From positions 1 through 52,211 of the forward strand of contig JABXKS010000054.1 of the NCBI GenBank assembly GCA_013619125.1: a stretch of DNA of 52,211 bases, given 5' to 3'. Made by a program: the position numbers and the translations under genes. Shown here in pieces: positions 1 through 52,211 of this stretch (position 1 is its first letter; each line of letters starts with the position of its first letter). Source of the stretch: Clostridiales bacterium. Lineage in GTDB: Bacteria; Bacillota; Clostridia; Tissierellales; GPF-1. The notes beneath the pieces are model-generated. The model searched no databases. It was not told the DNA's origin and saw only the letters and a list, made by a program, of their open reading frames with translations.

Positions 1-166
1 GGTTGCGCAAGGAGTCAAGGGTGATCTCTATGTCGAGATCAGTTCGCCAGAATTGACGGCAGGGTCCGTGATTCAGATACCAAGCACATCGGTTGCTAAT
101 TTTGAGCGTGTACCGGGAATGATGCCGGGAGCCGGCGGTGGCGCTGGTCGTAATAGCGGCAACTAG
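1..166 (+). CDS. HlyD/MacA-family efflux adaptor, C-terminal fragment
   Basis: This is the 3' end of a gene cut by the window edge; codons start at base 2 and the stop is TAG at 164-166. The visible 54 residues contain a beta-barrel-like stretch (GDLYVEISSPELTAGSVIQI) and a glycine-rich low-complexity tail (PGAGGGAGRNSGN), as in C-termini of periplasmic adaptor (membrane fusion) proteins that partner MacB-type ABC exporters. The ATPase gene starts 15 bases downstream behind an AAAGGAG ribosome binding site, so the two are surely one operon. The adaptor assignment rests mainly on this context; the fragment alone is too short for certainty. Confidence 0.6.
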   Translation, partial: VAQGVKGDLYVEISSPELTAGSVIQIPSTSVANFERVPGMMPGAGGGAGRNSGN

Positions 167-181
167 CGAAAAGGAGAAGCC

Positions 182-874
182 ATGTTAGAAATACAATCTT
201 TAGTGAAAGACTATGGAGAAGGTGAAATCCTCGTCCGCGCATTGGATCATATCGATTTAAAGATCAATGAAGGAGAGATGGTTGCGATTATCGGACCATC
301 CGGATCTGGCAAATCGACCTTGATGAATGTTTTGGGGTGTTTGGATCAAGCAACGGAAGGAATTTATGAACTTGACGGAGTGACGGTCGGTTCGCTTTCG
401 GAGGACGAACTCTCTGAGGTTCGGAATAAGAAGATCGGATTTATATTTCAATCCTTTAACCTTTTGGCAAAACTAACGGCGCTTCAAAATGTAGAGCTGC
501 CCATGGTTTACGCAGAAGCGGGAAGGAAGGAACGAAAAGAAATGGCCATGAATGCCTTGGAGAAAGTGAGCCTGGGAGATCGTCATCATCATCGGCCCAA
601 TCAACTTTCCGGTGGACAAAAGCAGCGGGTTGCAGTGGCTCGCGCTTTGGTGAATACACCAGCGATTCTTTTGGCTGATGAACCGACGGGAAATTTGGAT
701 TCTAAATCAACAGAAGACATTTTACGCCTGTTTCAGGCATTGCATCGAGAGGGAAAAACAATCCTGATCGTTACCCATGAAACGGAGGTGGCGAAGCATT
801 GTCAGCGGGTTATTGAAATTCGTGATGGTAAAATCTCCAAGGATTACTATAACAAGGAGGTGACTCAGAAATGA
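182..874 (+). CDS. MacB/LolD-type ABC transporter ATP-binding protein
   Basis: ATPase subunit of a MacB-type ABC transporter, energising an exporter with the permease encoded next. The 230-residue protein has every nucleotide-binding motif: Walker A (GPSGSGKST, about residues 40-48), Q-loop (FIFQSFNLL), signature LSGGQKQR (about 142-149), Walker B with the family hallmark [11 protein letters not shown], and the H-loop (VTHE). The start ATG follows AAAGGAG by a normal spacing. The stop overlaps the permease start (ATGA at 871-874), typical of translational coupling. The separate ATPase and permease genes match the Gram-positive arrangement, unlike the fused MacB of proteobacteria. The cargo cannot be told from sequence. 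Confidence 0.95.
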
Positions 875-2067
875 TTGAGTCATTTAGAATTGCTATGCAA
901 GCCATTGCATCCAATAAGATGCGTTCCCTCTTAACCATGCTGGGAATTATCATCGGGATTGCATCGGTGGTGGCGATTGTCTCTATCGGCAATGGCACAC
1001 AAGCCAGTTTGGAAGAGAGTTTTGCAGAACTGGGAACCGATTCAATCTCTTTACAGACCGCGAGGAATACCAAGCTTTCTCCGGGAGAAGAGTTTACAAT
1101 GACAGATGTCGAAGCCATTGCGGACCGGTTTGAAGATGAAGTGACCTATGTTCTGCCGAATATTTCGGGACAAGCAACGATTCAAGCGGATATTGATGAC
1201 GCTGGTGTCAGTGTGAACGGAACCATTGCCGAAGGTGATGTCATTAATAACCTGGAAATGGTGTCTGGACGCTTTTTGATGGATCACGAGGTTGATGAGT
1301 ATCGAAACAGCATTGTCATCGGGGACGATCTGGCAGAAGAATTATTCGGCGAAGCGCAAGCAGTTGGCGAAACCATTCATCTGAAAAGAGGCAATACAAC
1401 AACCGGATATTTGGTAGTTGGCGTCTATGAAGCCCAGGAAAGCGTGATGGGATTTACGGGTTATACAATTTATGCGCCCTATACAACCATCGAAAAAATC
1501 ATGCACTTCAATGGCAAGGTTCCCAGCATTACGGTCAAATTGGAGCAGGATGTGGATGTCAATGATTTTGGATCAAGGATGATTGCATTTATGGAAGCGC
1601 GTAAAGGGAACGTTGGTGAGGGTAAATATGACACCTTTAGTGCCGAGTCGATCATGGAAATGGCGTCCGAGATGCTTGGGCTTTTGACAACAGTGATTTC
1701 GGCCATTGCGGCAATCTCCCTTTTGGTTGGCGGGATCGGCGTTATGAATATCATGCTGGTATCCGTAACGGAACGGATTCGAGAGATTGGCATCCGAAAG
1801 GCGTTGGGCGCGAAACGCTCTGCGATTTTGCAGCAGTTCTTGATTGAAGCAGTCGTAATTACGTTAATTGGTGGTATCATCGGCATTGTATTGGGAGCCG
1901 TGATGGGGAGTGTCGCCGGTAATTTGTTGGATATGAAGGCCACAATTTCTTTGGATGCGGTATTGATCGCAACGGGATTCTCGATGCTGATTGGGATTTT
2001 CTTTGGACTGTACCCCGCAAACCGTGCGGCGAAATTGGATCCAATTGAAGCCTTAAGACATGAATAA
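871..2067 (+). CDS. MacB-type ABC transporter permease (MacB_PCD + FtsX)
   Basis: Permease of the preceding ABC ATPase. The 398-residue protein has the MacB layout: an N-terminal transmembrane helix after a short cytoplasmic lead (LTMLGIIIGIASVVAIVSI, about residues 22-40), a large extracytoplasmic domain of roughly 220 residues, and three C-terminal helices with the FtsX-type motif (GGIGVMNIMLVSVTERIREI) and the coupling-helix sequence GIRKALGAKR. MacB-type transporters work by mechanotransmission on substrates outside the membrane. AAGGAGG at 854-860 serves the ATG at 871, inside the upstream gene. With the adaptor and the TolC-like gene at 4558 it could form an export complex; substrates might be peptides or antibiotics. 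Confidence 0.93.
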   Translation: MIESFRIAMQAIASNKMRSLLTMLGIIIGIASVVAIVSIGNGTQASLEESFAELGTDSISLQTARNTKLSPGEEFTMTDVEAIADRFEDEVTYVLPNISGQATIQADIDDAGVSVNGTIAEGDVINNLEMVSGRFLMDHEVDEYRNSIVIGDDLAEELFGEAQAVGETIHLKRGNTTTGYLVVGVYEAQESVMGFTGYTIYAPYTTIEKIMHFNGKVPSITVKLEQDVDVNDFGSRMIAFMEARKGNVGEGKYDTFSAESIMEMASEMLGLLTTVISAIAAISLLVGGIGVMNIMLVSVTERIREIGIRKALGAKRSAILQQFLIEAVVITLIGGIIGIVLGAVMGSVAGNLLDMKATISLDAVLIATGFSMLIGIFFGLYPANRAAKLDPIEALRHE

Positions 2068-2168
2068 AAGAGTTTGCTTGCAAACTCAGACCCGAAAAAT
2101 GAGAGCGCGTGATAACAAGCGTCGACCCGAGATGGAAAGAGTTTGCTTGCAAGCACCGACCCGAAGAA
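2068..2168 (+). repeat. Three imperfect ~34-base tandem repeats after the ABC operon
   Basis: Three tandem units each end in GACCCGA (2089-2095, 2124-2130, 2158-2164), 34-35 bases apart. Units 1 and 3 also share AGAGTTTGCTTGCAA. Unit 1 contains a perfect hairpin, GAGTTTG (2070-2076), CTTG loop, CAAACTC (2081-2087), three bases after the permease stop. No T-run follows, so it is not a standard intrinsic terminator. The remainder up to 2308 shows nothing else that I can name. Confidence 0.55.
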
Positions 2169-2308
2169 AAAACAACGGCTAACGAGCTAGAATGCAAGTA
2201 ACAATCCGAATTGGAAAACGCGAGTTTCGTACACAACAGTGACTTGAATAAGTCTAGAGTAAATAGAGTAGTGCCCGATGGATAGGTTTCTGAAGGATCG
2301 GAGTGCTG

Positions 2309-2317
2309 TGATATAAT
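2309..2317 (+). promoter_or_regulatory. Extended -10 promoter for the two-component system
   Basis: TG (2309-2310), one base, then a perfect TATAAT (2312-2317) forms an extended -10 element; no good -35 is visible, as is usual for this class. Transcription would start near 2324, which would leave the AGGAG at 2321-2325 out of the mRNA and favours the GTG start at 2357 for the kinase. Confidence 0.6.
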
Positions 2318-2356
2318 AGAAGGAGAATTTTGGAAATGGGAAAGGGAGTTAATTGC

Positions 2357-3748
2357 GTGAAAAAAGTAAAATTGAACCGAAGATTGATTCAAGTATATTT
2401 TCTTGCCGTGATTATGCCTTTCCTCGTTTTCTTTGTCATGATGGGGCTATTTTCTCAGTCCACCATGGGGCAATTGGAAAAGGAAGTGACCCAGTTTTAT
2501 GAGAATGCCGAGGCGACCAGTCAATCCTTTCAAGAAATAATGATTCTTGAGTTGGAAGAGCTAGAGGCAGGGCGTACCAAGGGATTTGAAGAGAGGGCGA
2601 AGAGATTGGCCAATCTTCCCTTGAATGAATTGACATTACAGGTAGGAGCCGACAATTATTATTTTCAATTTTCCCGTGTTCCATTTAAAGTGCATAGCTT
2701 GGGTTTGACGGGTTCCTTCACATTGACGGATGGAACGCCAGTGGAATATTCCCTCAACTTTGCTTCTGTGATTCAACGCCAAATGATTGATAAAGCGCGC
2801 GCGGTCACCTTACGAAATGGAACGACAATCTTATTGGCCTATTTTGCATTGAATTTGTTTTTCTTCTATAAGATTGCCAAGATGATGCGTGGCTCATTTA
2901 ATGAGATGAAGGGAGCCACTCGGAAGATTCAAGAAGGAAACTTTGATTTCGATTTTCCGGAATCGAGCATTGATGAAGTGACAGAAATGTATGACTCCTT
3001 TGATGAAATGCGGTTGCAATTAAAGAAGTCCCAGGAATTGCAACGACAATACGAACAGAACCGCAAAGAGTTGATCGTGAATATTTCCCATGACTTAAAG
3101 ACGCCGTTGACCTCGATCAATGGTTACGTGCAGGGAATTCTGGATGGGGTTGCCGATACGGAAGAGAAGCAAGAACGTTATTTGCGGGTGATTGCAGGCA
3201 ATGCGAAAGAAATGGAACATTTGATTGAAGACTTGTTTTTGATTTCAAAATTGGATATCGATCAATTGCCGATGCGGACTGATCCCATTGACATGGTGCC
3301 CTACCTGCAGGATTGTGTATTGGACTGGCAATTTATTTTGCAGCGGGAGGAGATGTCGATCTCTTTGGAAACAGAACTGGAGGACGCACATATTGTTGGT
3401 GATCGGGAACAATTGAAACGGGTCATTAATAATATTGTGAATAATAGTGTCAAACATCTGAAACCGAATGGAAGCATTGGGATTCAGTTGCGAAAGGAAG
3501 ACGGCGGTTTTGTTGTTGCCCTTCGAGACACGGGTGTTGGAATTGCACAGGATAAACTGGGGCATATCTTTGATAAGTTTTATCGCACCGATGCGGAACG
3601 CAATCGAAGAATCGCGGGAAGCGGATTGGGTTTGGCGATATCGAAAGAGATTGTTCAACGCATGGGCGGTATTATTTGGGCAGACAGCAAACTGGGAGAG
3701 GGAACAACCATTTCCTTCTATTTGCCGCAGCGGGAGGAAAAGAAATGA
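2357..3748 (+). CDS. Membrane sensor histidine kinase
   Basis: Sensor kinase, partner of the next gene. From the GTG at 2357 it has 463 residues: a first transmembrane helix (about residues 12-33), an extracytoplasmic sensor of about 115 residues, a second helix (about 155-173), HAMP, HisKA with the phospho-accepting His near residue 245 (NISHDLKTPLTS), and HATPase_c with N-box (NNIVNNSVKH), G1 (DTGVGI) and G2 (GSGLGLAI). Start choice: GTG 2357 has GGGAG eight bases upstream and lies downstream of the probable transcription start; the alternative ATG at 2336 would add seven residues. Its stop overlaps the regulator start (ATGA). The position between the MacB-type transporter and the TolC-like gene suggests that it controls one or both. 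Confidence 0.93.
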   Translation: MKKVKLNRRLIQVYFLAVIMPFLVFFVMMGLFSQSTMGQLEKEVTQFYENAEATSQSFQEIMILELEELEAGRTKGFEERAKRLANLPLNELTLQVGADNYYFQFSRVPFKVHSLGLTGSFTLTDGTPVEYSLNFASVIQRQMIDKARAVTLRNGTTILLAYFALNLFFFYKIAKMMRGSFNEMKGATRKIQEGNFDFDFPESSIDEVTEMYDSFDEMRLQLKKSQELQRQYEQNRKELIVNISHDLKTPLTSINGYVQGILDGVADTEEKQERYLRVIAGNAKEMEHLIEDLFLISKLDIDQLPMRTDPIDMVPYLQDCVLDWQFILQREEMSISLETELEDAHIVGDREQLKRVINNIVNNSVKHLKPNGSIGIQLRKEDGGFVVALRDTGVGIAQDKLGHIFDKFYRTDAERNRRIAGSGLGLAISKEIVQRMGGIIWADSKLGEGTTISFYLPQREEKK

Positions 3749-4437
3749 AAAGGATACTCATTATAGAAGACGATAAAAGTATTGCGGAATTGGAGCGGGA
3801 TTATCTGGAGATCAATGGATTTGCTGTAGAGATCGCTTTCGATGGAACCAAGGGTCTCGACAAGGTAATGCGCAAAGAATATGATTTGGTTCTTTTGGAT
3901 CTGATGTTGCCCGGCATTGATGGGTATACCTTATGCAAGAGGATTCGAGAGACCAAGGAGATTCCAGTGATTATGGTGACTGCAAAAACTGCAGATATCG
4001 ACAAAATTCGTGGACTGGGACTCGGCGCGGATGATTATATGACGAAACCGTTCAGCCCACAGGAATTGGTTGCGCGAGTGAAGTCTCATATCGCTCGATA
4101 TGAACGATTGACCAAGGTGAATCCATTGGAAGATGGTGGCATAAAAATTGGAGAGCTTTTCATCAATGATCTTTCTCGTGAGGTCTTGCTCGGCGAGGAG
4201 TCGATTGCTTTGACGGCAAAAGAATTTGACTTGCTCTTTTTCTTGGCATCGAATCCAGGCATCGTATTTTCTAAGGAGCGTCTTTTTGAACGGCTATGGG
4301 ACGCGGCGGCTTTGGGAGAAATTGCGACGGTTGCAGTCCATGTCGGACGAATCCGCGAAAAAATTGAAAAAGACCCCTCTCAGCCGCAATTTATAGAAAC
4401 GGTTTGGGGCGTTGGCTATCGATTTCGAAAAAAATAG
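3745..4437 (+). CDS. OmpR/PhoB-family response regulator
   Basis: Response regulator of the preceding kinase, 230 residues. The receiver domain has the acidic pair (E8, D9, D10), phospho-acceptor Asp near residue 52 (LVLLDLMLPG), the conserved Thr (VMVTAKT) and Lys (YMTKPF). The C-terminal half is a winged-helix DNA-binding domain ending in the family signature VWGVGYRF. The ATG overlaps the kinase stop by four bases and GGGAGG lies six bases upstream, so this start is preferred over the in-frame upstream extension, which would lie within the kinase gene. It probably binds near its own promoter and perhaps at the inverted repeat upstream of the TolC-like gene. Confidence 0.94.
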   Translation: MKRILIIEDDKSIAELERDYLEINGFAVEIAFDGTKGLDKVMRKEYDLVLLDLMLPGIDGYTLCKRIRETKEIPVIMVTAKTADIDKIRGLGLGADDYMTKPFSPQELVARVKSHIARYERLTKVNPLEDGGIKIGELFINDLSREVLLGEESIALTAKEFDLLFFLASNPGIVFSKERLFERLWDAAALGEIATVAVHVGRIREKIEKDPSQPQFIETVWGVGYRFRKK

Positions 4438-4440
4438 GTG

Positions 4441-4493
4441 AATATAAAGGAGTTCATAATTCGTTAAAACTCTCTTATTAACTTCTTTATATT
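4441..4493 (+). promoter_or_regulatory. Inverted repeat overlapping a promoter
   Basis: AATATAAAGGAGTT (4441-4454) and AACTTCTTTATATT (4480-4493) are complementary at 13 of 14 positions with a 25-base spacer. A plausible SigA promoter uses the second arm: TTAACT (4478-4483), 17 bases, TAGAAT (4501-4506). This could be a protein-binding operator for the TolC-like gene, or a hairpin ending the upstream operon; there is no T-run. Confidence 0.45.
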
Positions 4494-4557
4494 TATCAGA
4501 TAGAATACAAGAAGAGTGAGCAAGGAATGAACGAGAAACAATAACGAGGAGGAAAAC

Positions 4558-5859
4558 ATGAAACGATTGGTATTCTTTTTATCCGCGGTAGTCGTTGTTG
4601 CGGGTACGGCAACAGCGCAAGGTGTTGGATATGGATTAGAGATGGAAATCACAATGGATCAGGCGATTATAGCCGCTGCGGAAAAGGATCATCGACCGCA
4701 GATTTGGGAAATGCGGATTGAAGATTCATTGGAAGATTATGAGGATGTGTTGGAGGATTCGGAAGATGCAATTGGCCGGAACTATGCCAATGAAGAAAGA
4801 TGGAGCCAGAAGTCCATGCAGAATAAGAAGGAGATCTACCTGATTCCCTTGATGAATTGGTATGGATTGACTGGTTACGAAACCTCTGCTTTGGTTCAGG
4901 AGCAAGAGACAAAAGCTGATGCTGCGGATGCGTGGATGAATCTTTACGTCGCGCAAAAGCAGCAAGAACAGTCTGGTCGGGAATTCGAATTGGCGAAGTT
5001 GGAATTGGAAGCCTTGCAAATCCGAGAAAAAGCCGGTGCTGTAATCACGTCTCAAGTCAATGCGCAAGCCTTGGCGGTTCTTCAACAGGAGCTGGTGGTG
5101 CAACAGGCAGCGCAAGATGTGGAATTGGCGGCAAAAAAATTGACGTACTGGACTGGACTGGAAGTGGATGCGGAGTCTGAATTGGGTACACCTAAAATGA
5201 CACGAAGCATTTACGCCATTCCGCAAGTGGAAAAGTATGTGGAAGAGAATTTGCTTGTGTCGGATGCGGTGTGGAATTCTCTATACAGCTATGAAACGAC
5301 GGTTTTAAATATTCAGGCCATTGAAGATGGATTCCGCGGCCCGGATTTTGAAGAAAATCAACCGGATTCTTATCAGACCTATGTGATTGATCAAATGGAG
5401 GGCGCATTTGCCTTGGAAGAAGCCTTGGTAAACGGAGAACAAGCACTTTTGGGCGAGTTGAATAACTTGGAAAACAAATCCCTGAATGCGATCAATCAAA
5501 AGACGAATCGCGAGAATCGCGAGAAGGAATGGGCTGCTGCTGAGATTCGATATCAAGCCGGTGCCATCAGCACAGTGGAGTATGAAACCGCTAGACTGAA
5601 CTTGGAGAAGGCGAAACTTTCGGAAGTGGAAGCGGTCTATGCGTGGAACAAGGCCGTTGCAAGCGACAAACGCCAACAGGCAATCTATGGGAAACGCATG
5701 GAAAGCATGGATGAAGCGTGGATGGACGATATGAAAATGCAGGTTGCCTCTTGGGCTTATGATCTGGACTCCGTGCACGCGGATACCGATGAAGCCTACA
5801 TTGATTGGATCCTAATCAAGAATGGCATTTCCCCATCGATTTTAGATGAAGACGAATAA
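4558..5859 (+). CDS. Secreted TolC-like coiled-coil protein
   Basis: A 433-residue exported protein. The N-terminus is a signal peptide (KR, then a hydrophobic core of about 13 residues, then an ATAQG-type cleavage region near residue 21). The mature part is almost entirely helical and coiled-coil, rich in Glu, Gln and Ala, with two similarly built halves. Phrases such as LEALQIREKAGAVITSQVNA and IRYQAGAISTVEYETARLNL, one in each half, correspond to the repeated helix-turn region of outer-membrane efflux (TolC) proteins. Monoderm Clostridia do encode TolC-like proteins of unknown role. AGGAGG lies just before the ATG. With the MacA/MacB genes upstream it suggests a cell-envelope export assembly, but no beta-barrel strands are obvious to me. 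Confidence 0.65.
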   Translation: MKRLVFFLSAVVVVAGTATAQGVGYGLEMEITMDQAIIAAAEKDHRPQIWEMRIEDSLEDYEDVLEDSEDAIGRNYANEERWSQKSMQNKKEIYLIPLMNWYGLTGYETSALVQEQETKADAADAWMNLYVAQKQQEQSGREFELAKLELEALQIREKAGAVITSQVNAQALAVLQQELVVQQAAQDVELAAKKLTYWTGLEVDAESELGTPKMTRSIYAIPQVEKYVEENLLVSDAVWNSLYSYETTVLNIQAIEDGFRGPDFEENQPDSYQTYVIDQMEGAFALEEALVNGEQALLGELNNLENKSLNAINQKTNRENREKEWAAAEIRYQAGAISTVEYETARLNLEKAKLSEVEAVYAWNKAVASDKRQQAIYGKRMESMDEAWMDDMKMQVASWAYDLDSVHADTDEAYIDWILIKNGISPSILDEDE

Positions 5860-5925
5860 CGTATAGAATCACCGCTTCATCAGTGCTAGATGAAGACGAA
5901 TAACGTATAGAATCAGCGCTTCATC
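5843..5925 (+). repeat. 44-base tandem duplication of the gene's 3' end
   Basis: The unit beginning TAGATGAAGACGAATAACG at 5843 is repeated at 5887 with one mismatch in the 39 comparable bases. The first copy includes the last codons and stop of the TolC-like gene, the second is untranslated. Each copy can fold with GATGAAG pairing to CTTCATC. Confidence 0.85.
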
Positions 5926-5955
5926 GATCAAGGATGAGGATTAATTCATAAATTG

Positions 5956-5985
5956 TTGAAACACACGTTTCAATTTCTTCATAAA
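5956..5985 (+). promoter_or_regulatory. Palindrome and likely promoter upstream of htrA-like gene
   Basis: TTGAAAC (5956-5962), ACAC, GTTTCAA (5967-5973) is a perfect 7+7 inverted repeat. Its first six bases are a good -35 (TTGAAA), with CATAAA (5980-5985) as a weak -10 after 18 bases. A regulator bound here would block the promoter. Confidence 0.5.
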
Positions 5986-6027
5986 GGTGCAGTATCATAC
6001 GAGTATCATCTGTTGAAGGAGGTTCGC

Positions 6028-7401
6028 ATGGACGAAAAAAAAGAACGAGGAAGAGATGGGAATATTCCGGAAAACGGAGAAACTGATGATCAAGAAGTGA
6101 AGTCTTTTGACGTCGAAACAGAGGACGCAGAAGAAGTGGATCATGATGTTCAAGTGACAGATCCGGAGCAATCGGACGAAGCGAGTGATGAAATCGAAAA
6201 TATCGATGAAGATTCAGTTCATGAAGAAACATTTTCATGGGAGGAATTGGAGCCTGAGCCGAAGAAGCCGAAACGAAAGGGTCTGCGAGGTATCGCACTG
6301 TTTCTGGTCTTTGTTTTGATTTTTTCAACCGGCTATGGTCTTGGTTCCGGCATTGCGGGACTTCGCGCATCGCGAACGAGTGCTCCTTATGAGGCACCGA
6401 AGAGTGAGGCGGAAACAGTGACTCCGGTAGTCGTGAATCGAGCGCCCAATTTGATCGTCGATATTGTGGACCGTGTCGGTCCGTCAATCGTTGCGATTCA
6501 AACTGAGGTTGTAGGTATCGATGCTTTTGGCAATGCTCAGCTAGGCCAGAGCGCCGGCTCGGGTGTTGTATTTGATCGACGAAATGATGAGTTGCTTCTT
6601 TTAACCAATCAACATGTGATTGAAGGGGCGCGAGCCATTCAAGTGACCTTTGAAGATGGTGTGACCGTACCGGCAGAGTTGATTGGAGCCGATCCGGAAA
6701 CGGATCTGGCTGTATTGAAACTGAGTCGAGACGATTTTAAAGATCCGGCGGACTTCGAGCGTGTTAAAACCGTGCCTTTTGGAAATTCCTCCGAGGTGCG
6801 ATCGGGTGAAATTGCGATTGCGATTGGAAATCCATTGGGGCTTGGCAATTCAGTCACCCAGGGGATTATCAGCTCTGAGCAACGCGAGATATCCACCAAC
6901 GGCCGATCGTCGGTATCGCTGATTCAAACCGATGCAGCAATCAATCCTGGGAACAGCGGCGGTGCTTTGTTGAACGATCGAGGGGAACTGATTGGCATCA
7001 ACACCATCAAAATTGCCGATGAGAAGGTGGAGGGAATCGGATTTGCGATTCCAATCAATCATGCGATTCCGATTCTGGAACAATTGGTGGAAAATGGCGA
7101 AGTTGCCAGACCCTATATCGGAATCATTGGGGAAGCCTTGGGCGCTGAACGTGCAGAGTCATGGGGCGTTCCAGAAGGTGTATTATTGGTTCGCGTATTG
7201 ATGGGAACCCCTGCGCGTGAAGCTGGGTTAAAAGCCGGTGACATCATCACGGAATTTGATGGAAAACGGATCACAACCATGGAAGCCTTGCTAGGTCAGC
7301 TGTATTTTAAAAAGGTTGGCGAAGTGGTGACGGTGAAAGGATACCGCGATGACACGGAAATTAGTGTCACGTTAAAATTAGCCCAACGAGCAGAGGAATA
7401 A
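6028..7401 (+). CDS. HtrA/DegP-family membrane-anchored serine protease
   Basis: Envelope quality-control protease of 457 residues from the ATG at 6028, which follows GAAGGAGG by a normal spacing. Domains: a long acidic cytoplasmic lead (about 1-85), one transmembrane helix (about 88-108), an S1C trypsin-like domain with the full triad (His in TNQHVIEG near 196, Asp in DPETDLAVLK near 226, Ser in NPGNSGGALL near 310) and one C-terminal PDZ domain (about 360-450). The layout matches HtrA/YkdA/YyxA of Firmicutes. It stands alone between a palindromic promoter region and a strong terminator. The unusual feature is the highly acidic N-terminal tail, which is longer than in most relatives I recall. 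Confidence 0.95.
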   Translation: MDEKKERGRDGNIPENGETDDQEVKSFDVETEDAEEVDHDVQVTDPEQSDEASDEIENIDEDSVHEETFSWEELEPEPKKPKRKGLRGIALFLVFVLIFSTGYGLGSGIAGLRASRTSAPYEAPKSEAETVTPVVVNRAPNLIVDIVDRVGPSIVAIQTEVVGIDAFGNAQLGQSAGSGVVFDRRNDELLLLTNQHVIEGARAIQVTFEDGVTVPAELIGADPETDLAVLKLSRDDFKDPADFERVKTVPFGNSSEVRSGEIAIAIGNPLGLGNSVTQGIISSEQREISTNGRSSVSLIQTDAAINPGNSGGALLNDRGELIGINTIKIADEKVEGIGFAIPINHAIPILEQLVENGEVARPYIGIIGEALGAERAESWGVPEGVLLVRVLMGTPAREAGLKAGDIITEFDGKRITTMEALLGQLYFKKVGEVVTVKGYRDDTEISVTLKLAQRAEE

Positions 7402-7435
7402 TCATCTGTTTCATGATAAATCTCCCTTAGAGTAG

Positions 7436-7467
7436 GACCGCGGCAATCCGCGGTCTTCTCGTTTTTT
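7436..7467 (+). terminator. Intrinsic terminator after the htrA-like gene
   Basis: GACCGCGG (7436-7443), CAAT loop, CCGCGGTC (7448-7455), then a T-rich tail ending in TTTTTT (7462-7467). Confidence 0.9.
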
Positions 7468-7515
7468 AAAGGGGAGTATGATATAATAAAACGAATTCAA
7501 AAACGGGGTGAAAAC

Positions 7516-8721
7516 ATGACTGAAAACGTGACAGAGACCGCGTGTGAAGACGTGGCGGAAATCATAAGAAATGAGCATACCATAACTTTGGAATGGGACG
7601 GGAAAGAGATTATTCTGATTGGAACGGCCCATGTCTCCAAGGAAAGTGCCGTGGAAGTCGCGGAAATTATCGCACGGGAGCGACCGGATACGGTATGTAT
7701 TGAACTGGATGAGGGTCGATACAAGGCCATTCTGAATCCGGAGAAATATCAAAATACAGATGTGATCCAAATTATACGGAATAAGAAAGTTTTATCCATG
7801 ATGGCAAACTTGGTTTTGGCTTCTTTTCAGAAGAAGATGGCGGATCAATTGGGCATTAAACCCGGAGCTGAAATGATGCAAGGGATCAAGTCGGCCGAAG
7901 AGGTTGGCGCAGAGCTTGTTTTGGCAGATCGCGAGATTCAAACAACACTGAATCGCGTTTGGCGAAATGTTGGGTTTTCTGGGAAGATCAAGTTAATGAC
8001 GCAATTGGTGATGAGCCTTTTTGACGATGAGGAAATCACAGAAGAAGAGTTGTCTGAGTTAAAAGAGTTGGACGCTTTGGATAAGATGATGGATGAATTG
8101 GCGGAAATGTTTCCGGCATTGAAACGAACACTGATCGATGAACGGGATATGTATCTGGCTGAAAAGATCCGAACAGCGCCAGGTCAAAAAATAATTGCGG
8201 TTTTGGGCGCGGGACATCTTCCGGGTGTGAGCCGTGAGATTGAAAAAGATCATGATTTAAAAGCGCTTGAAGTGATTCCGGAAAAGACAGCGGTATCGAA
8301 AATTTTGCCATGGCTGATTCCCGCTGGTATTTTGGGTTTGATCCTTTATGGGTTTACACGCGGCCAGGCGACGGGATGGGAACAGGTCCGCACTTGGATT
8401 TTATGGAATGGAACGTTCTCTGCTTTGGGAACCCTGATTGCATTTGGACATCCGCTTGCCGTTTTAACGGCCTTTGTGGTGGCTCCCATCAGCTCCCTCA
8501 ATCCATTTTTAGCAGCCGGCTGGTTTGCAGGATTGGTGGAAGCCAAAATGAGGCGTCCCAGTGTATCGGATTTTCACCGTTTGGCGGAAGACGCCACATC
8601 GGTTCGCGGCTTTTGGCGCAACAAGGTGACTCGAGTCTTGCTGGTCGTGATATTTGCCAACATTGGCAGCACCATTGGAACCCTGGTTGGCGGTATGGAT
8701 ATCTTTCAAAACTTATTTTAG
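7516..8721 (+). CDS. TraB/PrgY-family membrane protein
   Basis: A 401-residue protein of the TraB/PrgY (pheromone shutdown) family. The N-terminal part carries the signature beginning LIGTAHVSKESA with a conserved glutamate series (CIELDEGRY) and a second conserved block (AVLGAGHLPGV), features of the TraB/TIKI metalloprotease-like fold. The C-terminal third has several hydrophobic helices (about residues 262-280, 295-345 and 375-395), so it is an integral membrane protein. It is preceded by GGGGTG eight bases before the ATG and a perfect TATAAT at 7482-7487. It is monocistronic, ending in a terminator. In enterococci the family lowers pheromone activity; here the substrate is unknown. Confidence 0.85.
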   Translation: MTENVTETACEDVAEIIRNEHTITLEWDGKEIILIGTAHVSKESAVEVAEIIARERPDTVCIELDEGRYKAILNPEKYQNTDVIQIIRNKKVLSMMANLVLASFQKKMADQLGIKPGAEMMQGIKSAEEVGAELVLADREIQTTLNRVWRNVGFSGKIKLMTQLVMSLFDDEEITEEELSELKELDALDKMMDELAEMFPALKRTLIDERDMYLAEKIRTAPGQKIIAVLGAGHLPGVSREIEKDHDLKALEVIPEKTAVSKILPWLIPAGILGLILYGFTRGQATGWEQVRTWILWNGTFSALGTLIAFGHPLAVLTAFVVAPISSLNPFLAAGWFAGLVEAKMRRPSVSDFHRLAEDATSVRGFWRNKVTRVLLVVIFANIGSTIGTLVGGMDIFQNLF

Positions 8722-8729
8722 AATGAATA

Positions 8730-8774
8730 AACCTCCACGGGGTATGAATAATCATACCGAAGGAGGTTTTTTTT
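8730..8774 (+). terminator. Terminator hairpin that contains the next gene's SD
   Basis: AACCTCC (8730-8736) pairs with GGAGGTT (8762-8768), enclosing an inner hairpin GGTATG (8741-8746) / CATACC (8753-8758), and is followed by eight Ts (8767-8774). The next ATG is at 8775, so the 3' arm GGAGG is also its ribosome binding site. Confidence 0.8.
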
Positions 8775-9956
8775 ATGGAGAAAAAATATGTAATTATCGG
8801 AACGGGCGCGGCAGGATATGCGGCGGCTAAGGCGATCCGGGAGACGGATCAAGAAGGTTCCGTTTTATTGATTGGAAAAGAGCCCTATGCGCCGTATCAT
8901 CGGCCTCGGCTTTCTCATTTTATTGGACAGGATGTTGAGATAGAGAAATTGTTGATCGACCAAGTGGATCAATACGAAGCAAAAGGGATTGAATTGAAAC
9001 TGGGATGTGCGGTGCGGCAAATCGATCGTGAGAAGCATCAGATCCTTTTGGAAGATGGGGAGGCGGTTATCTACAATCGGTTGTTGATCGCAACGGGTGC
9101 GAATCCATTTATTCCACCCTTCGAGGGAGAATGGTCCGAGGGAATGGCATCGATTCGTAGCTTTCAAGATTTGATGGACTTGAATCGAGGACTTGGATCG
9201 GATGAAGAGATTGTCGTGATCGGAGGGGGACTTTTAGGGCTTGAGGCAGCATGGTCTCTTAAAAAAACGGGCAATCGGGTTCGTGTCATTGAATTTTTCG
9301 ATTCCTTGCTGCCCAGGCAACTGGATCCAGAGATGGGCAGGGTATATCAAGAGATTCTGGAAACCAAGGGGTTACAATTTTCTTTGTCGAATTCTTTGGT
9401 TAAGGTGGAAAAAGAAAATGGGAAATTGCAGCTGTCCATGAAAGGTGGAGAAGCCCTTGAGGTGGATCGTCTTGTGTTTTCAGTGGGCGTGCGTGCGGAT
9501 ACCGCCCTTGCGAAAGCAACAGAGCTGGAGGTGAACCGAGGGATTATAGTGAATGATCGATTAGAGACCAGCGACTCAGCTATTTTTGCCGCTGGAGACG
9601 CGGTAGAGCTGAATGGTCAGGGATTTGGACTATGGACGCAGGCGACAGCCCAAGGAAGAGTCGCAGGCTTGAATATGGCTGGAGGCAAGGAACGCTATCG
9701 ACCGGAGGCGGCCTTCACCTTGTTGAATATTGCGGGGATTCGTGTCTTCTCTGTGGGCAATGTGCAGGACTATGACAAGACCTTGGACGCTTTCAATGAG
9801 GATAAGGAGAGATGGAAGCGCCTGTATATAAAAGGCGAACATGTGGTAGGAGGAAGCCTGATTGGGGATGTTTCACAAATGCAGCGATTGAAAAAGCTTG
9901 TTCGAAAGAGTTCCTTTGTGGATACGACGCGGGGATTCGAAGAGCTTTTGGTGTAG
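8775..9956 (+). CDS. FAD-dependent NAD(P)H oxidoreductase (rubredoxin reductase type)
   Basis: Pyridine nucleotide-disulphide oxidoreductase fold enzyme, 393 residues. It has an N-terminal FAD dinucleotide-binding motif (GTGAAGYAAAKAIRE, residues 8 on), an internal NAD(P)H motif (VIGGGLLGLEAAWSL, about 140-154) and the C-terminal FAD motif (SAIFAAGDAVEL, about 272-283). No redox-active CxxxxC pair is visible near the N-terminus, so it resembles rubredoxin reductases, NADH oxidases and the nitrite reductase flavin domain rather than dihydrolipoamide or glutathione reductases. In anaerobes such enzymes pass electrons from NADH to rubredoxin for oxygen or peroxide detoxification. Its SD lies within the upstream terminator hairpin. 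The CHAD gene follows closely. Confidence 0.88.
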   Translation: MEKKYVIIGTGAAGYAAAKAIRETDQEGSVLLIGKEPYAPYHRPRLSHFIGQDVEIEKLLIDQVDQYEAKGIELKLGCAVRQIDREKHQILLEDGEAVIYNRLLIATGANPFIPPFEGEWSEGMASIRSFQDLMDLNRGLGSDEEIVVIGGGLLGLEAAWSLKKTGNRVRVIEFFDSLLPRQLDPEMGRVYQEILETKGLQFSLSNSLVKVEKENGKLQLSMKGGEALEVDRLVFSVGVRADTALAKATELEVNRGIIVNDRLETSDSAIFAAGDAVELNGQGFGLWTQATAQGRVAGLNMAGGKERYRPEAAFTLLNIAGIRVFSVGNVQDYDKTLDAFNEDKERWKRLYIKGEHVVGGSLIGDVSQMQRLKKLVRKSSFVDTTRGFEELLV

Positions 9957-9965
9957 GAGTGTTTG

Positions 9966-10679
9966 ATGGATAAAACGTTGATTCGCTTGATTGAAAAGGC
10001 GCAAAAAAAATATGAGCAGGGACTGCAGAGAGGGTGGCTTCCCGACGATGTGCATGACTATCGAGTGGCAATCCGAAAGGCGCGCGCAACCCTCAAATTT
10101 TGGCATTCTGAGTCTTCTGCTTTGCACAAACGAATAGGAATGAGGTTGCGTATCCTGCAAAGACAAACTGCGCTGGTACGCGAGTGGGATGTGTTTGTTG
10201 AACGATTTGGAGAGGTGATCGACGAGAAAGCGGTCGAAAAAGGCCGATTTGGACGATTTCTACTGATTCAGGATTTGAAACAGGTGGGGATATTTTGGGA
10301 GGAGTGTCATGCCGACGCCTTGAAAATGAAGGGGGAGCCTTCGAACCAAAGGGAAGGGAAACTTCTTCAACGAATTTTTCGCGAGAGTGAAGCCGAATAT
10401 GTGGATTGGCATCGACTGCGGATTCAGATCAAGGGATATCGCTACACCCTGGAAGGAAAAGCGAAAGTGGATCAAGAATTGGTTGCGCTTTTAATCGAGT
10501 GGCAGGATCGACTCGGGCTGATTCAGGATGGATATACCAATCGAAAATGGTTCGAATGGCTGGAAGAAGGAGAGACAATGGTGCATGATGCCAATGAGGA
10601 ATTATTGGCATCAAACATGAAGGATGCTGAAAAGAGGCTTCCAAACTTGATTGAAATTTTGCAAAGACAGCACCCGTAG
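9966..10679 (+). CDS. CHAD domain protein
   Basis: A 237-residue helical protein rich in Arg and Lys. The N-terminal block VHDYRVAIRKARATLKFW matches the CHAD signature, in which conserved His and basic residues bind polyanions such as polyphosphate. A second similar block (WHRLRIQIKGYRYTLE) is the repeat typical of the two four-helix bundles of CHAD. ATG 9966 follows AGGAG (9955-9959), which overlaps the preceding stop codon; the in-frame TTG three bases earlier is less likely. No CYTH or triphosphatase domain accompanies it. Pairing with an oxidoreductase suggests polyphosphate-granule or stress association but proves nothing. Confidence 0.85.
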   Translation: MDKTLIRLIEKAQKKYEQGLQRGWLPDDVHDYRVAIRKARATLKFWHSESSALHKRIGMRLRILQRQTALVREWDVFVERFGEVIDEKAVEKGRFGRFLLIQDLKQVGIFWEECHADALKMKGEPSNQREGKLLQRIFRESEAEYVDWHRLRIQIKGYRYTLEGKAKVDQELVALLIEWQDRLGLIQDGYTNRKWFEWLEEGETMVHDANEELLASNMKDAEKRLPNLIEILQRQHP

Positions 10680-10695
10680 CTTGGGTGCTGTCTTT
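10666..10695. terminator. Terminator between convergent genes
   Basis: GACAGCACCC (10666-10675), 7-base loop, GGGTGCTGTC (10683-10692), then TTT. The hairpin overlaps the CHAD stop codon and abuts the stop of the minus-strand gene, so it probably serves both; the T-run is short on both strands. Confidence 0.7.
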
Positions 10696-12181
10696 ATGCG
10701 GAAATAAGTTTTTGCAGGGAATCCGGGAGGCTGTAATTTGAAAGAAAGGTGAGAAAATGATCTGCCAATACGGGATTGAATGTGCTGCCGGATTCATCCC
10801 GTATGATTCGCAGGGCTTCGTCGTGAGTGAGGGCTTTGCGATAGGACCGATCGGTCGTTAGAGCATCATAGACATCGGCCAAAGCAAGGATCTGCGCACC
10901 CATGGGAATGGCATTCTTGGAAAGGCGGTCGGGATATCCGCTACCATCCCAATGTTCATGGTGATGGCGAACAAGAGGGACGGCCTCCTTGAAGAATTCG
11001 CTGCGGGATAGGATTTCTGCACCCTTGGAAGGGTGATCCTTGATCTTTTCGAATTCATCTTCATTTAATTTCCCCGGTTTATTCAATATATTTGTTGGAA
11101 TGCCAAGTTTTCCGATATCGTGCAAGCGCGCCGCGACAGCCAAGGCATCTGGATCAAGATAACCGATTGCTTGTCCGAAATTAGAGGCGATTGCCTCCAC
11201 ACGTTGAGAATGACCGTTTGTGTAGGCATCGTTGGTGCTGATGGCCGCATTGAGCAACTGGATCATCTCCAAATGCGATTTCTTGACCTGGGTGTCTTTT
11301 TCCTTCAATTGTCGGAAGAGAGATTGAACAGAGCTGTAAAGGAGATTGGCTTCCTCCACTTCGGAATCTGGCAAAATAGGCTGTTGTCCCATCCCAATAT
11401 CGACCAAGGCGCTTCTGGTATTTTCAAAAAAAGGATTGATGAGAGCCATTTCCTTCTTGAACATTCGATAGATCATAATTGCGCCAATTAGAACACAGAG
11501 GATCGGCAGGGGTATGATCTGCAGCAAGTAGCCTTGAATGTCCAATTGGGTGGTAAGATAAAGGATTACGTTAGAACCCGGCAAATCTAAGGGAAAGCTG
11601 CGCTGATCCCAAGACAAAGGGTGCCCTTCGCTAAGGGCGAGATTGGTAACGGAGAGAGGAAGAAAGCGATGCAGCTGATCTAGAAATTGTTGATCCAATT
11701 TTTTCCCGATTAAAGCATCAGCCTCCGCGGTGGTGACCCTCGAGAAGAGATAGGTTTCTCCGTTAAATTCAAGTACAGAGCCATTCTTGATTTGCGGTTT
11801 GATAGCAAGAAAGTCTTCTTGAGATGAGTTGGATTCAAAAATGGTGGTGTCTTGATCGTTTCGCAGATAAAAAAGATCGACTCCAAATAATCTTTCATTC
11901 ATAATGTTTTTTGCGTAAAGGCCGGTTTGGCGATCGAGAGGGAAATCTGACAAGACTTCTTCATTCTCCAAAAATTGCAAAAGTAACATTTGATTTTTTT
12001 CTGTTTCTCGATTTATATAGGCATCAACAGATTGTGCGATTAGGATTTCGGTCTGTTGTTGATACAGTTGTACTTGATACGCAATATTTCCAAGGACGGC
12101 CAGACTGAATAAACCGACCAGAATGATGGCGTAGCGTGTGAAGGTTGCTTTAAAGTGCTGGAATAGTGAGGATTCTCCCAT
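10694..12181 (-). CDS. Membrane sensor with HD-GYP domain (c-di-GMP phosphodiesterase)
   Basis: Predicted cyclic-di-GMP phosphodiesterase, 495 residues from the ATG at 12181. AAGGAG (12188-12193) directly abuts an earlier ATG at 12187, so the ATG six bases further on is the better start. The protein has one N-terminal helix (about residues 17-36), an extracytoplasmic sensor of about 180 residues, a second helix (about 222-244), a linker, and a C-terminal HD-GYP domain with HDIGKLGIP and HHEHWDGSGYP intact. The sensor domain resembles CHASE4/dCache-type inputs but I cannot name it. It is monocistronic. Confidence 0.92.
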   Translation of the reverse strand: MGESSLFQHFKATFTRYAIILVGLFSLAVLGNIAYQVQLYQQQTEILIAQSVDAYINRETEKNQMLLLQFLENEEVLSDFPLDRQTGLYAKNIMNERLFGVDLFYLRNDQDTTIFESNSSQEDFLAIKPQIKNGSVLEFNGETYLFSRVTTAEADALIGKKLDQQFLDQLHRFLPLSVTNLALSEGHPLSWDQRSFPLDLPGSNVILYLTTQLDIQGYLLQIIPLPILCVLIGAIMIYRMFKKEMALINPFFENTRSALVDIGMGQQPILPDSEVEEANLLYSSVQSLFRQLKEKDTQVKKSHLEMIQLLNAAISTNDAYTNGHSQRVEAIASNFGQAIGYLDPDALAVAARLHDIGKLGIPTNILNKPGKLNEDEFEKIKDHPSKGAEILSRSEFFKEAVPLVRHHHEHWDGSGYPDRLSKNAIPMGAQILALADVYDALTTDRSYRKALTHDEALRIIRDESGSTFNPVLADHFLTFLSNYSLPDSLQKLISA

Positions 12182-12272
12182 GCTCATCTCCTTAAATGGA
12201 TTTTCATGTTATTTTATCAAAAAATGGCAGGAAAAAACATAGACAGAATCTGAACTTTTTTTAAATTAAGCT

Positions 12273-12308
12273 AAAATCCCCTGCACAAATGTTTGTGCAG
12301 GGGATTTT
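12273..12308 (-). terminator. Long perfect hairpin terminator of the phosphomutase gene
   Basis: AAAATCCCCTGCACAAA (12273-12289) and TTTGTGCAGGGGATTTT (12292-12308) pair over 17 bases with a two-base centre (realistically a 4-6 base loop). On the minus strand it starts one base after the stop and its own 3' arm ends in TTTT. Confidence 0.85.
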
Positions 12309-12309
12309 C

Positions 12310-13800
12310 CTAAAACGCGCTTAGATTCAATTGCTTGAAATTGCTTAAAAATTCGACCAAGGCTTCTGCGGTTTGACGTACACCGCCGGATTCGTTGGAT
12401 TCGATATTCACAGGCATCACTGGATCATGGAGTGACAATCGGACCAAGAACCAACCGGTCTTTCCATTCTCCGAAAAGGCAATGCGCACGCCTTCATAGT
12501 TGTCGGGAACCAGTGACCAGGTTTTTTTCCCTTTCGCAAAGCCTTCCAAATCTTCAATAATGTCTTGCCCATAGGTTTTGAAGTCTTCGGCATTGATTTT
12601 AATACGGAATTCTTTGGATTCTGTTGGCATTTTCAAGGTTTCGATGGCTTCTGCCAAGTCCTTGTTCTCTTTGGCAAGTTGTGCCATTTCAATTAGAAGC
12701 TTCACAACCAGGTAGGCGCCGTCATCCAGAAAATAGTTTTCTTTCAAAGCAGCGTGACCGCTTGTTTCAATGGCTAAAGGACATTCTTGTCCAATGGCGT
12801 TCAATCGAATGGCTTCGTTGATGACATTTTTATAGCCGCGTTTGAAGCGGTGGTGATGGCCGCCTTTTGCATAGATGAATTCAGCGAGACCATCGGATGT
12901 AACAGAGTCTGTGACGATGGTCGCCCCAGGCGTTTCCTTTAGGCAAATGCTGCCGATCAATGCGATCAGTCGATTGCGATTGATGCTCTTTCCATCCTTG
13001 GAAACAACCGCGGCACGATCCACATCGGTATCAAAGATAATACCAAGATCGGCATGGTTTTCCATCACACAAGTCTCGATGGCTTTCATTGCAGTCTCAT
13101 CTTCAGGATTGGGTACGTGGTTCGGGAACATACCGTCGGGATCCAAGAACTGGCTTCCGCTTGTGTCGGCACCCAAAGGAGCCAATACCTTTTCAGCAAA
13201 GAAGCCGCCTGCGCCATTACCGGCGTCCAAGACGATGCGTTTTCCAGCGAGGGGTTGTGTCTCGCCCGTGCGCTCTTGAATAATGGAAACCAAGGATGCG
13301 GAGTAAAGGTCCATCAAAGGACTGGTTTCTTCGCTTCCTTCTTGTGCTTCTAGATTCATGGCTTCCGCTTTTTCCAAGATCCATTGGATATCAGCTTTCT
13401 CCAGTCCGCCTTTCGGGGAGAAGAATTTTAGGCCATTTCGATTATAGGGAAGATGGGAAGCTGTCACCATGATGGCACCATCTGCTTGAATCTGTGGATA
13501 TACGGTTGACATAAACATGGCTGGCGTGCTTGCCAATCCACAATTTAGCACGTGGGAGCCTTCTGATCGTAGGCCTTGAATGGTTCCTGCAACAAGATCG
13601 GGACCCGAAATTCGGCTGTCTCGTCCGATTGCAATGATCAGTTTTTTTTCTTCGTTGGCGTTTTGTTTGAGCCATCGCACGAAAGCGGCGCCGATTCGTT
13701 GCGCATGGGCAGGGGTAATCGTGATTGGTTCACCTTCCACTCCAGCGACCGCAACACCTCGAATATCCGTTCCGTTTTGTAAATGCATAAATTCGCTCAT
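12310..13800 (-). CDS. Phosphoglucomutase/phosphomannomutase
   Basis: Alpha-D-phosphohexomutase of 496 residues, interconverting hexose 1- and 6-phosphates for envelope sugar nucleotides. The catalytic phosphoserine loop is clear (VTASHLPYNRNGLKFF, Ser near residue 120), as are the Mg-binding loop (DTDVDRAAV) and the sugar-binding region (AIETSGHAALKENYFLDDGA). AAGGAGG sits seven bases before the ATG at 13800; the GTG at 13806 is too close to it. It is transcribed from its own promoter (TATAAT complement 13824-13829). The long C-terminal half and SGHxALKENYFLDDGAY form suit the PMM/PGM subgroup seen in Clostridia rather than GlmM. Confidence 0.93.
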   Translation of the reverse strand: MSEFMHLQNGTDIRGVAVAGVEGEPITITPAHAQRIGAAFVRWLKQNANEEKKLIIAIGRDSRISGPDLVAGTIQGLRSEGSHVLNCGLASTPAMFMSTVYPQIQADGAIMVTASHLPYNRNGLKFFSPKGGLEKADIQWILEKAEAMNLEAQEGSEETSPLMDLYSASLVSIIQERTGETQPLAGKRIVLDAGNGAGGFFAEKVLAPLGADTSGSQFLDPDGMFPNHVPNPEDETAMKAIETCVMENHADLGIIFDTDVDRAAVVSKDGKSINRNRLIALIGSICLKETPGATIVTDSVTSDGLAEFIYAKGGHHHRFKRGYKNVINEAIRLNAIGQECPLAIETSGHAALKENYFLDDGAYLVVKLLIEMAQLAKENKDLAEAIETLKMPTESKEFRIKINAEDFKTYGQDIIEDLEGFAKGKKTWSLVPDNYEGVRIAFSENGKTGWFLVRLSLHDPVMPVNIESNESGGVRQTAEALVEFLSNFKQLNLSAF

Positions 13801-13806
13801 ATGCAC

Positions 13807-14145
13807 ACCTCCTTAACAGGAATATTATATCACTCAAATGTAAATAAGCAATGAATTTGGCAAGAAAGGAAAGGTGTGGGAAATAAAGGGATTCTGATAA
13901 AAAAATAACAGACTCATTTCTTTCTGAAAATGTTTTCTTGCTAAAAGTATTTTTTGAGATATTGAAAACAAGAGCAAATAAGAGGTATATGGAGGTATTG
14001 AGAGAATGGGTGGTGCAATCTTTACTTGTTTATTAAAAAACAAGAGCAATTGAGGGATAACCCATAGAACAAAAGGATTCATATTTGATTAGAGGGTCGA
14101 GAAACTCATATGCTAGTACAGTTGTTAACAAGTGAGGTGAAAGAG
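13807..14145. promoter_or_regulatory. Divergent intergenic region, phosphomutase / antiporter
   Basis: AT-rich 339-base region. On the minus strand a promoter for the phosphomutase is readable: TTGCTT (complement of 13846-13851), 16 bases, TATAAT (complement of 13824-13829). An exact 13-base direct repeat, AAAACAAGAGCAA, occurs at 13965-13977 and 14037-14049, and CTTGTTT (14025-14031) can pair with AAACAAG (14038-14044). I see no convincing SigA promoter for the antiporter and no gene. Confidence 0.5.
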
Positions 14146-15372
14146 ATGAATGTTTTTCTTCGGTTAGGTCTTTTATTAGTTATTGGTTTTTTTGGTGGAA
14201 AGTTAATGAAGCGGATTAAGTTGCCGACAGTTACAGGGTACATCTTGATTGGGCTTTTATTAGGGAGATCTGGCGTTGATCTCTTAACACCTGGATTTAT
14301 TGATCAGATGGGCTTTATCAGTTCGGTTGCCCTTGTCTTTATCGCATTCAGCATCGGTAGCGAATTTCGAATTCAGGAGATCCGCGAATTAGGCAAATCG
14401 ATTGTTGTGATCGCATTTTGTGAGGCGATCGTTACCTTTGTTTTGGTTACAGGATTTATGCGATTGTTTGTGAATTGGCCGACAGCGCTTATCTTAGGCG
14501 CCGTATCGTCGGCAACGGCTCCAGCGGCTACCATGATGGTCTTGCGGGAATATCGTGCACGTGGACCGTTGACCTCCACGCTTTTAGGGGTTGTCGCGGT
14601 GGATGATGCTATTTGTTTGATGATCTTTGCCGTTGCTTCTTCAGTAGCAAAGGTATTTGTCGCTCATGATGTGCTAACCTTTAGTCGATTGGTCGTGATC
14701 CCATTGGTTGAAATTATCAGTTCTGTGGGTCTTGGCGTTGTTTTGGGCTTCGGATTGATTTTGGTGGCTCGCCGAGTGAGCAATGATGCGGAGCTTTTAA
14801 CGGTTGTTGTGGCTGCCGCGCTTCTGATTACGGGAGCAGCAGAACAGTTGGGTGTATCGGAATTACTTTGCGCCATGGCAGCAGGAGTGACGGTTACGAA
14901 TGGAATGGCTGTAGTGCCGGCTCGTCGATTATTTACCGTAGCGGAGCAATTTACACCGCCGATTATAACGGCATTTTTTGTGATTGCAGGATCCAGGTTG
15001 GATTTAGCCATGATTCCACAGATTGGTTGGATCGGTTTGGTTTATCTTCTTGTGAGAATGATTGGGAAAATTAGCGGAGCCTCTTTGGGTGGTGCCTTGT
15101 CAAAATCTCCGATGGTTGTTCGAAAGTATCTGGGATTTGGTCTTTTGTCTCAGGTTGGTGTTGCAGTGGGATTAGCGATTATTGTGAGTGAAATGTTTGC
15201 GGGTACAGAGATTGGTTCTTTGGTGTTGACGATTTTATTGGCTACAACGATTGTAACGGAGGTTGTTGGACCATTAATGACAAGATATGCGATTTTTAGC
15301 GCAAATGAAGCAAAGAAGGAGACTGTACATGGAAAATCACCAAGAGAAGCACATGCTTCTTCTCATTCTTAG
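14146..15372 (+). CDS. CPA2-family cation:proton antiporter
   Basis: Integral membrane antiporter (Na+/H+ or K+/H+ exchange) of the CPA2/KefB-NapA type, 408 residues. About a dozen hydrophobic segments run through the protein; recognisable parts are the N-terminal IKLPTVTGYILIGLLLGRSG and the central VVAVDDAICLMIFAV, which contains the paired acidic residues of the ion site (here DD). The ATG at 14146 follows GAGGTG; an in-frame ATG at 14110 lacks an SD. There is no C-terminal TrkA-N/RCK domain, only a short basic-acidic tail. The last 44 bases overlap the next gene, implying coupled translation with two small proteins likely to regulate it. Confidence 0.9.
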   Translation: MNVFLRLGLLLVIGFFGGKLMKRIKLPTVTGYILIGLLLGRSGVDLLTPGFIDQMGFISSVALVFIAFSIGSEFRIQEIRELGKSIVVIAFCEAIVTFVLVTGFMRLFVNWPTALILGAVSSATAPAATMMVLREYRARGPLTSTLLGVVAVDDAICLMIFAVASSVAKVFVAHDVLTFSRLVVIPLVEIISSVGLGVVLGFGLILVARRVSNDAELLTVVVAAALLITGAAEQLGVSELLCAMAAGVTVTNGMAVVPARRLFTVAEQFTPPIITAFFVIAGSRLDLAMIPQIGWIGLVYLLVRMIGKISGASLGGALSKSPMVVRKYLGFGLLSQVGVAVGLAIIVSEMFAGTEIGSLVLTILLATTIVTEVVGPLMTRYAIFSANEAKKETVHGKSPREAHASSHS

Positions 15373-15694
15373 ATCTCCAATGGTTTTTGAAGCGGTTGTC
15401 GAAATTTTGACGGAGCTTCATGTTGAGTCGATTGTGTTGAAGGGGTCTCAAATAACAGGACCAGAAAAAGAACAAAGATTGGAAGTACCAATGGTCGGAG
15501 GATTTTTGCGATTGCTGGAGAAAGACTCGCCAGATAGTAAAGCGATTTTGACGATTATGGAAGACGATGCAATGAATGAGTTCGAAAAGCGTTGTGAGAA
15601 GATAGTTGGAAATCTTGCGGAAAGCAAAGAATTAACGGCTTTGGTTCTTCCTGTATTACGGACTTTGGGACAACAATTTAAGATTGCACTTTAA
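15329..15694 (+). CDS. PII-like small protein, paralogue 1
   Basis: A 121-residue soluble protein I cannot assign by name. AAGGAG precedes its ATG by seven bases, inside the antiporter gene. Predicted order is strand (HMLLLIL), helix (FEAVVEILTEL), strand (ESIVLKGSQ), long loop (about residues 42-70), strand (AILTIME), helix (NEFEKRCEKIV), strand (LTALVLPV), the ferredoxin-like beta-alpha-beta, beta-alpha-beta fold of PII and PII-like signal proteins, with the loop in T-loop position. It is about 51% identical (hand count 62/121) and gap-free against the next gene. Coupling to a CPA2 antiporter suggests a nucleotide- or metabolite-sensing regulator; this is inference. Confidence 0.6.
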   Translation: MENHQEKHMLLLILRSPMVFEAVVEILTELHVESIVLKGSQITGPEKEQRLEVPMVGGFLRLLEKDSPDSKAILTIMEDDAMNEFEKRCEKIVGNLAESKELTALVLPVLRTLGQQFKIAL

Positions 15695-15786
15695 TCGTTT
15701 GTTTTGTGGCCATCGTTCATAATTTTTTGAGCGATGGATGAAGGTATATACGAGTTTTGTGTGAAAAATGCACAAGGAGGTACGAT

Positions 15787-16152
15787 ATGGAAAACTTTAA
15801 AGGACAGCATATGCTGCTGTTATTGTTAAAAAAGCCTGCTGTAATGGAAGCGATAACCGAGATTTTGCGGGAAATGGGTATTCAGTCGATCTGTCTACAG
15901 GGATCGGAAGGGATCAATGCCAAAGAGGAAAAAGACTTAGAATTGCCTTTTGTTGGTAGCTTTTTGAGATTGATGGAGCAGGATGAACCTGAAGGAAAGG
16001 CAGTATTGACTGTTTTGAATGATGAGAAGCTAAAGGTTTTTGAAAAACACTGTGAAGAACGAATTGGTGATTATTCAAAAACCAAAGAACTGACAGCTTT
16101 GATTCTGCCTGTTTCGAGAAGTTTGGGGCAACAATTTCAATTTGCTGGATAA
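15787..16152 (+). CDS. PII-like small protein, paralogue 2
   Basis: Second 121-residue copy, exactly the same length as the preceding paralogue. Shared blocks include HMLLL at the N-terminus, ELTALxLPVxRxLGQQF at the C-terminus, the loop motif LExPxVGxFLRL and one Cys (FEKxCE). AAGGAGG lies six bases before the ATG at 15787; a 92-base gap separates it from copy 1. The loop (about residues 42-70) and the N-terminal residues 4-7 differ most. PII-family trimers often occur as paired paralogues with different partners, so the two could form heterotrimers. No close named family comes to mind; function is unproven. Confidence 0.6.
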   Translation: MENFKGQHMLLLLLKKPAVMEAITEILREMGIQSICLQGSEGINAKEEKDLELPFVGSFLRLMEQDEPEGKAVLTVLNDEKLKVFEKHCEERIGDYSKTKELTALILPVSRSLGQQFQFAG

Positions 16153-16172
16153 CCGCCGAAAGGTGGTTTTTT
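16151..16172 (+). terminator. Terminator of the antiporter/PII-like operon
   Basis: AACCGCC (16151-16157), GAAA tetraloop, GGTGGTT (16162-16168) with one G-T pair, T-run to 16172. It begins within the stop codon. Confidence 0.85.
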
Positions 16173-16178
16173 CATTAT

Positions 16179-16207
16179 TTGACTTCTTTTCTGCAAGGTG
16201 ATAGCAT
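16179..16207 (+). promoter_or_regulatory. SigA-type promoter of rho
   Basis: TTGACT (16179-16184), 17-base spacer, TAGCAT (16202-16207). The 55-base leader to the rho start is rich in C (several CCCAA/CCAA runs), which would suit Rho-dependent autoregulation, an inference only. Confidence 0.75.
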
Positions 16208-16269
16208 GAATTAAAAGCCATCCCAATCCGTGTGGGTCCATGCGGACAAATCCCAACCCGAGGTGAAGA

Positions 16270-17595
16270 ATGAATCGAACGATATTGGAACGAAAGAGTT
16301 TAAAAGACTTAAAAGAGATTGCGAAGTCTATGGAATTAAAGGGCTATTCGCGTTTAGATAAAGCTTCCGTCATCGATTTGATTATGGGTGATGTTGCGGA
16401 ACAAGAAAAGATAGAATCCAAAGAACGTCATTATTCAGCCTTGCCGGAGCGATTAAAGGAAGAGGTGGGAGATGAGCCTGCCGATTTGATCGAAGGTGTG
16501 TTGGAAGTTTTGGCGGAGGGATATGGATTTTTACGGACGCGCAATTATCTGCCGAGTGATGGTGATGTGTATATCGCACCCCCTCAGATTCGCCGTTTTC
16601 GATTGAAGACTGGTGATAAGGTGAAAGGGATTGTACGTCCGCCAAAAGCGGGAGAAAAATTCAAAGCTCTTTTGTTTATTCGTGAAGTGAATGGCATGAA
16701 CCCGGAGCGTGCGATTCGACGCCCTCAGTTTGAGAATTTGATACCGGTATTTCCAGATGAACGCATGCAGTTGGAAGACGATTCGAAAGAAGTGTCCACT
16801 CGAGTCATCGATTTGTTTGCCCCAATCGGGAAAGGGCAACGTGGATTGATTGTTGCTTCACCCAAAACGGGGAAAACCGTTTTGCTAAAGAAGATTGCCA
16901 ATAGCATTGAAAAACATCATCCTGAGTCGGAAATCATCATCCTTTTGATTGATGAACGGCCGGAAGAGGTAACGGATATGAAACGATCCGTTGGCGCAGA
17001 TGTTGTGTCTTCCACCTTTGACGAAAGACCGAGTCATCATACCAAGGTTGCAGAGATCGTTTTGGAGCGTTGTAAGCGACTGGTGGAGCAAGGAAAAGAC
17101 GTGGTGGTGCTCTTGGACAGCATTACTCGATTGGCGCGTGCGTACAACCTGACGATCCCGTCATCGGGACGAACCTTGTCCGGAGGATTGGACCCGGCGG
17201 CGCTTCATTTGCCAAAACGTTTCTTTGGAGCGGCACGGAATATTGAAGACGGTGGAAGCTTGACCATTCTGGCGACAGCTTTGATTGATACAGGAAGTCG
17301 AATGGACGATGTGATCTTTGAAGAGTTCAAAGGTACGGGTAATATGGAAATCCATTTGAACCGCAATTTATCGGAGCGAAGAATTTTCCCTTCCTTTGAT
17401 ATCTATAAATCCGGTACCCGGAGAGAAGATCTTCTGTTGGACAAAGAGGAATTGGCTTGCATGTGGCGGATTCATCGTGCTTTCCAAACTTCGCAAACCA
17501 TGGAGGTTACGGAGATGATTTTAGAGGGAATGCGTGTTACAAAGAATAATCGTGAGTTTATTGAACTGATGAATCAGAAGTTTTCAAAAAAATGA
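16270..17595 (+). CDS. rho: Transcription termination factor Rho
   Basis: Hexameric RNA-dependent ATPase/helicase that ends transcription, 441 residues. N-terminal Rho_N ([19 protein letters not shown]), cold-shock-like RNA-binding domain ([14 protein letters not shown], then PPKAGEKF) and RecA-like ATPase with Walker A ([15 protein letters not shown], near 197-211), Walker B ([16 protein letters not shown]) and Q/R-loops ([11 protein letters not shown]). GAGGTG lies upstream of the ATG. The position immediately before rpmE is conserved in many Firmicutes. No insertion domain between Rho_N and the RNA-binding domain. Confidence 0.98.
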
Positions 17596-17624
17596 TTGAA
17601 AGCGTGATTCTTCTATGATATACT
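17596..17624 (+). promoter_or_regulatory. SigA-type promoter of rpmE
   Basis: TTGAAA (17596-17601; it starts just after the rho stop), 17 bases, TATACT (17619-17624). The roughly 50-base leader contains two T-runs (17645-17650, 17660-17665); an L31 autoregulatory leader is possible but I could not fold one. Confidence 0.8.
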
Positions 17625-17682
17625 GTAGCAGTTGAAAAGTGAGTTTTTTCTGGACAGCTTTTTTAGAAAGAGGTGAATAATC

Positions 17683-17889
17683 ATGAAAAAAGAATTACAT
17701 CCAGATTACCATAGAGTAACCGTTCATTGCGCATGCGGGAACGAGTTCGAAACGGGATCTACTAAAGAGAAACTTCGCATTGAAGTTTGTTCTGCTTGCC
17801 ATCCATTCTATACAGGCACTCAAAAACGTGCGGAAAAAGGTGGACGTGTGGAGAAATTCAAGAAGCGTTACGGCATGGAATCAAAATAG
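17683..17889 (+). CDS. rpmE: Ribosomal protein L31 (zinc-binding form)
   Basis: Large-subunit protein bL31, 68 residues, usual size. Typical opening [10 protein letters not shown] and the four-cysteine zinc site are present (HCACGNEF, two Cys; [11 protein letters not shown], two Cys), so this is the C+ form rather than the zinc-free paralogue used in zinc starvation. AGAGGTG precedes the ATG. It has its own promoter and terminator. Confidence 0.98.
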
Positions 17890-17901
17890 GCGAAAAGCTG
17901 A

Positions 17902-17941
17902 AGGGGTCAGGATGGGCGAAGCGCGTCATGCCCCTTTTTTG
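17902..17941 (+). terminator. Terminator after rpmE
   Basis: AGGGG (17902-17906) pairs with CCCCT (17931-17935) through an imperfect longer stem, followed by TTTTTT (17935-17940). Confidence 0.75.
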
Positions 17942-17972
17942 TTTGTCAATTTTTGTCAGGTAGGTGAAAGTG

Positions 17973-18830
17973 ATGAAGATCCAAGGCGCTCTCCTTTGGG
18001 GAGCAGAAGAATTGCAGCAATCTTTGTCGCCGCGTCTCGATGCGGAGATTTTACTCGCCTTCCTATTAAGAATATCGAGGGTTTATTTGATGACCCATCA
18101 CGAACGAGAATTGACTCATATTGAGTGGGATAAATTCCAGGAATTAATTGCCAAGCGGAAAACATGTTACCCCATTAGCTATATCACCGGGGTAAAGGAA
18201 TTTTATGGCCGTGATTTTTCGGTGCAGGAGGAGATTTTGATTCCTCGTCCTGAAACGGAACATTTGATTGAATTGGTTGTTGAATGGGCGAAATCCCATC
18301 ATGTTGAGAAGATTGTCGATATTGGTGCTGGAAGCGGCGCCATTGGAATCACCCTGGGACTGGAACTGCCAGATGCCTGGGTCTATGCAACGGACATTAG
18401 CAAAATGGCTGTCTATATGGCCACGGAAAATGCAAAGAATCATCATTTAACGCGGTATTTGGTTTTGCTGGGGAATCTTGACGAGCCATTAGAAGAGTTG
18501 GACTTGAAAAAGAAAGTAGATGTTCTCGTTTCAAATCCACCCTATATACCAAAGCGGGAACTGGATGATTTGATGCCGGATGTACGAGATTTCGAACCTC
18601 ATCTTGCCTTAGATGGCGGAGAAGATGGGTTGGATTTTTACCGAGAATTGGTCGTAGCCGCAAAAGAGTATTTGAGACCGAGCGGGCTTCTGGCTTTTGA
18701 AATCGGAGCAGATCAGGGAGAAGCAGTGGCTGAATTGATGCTGAATGCCGGTTATCACTCGGTTGCGATCCACCCCGATTTGTCTGGGCTTGATCGTGTT
18801 GTTTCGGGAGAAAAGGCGCAAGAGACTTAG
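17973..18830 (+). CDS. prmC: Release factor glutamine methyltransferase PrmC
   Basis: Methylates the Gln of the GGQ motif in release factors, 285 residues. N-terminal helical substrate domain followed by a class I SAM methyltransferase with motif I (VDIGAGSGAIGITLGLEL, about 110-127) and the catalytic NPPY loop (VSNPPYIPKREL). ATG 17973 is chosen because AGGTGA (17962-17967) lies five bases upstream; a GTG at 17964 falls inside that SD. Its substrate gene prfA follows directly, a conserved pair. Confidence 0.97.
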   Translation: MKIQGALLWGAEELQQSLSPRLDAEILLAFLLRISRVYLMTHHERELTHIEWDKFQELIAKRKTCYPISYITGVKEFYGRDFSVQEEILIPRPETEHLIELVVEWAKSHHVEKIVDIGAGSGAIGITLGLELPDAWVYATDISKMAVYMATENAKNHHLTRYLVLLGNLDEPLEELDLKKKVDVLVSNPPYIPKRELDDLMPDVRDFEPHLALDGGEDGLDFYRELVVAAKEYLRPSGLLAFEIGADQGEAVAELMLNAGYHSVAIHPDLSGLDRVVSGEKAQET

Positions 18831-18878
18831 CGGAGGCTTTTGTCCCCCTATTCACGATGGAATCGAAAGGATTATGAT

Positions 18879-19952
18879 ATGATAGAAAAATTAGATTTTC
18901 TTGTGCAAAAGCATCAAGACTTAGTGAAGCAAATTGCCGATCCAGCTGTGATCGCGAATAATAAAGAATGGCAAAAATTGATGCGCGAGCATTCAGCATT
19001 GGAGCCAATTGTAGAAAAATATCAAGAATATAAATCTTTGAAAGAGTCTTTGGACGAGAACAAGGAAATGCTGACAGACAAAAGTCTGGAAGATGATTTT
19101 CGTGATATGGTCAAGGAGGAAATCAAGGAGATTGAAGAGCAACTGCCGAAATTGGAGCAGGATATTCGTACGATGCTGATCCCGAAGGACCCCAATGATG
19201 ACAAGAATGTTATTGTCGAGATTCGTGCAGGCGCAGGCGGAGACGAAGCAGGACTCTTTGCGGGAGATTTATTCCGCATGTATACCCGTTATGTGGAACG
19301 GAATCGATGGAAGATTGAATTGATGAGCGTTTCAGACAATGGCGTGGGCGGTTATAAAGAGATCATTTTCTTGATTAAGGGAAAGGGTGTTTATTCGCGC
19401 ATGAAGTATGAGTCGGGCACACACCGGGTACAACGAGTACCGGCAACGGAGAGTGCGGGACGAATTCATACCTCGATTGCAACGGTAGCCGTATTGCCTG
19501 AAGTGGATGACGTAGAAGTGAATATTCAGGCCAATGATGTGCGATGTGATGTGTATCGTTCCAGCGGGAACGGGGGGCAGTCGGTCAATACAACCGATTC
19601 CGCCGTGCGATTGACTCATATTCCAACGGGAATTGTGGTCGCCATGCAGGATGAGAAATCACAATTGAAAAACAAAGCCAAAGCCATGCGGATTTTAAAG
19701 GCACGGATCTATGAGAAACAATTGGATGAACAGAACAAAGAGATTGCGGCACAACGGAAGATCCAAGTGGGCACCGGAGACCGAAGCGCGAAAATCAGAA
19801 CCTACAATTTTCCGCAAGGTCGTGTGAGTGACCATCGCATTACGATGACCATTCATAAGCTTGAGGCTTTCTTGGATGGAGATATCAACGAAATGCTAGA
19901 TGCGCTGATTACCTCGGACAATGCTGAAAAATTAAAACAAATCAACAAATAA
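18879..19952 (+). CDS. prfA: Peptide chain release factor 1
   Basis: Recognises UAA and UAG and triggers peptide release. 357 residues from the ATG at 18879 ([13 protein letters not shown]), the standard RF1 start, with AAAGG upstream; an in-frame TTG at 18840 is not needed. The RF1 tripeptide PAT is present ([15 protein letters not shown]) and the GGQ loop is intact ([14 protein letters not shown]), with Ser in place of the more usual His after GGQ. Adjacent to its modifying enzyme PrmC. Confidence 0.98.
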
Positions 19953-20041
19953 TGACAGTTGACCGGTTTGCCGAATCACGACAACTAGCCGATTGCCGAT
20001 TACAGCCTAGCTGGTAACATTCAGATAAGGAGATGACGGGA

Positions 20042-21214
20042 TTGGAAAAATATCAATTTCTAATGGATTTGGTGATCATTATTTTGGTTGCCAATATTGG
20101 CGGGTATATAGCAAATCGCTTAAATCAGCCTTCTGTTTTAGGACAAATTGTAGGTGGTTTGATTGCGGGCCCAACTTTTTTAGGTTTGGTCTATGATTCT
20201 GCTTTTATTACGGATATGTCAGAGATCGGGGTTATCCTGTTGATGTTTATCGCAGGCTTGGAAACCGATGTTGATGAATTGAAATCATCCGGGAAGGCAT
20301 CGACATTGATCGCCTTGGGCGGGGTGATCGTTCCCTTTGTTTTTGGAGCGGCTGCCTTGTATTTCTTGAGACCGGGACTCGATCAATTGGAATATATTTA
20401 TTACGGGATTATCTTGACGGCGACATCGGTCAGCATCACGGTGCAAACCCTCAGAGATATGCGTTGTTTGAAGTGTCGCTCGGGTGTCAGCATTCTTGGG
20501 GCTGCGATTATCGATGATGTGATTGGCATTATTTTGGTAACGGTTGTCACAGGGATGGTCAGCCCCGCTGGCGGTGCCAGTGTGGTTTGGGTGATTATGA
20601 AGATCATCGGATTCTTCTTGATTGCCATTGGAATCGCGGTTGTCTTCTACAAGATTTTGAACAAGAGAGCCGAATTTTTCAATCGCCAGCGGCGACTTTT
20701 GCAAGCCGCTTTGATCTATTGTTTTCTATCGGCAATTTTTGCGGAAGAAATGGGTGTCGCAGCGATTATTGGCGCCTACTTCACAGGGGTGGTTTTTTCA
20801 ACCACACATTTTCGCAACCAGGTATCCCACGAGGTGCAGCGGGTAGCCTACGCTTTGTTCACTCCGATCTTCTTTGTACATATTGGGATTGCGGTGAATA
20901 TGCCGCCCTTTACCTGGAGTCTTGTGATTTTAAGCCTTGGTTTGACGGCAGCAGCCTTGATTGGCAAGGTGATCGGTGCTGGTTTTGGTGCGAAGCTTTC
21001 GAAGTTCAGCAATCAAGAGGCCATTCAGATTGGCCTTGGGATGATGCCTCGAGCGGAGGTCGCATTGATTGTCGCTAATCTCGGTCTAGAGATGGGCATT
21101 ATTGGCCAAGAAATCTTCACGAGTGTGATTGTGATGGTTCTTTTGTCAACCATTGTAACGCCGATTGCGTTGAAAGGGGCTTTCCATATAGGAAAGCTAG
21201 AAGAGGTCGCGTAG
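20042..21214 (+). CDS. CPA2-family cation:proton antiporter (second copy)
   Basis: A 390-residue membrane antiporter of the CPA2 family. Features: N-terminal ANRLNQPSVLGQIVGGLIAG, many hydrophobic helices and the ion-site helix AAIIDDVIGIILVTV with paired Asp, plus a conserved basic region near the C-terminus (MMPRAEVALIVANLG). Start choice: AAGGAG (20027-20032) directly abuts an ATG at 20033, so the TTG at 20042 at nine bases is the likely start. It differs clearly from the antiporter at 14146 and has no PII-like partners; it sits between prfA and tsaC, likely in the same transcript. Confidence 0.88.
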   Translation: MEKYQFLMDLVIIILVANIGGYIANRLNQPSVLGQIVGGLIAGPTFLGLVYDSAFITDMSEIGVILLMFIAGLETDVDELKSSGKASTLIALGGVIVPFVFGAAALYFLRPGLDQLEYIYYGIILTATSVSITVQTLRDMRCLKCRSGVSILGAAIIDDVIGIILVTVVTGMVSPAGGASVVWVIMKIIGFFLIAIGIAVVFYKILNKRAEFFNRQRRLLQAALIYCFLSAIFAEEMGVAAIIGAYFTGVVFSTTHFRNQVSHEVQRVAYALFTPIFFVHIGIAVNMPPFTWSLVILSLGLTAAALIGKVIGAGFGAKLSKFSNQEAIQIGLGMMPRAEVALIVANLGLEMGIIGQEIFTSVIVMVLLSTIVTPIALKGAFHIGKLEEVA

Positions 21215-21216
21215 TT

Positions 21217-22266
21217 TTGAAAACGAAAATATTTCGGATTGAAGAAAATCAGCAAGAATATATATGGATGGAAGAGGCGGCAATGATGATCAGGAATGGA
21301 TCGCTTGTCGCCTTTCCCACAGAAACGGTCTATGGATTGGGGGCAAACGCTTTAAATACGGAGGCTATTGCCAAGATCTATCAGGCGAAAGGCCGCCCTT
21401 CGGACAATCCCTTGATTGTTCATGTGGCGAATCTTTCCATGGTGGAAGAGTTGGTGACGGAAATTCCGCCCCTGGCAAGAAAGGCGATGAAACGGTTTTG
21501 GCCGGGTCCCTTGACTCTGGTCATGCCACGTTCGAAAAAGATACCGGACTGCGTAACAGCCGGGCTTGAGACGGTGGCGATCCGCATGCCGTCTCATCCC
21601 GTGGCGATTGCCTTGATTGACGCGGCCGGGTTGCCTATTGCGGCACCGTCCGCCAATCGTTCCGGGCGTCCGAGTCCCACGAAAGGCGAACATGTGGTGG
21701 AAGATTTGGATGGTTTGATTGCCGGAATTATCATCGGGGTTGAGTCACAATTTGGCGTGGAGTCGACGGTCTTGGATGTAACGGGGAAGGTGCCTGAAAT
21801 CTTACGACCGGGCGGTGTCACCCGGGAGATGCTTTTGGAAATCTATCCGGAAGTGCGGGTGGACCCGGCGCTGGAAAGTGTTGATGCAAACCGCAAACCA
21901 AAATCTCCAGGACAAAAATATCGTCATTACGCACCGAAAGCCAAAATGGCGGTGTTGCAGGGAAGTCTTTCCTTCAAAAAAGAAGTCGCGCTTGAGCGAT
22001 TGAAGCATAGTCAGGGCCGGGGCGTGGTATTGGCCTCCGATGAACTGGCGCGGGAATTGCCGGATGTGGATGTGTGGAACTTGGGTTCTTATGCACACCC
22101 CGAGATCGCAGCGAATCGATTATTTGATCTGCTTAGGATGTGTGATGCCCGTAAAATCGAATGGATTCTTGCGGAGGGATATAAAGAAGAGGGTTTAGGT
22201 GCAGCATTGATGAATCGGATGCGAAAAGCAGCCGGGGGACATGTGATCAAGGAGGAAAAACAATGA
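21217..22266 (+). CDS. tsaC: Threonylcarbamoyl-AMP synthase (Sua5/YwlC type)
   Basis: Makes threonylcarbamoyl-adenylate from threonine, bicarbonate and ATP, for t6A in ANN-decoding tRNAs. The 349-residue protein is the long Sua5 form: YrdC domain (VAFPTETVYGLGANAL, KGRPSDNPLIVHV, APSANRSGRPSPT) and C-terminal Sua5 domain linked by a PGQKYRHYAPKA motif. A TTG at 21217 is the likely start: it gives the MKTK opening known in Firmicutes and follows AGAGG by ten bases; the next ATG (21265) would cut the N-terminus. It overlaps rpiB by four bases. Confidence 0.95.
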   Translation: MKTKIFRIEENQQEYIWMEEAAMMIRNGSLVAFPTETVYGLGANALNTEAIAKIYQAKGRPSDNPLIVHVANLSMVEELVTEIPPLARKAMKRFWPGPLTLVMPRSKKIPDCVTAGLETVAIRMPSHPVAIALIDAAGLPIAAPSANRSGRPSPTKGEHVVEDLDGLIAGIIIGVESQFGVESTVLDVTGKVPEILRPGGVTREMLLEIYPEVRVDPALESVDANRKPKSPGQKYRHYAPKAKMAVLQGSLSFKKEVALERLKHSQGRGVVLASDELARELPDVDVWNLGSYAHPEIAANRLFDLLRMCDARKIEWILAEGYKEEGLGAALMNRMRKAAGGHVIKEEKQ

Positions 22267-22691
22267 AATTGGCAATAGGTAGTGATCATGGTGGATATGA
22301 GCTGAAAGAATTTATCAAAGACAAACTTGTGGAAACTGGGCATGAAGTTGTGGACTACGGCACTTTCCATGGTGAATCTGTGGATTACCCAGATGTCGGA
22401 CGCGAAGTGGCGTTGGCGATCCAAGCGGAGCAGGCGCAGTATGGCATTGTCTTCTGTGGAACGGGGATCGGAATTTCTCTTGCAGCCAACAAGGTGAAGG
22501 GCATTCGATGCGCTTTGGTCAGTGAAGAGTTTTCTGCTCGCATGAGCCGTGCCCATAACAATGCGAATATGTTAGCCATGGGTGGTCGAACCGTGGGGCC
22601 GGAATTGGCCTGGTCGATCATGCTGGCCTTCTTGGAAACCGAGTTTGAAGGCGGACGCCATGCGCGTCGTGTAGCGAAAATCGAGGGATAG
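22263..22691 (+). CDS. rpiB: Ribose 5-phosphate isomerase B
   Basis: Interconverts ribose 5-phosphate and ribulose 5-phosphate. 142 residues, typical size. Signature elements: GSDHGGYELKE at the start, the catalytic Cys region (IVFCGTGIGISLAANK, Cys near residue 65) and the phosphate-binding Arg/His block (SARMSRAHNNANMLAMGGRTVG). ATGA overlap with the tsaC gene and AAGGAGG upstream show coupling. The tsaC-rpiB order is common in Firmicutes. Confidence 0.97.
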   Translation: MKLAIGSDHGGYELKEFIKDKLVETGHEVVDYGTFHGESVDYPDVGREVALAIQAEQAQYGIVFCGTGIGISLAANKVKGIRCALVSEEFSARMSRAHNNANMLAMGGRTVGPELAWSIMLAFLETEFEGGRHARRVAKIEG

Positions 22692-22698
22692 AAAAAAG

Positions 22699-22729
22699 GA
22701 ATCACCGATTACTCGGTGATTCTTTTTTT
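22699..22729 (+). terminator. Terminator after rpiB
   Basis: GAATCACCGA (22699-22708), TTAC loop, TCGGTGATTC (22713-22722), seven Ts (22723-22729). A textbook intrinsic terminator. Confidence 0.95.
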
Positions 22730-22864
22730 ATAAGGACGTTGAATGAACGCACGCTCATCCAGCTGTTTAATTATATCATAAACGTAAGAATTTTTACAGA
22801 AATGAAATAAATTAGTCGGACTGGCGAGACAAATGTATTTTCAATGAATAGAGAACCATTCTCC

Positions 22865-22893
22865 TTGTCTGAGAGATTTGAATCAGGTACAAT
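22865..22893 (+). promoter_or_regulatory. SigA-type promoter of comEB-tagO-wecB
   Basis: TTGTCT (22865-22870), 17 bases, TACAAT (22888-22893), ahead of AGGAGG at 22908-22913. Confidence 0.65.
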
Positions 22894-22918
22894 AAGGACG
22901 AACTAATAGGAGGGCATG

Positions 22919-23374
22919 ATGAGAAAAGATTGGGATACATATTTTATGGATATTGCCTTTATGGCGAGGGAAAGAAGCACGTGTCCGCGTCTCCATGTCG
23001 GTGCGGTTATCGTGAAAAATAAACAAATTAAATCAACGGGATACAATGGATCGCCCAAGGGTTTGCCTCATTGCGACGAGGATGGGTGTTTTATGGTGGA
23101 TGATCATTGCCGTCGAACCATTCATGCCGAGATCAATGCCATCACCAACGCGTCGCCGGAGGAACGGGAGGGCGCGACCCTTTATGTGACCCATCAGCCC
23201 TGTATTGAATGTCAGAAAGTCATTATATCGTCGGGGATTACCCGCGTTGTTTTTGCGAAAGGATATATGCCGGAGTGGGATTGGCTGAAACTTGCGAAAC
23301 ATATTGAAACGGAACAGTTGAAGGGGTATCATCGACCGTCGTTTATATCGGCGGCAGATAAGGAGTCAGAATGA
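22919..23374 (+). CDS. comEB: Deoxycytidylate deaminase family protein (ComEB)
   Basis: Zinc-dependent dCMP deaminase, 151 residues, supplying dUMP. Zinc ligands and the catalytic Glu are visible (RTIHAEINAI and HQPCIECQKVI), as is the typical GAVIVKNKQIKSTGYNGSPKGLPHC nucleotide region (not quoted in full elsewhere). Two consecutive ATGs occur; the second at 22919 is preferred because AGGAGG ends five bases before it. Stop overlaps the next start (ATGA at 23371). Genomic position before tagO and wecB is common in Clostridia. Confidence 0.93.
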   Translation: MRKDWDTYFMDIAFMARERSTCPRLHVGAVIVKNKQIKSTGYNGSPKGLPHCDEDGCFMVDDHCRRTIHAEINAITNASPEEREGATLYVTHQPCIECQKVIISSGITRVVFAKGYMPEWDWLKLAKHIETEQLKGYHRPSFISAADKESE

Positions 23375-24567
23375 ATCCGTATGGATTAGGATTTTGTATC
23401 GCGGCAGTTGTGGCATTTTTAATGACACCGGTTGCCAAGCGTGTTGCAAAACTCATTGGTGCAATCGATGTGCCGAAGGACGCGAGACGGGTACATACCA
23501 AACCCATCCCCAGGTTGGGTGGATTGGCCATTTTTGTTGGCTATCTGGTGTCGCGGATTGTGTTGGGACAGCTGGAGATTCTTCCTTATGGAAGTAATTT
23601 CATTCCCGTGATGTCGGGTGCGATTGTCATTATTGTCATGGGCATGGTGGATGATTCCAAGGGAGTGTCGGCAAAAACCAAGTTTATGATTGAAATGATG
23701 ATTGCGATCTTCTTGATTGGCGCCGGAGTCCGAATCGATTTTCTTTCCCTTGGTCAGTTGGCTGGGGATACTGCGCCGTACTTCTACTACGATTATTTGC
23801 TGTTTCCCTTAACCGCAATCTGGATTGTGGGAATCACAAATACGGTCAATTTAATCGATGGACTGGATGGATTGTCTTGCGGCGTGTCTGCGATTGCCAG
23901 TATTGCGCTTTTTGCCGTGGCGTCCATCTTTATGGTAGAAGATCCGATTTATCCTCAGGTGATGGCGACTACAGCCGTTTTGGCAGGTGCCTCCCTCGGG
24001 TTTTTGCCATATAACTTTAATCCGGCCAAGATCTTTATGGGGGATACGGGTGCCTTGTTTTTGGGCTATATGTTGGCGGTCGTTTCCATTCAAGGTGTGA
24101 TGAAGTCAATCACCGCCCTTTGGATCATTTTGCCGATTTTGATCTTAGGACTCCCGATCTTCGACACCTTTTTCGCCATTGTACGAAGAATGGTGAACAA
24201 ACGGCCGATTATGGAGGCAGACAAAGGGCATCTTCATCATCGTCTCTTGGATCTAGGGCTGAATCAAAAGCAAACAGTTTTGATTCTCTATGGGATTACA
24301 GGCGTGTTGGGGATCTTCGCTTATGTATTGACGAAAAAAGATGTTCAGCTTTCCGCATGGGGGCTGATTGGAATTGTTGCGGTTGCTTTTGCGCTGGCGG
24401 GATTTTTTCTCTGGTGCGACAATCAGCGGCGATTGAAACAACGAAAGGAGCAGACAGATGAGACCATTGATGAAACCATTGAAAGTAATGACGATTTTCG
24501 GGACGAGACCCGAAGCGATCAAGATGGCACCGATCGTGAAAGCACTGGAAGCAGAACCGAAGATTGA
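23371..24567 (+). CDS. tagO: UDP-GlcNAc:undecaprenyl-phosphate GlcNAc-1-P transferase (TagO/WecA type)
   Basis: Polytopic enzyme starting teichoic-acid or other wall glycopolymer synthesis on undecaprenyl phosphate. 398 residues with about ten membrane helices; family motifs are MGMVDDSKGVSAKTKF (Asp pair), NLIDGLDGLSCG, a later IFMGDTGALFLG and the C-terminal HLHHRLLDLG. The ATG overlaps the comEB stop. The last 45 or so residues form a very acidic hydrophilic tail (RKEQTDETIDETIESND and on), of which the final 36 are encoded by DNA shared with the start of wecB. Confidence 0.93.
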   Translation: MNPYGLGFCIAAVVAFLMTPVAKRVAKLIGAIDVPKDARRVHTKPIPRLGGLAIFVGYLVSRIVLGQLEILPYGSNFIPVMSGAIVIIVMGMVDDSKGVSAKTKFMIEMMIAIFLIGAGVRIDFLSLGQLAGDTAPYFYYDYLLFPLTAIWIVGITNTVNLIDGLDGLSCGVSAIASIALFAVASIFMVEDPIYPQVMATTAVLAGASLGFLPYNFNPAKIFMGDTGALFLGYMLAVVSIQGVMKSITALWIILPILILGLPIFDTFFAIVRRMVNKRPIMEADKGHLHHRLLDLGLNQKQTVLILYGITGVLGIFAYVLTKKDVQLSAWGLIGIVAVAFALAGFFLWCDNQRRLKQRKEQTDETIDETIESNDDFRDETRSDQDGTDRESTGSRTED

Positions 24568-25585
24568 CCATGTTCTCTGCGTAACGGCGCAGCATCGAGA
24601 AATGTTGGATCAGGTATTGGAAATTTTTTCTCTGGAACCGACCTATGACTTGAACATTTTTTCACCGGGACAGAGTCTTTCGCAGATCACCTCTCGTGCT
24701 TTGACGGGATTAGAAACGGTGATTGAAAAAGAAAAGCCGGATGTTGTTTTGGTACAAGGGGATACGAGCACGGTCTTTGCCGGTGCCTTGGCCGCTTTTT
24801 ACCATAAGGTCAAGATCGGTCACGTGGAAGCAGGACTCAGAAGTCATGATATGTATTCGCCGTATCCCGAAGAAGCAAACCGAAAGCTAACCGGGGTGTT
24901 AACGGATTACCATTTTGCACCGACGGAAGTCAGTAGGGAAAATTTGCTGGCAGAGGGTACCGTGGATTCGAAAATTTTTGTGACAGGGAATACCGTTATT
25001 GATGCTTTGCTTTCTGTTATAGAAGAGGGATTTGTATTCGACAGTCCGCTGTTAAATGATATTGATTACGAAAATCGACAAGTGATTCTGATGACAGCGC
25101 ATCGCAGTGAGAATATTGGGGAACCGATGGATCGAATTTTTTCTGGGATCCGTCATGTAGTGGAAGCGCAACCGGAGACGGAAGTGATTTTTCCCATGCA
25201 TTTGAATCCCAAGGTGAGGGAGATTGCAACTCGGCATCTATCAGGCCACAATCGGATTCATTTGATTGAGCCCTTGGATTATTTGACGTTGGCCAATTTG
25301 CTAGCACGGGTACGAATGGTCGTGACTGATTCGGGTGGCATTCAGGAAGAGGCCCCTGCATTGGGGAAACCGGTCTTGGTTGTTCGGGAAGAAACGGAAC
25401 GGCCGGAAGGCATTGATGCGGGAACAGCAAAACTGATTGGAACCGATCGCGAATTGCTGATTCGGGAATTAACAACCTTGATTACAGAACCCGCTGCCTA
25501 TAAGGCGATGGCAAATGCAGTCAATCCTTATGGAGACGGGACGGCCGCAGAGCGGATTGTTGAAACCTTGCTAAAACAAGTTTGA
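24458..25585 (+). CDS. wecB: UDP-N-acetylglucosamine 2-epimerase (non-hydrolysing)
   Basis: Converts UDP-GlcNAc to UDP-ManNAc for wall polymers such as linkage units. 375 residues with the family opening VMTIFGTRPEAIKMAP, VQGDTSTVFAG, GHVEAGLRS and the late motif VVTDSGGIQEEAP. The ATG at 24458 is eight bases after AAAGGAG, and the next in-frame ATGs (24470, 24488) lack such a site; consequently wecB overlaps tagO by 110 bases. The adjacent tagO gene makes the acceptor lipid, so both act in the same pathway. Confidence 0.95.
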   Translation: MRPLMKPLKVMTIFGTRPEAIKMAPIVKALEAEPKIDHVLCVTAQHREMLDQVLEIFSLEPTYDLNIFSPGQSLSQITSRALTGLETVIEKEKPDVVLVQGDTSTVFAGALAAFYHKVKIGHVEAGLRSHDMYSPYPEEANRKLTGVLTDYHFAPTEVSRENLLAEGTVDSKIFVTGNTVIDALLSVIEEGFVFDSPLLNDIDYENRQVILMTAHRSENIGEPMDRIFSGIRHVVEAQPETEVIFPMHLNPKVREIATRHLSGHNRIHLIEPLDYLTLANLLARVRMVVTDSGGIQEEAPALGKPVLVVREETERPEGIDAGTAKLIGTDRELLIRELTTLITEPAAYKAMANAVNPYGDGTAAERIVETLLKQV

Positions 25586-25640
25586 GCCCGTTTGTCCTGC
25601 AATTTTTAAGGTATAAATAAACCCTATGGATCAATATGAT

Positions 25641-25690
25641 GCACCCTAGATGATGGACAGAAAAGCCAACAGATAGCGGTGCGTTTTTTT
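25641..25690 (+). terminator. Probable terminator downstream of wecB
   Basis: GCACC (25641-25645) pairs with GGTGC (25678-25682), extended by CTA/TAG with one bulge, around a 26-base loop, followed by eight Ts (25684-25691). The long loop is unusual and could hide a small regulatory fold. Confidence 0.55.
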
Positions 25691-25731
25691 TGAAGGAAAG
25701 TCACGAAAATGTATACTAGAAAAAGAAATAA

Positions 25732-25792
25732 TTGACAGAGGAAAAGTTGGATGATAGTCTGGATAGCAGATAAAGTATTTTGTATACAAAAT
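25732..25792 (+). promoter_or_regulatory. Promoter with 16-bp perfect palindrome
   Basis: A perfect -35 TTGACA (25732-25737) is followed after 17 bases by TAGTCT (25755-25760), which keeps the most conserved -10 positions. Just downstream of the expected start is the perfect palindrome ATTTTGTATACAAAAT (25777-25792), a likely repressor site. Confidence 0.6.
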
Positions 25793-25879
25793 CCTATTGG
25801 TGCGAGGAAATCGTTCGCTTCGCAGTGATCGAGATCTGATTTTCAGGCATTCTTAACCAGGAAAGAGGAGCGAAAATTG

Positions 25880-26083
25880 ATGAAAGTCTTCAATCTGGAG
25901 AAAGGGAAGTTGAAAATTTTAGCGAAAATTAATCATCCGCGAAAATGGGTTGAAAAACAGGAAAATATTTCATTTGACAAGGACTGGATGAATCGCATAC
26001 ACTATGAAGAAAGAAGCGTTATTAATTTAACAAATCATATGAATTCTCTTGGAGACAATGGAGTAGATAGAGTAGACATGTAG
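25880..26083 (+). CDS. Small hypothetical protein (67 aa) with own promoter and terminator
   Basis: A 67-residue open frame that looks expressed rather than accidental: AGAGGAG ends nine bases before the ATG at 25880, a promoter with a palindromic operator lies upstream, and the stop codon lies inside a clean intrinsic terminator. The product is basic in its first half (KVFNLEKGKLKILAKINHPR) and mixed afterwards, with no signal peptide, no membrane helix and no motif known to me. It lies alone between wecB and the atp operon. It could be a small regulatory protein or a leader; function unknown. Confidence 0.55.
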   Translation: MKVFNLEKGKLKILAKINHPRKWVEKQENISFDKDWMNRIHYEERSVINLTNHMNSLGDNGVDRVDM

Positions 26084-26103
26084 GGGATACATGTCTACTT
26101 TTT
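26072..26103 (+). terminator. Terminator of the 67-aa gene
   Basis: GTAGACATGT (26072-26081), AGGGGAT loop, ACATGTCTAC (26089-26098), then TTTTT. The gene's stop codon TAG is at 26081-26083. Confidence 0.9.
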
Positions 26104-26312
26104 GCATCTGTAGACTTTACAAAAATTTTAACAAATGCAAACGTTTGTCAAATGATATCGAGAGTAAAACGTCGAAATCCAGAGCGTTACGGCGTTTTAG
26201 CGGGAAATTCTTTATAGAGATGCTGAAACGTGATAAAATACTTATTGTTGCAAAATTTTGTATTTTATTCTTGTATGATTCCGTCATATAATGAAGAGAT
26301 GGGGGACTGAGT
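26104..26312 (+). promoter_or_regulatory. Leader/promoter region of the atp operon
   Basis: Contains a perfect TATAAT (26287-26292) close to the first gene without a convincing -35, a CAAACGTTTG palindrome (26138-26147), and one copy of ATTTTGTAT (26255-26263), the same half-site found in the palindromes at 25777 and near 38338. The exact promoter is uncertain. Confidence 0.4.
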
Positions 26313-26594
26313 ATGAAGCGAAAAGAAAAAGTCTCGATCATGAAAAATGTCGCATTGATCACACAGATCGGAGTGACGATTATTTCGACGATTCTGATCG
26401 CTCTTTTGATTGGTAAAAAGCTCGATGAATGGTTGGGTACCGGCGTGATTTTCACCTTGATTTTTATACTTTTAGGCATTTCTTCCAGCTTTATGACCAT
26501 TTTAAGACTCGGTGCCAAAGAAAAGAATAGACCCATTGAAGACTGGGGAGAGGAGGACGAGGATGAAGATGAAGACGATCACCCCGATTTCTGA
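26313..26594 (+). CDS. AtpZ/AtpI-family membrane protein
   Basis: First gene of the atp operon, 93 residues with two membrane helices (about 14-34 and 42-64) separated by a short basic-acidic turn (GKKLDEWLG). This is the AtpZ pattern; AtpI/AtpZ proteins assist c-ring assembly and may carry Mg2+ or Ca2+. The C-terminus is strikingly acidic (EEDEDEDEDDHPDF), encoded by the purine-rich DNA that also provides the AGGAGG site and start of the next gene, with which it overlaps by 32 bases. Start ATG 26313 follows a G-rich site (GGGGGA). Confidence 0.8.
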   Translation: MKRKEKVSIMKNVALITQIGVTIISTILIALLIGKKLDEWLGTGVIFTLIFILLGISSSFMTILRLGAKEKNRPIEDWGEEDEDEDEDDHPDF

Positions 26595-26979
26595 AGATCC
26601 CGTCAAACGAATCACCAGTCGAGGACTCGTGGTTGCGGGCGTGATCAGCGTAATTCTCAGTATAGCCTTGGCTGATCCGACTCCGATTGTAAAAGGATTT
26701 TTAATTGGTGCGATCATCAATCTCTTGAATTTTCGATTGATGACGTTAAGCTTGATTCGAACAGCAACAATGCCGCAAAACCGGATTCAGGGATATGCCA
26801 TGGGGCAATACATGATTCGGTATACCATTTACGGCATTGTCTTATATTTTGCGTTTCGTTCGTCTTCGACGAATGGAATTGCAACTGCCTGTGGTTATTT
26901 TCTAGTGAAAAGCATGATCCTTGTAGACGTATTGATTCAAAGTTTGCAGGGGAAAACCAAGAAGAAAGGAGGGAGATAA
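26563..26979 (+). CDS. atpI: ATP synthase subunit I (AtpI)
   Basis: A 138-residue membrane protein with about four hydrophobic helices and a basic C-terminus (QGKTKKKGGR), the pattern of ATP synthase I, a c-ring assembly factor. ATG 26563 follows AGGAGG (26551-26556) by six bases; a longer frame upstream is the overlap with atpZ. The motif PTPIVKGFLIGAIINLLNF in the second helix region is like those of Clostridial AtpI. The stop is immediately followed by the GTG start of atpB. Confidence 0.82.
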   Translation: MKMKTITPISEDPVKRITSRGLVVAGVISVILSIALADPTPIVKGFLIGAIINLLNFRLMTLSLIRTATMPQNRIQGYAMGQYMIRYTIYGIVLYFAFRSSSTNGIATACGYFLVKSMILVDVLIQSLQGKTKKKGGR

Positions 26980-27663
26980 GTGGAAGAAACAGGTAAGATG
27001 GGGTTGCAATTTGCCCTCGGAAACCAGCAAGTTTTTATTCATGACACCCTTGTCAACAGTGTCATCATTGTTTTGGTTTTAAGTATTTTCTTTATGATCA
27101 TGAGCCGGAAGATTAAGGCTGCCGACCCGACAAAACCACCGAAAGGCGTGGTGCACATCTTGGAGATTATCGTAACGGGAATCAACTCCTATGTCGCATC
27201 TACCATGGGGAAAAAGGGAAAAGGATTTGAACCCTATATCGGTACGTTGGCGATCTACCTGGCGATAGCGAACCTTTTGGGATTGGTTGGCTTTACACCG
27301 CCGACATCGGACTACAATGTCACCTTGGCTTTGGCGATTATGACATTCTTCTTAACACAGTTTTTCGGATTTAAAACACAGAAATTGGGCTATTTCAAAA
27401 GTTTTACAGAGCCCTACGCGTTTCTTTTACCGATCAATCTGCTCGGTGAATTCGCGAACCCGGTTTCATTGTCATTTCGTCTATTCGGAAATATCGTATC
27501 AGGCGCGTTGATTATGGGATTGCTCTATGGAGCATTGGGTTGGTTCACACCAATACTTGCACCAGCCCTGCATGCGTATTTTGATATCTTTGCAGGATTG
27601 ATCCAAACCTTTATCTTTACAATTCTTACCATGATCTTTATTTCTGGAGCCATGGAAGATTAG
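26980..27663 (+). CDS. atpB: F0F1 ATP synthase subunit a
   Basis: Stator channel subunit, 227 residues, starting at GTG after AAAGGAGGGAG. Five to six membrane helices. The essential Arg lies in the helix FANPVSLSFRLFGNIVSGAL (about residues 161-180), and the last helix region has FAGLIQTFIFTILTMIF with the conserved Gln. It forms the ion half-channels with subunit c; the c subunit suggests that the ion is Na+. Confidence 0.97.
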   Translation: MEETGKMGLQFALGNQQVFIHDTLVNSVIIVLVLSIFFMIMSRKIKAADPTKPPKGVVHILEIIVTGINSYVASTMGKKGKGFEPYIGTLAIYLAIANLLGLVGFTPPTSDYNVTLALAIMTFFLTQFFGFKTQKLGYFKSFTEPYAFLLPINLLGEFANPVSLSFRLFGNIVSGALIMGLLYGALGWFTPILAPALHAYFDIFAGLIQTFIFTILTMIFISGAMED

Positions 27664-27694
27664 GCACAAAAAAACATTGATTAATCATGTATAG

Positions 27695-27967
<273 letters not shown>

Positions 27968-28006
27968 AGTGACGCGAAGTAACCGTAGAAAAGGAGGGCA
28001 AGTAGC

Positions 28007-28500
28007 ATGACCATTAATTTATTGCCCGATCTTCATAATTTTGCCTTGCAGATTGTTTCAACTATTATTCTTTTTCTGGTTATTAAAAAGTACTTATGGG
28101 CTCCAATGACGGAGTTCTTGGCGAAGCGTCAAGCGGCGATCGCAAAGGAAATTTCTGAGGCGGAAAAGATGAATGTGGCAGCGAACGAATTGAAATCGGA
28201 GTATGAGAGCCATATTTCGGAATCAAAGGATGAGGGCCGACAGATTATTGATCAAGCGAGAAAACGTGGCGAAGAAATGTCGGATCGTTTGGTGAATGAA
28301 GCGAAACAAGAAGCAAGAGATTTGATTCAACGGGCACAAAAAGAAATTGTTTTGGAAAAAGCACAATCTCGAGATGAAATAAAACAAGCGATCGTGGATG
28401 TGGCGGTGCTTGCAGCTGCAAAGGTTGTTGAGCGAGATCTATCGGATGCGGATCACGCGGCCATGATCGAACAATTTATTGATGAAGTAGGCGAATCAAC

Positions 28501-28513
<13 letters not shown>
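28007..28513 (+). CDS. atpF: F0F1 ATP synthase subunit b
   Basis: Peripheral stalk subunit, 168 residues: one N-terminal membrane helix (LQIVSTIILFLVIKKYLWAP) then a long charged coiled-coil (EKMNVAANELKSEYESHISE and on). AAGGAGG lies upstream of the ATG. It overlaps atpH by 13 bases. Single copy, so a homodimeric stalk. Confidence 0.96.
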
Positions 28514-30586
<2,073 letters not shown>

Positions 30587-30613
30587 AAAATCCGAAAGAA
30601 AGGAGGGGATGGA

Positions 30614-31474
30614 ATGGCAGCGAATACAAGGGACATTAAAAGTAGGATCAAATCGGTCAACTCGACGATGAAGATCACCAAGGCGATGGAGTTGGTTGCA
30701 TCTGCGAAGTTGAGAAAATCACGTTCGCAATTGGAACGAACCCGCCCGTATTCCCTTGCGGTTATTGAAAGCATTCAAGAAATCCTCGCGAGTTCCGGCA
30801 AAATCAAGCATCCGTTTCTCGATGCGAGAGAGGTGAAAAAACGCCTTTTTATCGTATTGGCAGCGGATCGCGGATTATGCGGAGGCTACAACACCAATAT
30901 CAATAAGTTGGTGGAGTCTCAAGTCACGGATCCCTCTTCGGTGAAACTATTGATCGTTGGCAATAAAGCAAGAAATTATTTCACGCGCAGGAATTATGAT
31001 ATTGTTGATTCCTTCAGTGGAATTTCGGAGGCGCCGATTTTTTCGGATGCCAAACACATTGGCGAAGTGGCCTTGGATTTATTCAAACGGGGCGAAGTTG
31101 ACGAAGTAAATGTGGTGTACACCCATTTCAAATCAACCATTTCCTATGATCCGAAAGTCTTGAAATTATTGCCGGCGGAAAGTCTGAAAGAGGATGCGCA
31201 AAAAGACAAGAGACAAGCGTTGATTGAATATGAACCATCACCAGAAGTCGTGTTGGGCTATCTTGTGCCAAAGTATGTGTTTGGCGCGATTTATGGGGCT
31301 TTGATTGAATCCTCTGCCAGCGAGCAAGGAGCCAGACGGGTGGCGATGGAGAGTGCGACGGATAACGCGAAAGATATTATCAAAGATCTGGATCTTTTGA
31401 AAAATAGGGCGCGGCAGGCGGCGATCACCCAGGAAATCTCTGAGATTGTTAGCGGCGCGAACGCATTGAAATAA
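30614..31474 (+). CDS. atpG: F0F1 ATP synthase subunit gamma
   Basis: Central rotating shaft, 286 residues. N-terminal KSRIKSVNSTMKITKAMELV and C-terminal helix LNKARQAAITQEI-like sequence (LLKNRARQAAITQEISEIVS) form the coiled coil; DRGLCGGYNTNINK is conserved. AAAGGAGG lies eight to nine bases before the ATG. Confidence 0.98.
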   Translation: MAANTRDIKSRIKSVNSTMKITKAMELVASAKLRKSRSQLERTRPYSLAVIESIQEILASSGKIKHPFLDAREVKKRLFIVLAADRGLCGGYNTNINKLVESQVTDPSSVKLLIVGNKARNYFTRRNYDIVDSFSGISEAPIFSDAKHIGEVALDLFKRGEVDEVNVVYTHFKSTISYDPKVLKLLPAESLKEDAQKDKRQALIEYEPSPEVVLGYLVPKYVFGAIYGALIESSASEQGARRVAMESATDNAKDIIKDLDLLKNRARQAAITQEISEIVSGANALK

Positions 31475-31482
31475 AGGAGTGA

Positions 31483-32889
<1,407 letters not shown>

Positions 32890-32901
32890 GGGAGGAACCG
32901 G

Positions 32902-33306
32902 ATGTCAACATTCCGACTCGACGTGGTAACACCCAATCGCCATTTTTTCTCAGAAGAAGTGGAAATGGTCATTATTCGGGGAACCGAAGGAGATCTTGGG
33001 ATCTTAAAAGGTCATTATCCGATGGTGACGCAATTGGGGATTGCCCGATTGAAAATCAAACAGGCAGGCGAGTGGAGGGAAGCGGCCATTTCTTCCGGCT
33101 ATGCCGAGGTGAAAGAAAATTATACGATGATTGTAACGGATTCTGCCGAGTGGCCAGACGAGATCGATATCGATCGCGCCGAAGCGGCTATGCAGCGTGC
33201 GAAGGATCGAATGAAGCATGGACCGACAGATCTGGATCTGGTTCGTGCCGAAGCGGCCTTGCGTCGAGCCATTACAAGAATTGATGTAGCAAAGCGAGAT
33301 CACTAG
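32902..33306 (+). CDS. atpC: F0F1 ATP synthase subunit epsilon
   Basis: Regulatory epsilon subunit, 134 residues: N-terminal beta-sandwich (FRLDVVTPNRHFFSEEVEMV, GTEGDLGILKGHYPMVTQL) and C-terminal helical hairpin (DRAEAAMQRAKDRM, RAEAALRRAITRI). GGGGAGG lies upstream. Last gene of the atp operon, directly followed by a terminator. Confidence 0.96.
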   Translation: MSTFRLDVVTPNRHFFSEEVEMVIIRGTEGDLGILKGHYPMVTQLGIARLKIKQAGEWREAAISSGYAEVKENYTMIVTDSAEWPDEIDIDRAEAAMQRAKDRMKHGPTDLDLVRAEAALRRAITRIDVAKRDH

Positions 33307-33328
33307 CCTTCGGGGCTAGTGGTTTTTT
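33301..33328 (+). terminator. Terminator of the atp operon
   Basis: CACTAGCC (33301-33308), TTCGG loop, GGCTAGTG (33314-33321), TTTTTT (33323-33328). It overlaps the atpC stop codon. Confidence 0.93.
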
Positions 33329-33497
33329 CTTTTTAAGGCTTTGCATTCTTTCCATTCGAAGATCTTTACGGTAAGGTTGTTGCCCGGTTTCTTCTATTCC
33401 CGGGAAACTGGTATCCTAGTTCTTCCAAATCAGCCATAATGATGCAAGATTCGGTATTAATTTTCTGTGAATCTTGTGGAATTTAAACATTTCCGAT

Positions 33498-33525
33498 TTG
33501 GAAAGAAAACACGGTGTGGTATACT
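33498..33525 (+). promoter_or_regulatory. Promoter of mbl
   Basis: TTGGAA (33498-33503), 16 bases, TATACT (33520-33525). The 33329-33497 stretch before it shows no gene. Confidence 0.6.
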
Positions 33526-33572
33526 TAATAGGAATGTAAATCGAGAATATTCGGAAAGAGCAGGGGGCAAAA

Positions 33573-34595
33573 ATGGGATTTTTTAGAGAAAATATTGGAA
33601 TTGATTTGGGGACCACCTCCATCCTTGTTTATGTGGAAAAAAAGGGAATTGTATTAAGTGAACCTTCAGTTGTTGCGTTGGATCGCAACACCAACAAGAT
33701 CCTAGCGGTTGGCGAGGAAGCGCGTCAAATGCTAGGTCGTACACCGGGTAATATCGTTGCGATTAAACCGTTGAAAGACGGTGTGATTTCCGATTATGAA
33801 GTGACAGAAAAAATGCTGAAATATTTCATTAAAAAAGCAATCGGGACTTCTCTGTTCAAACCGAAGATCATTGTCTGCGTGCCAAGTGGTGTAACAGAAG
33901 TGGAAAAACGAGCCGTTGTTTCTGCATCGAACCAGGCAGGCGCGTCGAAAACCTACCTGATTGAGGAACCGGTGGCGGCTGCCATTGGTGCCGGATTGGA
34001 TATCACGCAACCAGACGGTCATCTGATTATTGACATGGGCGGCGGTACCACGGATATTGCTGTGATTTCTTTGGGCGGAATCGTTGTGAGCCGTTCCATC
34101 AAGGTAGCGGGCAATAAATTTGACGAAGCGATTATGCGATATATGCGTAAGAAGCACAATATGATGATCGGGGAAAGAACGGCGGAAGATTTGAAGATCA
34201 ACATTGGTTCCGCTTATCCTTTGGATCAAGAGAAATATATGGATGCGCGAGGTCGAAATCTCGTTTCCGGCTTGCCGAAAACGATCAAGGTTTCTTCTTC
34301 AGAAATTCGCGAAGCCATTGAAGAGCCGGTTGCACAGATCGCCGATGCTGTGCATTCCGTATTGGAGAAAACGCCACCAGAACTGGCCGCGGATATCGCG
34401 GACAAAGGGATTATCATGGCTGGCGGTGCTTCGATGTTGGGCGGCTTGGATAAGTTGTTGCAAAAGCGAACGGGAATTCCAGTTTATGTTGCCGAGGATG
34501 CCATCTCTTGCGTCGCGGTTGGTACGGGAAAAGCCTTGGAACATTTTGACGTGTTGGCGAGTAGCGTATTGAAAAAGGATACGATGTATTATTAA
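33573..34595 (+). CDS. mbl: MreB/Mbl-family cell-shape actin
   Basis: Actin-like filament protein directing lateral wall synthesis, 340 residues. Phosphate-1 motif IGIDLGTTSILVYV at the start, phosphate-2 LIIDMGGGTTDIAVISLGG, adenosine motif IIMAGGASMLGGLDKLL. The opening (GFFRENIGIDLGT, EKKGIVLSEPSVVALD, NIVAIKPLKDGVISDYEVTE) resembles Mbl/MreBH more than MreB, and no mreC or mreD follows, supporting an Mbl-type paralogue. Position after the atp operon is frequent in Clostridia. Confidence 0.9.
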   Translation: MGFFRENIGIDLGTTSILVYVEKKGIVLSEPSVVALDRNTNKILAVGEEARQMLGRTPGNIVAIKPLKDGVISDYEVTEKMLKYFIKKAIGTSLFKPKIIVCVPSGVTEVEKRAVVSASNQAGASKTYLIEEPVAAAIGAGLDITQPDGHLIIDMGGGTTDIAVISLGGIVVSRSIKVAGNKFDEAIMRYMRKKHNMMIGERTAEDLKINIGSAYPLDQEKYMDARGRNLVSGLPKTIKVSSSEIREAIEEPVAQIADAVHSVLEKTPPELAADIADKGIIMAGGASMLGGLDKLLQKRTGIPVYVAEDAISCVAVGTGKALEHFDVLASSVLKKDTMYY

Positions 34596-34608
34596 GAGTT
34601 ATCAAATG

Positions 34609-34640
34609 AGTCAGCTCAATCGAGAGCTGGCTTTAATTTT
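34609..34640 (+). terminator. Terminator after mbl
   Basis: AGTCAGCTC (34609-34617), six-base loop, GAGCTGGCT (34624-34632) with one G-T pair, then TTAATTTT. Confidence 0.65.
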
Positions 34641-34661
34641 GCTTAAAAAATTGGGAAATTA

Positions 34662-34690
34662 TAGACGATTCCGGCTTCCTCTAGTACAAT
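34662..34690 (+). promoter_or_regulatory. Possible promoter of the GGDEF/HD-GYP gene
   Basis: TAGACG (34662-34667), 17 bases, TACAAT (34685-34690). Confidence 0.5.
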
Positions 34691-34722
34691 AAGGATATTA
34701 GGCAATAGGGAGATGACAAGAG

Positions 34723-36867
34723 ATGCGGGCGAATCAAATCATAATACCGGAAAAGCTGGAGCAAGTCTTTCAGCAGGTGAAAGATCCCCTGTTTTTGGTG
34801 AATGAAACCGGACGCTGTATTTATGGCAATGAGACGGTTTTAGACTTTTTGGGGTATACCAAGTCTGAATTTGAAGACCTTTCGGTTTGGGAGATCAGCG
34901 CAATGTTTCAAAAGGAAGATTGGCGGGGACGGTGGAAAAGGATCCATGAAATCGGATCTGGGGAGATGTCGGCCGTACATCGTAAAAAGAACGGGGAACT
35001 GGTGGATGTTGTGGTCACTGCGACTGCTTTGCAGGAGGGTGAACAGCAATTGCTTTATATTTTGGCGCGAGAAGTAAGCGAGCTTAAGGCGGTTTTGGGA
35101 TGTGGGGAAAACACGGTCAATCCAAATTACAATGTTTTTAAGCACTTGGACGAAGGAGTTGCCTTGCATCAGATCATTTTAAATGAAAAGGGATGTCCCG
35201 TGGATTACCGTTTTTTAGAAGTTAATCAGGCTTTTTGCACCCTTTTGGGATTTGACCGGGAAGAAGTCATAGGAAAAAGAATCAAAGAACTTTTGCCGGA
35301 GACACCGGATACTTTAATTCAAAAATATGGCGAGGTCGTACTGAAGAAAAAGGCCTTGAACTTTCATCATTATGGACAAGATTTGGATAAGCATTGGAAG
35401 ATTCATGCCTATTCTCCGGCTGCCATGCAGTTTATTACGATTTTCTCGGAGATTACGGACCTGATTCATAAGCAGAGAGAATTAGAGTTGGAACGGGAAC
35501 GACTTCAAATGGCGATTGATACCGCGGATCTTGCGTTTTTGGATATTGAGGTGGTAAAAAACTGCGTTCATGCGCAAGGAAGAATCTTTGATGGTTACAC
35601 CATTGATACCGTTACGGACCTCGATTTGTTCTTTAGCCGGGTCCATCCTTCGGATCAATTGTATATAAAAGAGCATCGAATGGAATTGCTGGAGGGGAAA
35701 CGTCCATCGTTTACCATTGAATTTCGGTTCAAACATGGCAAAAAGACAAAATGGATCGAATTGAGTTTGAAAGCGGTCGCCTATCAACCGGATGGACGAG
35801 TAAAAAGAATGATCGGCGTCATTAAAGATATCGATGAAAAGAAACGAGAGAGGCAACGCTTTGAATTTTTAGCCAATCACGACATTTTGACCGATACGTA
35901 TAACCGTAACGCATTTGAGCGCTACATTCGAAGAATGCTTCCGGCGGAGCAGTATCCCGTTGGCATGCTACTATTTGATGTAGATGGCTTGAAACTGCTG
36001 AATGATGGGTTTGGTCATGGAGAGGGCGATCTGCTGTTGACCGGATTTGCAGCAACTTTGAAAGCCGAGTTTGAATCGCCGACTCGAATCTTTCGAATTG
36101 GCGGGGATGAATTTGCGGTCATCATACCCAAGGTGAAAAAAGATGAAATTCCTTTGCGGCAGCAGCAGATTAGAGAAATGGTGGAAGCTTTAGATCTCCC
36201 CATTCGAGCGAGTATTTCCAGTGGATTTGGGTGCATTAACTCCAATGAAGAACTTTTGGAAGATGCGTTTCGGGAAGCGGAGGATCGGATGTACCGCAAC
36301 AAATTATGGGAAAAGCGTAAGGAACGCAGCAGCATGTCGGAAACGCTGATCAAATCCTTGCAGTCGCGCACCCATGAAGATTATGAGCATTTTACACGAA
36401 TCGAAGAAATGGCGATGAAAATGGCAGAGGCTTTGTCTTTGGATGACCATGCAAAAATGGTTTTGAGAAAATTGGCCTATGCTCATGATATTGGGAAACT
36501 TGCGACCCCACATGAGATTTTGTACAAGTCGGATGACTTATCCACAGAGGAGTGGGAAGTCATGCGGAAACACTCCGAGGTCGGGTATCGGATTGCGTTG
36601 GGACTCAATGATCTCGCGTTGGCAGCCAGTGATATTTTACTTCACCATGAACACTGGGATGGAAGTGGGTATCCCCATGGCATAAAAGGGGAGGATATCC
36701 CTATTACTGCTCGGGTGATTGGAATTTTGGATGCCTATGACGCGATGACCCATGATCGATCGTATCGGAAACGACTAAGCCAAGAGGAAGCCAAAACAAC
36801 CTTGGTGCGCGAAGCGGGTACGAAATTTGATCCAGAACTCGTAGAAATATTTATCAAGCTTTTATAA
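34723..36867 (+). CDS. PAS-GGDEF-HD-GYP cyclic-di-GMP turnover protein
   Basis: Soluble 714-residue protein for cyclic-di-GMP signalling. Domains: PAS 1 (about 10-125), PAS 2 (about 140-250, with VNQAFCTLLGFDREEVIGKR), PAS 3 (about 260-370), GGDEF cyclase (about 380-535; HDILTDTYNRNAF, FDVDGLKLLND, and an intact RIGGDEFAVI near 458-467) and HD-GYP phosphodiesterase (about 550-714; HDIGKLATP near 588, HHEHWDGSGYP near 641). Both catalytic motifs look functional, so it may switch direction with PAS-bound signals. No membrane segment. GGGAGATGACAAGAG precedes the ATG. With the HD-GYP sensor at 10694 the window holds two c-di-GMP enzymes. Confidence 0.93.
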   Translation: MRANQIIIPEKLEQVFQQVKDPLFLVNETGRCIYGNETVLDFLGYTKSEFEDLSVWEISAMFQKEDWRGRWKRIHEIGSGEMSAVHRKKNGELVDVVVTATALQEGEQQLLYILAREVSELKAVLGCGENTVNPNYNVFKHLDEGVALHQIILNEKGCPVDYRFLEVNQAFCTLLGFDREEVIGKRIKELLPETPDTLIQKYGEVVLKKKALNFHHYGQDLDKHWKIHAYSPAAMQFITIFSEITDLIHKQRELELERERLQMAIDTADLAFLDIEVVKNCVHAQGRIFDGYTIDTVTDLDLFFSRVHPSDQLYIKEHRMELLEGKRPSFTIEFRFKHGKKTKWIELSLKAVAYQPDGRVKRMIGVIKDIDEKKRERQRFEFLANHDILTDTYNRNAFERYIRRMLPAEQYPVGMLLFDVDGLKLLNDGFGHGEGDLLLTGFAATLKAEFESPTRIFRIGGDEFAVIIPKVKKDEIPLRQQQIREMVEALDLPIRASISSGFGCINSNEELLEDAFREAEDRMYRNKLWEKRKERSSMSETLIKSLQSRTHEDYEHFTRIEEMAMKMAEALSLDDHAKMVLRKLAYAHDIGKLATPHEILYKSDDLSTEEWEVMRKHSEVGYRIALGLNDLALAASDILLHHEHWDGSGYPHGIKGEDIPITARVIGILDAYDAMTHDRSYRKRLSQEEAKTTLVREAGTKFDPELVEIFIKLL

Positions 36868-36892
36868 ACAGGGATTTATTCCCTGTTTTTTT
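36866..36892 (+). terminator. Terminator after the GGDEF/HD-GYP gene
   Basis: AAACAGGGA (36866-36874), TTTAT loop, TCCCTGTTT (36880-36888), T-run to 36892. Confidence 0.92.
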
Positions 36893-37095
36893 GTTGTAAT
36901 TAGAACGAGTGGTGGAGCGTGACGCAAAGGGAGAACCGGCTCTTTTTATGTGGAGGCATTTGAATTCTTACATTGTCTATACGAGGGGGATCGTTTGTTT
37001 TATATTTCCATTTTTCAGATAATTCTTGAAAGTAACCACGGATCGATGATATAATGGCTTTACGTCTGTGAGTAGATGGGAAAAGGGGTAAGCGA

Positions 37096-38193
37096 TTGAG
37101 GGAACAAGGCAATAATAAACAAAAAAAATCAAAACAACTATTTGTCCAACTGGGACAAGTGCTACGAGATCTGGGTGCCGATATGAAGCGGGGAAAAGGC
37201 CAAGCGAAGAATTGGTTTTCCAAGGAGAAGGAAATTCTCCTGCAGCACAGCACGGAGATTCGCATCCATCATTTGAAGGATCAAGAGCAGAAGGTGTATT
37301 ATGTTCGTCATTTTCGACGGAAACTGAAATTGAGTCTAGGCATTGCGATAGCGGGAATGGTGGTTTTTGCGGTGATGATGACTGCGGAGGTCGGAGATCT
37401 GCGAGATCAAGTGATAAGCCTGGAAGCGCAGGCCATTGCCAAGGATGAAATGATTGAATCACAGCAGAAGACGTTGGCGATGAGGACAGAAGATATTACA
37501 GAGGACCTGGCGCTGATTGAAGACTATCGGGAAACAACCAGCGATATGACGGACCAATTGGAAGTCTTGGTGGAAAAAACGGAAGTGCTGGCACAAACCT
37601 ATATGCTGTCTGCGAATGTTCAATTGCAGGATCGGTCGGGAAATCGGGAAGAGATTGAGCCTTTGATGGACTCCTCGGATGAGATTGATGATATGATCGT
37701 CAATGTTGCTGAAATCGCCGACTGGCTGAAGATGGAAGAAGGCGCGACGGAAACGGATCGTCTCTTTGAAATCGAAGCGGAATTGACCTCGTTTTTAAAG
37801 GATGTGCCGCGGATTTGGCCGGTGGATGGCCGCCGGATCAGTTCCGATTTTGGCACAAGACGACATCCAGTTTTAAATGGACGCTCGAATCATACGGGGG
37901 TGGATATTCCCGATGATTACGGTTCGCCAATTGTTGCAACAGCGGAAGGGGTTGTTACCTTCGCCGCTTATCAGTATGGATATGGATATATGGTGAAGAT
38001 TGAGCATGCCAATGGACTGGAAACTGTCTACGGTCATGCATCGAAATTGTTGGTAAGCAAGGGCGATGAAGTCATACAAGGCCAGACCATTGCAAAGGTG
38101 GGGAGTTCAGGACTCAGTACAGGTCCTCATGTGCATTATGAGATCAAAATCAATGGCGCGTATATCGATCCCGAATTATTCCTAGAGCAGTAG
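37096..38193 (+). CDS. M23-family murein metallopeptidase, membrane-anchored
   Basis: Predicted peptidoglycan endopeptidase, 365 residues. Basic cytoplasmic lead (about 1-75), one transmembrane helix (LSLGIAIAGMVVFAVMMTAE, about 80-98), a coiled-coil region (about 100-240), and a C-terminal M23/LytM domain with zinc ligands in SDFGTRRHPVLN, NHTGVDIP and GPHVHYEIKI. The domain looks catalytically complete. A TTG at 37096 is the likely start (AAGGGG seven bases upstream); the next ATG at 37183 lacks a good site. A role in wall remodelling at division or sporulation is plausible. Monocistronic. Confidence 0.9.
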   Translation: MREQGNNKQKKSKQLFVQLGQVLRDLGADMKRGKGQAKNWFSKEKEILLQHSTEIRIHHLKDQEQKVYYVRHFRRKLKLSLGIAIAGMVVFAVMMTAEVGDLRDQVISLEAQAIAKDEMIESQQKTLAMRTEDITEDLALIEDYRETTSDMTDQLEVLVEKTEVLAQTYMLSANVQLQDRSGNREEIEPLMDSSDEIDDMIVNVAEIADWLKMEEGATETDRLFEIEAELTSFLKDVPRIWPVDGRRISSDFGTRRHPVLNGRSNHTGVDIPDDYGSPIVATAEGVVTFAAYQYGYGYMVKIEHANGLETVYGHASKLLVSKGDEVIQGQTIAKVGSSGLSTGPHVHYEIKINGAYIDPELFLEQ

Positions 38194-38266
38194 AATTGTC
38201 GATTGATTCGAAAGGATCCGATTAGAGAATGCTTCAAAAGATTGAAATATAGAGGATTCAATAAGG

Positions 38267-38295
38267 TCAGCCCGAGGGGGCTGATTTTCTTTTTA
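38267..38295 (+). terminator. Terminator after the M23 peptidase gene
   Basis: TCAGCCC (38267-38273), GAGG loop, GGGCTGA (38278-38284), T-rich tail (TTTTCTTTTT). Confidence 0.88.
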
Positions 38296-38304
38296 TGAAA
38301 ACCC

Positions 38305-38360
38305 TTGCAGAGAAAAAAGATCTGTGATATGTTTAATATACAAAATATCGTATTCTGTAT
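38305..38360 (+). promoter_or_regulatory. Promoter and operator of the yhf-like operon
   Basis: Weak promoter TTGCAG (38305-38310), 17 bases, TATGTT (38328-38333). At the expected start lies an inverted repeat ATACAAAATA (38338-38347), TCG, TATTCTGTAT (38351-38360) with one mismatch in ten, probably the binding site of the regulator encoded next. The same ten-base ATACAAAATA recurs at 39331-39340. Confidence 0.6.
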
Positions 38361-38376
38361 TTTGAGGAGTGAAAAG

Positions 38377-39315
38377 ATGGCAACAGGAACAAAACAACTA
38401 ATGTCAAAAAATGGACGCGCAATCATGTTGCTGTCCCAAGAGATGTTTTCCTATGAAGTGGGAGACCGCATTCGAACCATCTCGGAATATGTCGATCTGT
38501 TTCAAACCTCGCGGGGGACGGTACAGTCCGCCATAAAGTTTTTACAGGAGGAGCAATGCATTCGATTGGAATCGAGAGGGCATTTGGGTACCTTTTTAAT
38601 AGAGATGAATCACAAGCAACTTTGGGAATTCTCGGATTTTGGCGTCATTATGGGCGCCATGCCATTGCCGTATTCGAAGCGATACGAGGGATTGGCAACG
38701 GGGTTGTACAAAGCCTTCGAAGAGAAGGAAATTCCTTTTAGCCTAGCCTTTATGCGAGGCGGCAACAAACGGATTGAAGCCTTGAATTTTGGGAAATACA
38801 GTTTTTCCATTATTTCAAAGTTGGCCGCTGACACCCAAATGGAGATGCATCATGATCTGCATATCGTCCATGAATTTCAGCCGGGTAGTTATGTAGGCAA
38901 TCATGTGGTGATCTTTCGAAACGCCGAGGTCCAGCAAATTCAAGACGGCATGCGAGTTGGATTCGACGCTGCATCCATTGATCAGTCCATGTTGACGGAG
39001 GTGGAATGCGAAGGGTTGGATGTGGCATATGTGGCAACACCCTACAATCAAATCTTGCAGAAGCTTGAAATGAATGAAATTGACGCGGCAATCTGGAACG
39101 CGGATGAGATCAAGGAAAAGAATTTGGACTTTCATATTCAGCCATTGCGCAAACAATTGGCGCAGGAATTGGACCGCAAGGGAACCATCGCGACCATTGT
39201 CGTTAGCAAGGATGCCATGGTGATCGGCCGTATTATGCAACGATTATTGGAGCTGGATGCCGTAGAGGAAATTCAAAAACAAGTAATCGAAGACAAGATT
39301 ATGCCAGTTTATTGA
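38377..39315 (+). CDS. yhfZ: YhfZ-like transcriptional regulator
   Basis: 312-residue regulator, first gene of the yhf-like operon; GAGGAG lies seven bases before the ATG. The N-terminal part is a winged-helix of GntR type (DRIRTISEYVDLFQTSRGTV, then QSAIKFLQEEQCIRLESRG) and the rest (about 100-312) resembles a periplasmic-binding-protein-like effector domain, including EFQPGSYVGNHVVIF and GMRVGFDAASIDQSMLT. This combination is that of E. coli YhfZ. Unlike E. coli, where yhfZ is the last gene of the cluster, it is first here. It probably binds the ATACAAAATA repeats next to its own promoter. Confidence 0.8.
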   Translation: MATGTKQLMSKNGRAIMLLSQEMFSYEVGDRIRTISEYVDLFQTSRGTVQSAIKFLQEEQCIRLESRGHLGTFLIEMNHKQLWEFSDFGVIMGAMPLPYSKRYEGLATGLYKAFEEKEIPFSLAFMRGGNKRIEALNFGKYSFSIISKLAADTQMEMHHDLHIVHEFQPGSYVGNHVVIFRNAEVQQIQDGMRVGFDAASIDQSMLTEVECEGLDVAYVATPYNQILQKLEMNEIDAAIWNADEIKEKNLDFHIQPLRKQLAQELDRKGTIATIVVSKDAMVIGRIMQRLLELDAVEEIQKQVIEDKIMPVY

Positions 39316-39330
39316 AAATTTGTCACGAAT

Positions 39331-39349
39331 ATACAAAATAATGTACATT
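39331..39349 (+). promoter_or_regulatory. Second ATACAAAATA site and AATGTACATT palindrome
   Basis: ATACAAAATA (39331-39340) overlaps a perfect ten-base palindrome AATGTACATT (39340-39349) in the 46-base gap between yhfZ and the PRD gene. It may be a second regulator site. Confidence 0.4.
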
Positions 39350-39361
39350 GCAGGGGGATTT

Positions 39362-39733
39362 ATGGAAAGTACAATTAGGCAGCGCCTTGACATCTTGAAA
39401 CAAGCCAATCAAATTAACGGAAAAATGGAGGTGGCAATTACCACCTTAATTGAAAAGCTGGAGGACACATATCAGTTACAGGTAACGGAAGAGAACGGCG
39501 CGATGCTGGTTATGCATCTAGCTATAGCATTGGCTCGGATCAATCGAGGTGAAACCGTCGCCCGAATGGATGAAATGCTGGTTGATCAGATCCGCGGTGC
39601 AAAGGGCTTTGATGATTTGCCCGATTTTTTAGGGGATTTGGAAAAAGAAATGGGATGGAAAATCCCGATTGAAGAATTTGAGTATATTGCTTTGCATTTC
39701 TGTACCATGATTAAAAAAGGAGGAAGAGCATGA
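39362..39733 (+). CDS. yhfY: PRD-domain protein (YhfY-like)
   Basis: A 123-residue protein made of a single PTS regulation domain (PRD), as in E. coli YhfY. The two conserved histidines that are phosphorylation sites in PRDs are present (LVMHLAIALARINRG near residue 47 and EYIALHFCTMIKK near residue 114). It has no DNA-binding or RNA-binding domain of its own, so it may convey PTS state to YhfZ or to the transporter. AGGGGGA upstream, ATG at 39362. It overlaps the next gene by four bases. Confidence 0.82.
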   Translation: MESTIRQRLDILKQANQINGKMEVAITTLIEKLEDTYQLQVTEENGAMLVMHLAIALARINRGETVARMDEMLVDQIRGAKGFDDLPDFLGDLEKEMGWKIPIEEFEYIALHFCTMIKKGGRA

Positions 39734-40092
39734 TTCGTGTTGTTGTAGGCGGAGCAATCCGTAAAGATGATATTGCAAAAATGGTTCAAGAGATCGGGGG
39801 TGAAAAAGTAGAAGTCAAAGTGATGACTGATCTGCAAGCTGCGCTGGCCATTCAAAGCAACCAAGCGGACTATTATATCGGGGCGTGTCATACAGGGGGA
39901 GGCGGTGCATTGAGCATGGCAATCGCGTTGTTAACGATTGTAAAATGTGCGACTGTTTCCATGCCTGGAAGACCGCCAAAGGAAGAAGAAATCATTCAAG
40001 CGGTAGCAGCAGGCAAGGTTGCCTTTGGTTTCACGGGAGATCACATGGAAGCGGCACTACCCATTATTATGCGGGAAATTCTAGCGAAATAG
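39730..40092 (+). CDS. yhfU: YhfU-like protein (DUF2620)
   Basis: A 120-residue glycine-rich soluble protein of the YhfU/DUF2620 type. It starts IRVVVGGAIRKDDIAK, and has a conserved glycine cluster (YYIGACHTGGGGALSMAIAL) and SMPGRPPKEEEI. The fold looks Rossmann-like and reminiscent of PTS EIIB-type components, though no phospho-acceptor Cys/His loop is certain. ATGA overlap with the PRD gene and tight linkage to yhfT suggest that it serves as an accessory unit of the membrane protein. Function unknown. Confidence 0.8.
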   Translation: MIRVVVGGAIRKDDIAKMVQEIGGEKVEVKVMTDLQAALAIQSNQADYYIGACHTGGGGALSMAIALLTIVKCATVSMPGRPPKEEEIIQAVAAGKVAFGFTGDHMEAALPIIMREILAK

Positions 40093-40113
40093 AACATTCA
40101 TAGGAGGAGTAAG

Positions 40114-41388
40114 ATGAATATTATGTTAATGGCTGTGATCGGCGCTTTGGCGGCAATCATGGCAAATAAGGGAATTGCGGTATTTAACGATGGACTTCGA
40201 CCAATTATGCCGGAGCACATTGAGGGAAGAATGTCACGTAAAGAGTTGGCGGCAACTGCGTTTGCTATGAGTTTTGGTCTTGTTATCGGTTTTGGTATTC
40301 CATTCTCTTTGGCAGCAAGCATTATTTTGATTCACTGTATCCTATTGGGGACAGACATCATTGGTGCTTCTTCACCGGATGGGAAAAAAGGAGTCATTAT
40401 TTCTGGTGTGATCGGTGCCTTGTACGGTATCGGAATCCTATTGGGCTTAGAGAGTGTTGTCAAAGCCTTTGAATTGCTTCCAGTAAACTTTATGGGAAGT
40501 TTGGGTCAGGTTGGCGCACCAATTGTGATCGCATTCGCTGCATTCCCAGCATTGGCGACAGGGTATCAGTATGGCGCGAAAAAAGGAGTTCTCAACCTAG
40601 CGGTATCGGTCATCGCGCGACAAATCGCGATTGTTGCCGGATCGATTCAAATGGGATCTGCAACGATTAAACTGAACCCAGAAGGAACAGCTTTGATTGT
40701 CGGTATGGTCATTCTTTTGGTCTTCGCAATGCAAGAAAAAACGGAAGACGAAACTGTTGATTTGGTTTCAATTTTTGAAGAGCGTGTGAAGCGCATTAAG
40801 AAGAACATTCCATATTTGATGGTGATGGGTGGATTGGTTGCAGCAGCAACAGCATCAGGTTTGATGGCGGGCGATCCGATTTCCTTGAACTTGATGAAGG
40901 AAGGTCAATTGATGGATGCTGGCTTTGCGGCCTTGGCGCGTGGTATTGGATTTATTCCTTTGGTTGCTTCTACGGCGATCGCGACAGGTGTTTACGGTCC
41001 TGTTGGCATGACTTTTGTATTTGCGGTTGGCTTGTTTGTACACAACCCATTGTTGGCGGGTCTTTTGGGCGCCGCGACGATTGGACTTGAAGTCTTGTTG
41101 TTGGGTCAGATTGCACATTTCTTGGATAAGTTTCCTGGAATCAGAAAGTCTGGCGACAATATCCGAATGGCAATGTCTCAATTATTAGAAGTTGCTTTAC
41201 TAGTTGGTGGTATGAATGCTGCCAATGCAATTGCTCCAGGAATCGGATTCTTCGTGGTTGTTGGTTTGTATATCTTGAATGATATTGCTGGTAAACCAGT
41301 GGTTCGTATGGCCGTTGGACCGATCGCAGCGATCTTGGTTGGTGTATTGGTGAATGTGCTGGCAGTTGTAGGTTTATTTACAGTATAA
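40114..41388 (+). CDS. yhfT: YhfT-like polytopic membrane protein (putative transporter)
   Basis: A 424-residue integral membrane protein with about eleven or twelve hydrophobic segments, of the YhfT family. It opens MNIMLMAVIGALAAIMANKG and has conserved stretches GLRPIMPEHIEGRMSRKELA, LGTDIIGASSPDGKKG, and VRMAVGPIAAILVGVLVNVL. It is assumed to import the pathway substrate, with YhfU perhaps as partner; neither is proven. AGGAGGAG lies upstream of the ATG. A 12-bp hairpin lies right after the stop. Confidence 0.85.
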   Translation: MNIMLMAVIGALAAIMANKGIAVFNDGLRPIMPEHIEGRMSRKELAATAFAMSFGLVIGFGIPFSLAASIILIHCILLGTDIIGASSPDGKKGVIISGVIGALYGIGILLGLESVVKAFELLPVNFMGSLGQVGAPIVIAFAAFPALATGYQYGAKKGVLNLAVSVIARQIAIVAGSIQMGSATIKLNPEGTALIVGMVILLVFAMQEKTEDETVDLVSIFEERVKRIKKNIPYLMVMGGLVAAATASGLMAGDPISLNLMKEGQLMDAGFAALARGIGFIPLVASTAIATGVYGPVGMTFVFAVGLFVHNPLLAGLLGAATIGLEVLLLGQIAHFLDKFPGIRKSGDNIRMAMSQLLEVALLVGGMNAANAIAPGIGFFVVVGLYILNDIAGKPVVRMAVGPIAAILVGVLVNVLAVVGLFTV

Positions 41389-41399
41389 GGTTGATTCTT

Positions 41400-41425
41400 A
41401 AAGGAAGCTGCAGGCAGCTTCCTTT
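41400..41425 (+). promoter_or_regulatory. Intra-operon 12-bp hairpin after yhfT
   Basis: AAAGGAAGCTGC (41400-41411) pairs perfectly with GCAGCTTCCTTT (41414-41425), with two bases between (in practice a 4-base loop). No T-run follows apart from TTT within the stem, so partial termination, mRNA processing or message stability are the options. Confidence 0.7.
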
Positions 41426-41449
41426 GGGAATTTTATAAGGAGTAATCAT

Positions 41450-42556
41450 ATGCAGGCAGACTCAGTCAAACGCGTCATGAAAGCCATGATTCGCGCAAAG
41501 GAAGAGGAAGGAAAGAGTGTAGTCTCTTTTCAAAAATCCATGATAGAAGAAGCGGTGAGCGCTCTCGAGAAACCTGGAGAAATCCTAACGCTATTCGGTG
41601 TTAAGGATACGAATCAGATCTCACGAGACCTTGTCAATCGACTGCGAAAGCAGCCGGGATTTGTTTTCCACACCATAGATGCCATGTCCGAACGGGGCCG
41701 AGCGGTGGATGTGGAAAGGATCAATCCATTGACGGGTCGAGCGATGACCGGTTCTTCTAGCGGGTGCTGCATCAACATTTTAAAGGGAATCAACGATTTA
41801 GCTATCGGTACAGACGGGGGCGGATCGGTATTGGCACCGGCTCTTAGCACCCAGCTCTTCTCCATACTGGGAAAAGGTATGGGATTAAAGGGGCAAACAA
41901 AAAAGAAATCAACCGATGAATTGGCATTTGTGCCGGGGATCGGAGTGATTAGTCATGATTATCAGCGCTGCGTGGAAGCGATTCGCGCACTATGTAAAAT
42001 AAAAAGAGAAGAATGGGATGTGTCTCAGTTTGAATTTCAGATTGCAGTTCCGATAGAAAGAGGCGTTTGCCTCCCGGATGGTCGGGATATGCATGCCGAA
42101 TTGCAGCCATACATGGAAGCATTGCCCATGAATATCCATGTACGGACAGTACCGGTTCCAAATCTGCAGGATCGGCGGGAAAGCATCGCTTTCTTAAATG
42201 ATTTGTTCGCCCAAGGGTTTGATGCCATGTTGACGCTGGAAGGTCCCATCGACTTGCATGGATATGGTGATTCAGTTATGGGCGTTTGGGGAAAAATAGG
42301 TGAGAGCGGACAACACTCTTCGGGTAAATACTTGGTAAAAACAGCCAATTTAATTGATGCAACAGCGATTACGATACCGACCTTGGAACTGGCAACGGGT
42401 TTGGTTTTGATTGGAAAGCCCGGTCGAGAATCGGGCGTTCGTCTGATGAAGGTCGCAGAGGCTTTTGTTGATCAGGTTGAGCGACCTGCCTTGTACCAGC
42501 GTTACTTTATGGATGGATATCAAAATCGCAATTTGGGATTTGGATCGGAGGAGTAA
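41450..42556 (+). CDS. Amidase-signature-like protein in the yhf-like operon
   Basis: A 368-residue soluble protein that I read as a compact amidase-signature (AS) enzyme. NPLTGRAMTGSSSGCC followed by NDLAIGTDGGGSVLAPAL matches the AS core (GGSSGG and GTDxGGSxRxP), with cis-Ser near S103 and nucleophile near S126; GVKDT (K52) fits the catalytic Lys. Deviations are CC after the Ser loop and Leu in place of the usual Arg. It is 80-100 residues shorter than typical AS enzymes. It replaces no gene of the E. coli yhf operon, so it is an addition. It would cleave an amide bond. AAGGAG upstream; the next gene starts immediately after its stop. Confidence 0.7.
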   Translation: MQADSVKRVMKAMIRAKEEEGKSVVSFQKSMIEEAVSALEKPGEILTLFGVKDTNQISRDLVNRLRKQPGFVFHTIDAMSERGRAVDVERINPLTGRAMTGSSSGCCINILKGINDLAIGTDGGGSVLAPALSTQLFSILGKGMGLKGQTKKKSTDELAFVPGIGVISHDYQRCVEAIRALCKIKREEWDVSQFEFQIAVPIERGVCLPDGRDMHAELQPYMEALPMNIHVRTVPVPNLQDRRESIAFLNDLFAQGFDAMLTLEGPIDLHGYGDSVMGVWGKIGESGQHSSGKYLVKTANLIDATAITIPTLELATGLVLIGKPGRESGVRLMKVAEAFVDQVERPALYQRYFMDGYQNRNLGFGSEE

Positions 42557-43471
42557 ATGGCTATTTATGGAATCGGGGGCGAGATTCGCCCGGGTCAACT
42601 GGGAAAAACATATATGCATGAACACCTGTATTTGGATTTGTCTCGAATCAAAGGAGATCCGGATACCCATTATAATGCGACGGATCTTGTGATTGAGGAA
42701 ATGAAGCAGCTAAAGGCAAAGGGGATCTCTACCATTGTGGAAGTGACCAATCACGGCATGGGCAGAGATTTGGAGCGCATGCAGCGAATCGTGAAAGAGT
42801 CGGGCATTCAGGTTGTGGTTAGCACGGGGTTTTATAAGGATCCTTTTCTGCCAGCGGCAGCACTCTCTCAACCTGTCGGTGAACTGGTCAAGATGATGAT
42901 TCGGGAATTGGATGAGGGAATCGAGGATTCTGGAATTCGAGCGCAATTGATCGGTGAGATTGGAACCAGCAAAGATCAAATGACAGAGATGGAAGCCAAA
43001 GTCTTTGAAGCGGCAGCACGAGCGCACCGCGAAACCGGAGCAGCCATCAGTACCCATACAACCCTGGGAACCTATGCCTTGGAGCAATTGGAATTTTTTA
43101 AAGGCTTCGGGGTCGACCTAGAAAAAGTAGTCGTTGGACATGTGGATTTGCGTTGCGACGTAGAAACACATCTTCGCATTGCACAGACTGGAGCGACTTT
43201 GGCTTTTGATACCATTGGAAAAGTAAATTACGCGTCTGATGAGGCGCGAGTTACGCATATTAAGGGATTGATCGAGCGGGGGCATGTCGAACAGGTCGTT
43301 CTTTCCCAAGACTTGACGCGCAAGAGCCATTTGAAAGAAAATGGCGGAATCGGTTATTGTTATATGCTGGAGGAATTCTTGCCGAAGCTGCGGGCCGCAG
43401 GTGTTAAAGAAACTGAGATCCAACAAATGTTGGAGAATAATCCGTATAGGATTTTAGATCGAAAGGAGTAA
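42557..43471 (+). CDS. php: Phosphotriesterase homology protein (Php/YhfV)
   Basis: Amidohydrolase-superfamily metal-dependent hydrolase, 304 residues. Metal ligands are recognisable: HEH in YMHEHLYLDLS, the Glu of LIGEIGTSKDQM where true phosphotriesterases carry a carboxylated Lys (E. coli Php also has Glu), His in STHTTLGTY and VVGHVDLRC, and Asp in VLSQDLTRKSHL. The substrate of Php is unknown; relatives include lactonases and esterases. GGAGGAG lies within the end of the amidase-like gene, whose stop abuts this ATG. Confidence 0.88.
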   Translation: MAIYGIGGEIRPGQLGKTYMHEHLYLDLSRIKGDPDTHYNATDLVIEEMKQLKAKGISTIVEVTNHGMGRDLERMQRIVKESGIQVVVSTGFYKDPFLPAAALSQPVGELVKMMIRELDEGIEDSGIRAQLIGEIGTSKDQMTEMEAKVFEAAARAHRETGAAISTHTTLGTYALEQLEFFKGFGVDLEKVVVGHVDLRCDVETHLRIAQTGATLAFDTIGKVNYASDEARVTHIKGLIERGHVEQVVLSQDLTRKSHLKENGGIGYCYMLEEFLPKLRAAGVKETEIQQMLENNPYRILDRKE

Positions 43472-43475
43472 AAGT

Positions 43476-44570
43476 ATGAAAACTTATCCCATTTATACAA
43501 TGTCAATTGATGAAGCAAAAGAGATGCAGTTTCGACTGGTCGATTGCATCCATCAGGTGTTCCCGGGGGGAGAATTTCTGCAGATGGGAGACTTGGGAGT
43601 GACCCGCGCCATGGGGGCGCCAACAACCACCAGAAAAGTGGAAATGGTGTTGGCGAAGTTTTTTGATACGGAAGCGGCGATTTTGGTTCGTGGGTCCGGT
43701 ACGGGAGCCATTCGGAATGTCATGAATATTTCCAATCAACCGATGGGCGCCATCGTTTTGCACGACGCACCGATCTATCCAACCACAAAGGTGATTGTGG
43801 AGAGCATGGGGCTTCAGCCTGTTTGGGTCAATTTCAATGATATGGATGACCCGCGCTGGAAGGAATGCGCAAATGTTCCTTTTGCTTTGGTTCAGCATTC
43901 CCGTCAAGGGATCGAGGACTCCTACGATCTGGGAGAAGTAATTACCAAGATTAAGGATCTGAGTCAGTCGACTCAAATCTTGGTGGATGATAATTACACG
44001 GCTATGAAGGCACCAAAAATCGGAGCGCAATTAGGGGCGGATGCCAGCGCATTCTCGCTTTTTAAGTTGTTGGGTCCTGAGGGTGTGGGATGCATCGTGG
44101 GCACCGCATCGATTATCGAGAAAGTTCGAAAAATCAATTACTCTGGCGGAAGCCAGGTGCAGGGATATGAGGCGATGGAAGCCTTGCGGGCGATGGTCTA
44201 CACGCCGGTTTCGCTTGCCATTCAGGCGGAGCAGGGAACACAAATCGTGGAGCGCTTAGTGAATCAAGAAATTACGGGAGTGAAAAATGCCTTTTTGGCG
44301 AACGCGCAATCTCGTGTGGTTCTTGTAGAGTTTGATGAACCGATCGCTAAGGGCGTGTTGGTGGAAGCAGAAAAATTAGGTGCAGCTCCTTATCCAGTTG
44401 GAGCAGAATCAAAATATGAAATTGCAGCCATGTTTTATCGTGTTTCGGGAACCTTCCTTGCGGCAAATCCTGATTTTGAATCAACCATGATTCGAATCAA
44501 TCCCATGAGAGCGGGAGCAGATACGGTACTGCGTGTATTAAAAGAAGCGATGGAAGCGGCAAAGAATTAG
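43476..44570 (+). CDS. yhfS: YhfS-like PLP-dependent fold-type I enzyme
   Basis: A 364-residue pyridoxal-phosphate enzyme of aspartate-aminotransferase fold, like E. coli YhfS. The cofactor-binding Lys is in SAFSLFKLLGPEGVG (near residue 197), the Asp that contacts the pyridine nitrogen in ILVDDNYTAMK (near 171-172), and the phosphate-binding glycine region VRGSGTGAIRN (about 71-81). The reaction is unknown; lyase, aldolase or aminotransferase chemistry would all fit. AAAGGAG upstream. Next to the second PLP enzyme, suggesting an amino acid or amine intermediate. Confidence 0.85.
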   Translation: MKTYPIYTMSIDEAKEMQFRLVDCIHQVFPGGEFLQMGDLGVTRAMGAPTTTRKVEMVLAKFFDTEAAILVRGSGTGAIRNVMNISNQPMGAIVLHDAPIYPTTKVIVESMGLQPVWVNFNDMDDPRWKECANVPFALVQHSRQGIEDSYDLGEVITKIKDLSQSTQILVDDNYTAMKAPKIGAQLGADASAFSLFKLLGPEGVGCIVGTASIIEKVRKINYSGGSQVQGYEAMEALRAMVYTPVSLAIQAEQGTQIVERLVNQEITGVKNAFLANAQSRVVLVEFDEPIAKGVLVEAEKLGAAPYPVGAESKYEIAAMFYRVSGTFLAANPDFESTMIRINPMRAGADTVLRVLKEAMEAAKN

Positions 44571-44578
44571 GGGGAGCC

Positions 44579-45748
44579 ATGTTTTTAGAGAAGACAATAA
44601 CAAGAAATCCTGCTTTGGTGAAAGCGGCGATTGCGATGCACCAACAGGGTGCGATTCAACCGGATACCTATGTGATGGATTTGGATCAGATTGAGAACAA
44701 TACACGGCTACTGGCCGAAGAGGCAAAAAAACAGGGAATTACCCTATATATGATGACCAAACAAATTGGCAGAAATCCAGAAATAGCAAAACAAATTGCC
44801 GCAGCGGGAATTAAGCAGGCGGTTGCGGTAGATCCATGGGAGGCATTAGTGCTGGCAAAAGCGGGTGTTTCTCTTGGAAATGTGGGGCATTTGGTTCAGA
44901 TTCCGGATGGAATGGTTGCAGAAATTCTATCGTATCGTCCGGAAGTGATAACGGTGTTCTCTCTTGAAAAAGCCAAAACAATTTCGGAAGAGGCACAAAA
45001 GCAGGGATTCGTACAAAAGATTTTAATACGCGTTGTCGGGGCGAAGGATCGCTTGTATCCGGGACAAGAGGGCGGATTTTTAGAATCGGAGTGGATTGAT
45101 ACAGCGAGAAATATAGAAGCAATGCCAGGGATTTCACTGGCGGGTGTAACAGCATTTCCATGTTTCTTGTATGAAGAGGGAATCGTAAAACCAACAGAGA
45201 ATGGCAAAACGGTTCAACGGGCAGCCAGGCAGATTAAAAGGGAATTAAACCTTGAATTGGAGCAGGTGAATATGCCTAGCGCCAATTCTGTTGAGACCAT
45301 CAAGCAGATTGCAGAACTCGGTGGAACCCACGGAGAACCGGGACATGCCTTGACGGGCACGACACCGCTGCATGCGGTGCAGGATTTGCCCGAGCTTCCT
45401 GCCATGGTCTATGTATCAGAGATTTCCCATTGCATGGGAGAGAAAGCCTATACTTATGGTGGTGGATTTTATCGCCGATCAAATATTAAAAAGGCCTTGG
45501 TGATTCATGCAAAAGATGCCTCGCAAAAGATGATTGTCGATGCGGATGAACCTTCTCCTGAGATGATTGACTATTATGGAACGATCGATGCGAGAGACAA
45601 AAATATTCATGTCGGAGACACGGTTTTATATGCCTTTCGAACACAGATCTTTATGACGAGAAGCAGTGTGGCTTTGGTGTCTGGAATTCAATCGGGCAAA
45701 CCGGAGTTGGTTGGTATTTACGACGGGCTAGGCAGAAAGAAGGATTAA
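44579..45748 (+). CDS. yhfX: YhfX-like alanine-racemase-fold PLP enzyme
   Basis: A 389-residue fold-type III PLP protein, YhfX type. The N-terminal TIM-barrel part has YVMDLDQIENNTRLL and LYMMTKQIGRNPEI, with Lys 61 in the position of the PLP Lys of alanine racemases and D-threonine aldolases. THGEPGHALTGTTPLH and later SHCMGEKAYTYGGGFYRRS are conserved elements. It may racemise or cleave an amino acid derivative. GGGGGAG lies three bases before the ATG, a close spacing. Between yhfS and yhfW as in a two-enzyme PLP route. Confidence 0.85.
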   Translation: MFLEKTITRNPALVKAAIAMHQQGAIQPDTYVMDLDQIENNTRLLAEEAKKQGITLYMMTKQIGRNPEIAKQIAAAGIKQAVAVDPWEALVLAKAGVSLGNVGHLVQIPDGMVAEILSYRPEVITVFSLEKAKTISEEAQKQGFVQKILIRVVGAKDRLYPGQEGGFLESEWIDTARNIEAMPGISLAGVTAFPCFLYEEGIVKPTENGKTVQRAARQIKRELNLELEQVNMPSANSVETIKQIAELGGTHGEPGHALTGTTPLHAVQDLPELPAMVYVSEISHCMGEKAYTYGGGFYRRSNIKKALVIHAKDASQKMIVDADEPSPEMIDYYGTIDARDKNIHVGDTVLYAFRTQIFMTRSSVALVSGIQSGKPELVGIYDGLGRKKD

Positions 45749-45753
45749 AACAG

Positions 45754-46953
45754 ATGAAAAAACGGGCAATCATATTGATACTTGATAGTTTAGGAGTTGG
45801 CGCTATGGATGATGTTGCGCGTGTTCGCCCACAAGATTTGAGTGCGAACACATTCGGACATCTCTTGGATACCCATCCTGGTTTAAAAATTCCGTGCTTG
45901 AAACAATTAGGGATTGGGTCCATACTTTCTCATCCCGCATTGGAATCGCAAGATGCAATGGCAAGCTTCGGTACCTGCGCGCTGATGCATGAAGGCGCAG
46001 ACAGTTATCTGGGCCATCAGGAGATTATGGGTACCAAGCCGGTACCGGCAACGATCATTCCCTTTTCGGATGTGATGGCGGATGTTCAAAAAGGACTGGA
46101 ATCCATAGGATACCATGTGGATGTCCCGGAGCTGGACAAGCCGTATTTGCTGGTCAATGGAACCGTTGTGGTTGCTGATAATATTGAAACGGATTATGGA
46201 CAGATTTATAACGTGACAGGAGCGATCGATGAAGTTCCCTTCACAGAAATTCTGAAGATTGGGCAGCTGGTTCGCAGCATGGTTAAGGTAAATCGGGTCA
46301 TTGCTTTGGGCGGAGAAGAAGTTTCCACAGCGTGGATCCTCTCTTGTGTGGAGAAGCGAAACGACGGATTGGTTGGGGTGAATTCACCGAAATCGAATGT
46401 CTATGGGAAGGGATATCAGGCTCGCCATCTTGGACTTGGGGTTGATCCTACCAAACAAGTGGCTAGCATTGTTCTTCAATCGGGGCAGGAAGTGGTTTTG
46501 ATTGGAAAAATGCAGGATGTGATTGCTTGCGAAGGGGCCGAGAAAATTCCGGCAGTGGATACGGGACTTGTGTTGTCAAGTATTGAGGATGCCATGGCTC
46601 GAATGGAATCAGGTTTGGTAGCTGCAACGATTCAGGAAACCGATCTAGCGGGACATGCTCAGGATGCGGATCGCTATGCAGCCCTTGTGGAGATGGCGGA
46701 TCGGGGAATTGAAAGAATTTTAGAGGAAATGAAGACGGATGATCTTTTGATTATCAGCGCCGATCACGGCAATGACCCCTGTGTGGGGCATAGCCAGCAC
46801 ACCCGGGAGAAGACCTTCTTGTTGGTTTTTCAAAAGGGAAAAGAAGCGATAGCCTTGGGAGAACGGGAAACTCTTTCGGATATCGCGGCATCGGTTGCAT
46901 TCTTTCTGGGTGTGAAGGCGCCAGAAAATGGGACAAGCTTTATAGAGGAGTAG
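45754..46953 (+). CDS. yhfW: YhfW-like phosphopentomutase-family protein
   Basis: A 399-residue alkaline-phosphatase-superfamily protein similar to phosphopentomutase DeoB. Metal-binding elements: ILDSLGVGAMDD (D11), GADSYLGHQEIMG (D83-S84), DLAGHAQDADRY, IISADHGNDPC and GHSQHTREK. In DeoB the comparable loop has Asp-Thr with the Thr as phosphorylated residue; here a Ser follows the Asp and the surrounding DTxTGHWE pattern is altered, so the substrate is probably not a simple pentose phosphate. Spacing to yhfX is five bases. The SD is weak. Confidence 0.85.
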   Translation: MKKRAIILILDSLGVGAMDDVARVRPQDLSANTFGHLLDTHPGLKIPCLKQLGIGSILSHPALESQDAMASFGTCALMHEGADSYLGHQEIMGTKPVPATIIPFSDVMADVQKGLESIGYHVDVPELDKPYLLVNGTVVVADNIETDYGQIYNVTGAIDEVPFTEILKIGQLVRSMVKVNRVIALGGEEVSTAWILSCVEKRNDGLVGVNSPKSNVYGKGYQARHLGLGVDPTKQVASIVLQSGQEVVLIGKMQDVIACEGAEKIPAVDTGLVLSSIEDAMARMESGLVAATIQETDLAGHAQDADRYAALVEMADRGIERILEEMKTDDLLIISADHGNDPCVGHSQHTREKTFLLVFQKGKEAIALGERETLSDIAASVAFFLGVKAPENGTSFIEE

Positions 46954-46956
46954 GAT

Positions 46957-47703
46957 ATGCGCGTAGTGGTTGTAGAAAATGATAAAGAGATGAGTCGGGA
47001 AGCGGCAAATCTGATTCAAGAAAGAATAAAAGAAAAACCGAATTCGGTGTTGGGATTGGCAACGGGAAGCACGCCCATTGGCACCTATAAGGAATTGATT
47101 CGCTACCATGAGCAGGGTTCGGTTTTTTTCAGCAAGGCGACAGCCTTCAACTTGGATGAATATTGCGGGCTGGATGGGGATCATGCTCAAAGCTATGCGC
47201 GTTTTATGAAAGAAAATTTCTTTCAATCGATTGATATTGATTCGGAGAATACATTCATTCCGAAGGGAAACGCAGAAGATAAACAAGTGGAATGCGAACG
47301 TTATGACGCCTTGATTCGGGAACGAGGCGGAATTGATCTGCAATTGTTGGGGATCGGGGAAAATGGACATATTGGATTTAATGAGCCGAACGACTTGTTG
47401 TCGGCGGGCACCCATCGGGTGGAATTGGATCAGGGAACCATCGAGGCGAACAGCCGATTTTTTGATAGCTATGAAGAAGTGCCGAAATCGGCTTTGACCA
47501 TGGGTATGGGAACCATTTTGAAAGCGAAAGAGATTGTTTTGTTGGCCTCTGGCGTAAAGAAGGCAGAGGCGATTCGTGGTTTGCTAAGCGGGAAGATTTC
47601 AACGAAAAATCCGGCGAGCTTTTTGCAACTACACCCGAGGGTCACGATTATTATTGATCGGGAGATCGCCGACGCGATTCAATTGAATCAGGATATTGCT
47701 TAA
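46957..47703 (+). CDS. nagB: Glucosamine-6-phosphate deaminase
   Basis: Converts glucosamine 6-phosphate to fructose 6-phosphate and ammonia, 248 residues. Characteristic motifs: GLATGSTPIGTYKEL, FNLDEYCGL (general base Asp), GIGENGHIGFNEP (catalytic His/Glu) and the C-terminal HPRVTIIIDREIA. GAGGAG upstream; three bases after yhfW. As last gene of this operon it links the yhf pathway to amino-sugar phosphates; alternatively NagB may act on a related amino sugar. Confidence 0.93.
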   Translation: MRVVVVENDKEMSREAANLIQERIKEKPNSVLGLATGSTPIGTYKELIRYHEQGSVFFSKATAFNLDEYCGLDGDHAQSYARFMKENFFQSIDIDSENTFIPKGNAEDKQVECERYDALIRERGGIDLQLLGIGENGHIGFNEPNDLLSAGTHRVELDQGTIEANSRFFDSYEEVPKSALTMGMGTILKAKEIVLLASGVKKAEAIRGLLSGKISTKNPASFLQLHPRVTIIIDREIADAIQLNQDIA

Positions 47704-47727
47704 CAAAGTTATCAAGGAGAAAAAATA

Positions 47728-47774
47728 AGACCCATCGACGAGGCACATATAGTTCGTGCTTCGTCGATGGGTCT
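47728..47774. terminator. Bidirectional terminator nagB / YpmS-like gene
   Basis: AGACCCATCGACGA (47728-47741) pairs with TCGTCGATGGGTCT (47761-47774), extended inward by GCAC/GTGC. The T-run lies on the minus strand (TTATTTTTTC, complement of 47719-47728), so it best serves the minus gene, and probably ends the yhf-nagB operon too. Confidence 0.85.
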
Positions 47775-47777
47775 GCT

Positions 47778-48368
47778 TTAATTGGTTGTAAACTGTTGAA
47801 GCAATTGATTGGCTTCAATGGAAAAATATACGACTAACTGATCATTGATGAAATCAAAAGAATCAATTGTGAATATCTCTAGGTTTCGAGAGAATCGGTA
47901 TTCAACGGTGTCAAACATGCGATCAGAGATAAACGCAGGAAGTGCGAGTGCACCCACTTGAATATCATCAAATCGAATGACGACATCATCGCCCTCAACC
48001 GTGACATTGGCAATGGCATCGATTCCAACCGGGATGCGGTAGTAATCCAATGATGCGCCAACATGAAGAATTTCTTGTTGAATATAGAGGCGGGATCCAT
48101 TAAATTCAATGCCGTTTCTTGGGTTCTCTTCCAGTTCGTTCGTGATACCGTAGGAGAAAAGTTGATTGACCAGGGTTTCTGAAAAACTCAAGCGCAATCC
48201 ATTCATAACGCCGAGTTCGGCTCCTGAAACGAGTTCTTGCAATTGTGGTTGTTCTCTGACTAGGGTGTATTGATTGGGGTTATCGGGACGTACGGTGAAG
48301 ATTAGTCCTACGCCAATCAAAGCAAGGATGAGGATCAAAAGGAAAAGTCCTTTGAAAAATCGTTTCAT
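47778..48368 (-). CDS. YpmS-like membrane-anchored protein
   Basis: A 196-residue protein with a basic N-terminus and one membrane helix (GLFLLILILALIGVGLIFTV, about residues 6-25) followed by an extracytoplasmic beta-rich domain. The sequence order (RLSFSETLVNQLFSYG, then YYRIPVGIDAIANVTVEGDD) resembles the YpmS (DUF2140) family of Firmicutes, whose function is unknown but is associated with the cell envelope. AAGGAGG lies before the ATG, which is the only convincing start. Transcribed from its own promoter, opposite to rbsK. Confidence 0.65.
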   Translation of the reverse strand: MKRFFKGLFLLILILALIGVGLIFTVRPDNPNQYTLVREQPQLQELVSGAELGVMNGLRLSFSETLVNQLFSYGITNELEENPRNGIEFNGSRLYIQQEILHVGASLDYYRIPVGIDAIANVTVEGDDVVIRFDDIQVGALALPAFISDRMFDTVEYRFSRNLEIFTIDSFDFINDQLVVYFSIEANQLLQQFTTN

Positions 48369-48382
48369 CTATTCACCTCCTT

Positions 48383-48412
48383 ATTGTATTATTGTATCCC
48401 AATTTCTGTGAA
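48383..48412 (-). promoter_or_regulatory. Promoter of the YpmS-like gene
   Basis: On the minus strand TTCACA (complement of 48407-48412), 18 bases, TACAAT (complement of 48383-48388); a second TACAAT is at 48391-48396. On the plus strand TACAAT (48461-48466) is a candidate -10 for rbsK. Confidence 0.6.
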
Positions 48413-48497
48413 ATGTGTATGAATTCGTCCTGAGAGGATGTAGAAATTTCTAGAATTTGATACAATAGGACTTGAAAAGAAAACAAGGAGGATTCAC

Positions 48498-49406
48498 ATG
48501 GGAAAGATTTGTGTAGTTGGAAGTTTAAATATGGATTTGGTTGCAACGGGAAAGAGAATTCCGGTTGTTGGTGAAACAGTTTTAGGGGAAACATTTAAGC
48601 AGGTTCCTGGAGGCAAGGGCGCGAATCAAGCGGCGGCCATGGGTCGTTTGCATGGAGATGTTGCCATGATTGGCAAAGTGGGCGAGGATGCCTTTGGCGA
48701 AGCCTTGATTCAGGCCTTGGCGGAAGCGAAAGTTGAAACGAAGGACGTAACAAAAGCGCCGACTTCTACAGGAATTGCTTTGATTACCGTGCAAGCCGAT
48801 GGAGACAATGCGATTGTTGTTGTACCAGGTGCCAACGCTGAATTGAAACCGGCGGACATCGATGCGGCGAAAGCAACCATCGAGGAATCAGAGATTGTGA
48901 TCACGCAACTGGAAACTCCGATGGATACCGTGACTTATGCCCTGAAACTGGCGAAAAAGCTGGGTAAGGTGACAATTTTGAATCCAGCGCCCGCGGTGCG
49001 CTTGAAGGATGAATTGATTCAGAATGTAGATTATTTGACACCGAATGAAACGGAACTTGCGATCCTTTCCGGCATGCCAACCGAAAGCCAAGAAGAATTG
49101 GAAGCGGCGGCGAAAGCCATGATGAACAAGGGGGTCAAGGTACTAATTGTAACTCTGGGATCAAAGGGCTGCTTGGTGATTGATGAGAACGGTACTCGTC
49201 AATTCTCGGCTTTCAAGGTGAAAGCAGTGGATACAACGGCGGCTGGCGACAGCTTCAATGGCGGCGTTGCTGTCGCTTTGGCAGAAGGGAAATCCTTGGA
49301 AGAGGCGATTGGATTTGCGACGAAGGTCGGTGCGCTTACGGTGCAAAAGGCTGGCGCGCAAAGTTCATTGCCGACGCGGGAAGAAGTGGATGGATTCCGT
49401 GGCTAA
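48498..49406 (+). CDS. rbsK: Ribokinase
   Basis: PfkB-family sugar kinase, 302 residues. N-terminal GSLNMDLVATGKRIPVVGET and GGKGANQAAAMGRL, and C-terminal anion hole with catalytic Asp (DTTAAGDSFNGGVAVAL), are those of ribokinase. FrlD, the fructoselysine kinase, also belongs to PfkB, but the NMDL opening and GGKGANQA are specific for RbsK. AAGGAGG precedes the ATG. Ribose is phosphorylated to ribose 5-phosphate, fitting rpiB and pentose metabolism elsewhere in the window. Overlaps the RNase H gene by 17 bases. Confidence 0.92.
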   Translation: MGKICVVGSLNMDLVATGKRIPVVGETVLGETFKQVPGGKGANQAAAMGRLHGDVAMIGKVGEDAFGEALIQALAEAKVETKDVTKAPTSTGIALITVQADGDNAIVVVPGANAELKPADIDAAKATIEESEIVITQLETPMDTVTYALKLAKKLGKVTILNPAPAVRLKDELIQNVDYLTPNETELAILSGMPTESQEELEAAAKAMMNKGVKVLIVTLGSKGCLVIDENGTRQFSAFKVKAVDTTAAGDSFNGGVAVALAEGKSLEEAIGFATKVGALTVQKAGAQSSLPTREEVDGFRG

Positions 49407-50028
49407 AAAGTTTTATGCAGTAAAAGTCGGAACGAAACCCGGAGTCTACGAGACGTGGAATGATTGCAAGGCGCAGGTGAAGGGAGTCTCTGGTGCCGTT
49501 TACAAGAGCTTTCCCACTAAATCACAAGCCCTTGATTTTCTTGGGGGAGAACCGGAACGCAAGGCGGGATCGAAAGAGGGAACAGGATTGCCAGATTGGC
49601 CTGACACGCCTGACACGGTTTACGCTTATGTGGACGGCAGTTTTGATGTGAAAACCATGCGATACGGATCTGGTGTTGTTCTTCTGTATGCGGATCAAAC
49701 GACTAAAACTCTCAGCGTGATGGGCGAGGATCCGGAACTTGTGGAAATGCGCAATGTTTCAGGCGAGATTTATGCGGCAGAACTAGCCATGAGGCAGGTT
49801 TTGGAAGAAGGCTATCACCGCGTGGTGATCTTTCATGATTATGCGGGCATTCGGCACTGGCCGCTACGGGAGTGGAAGGCGAACAAGTCTGGTACGCAGG
49901 CGTACCGCGCTTATTACGAATCGATCAAGGATCAGCTTCAAGTATTGTTTGTGAAGGTGGCAGCCCATACGGGAGACACCTATAATGAAGTGGCGGATCA
50001 ATTGGCCAAGAAAGCACTTGGATTATAA
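49390..50028 (+). CDS. RNase HI with viroplasmin-like N-terminal domain
   Basis: A 212-residue RNase H. The N-terminal caulimovirus-viroplasmin (RNase_H N) domain is clear (KKFYAVKVGTKPGVYETW, then GAVYKSFPTKSQA) and binds RNA-DNA hybrid. The catalytic domain has acidic residues in YVDGSFD, GEIYAAELAM and IFHDYAGI and the final motif HTGDTYNEVADQLAK. The start is ATG 49390, inside rbsK, with only a weak purine-rich SD (GGGAAG); GTG 49399 is an alternative. It is coupled to rbsK. Confidence 0.92.
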   Translation: MDSVAKKFYAVKVGTKPGVYETWNDCKAQVKGVSGAVYKSFPTKSQALDFLGGEPERKAGSKEGTGLPDWPDTPDTVYAYVDGSFDVKTMRYGSGVVLLYADQTTKTLSVMGEDPELVEMRNVSGEIYAAELAMRQVLEEGYHRVVIFHDYAGIRHWPLREWKANKSGTQAYRAYYESIKDQLQVLFVKVAAHTGDTYNEVADQLAKKALGL

Positions 50029-50041
50029 GAGTAGAATGAAT

Positions 50042-50084
50042 AAGAACCCTGTACAAGAGAAATCTTGTGCAGGGTTCTTATTTT
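50042..50084 (+). terminator. Terminator after the RNase H gene
   Basis: AAGAACCCTGTACAAGA (50042-50058), GAAA loop, TCTTGTGCAGGGTTCTT (50063-50079), one A, TTTT. Seventeen pairs with one G-T. Confidence 0.92.
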
Positions 50085-50197
50085 GGTATGAAAATTAGCT
50101 AACTTGATTACCGTTATAGATAGAAAAGGGAATGTTTCTTGCCGGTTCAACATGCAGAAACAATGAATACATGTGAGAATTTTCAGAAATATAAAGA

Positions 50198-50226
50198 TTG
50201 ACGATGGAAAAAGAGCGTGTTATACT
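50198..50226 (+). promoter_or_regulatory. SigA-type promoter of frlB
   Basis: TTGACG (50198-50203), 17 bases, TATACT (50221-50226); start near 50233, giving a leader of about 135 bases. Confidence 0.85.
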
Positions 50227-50300
50227 GACTTCAATGAATATTGGTATGAAAAACGAACGACATATATATAAAAATAACTGAAAAAGTTAATTGGGTTAAA

Positions 50301-50343
50301 TCTCATCGTTGTGGACTCTGCAGAATTTGCGGAGGGAATGAGA
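50301..50343 (+). promoter_or_regulatory. Possible structured leader of frlB
   Basis: TCTCAT (50301-50306) pairs with ATGAGA (50338-50343) and CTCTGC (50316-50321) with GCGGAG (50329-50334, one G-T), separated by an asymmetric internal loop. No T-run or anti-SD is visible. The rest of 50227-50368 shows nothing else. Confidence 0.35.
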
Positions 50344-50368
50344 TACTAATAAAAGGAGAGTGATGGAA

Positions 50369-51394
50369 ATGTTGAAGATTGACAAAAACGAAGTGGATTT
50401 TCTGGTAACGGCAAACATGGTTCAAGAAGTGGAAACAATTATGAGGCGGGATTTTCCGCAAATTAAGGAAATTGTGAGTCAGGCTGTTTCAAAAGGGATC
50501 GAGCGCGTGTACTATGTAGCGTGTGGATCCCCTCTATGCGCTTGCCAAACAGCAAAGATGGTTTTTGACAAGTATTCCGAGATCCCTTGCGAGGCATATA
50601 GCGGATGGGATTTTCTAGACCATACCCCGAAAAAATTGGACGAGAAATGCTTAGTGATTGCAGTTTCAGATTCTGGAAATTCCGAAGAGGTGTCTTTGTC
50701 TTTGGAGAAGGCGAAAAAAGCAGGTGCAATCACAGTGGGCTTAACAAAAAAACCCGATGGAAACCTGGTTGCGATCGCAGCCGAGAAAGTGATTGCCTAT
50801 GAAGCAGAGTGTATTTGGGAAGTCCATTTGCTACTGACTTATTGTTTTGCCTTGGAAATGATTGCACAGACTGAGCCGAATGAAGAAGCGGCCCAAATTC
50901 GATCAGATCTTGACAAGCTGCCGGGAATTTTATCGAAGCTGGTCAAGGAGACCGAAGAAGCGTCCATGAAATTGGGCGAAAAGGCTTCTAAATGGCCATT
51001 TGTCTATACCGTTGCAGCTGGTCCGCTCATGCCCTTGGCTTACAAGGAAGGCGTAATTACCATGCTCGAATTTACATGGACCCACGGTGCTGCATTGAAT
51101 GCAGCAGAATTTAGACACGGTCCCCTCGAAGTGGTAGAAGAGGGAATTCCCTATGTCTTTATGCTGGGAACGGATGAGTCGCGTCATACCACAAAACGCG
51201 CCATTCGCTTTGTTGAAAAGCTGACCTCGGATATCATTGTATTTGATGCGAAGGACTATATCGAGGGCATGCATCCGATGCTAGCACCCTTTGTGCTTTT
51301 TGTTCCCTTGGAGTATTTTTATTATTACTTATCGATCAACAAGGACCATAACCCGGATGATCGCAGATATTATGGAGGATTGATGGAATACTAG
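50369..51394 (+). CDS. frlB: Fructoselysine-6-phosphate deglycase (FrlB), SIS domain protein
   Basis: A 341-residue two-SIS-domain protein very similar to E. coli FrlB throughout: KIDKNEVDFLVTANMVQEVE, YYVACGSPLCACQTAK, YSGWDFLDHTPKKLDEKC, VYTVAAGPLMPLAYKEGV, FTWTHGAALNAAEFRHGP and the end DHNPDDRRYYGGLMEY. FrlB splits fructoselysine 6-phosphate into glucose 6-phosphate and lysine. ATG 50369 matches the FrlB N-terminus; ATG 50363 is possible. No frlD kinase or transporter is in the window upstream; they may lie after 52211. A relative acting on another fructosamine or glucoselysine is possible. Confidence 0.9.
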   Translation: MLKIDKNEVDFLVTANMVQEVETIMRRDFPQIKEIVSQAVSKGIERVYYVACGSPLCACQTAKMVFDKYSEIPCEAYSGWDFLDHTPKKLDEKCLVIAVSDSGNSEEVSLSLEKAKKAGAITVGLTKKPDGNLVAIAAEKVIAYEAECIWEVHLLLTYCFALEMIAQTEPNEEAAQIRSDLDKLPGILSKLVKETEEASMKLGEKASKWPFVYTVAAGPLMPLAYKEGVITMLEFTWTHGAALNAAEFRHGPLEVVEEGIPYVFMLGTDESRHTTKRAIRFVEKLTSDIIVFDAKDYIEGMHPMLAPFVLFVPLEYFYYYLSINKDHNPDDRRYYGGLMEY

Positions 51395-51419
51395 CCAATC
51401 GCATACCTGCGAACGGTGA

Positions 51420-51453
51420 CTCAATTGATTGAGAATTTCAAGTATGATATGAT
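51420..51453 (+). promoter_or_regulatory. Promoter/operator of the GntR gene
   Basis: TTGATT (51425-51430), 17 bases, TATGAT (51448-51453). The -35 lies within the perfect inverted repeat CTCAAT-TG-ATTGAG (51420-51433), a good candidate for autoregulation. Confidence 0.6.
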
Positions 51454-51501
51454 TCAACCAGTTGAATTTTAAGGGTTTAAATGATGGAGAGGAGGAGCGC
51501 T

Positions 51502-52211
51502 ATGAATCAGGAATATTGCAGTCGGCCAAGGGATGGAGCGGCAGAACGAATGGAGACGTATTTAATGAAGAATCGATTTCAGCCTCATACAAAGCTTCCA
51601 TCGGAACGAGATCTTTGTGAATTGTGGGGATTGAATCGGACGACGCTTCGCTCGGCTATCAAGCGATTGATTGTCGAGGGTAAACTCTATAATAAAAAAG
51701 GGGCGGGTACTTTTGTATCCGAGCCGAAAATTGTGCGAAATCTGCAAGACAGTCAATCAATCACGGAATTGTTGGGAAATGCAGAGAAGAAATTCGAGTC
51801 AAAGGTATTGTCTTTTCGTGTCATGCCGTGCACCAAACAGCTTTCGAAGACCCTCCATATTCCTATTGGTAGCGGGGTCTATGAACTCATTCGTGTTCGC
51901 ATGCTGGATCAGGAACCTTTGATATTCGAAAGGACCTGCTTGGCGGAAGATCGGTTTCCCGATCTGATTCAGGTTGATTTTGAAAAAGAGTCCTTATACG
52001 AGGTGTTGAAACATCGATATGGGATAGAGATTGCTGGTGGTAAAGAGAAGGTCGGCATGACCTTTGCGGGAAAACATGAGGCGGAGCAATTATGCGTTCG
52101 GGAAGAAACAGCATTGTTTCTCTTGGATGGCGTTGCGTGGGATGATAACACTGAGCCGGTGGAATCCTTTCAATCGTGGGTTCGGGCGGACAAGGTTCAA
52201 TTGTTCAGTGT
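51502..52211 (+). CDS. GntR-family (HTH + UTRA) regulator, 3' end missing
   Basis: Open from the ATG at 51502 (AGGAGGAG upstream) to the window edge, at least 236 residues with no stop. N-terminal winged helix of GntR type (HTKLPSERDLCELWGLNRTT, LRSAIKRLIVEGKL, KKGAGTFVS) and a UTRA sugar-phosphate-binding domain (IPIGSGVYELIRVRML, then YEVLKHRYGIEI). This is the build of FrlR, which adjoins frlB in E. coli, so it likely represses frlB with a phosphorylated fructosamine as inducer. The protein is nearly complete; only a few residues are probably missing. Confidence 0.9.
   Translation, partial: MNQEYCSRPRDGAAERMETYLMKNRFQPHTKLPSERDLCELWGLNRTTLRSAIKRLIVEGKLYNKKGAGTFVSEPKIVRNLQDSQSITELLGNAEKKFESKVLSFRVMPCTKQLSKTLHIPIGSGVYELIRVRMLDQEPLIFERTCLAEDRFPDLIQVDFEKESLYEVLKHRYGIEIAGGKEKVGMTFAGKHEAEQLCVREETALFLLDGVAWDDNTEPVESFQSWVRADKVQLFS

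Follow-up and report, generated by a model that had tools for sequence, protein, structure and literature searches.

A short CPA2-type antiporter and two PII-like proteins encoded in tandem in a Clostridiales bacterium: a candidate ion exchanger with regulatory subunits in trans

Genes for PII-like proteins are generally associated with genes for short CPA2-type cation/proton antiporters, beyond chance both when loci are picked by the PII-like sequence and when they are picked by the antiporter. In the window analyzed here (the whole 52,211-nucleotide stretch of contig JABXKS010000054.1 from the Clostridiales bacterium assembly GCA_013619125.1) one such antiporter is followed by two tandem PII-like genes, designated P1 and P2 (Table 1). 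We consider it probable that the three genes encode an ion/proton antiporter together with one or two cytosolic subunits that regulate it, with the PII-like protein gating exchange in response to a ligand. In many anaerobic bacteria the genes for such an exchanger and for a PII-like protein occur together, and the PII-like protein probably turns exchange on or off in response to cellular conditions.

Table 1. Features of the antiporter-P1-P2 unit (positions in the window)
Feature	Position	Strand	Remarks
CPA2-type cation/proton antiporter	14146..15372	+	408 aa; membrane part only; Pfam PF00999, 133 bits
P1, PII-like, 121 aa	15329..15694	+	orthologous to the copy here in both same-genus genomes
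P2, PII-like, 121 aa	15787..16152	+	diverged tandem paralogue of P1
Overlap of antiporter 3' end and P1 5' end, 44 bases	15329..15372	+	possible translational coupling
Shine-Dalgarno-like AAGGAG	15316..15321	+	7 bases 5' of P1 start
Shine-Dalgarno-like AAGGAGG	15774..15780	+	6 bases 5' of P2 start
Stem-loop, 10 pairs, between P1 and P2	15710..15737	+	putative element
Terminator-like hairpin and T run, 3' of P2	16151..16168	+	likely end of the three-gene unit

The open reading frames confirm what a preliminary description had read from this DNA, namely two 121-residue paralogues after the antiporter, the first starting inside the antiporter gene. The coordinates in both same-genus genomes (loci L008 and L009) give an overlap of 44 bases as well, and this overlap and the ribosome site may couple translation of P1 to that of the antiporter. 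P1 and P2 are identical at 62 of 120 positions (~52%; 93 positive, no gaps, E 2e-47), in agreement with the ~51% ungapped identity estimated earlier. The 106-base region around the stem-loop that separates them folds better than shuffled sequences do (z -3.0), and the stem-loop could set the P1:P2 ratio. Four terminator-like sites were found in the region, with 2.3 expected by chance. The gene beyond the hairpin that follows P2 is, judging from its sequence, presumably rho-like.

The antiporter belongs to the CPA group by its Pfam Na_H_Exchanger score, which at 133 bits is well above the cut-off of 26.2. Its earlier designation as a CPA2 antiporter stands only in part: TIGR00932 (CPA2) is the best NCBIfam model (51.9 bits, E 7e-14), but the score lies below the curated cut-off of 238.3, and for this reason the antiporter is referred to as CPA2-type. 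Pfam gave no TrkA_N or TrkA_C match in the 408-residue protein, that is, no C-terminal RCK/KTN module of the Kef type. Antiporter frames at loci paired with a PII-like gene have a median length of 404 residues and a maximum of 450. An Asp-Asp pair (153-154), which we take to be the motif of electrogenic Na+/H+ antiporters, is invariant across all four antiporters of alignment A3 and makes sodium export the likelier transport.

AlphaFold models of P1 and P2 have the strand-helix-strand, loop, strand-helix-strand plan proposed from the sequence, with two short helices in the loop (mean pLDDT of the monomers 79.5 for P1 and 78.9 for P2; loop 51-69). A different predicted fold had been set beforehand as grounds for rejecting the PII assignment; both monomer models are ferredoxin-like, with the long loop between strands 2 and 3 that is expected of a PII structure. 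Foldseek rows for both models are headed by PstA, with PII, GlnK, SbtB, and PotN also among the leaders; the best E-values were 8.1e-5 for P1 and 5.6e-4 for P2, and seven chains and just one chain, respectively, fell at E<=0.001. VIA-align ranked CPII first (Z 10.4 for P1, 10.1 for P2). Ferredoxin-like rows outside the PII group reached Z 9.0-9.8 for P1 (mitoribosome, EF-G, LepA) and 9.1 for P2 (mitoribosome). Because unrelated ferredoxin-like domains score near PII, the fold alone is no proof of kinship.

Neither P1 nor P2 had a relevant match in Pfam or NCBIfam, and 20 family members of alignment A2 had none in NCBIfam. Sequences in the PDB returned chance rows only for P2 (best E 0.88), and PII chains came up at E 0.03-0.5 with the family profile, which is not significant. 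When 51 members (P1, P2, and 49 from public named records) were given to Pfam, 33 matched P-II (PF00543) at E<=0.01, the best at 4.5e-8, and three matched Nit_Regul_Hom. Two members scored singly against P-II reached 20.3 and 17.3, below the gathering score of 25, and an orphan homologue elsewhere in the same genome (L026) had no P-II match. A 163-member profile that excludes the window's genus detects P2 at 45.9 bits (E 8e-13) and P1 at 43.6 bits (E 4e-12; database size set to 3000 for both), with the best of 2000 shuffled decoys at 10.4 bits. The sequence profile, the relatives' Pfam matches, and the fold combined therefore make a strong case that P1 and P2 are PII-like, as the preliminary description had suggested.

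A search with P2 found a match in 14 of 41 genomes (its own and 40 relatives). Motifs present in distant relatives are GAT-x-x-DSxGM, NKT, and GxGxMFVxPV. Three frames of 225-240 residues (L167, L168, and L169) have two P-II stretches per chain in Pfam. Canonical GlnB and GlnK have a T-loop tyrosine and a glycine-rich B-loop nucleotide motif; there is no tyrosine in residues 39-70 of P1 or P2. Identity as a nitrogen sensor was set aside because the entire genome gave no PF00543 match at E<=0.001, and identity as a DarA copy was dropped because the genome has a separate DarA-type gene (C125) and P1 and P2 have no match to PF06153 (CdAMP_rec).

The family profile was used to search 150 genomes of the order. 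Among the matches listed, 105 genomes are represented: 84 have strong matches (111 altogether, at E 6.8e-22 or better), and 21 have weak matches only. Flanks of at most 3 kb around the strong matches listed, minus the window's own two, yielded 107 loci with 109 PII-like genes, in which PII-like and antiporter matches were accepted at E 1e-6. A CPA2-type antiporter was present at 61 of these 107 loci. Among the same strong matches listed, 57 of the 109 PII-like genes lie within 200 bases of an antiporter and share its strand (30 downstream of it and 27 upstream), and six have an antiporter on the opposite strand (four adjacent, two farther off). The chance rate of an antiporter neighbor can be estimated at ~1% from the five Na_H_Exchanger genes above cut-off in the 3.4-Mb genome. 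None of nine sampled weak-match loci, among the matches listed, had an antiporter; seven of the nine were put to Pfam, and all seven were above the P-II cut-off.

In the opposite direction, alignment A3 was scanned over named genomes, and the best 80 of at least 245 antiporter loci were kept. A PII-like gene was found at 57 of these best 80, in hosts that include Anaerophilus nitritogenes, Fusibacter, Clostridium tepidiprofundi, Sedimentibacter, Filifactor, Aerophobetes, and Mcinerneyibacterium. The PII-like genes at these best 80 loci number 60 (49 in alignment A4, from which 11 near-copies or very divergent sequences were omitted, and 46 in A5), and 53 of them adjoin the antiporter on the same strand. 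Because four antiporters are shared by the two locus sets, the counts are not fully independent. Both gene orders were found. Where the antiporter comes first, the PII-like gene starts a median of 18 bases past the antiporter stop (60 pairs from both sets, with the starts of the same-genus copies set at an inner ATG by rule). One genome (G112) has three tandem antiporter-plus-PII-like units (L141). Distances between antiporters correlate with those between the adjacent PII-like proteins (105 pairs, r 0.70; shuffled maximum 0.12), a correlation to which shared species history contributes. The second result that had been named beforehand as grounds for rejection, homologues not associated with antiporters in other genomes, was likewise not obtained in these surveys. 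The further proposal of a dedicated PII-like pair holds for the association with the antiporter but not for the pair, which is not a conserved unit: congeners and most loci have a single copy, and tandem PII-like pairs were found elsewhere at L196, L199, and L219.

Among the best 80 of at least 245 antiporter loci, 23 have no PII-like match; 12 of these are of a CBS-pair type, two have a weak PII-like match, and nine have neither. At the 12 loci (L216, L220, L225, L226, L229, L230, L233, L234, L242, L246, L247, and L249; nine Omnitrophota, one WOR-3, and two others) the CBS-type gene lies directly upstream of the antiporter, encodes ~160 residues, and belongs to one family by profile. No PII-like match was found at any of the 12, and each of the eight CBS-type genes put to Pfam has two CBS stretches. 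The sole other CBS matches, ~490-residue IMP dehydrogenase-like frames at L151, L154, and L158, were not counted. At L202 there is a weaker PII-like match (E 6e-8), and at L200 a 284-residue frame directly upstream of the antiporter (2067-2921) has a weak PII-like match (E 1e-4) fused to PTS EIIA-2. At four Tepidibacter loci (L174, L175, L179, and L193) the antiporter has no PII-like or CBS gene nearby, and in two of them a gene named HutP-like from its sequence lies upstream.

Adenine nucleotides are common ligands of PII-like proteins and of CBS pairs alike. Three changes are required to explain the CBS label on the antiporter tree, whose rooting is unsure because the second window antiporter is a very long outgroup. 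That members of one antiporter family are accompanied by either a PII-like or a CBS gene suggests that the sensor is a subunit acting in trans. The best reading of these neighborhoods is that an antiporter without a cytosolic sensor domain would borrow one in trans, usually a PII-like one.

The window pair has diverged from the rest of the family. P1 is identical to the two congener copies at the same place at 84 and 85 of 121 residues, and P2 at 54 and 57. At this site each congener has a single copy and no P2, and a tandem pair at the site of this antiporter is found in the window's own genome only. Each congener, and the window's own genome, also has one orphan homologue elsewhere; the orphan of the own genome, unlike P1 and P2, retains the GAT and GM of the family motif. 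In comparison with its two same-genus orthologues, P1 has dN of 0.17-0.21 and dS of 0.54-1.08 (dN/dS ~0.2-0.4). Because dN is well under dS, selection acts on P1 as a protein; no such ratio can be derived for P2, whose dS is saturated. P2 branches outside P1 and both congener copies in the tree. Thus, either the duplication predates these species, with loss of P2 from the congeners, or P2 is evolving rapidly.

The GAT, DSxGM, and GxG signatures are missing from P1, P2, and both congener copies. In the window pair the loss falls at positions 34-44 and 100-102; the family GxG is KEL in both, and position 102 is Leu, as opposed to Gly in 92% of relatives. With these signatures lost, the ligand of P1 and P2 may differ from that of the family. 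The PxVGxFLRLxE segment, K71, the PV pair (P108-V109), and G114 are kept in P1, P2, and the congener copies. It is likely, as far as conservation can indicate, that the ligand site was changed or lost and the docking surface kept. One alternative is that the proteins of this genus are degenerate, having lost the ligand site, and now act solely to help assemble or stabilize the antiporter, or have no role. The lost signatures, the absence of a Pfam match, and the very long branch of the window pair (3.27 changes per column) are all in keeping with degeneracy. However, purifying selection on P1, the residues kept in both copies, and good ribosome sites for both P1 and P2 argue against it, and we regard it as unlikely.

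It is also conceivable that the PII-like protein is a broader sensor of energy or second-messenger state that is merely cotranscribed with the antiporter and has other targets too, like GlnB and GlnK. At 46 of the 107 loci around the strong matches listed there is no antiporter within ~3 kb; 12 of these 46 run into a contig end, with less than 1200 bases on one side. In the tree many antiporter-less members form one clade with other neighbors, and therefore some members work elsewhere. Genes named from sequence as UlaG-like hydrolase and FeoB-like adjoin the orphans at 24 and 17 of the 46 loci, respectively (e.g., among L082, L090, L106, and L110), mostly in bacterial families f19 and f3, and orphan PII-like genes perhaps have another transporter as partner. 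The window's own genome likewise has both the orphan homologue L026 (G000:C81) and the DarA/PstA-type gene. Nevertheless, same-strand adjacency in both gene orders, the involvement of two antiporter subfamilies, the tandem units, and the exchange with CBS pairs point to the antiporter as the target, and this broader role appears less probable again than degeneracy.

A second CPA2-type antiporter of another subfamily (20033-21214; Pfam, 237 bits) lies between a prfA-like gene and a Sua5-like gene, with no PII-like gene beside it in the window. P1 and P2 might mainly serve this antiporter, or each might serve one of the two. The tree joins the window clade with the PII-like genes of L125, L136, L196, and L199 (10 rows, 100/99). 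At L125, L136, and L196 the PII-like gene follows an antiporter of the second subfamily, 46% identical to 20033-21214 and 23-25% identical to 14146-15372, and the L196 cluster contains both antiporter types and two PII-like genes. However, this grouping unites long branches and was flagged as unreliable, and P1 overlaps the first antiporter, with the second one 4 kb away behind three genes. We consider service to the second antiporter lower still in probability. It is very improbable that P1 and P2 are metal-binding CutA/DUF190-like ferredoxin-fold proteins rather than PII signal proteins: CutA structures are nearly level with PII for P2 in VIA-align (Z 8.6-8.9) and one of the 51 members touches DUF190 (E 0.0098), but P-II is matched by 33 of the 51, and PstA and PII lead the Foldseek E-values.

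In the reading that we prefer, in which the PII-like protein is a regulatory subunit of the first antiporter, the short CPA2-type antiporter would lack the C-terminal RCK/KTN sensor of KefB/KefC, and the PII-like protein, made from the same message and probably a trimer, would dock on the antiporter from the cytoplasmic side by way of the stretch that links strands 2 and 3, at the position of the T-loop. This segment has a predicted helix with the conserved hydrophobic pattern P-x-V/F-G-x-F/L-x-R/K-L-L. P1 and P2 may form heterotrimers as well, a possibility raised in the preliminary description. Docking would gate exchange in a ligand-dependent manner, the ligand most likely being an adenine nucleotide or c-di-AMP. 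In the window's genus the signal sensed by P1 and P2 may be a different one, or the two may have become constitutive or titrating subunits; P2 is an extra, diverged copy. Known CPA2-type antiporters are dimers. The symmetry mismatch between a trimer and a dimeric antiporter counts against the preferred reading, as do the family motifs missing from the window pair, its long branch, the few Foldseek chains at E<=0.001, the narrow margin of the PII rows in VIA-align, and the unpaired loci (46 of 107 around the strong PII-like matches listed and nine of the best 80 of at least 245 antiporter loci).

A wider form of this reading can be put forward tentatively, with a little less than half of our confidence behind it. 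Short CPA2-type antiporters would be run by an exchangeable sensor in trans, which is PII-like in Bacillota, Aerophobetes, and others, a CBS pair in Omnitrophota, WOR-3, and others, and a PII-like/PTS-EIIA fusion in one lineage. In each case the sensor would respond to the adenylate or second-messenger state and adjust the ion gradient accordingly, and a trimeric PII-like protein would act on a dimeric transporter.

Few signal proteins of prokaryotes are as widespread as those of the PII type, which are homotrimers with their ligand sites between subunits. In KefB/KefC-like CPA2 antiporters the membrane domain is controlled by a cytosolic nucleotide-binding module, which is present in cis, whereas here a PII-like or CBS-pair protein is encoded alongside. 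PotN is a PII-like protein of a Bacillota transporter operon, with a polyamine ABC transporter as its partner; its structure (7o4x) resembles P2 and P1 (VIA Z 9.6 and 9.9, respectively), but the sequences are only 15% identical. PstA/DarA, a c-di-AMP receptor (PF06153) of Bacillota, is the best Foldseek match of both models, yet differs in its Pfam family and in having its own gene at C125. According to the parts of the review PMC10710835 consulted, GlnK is a small PII protein encoded beside AmtB that plugs the transporter with its T-loop. A small PII or PII-like gene adjoins a transporter gene in both cases. However, AmtB is a trimeric ammonium channel and the partner here is a CPA2-type antiporter, and P1 and P2 lack the loop-segment tyrosine for uridylylation and a Pfam P-II match. 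SbtB, as covered in the consulted portions of PMC10710835 and PMC10117731, is a PII-like protein dedicated to the Na+-coupled SbtA, with AMP, c-di-AMP, and others as ligands. In contrast, SbtA is a trimeric bicarbonate symporter, and P1 and P2 lack the C-terminal R-loop cysteines of SbtB and share ~10% identity with it. No PII-type control of a CPA2 antiporter was found in the literature searched, which is a weak negative because subscription papers were outside its scope. PII control of a neighboring transporter is thus known, and a CPA2 antiporter as the target would be new.

If the preferred reading is correct, a PII-like subunit dedicated to antiporters that exchange sodium or potassium for protons would let a small-molecule signal act directly on the ion and pH homeostasis of anaerobes. 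In the consulted parts of PMC10710835, PII control is apparently restricted to transporters that are able to form trimers; a trimeric PII-like protein on a dimeric transporter would, if real, contradict this trimer-only view. The exchange of PII-like proteins with CBS pairs also poses a testable question, namely which signal is common to two unrelated sensor modules.
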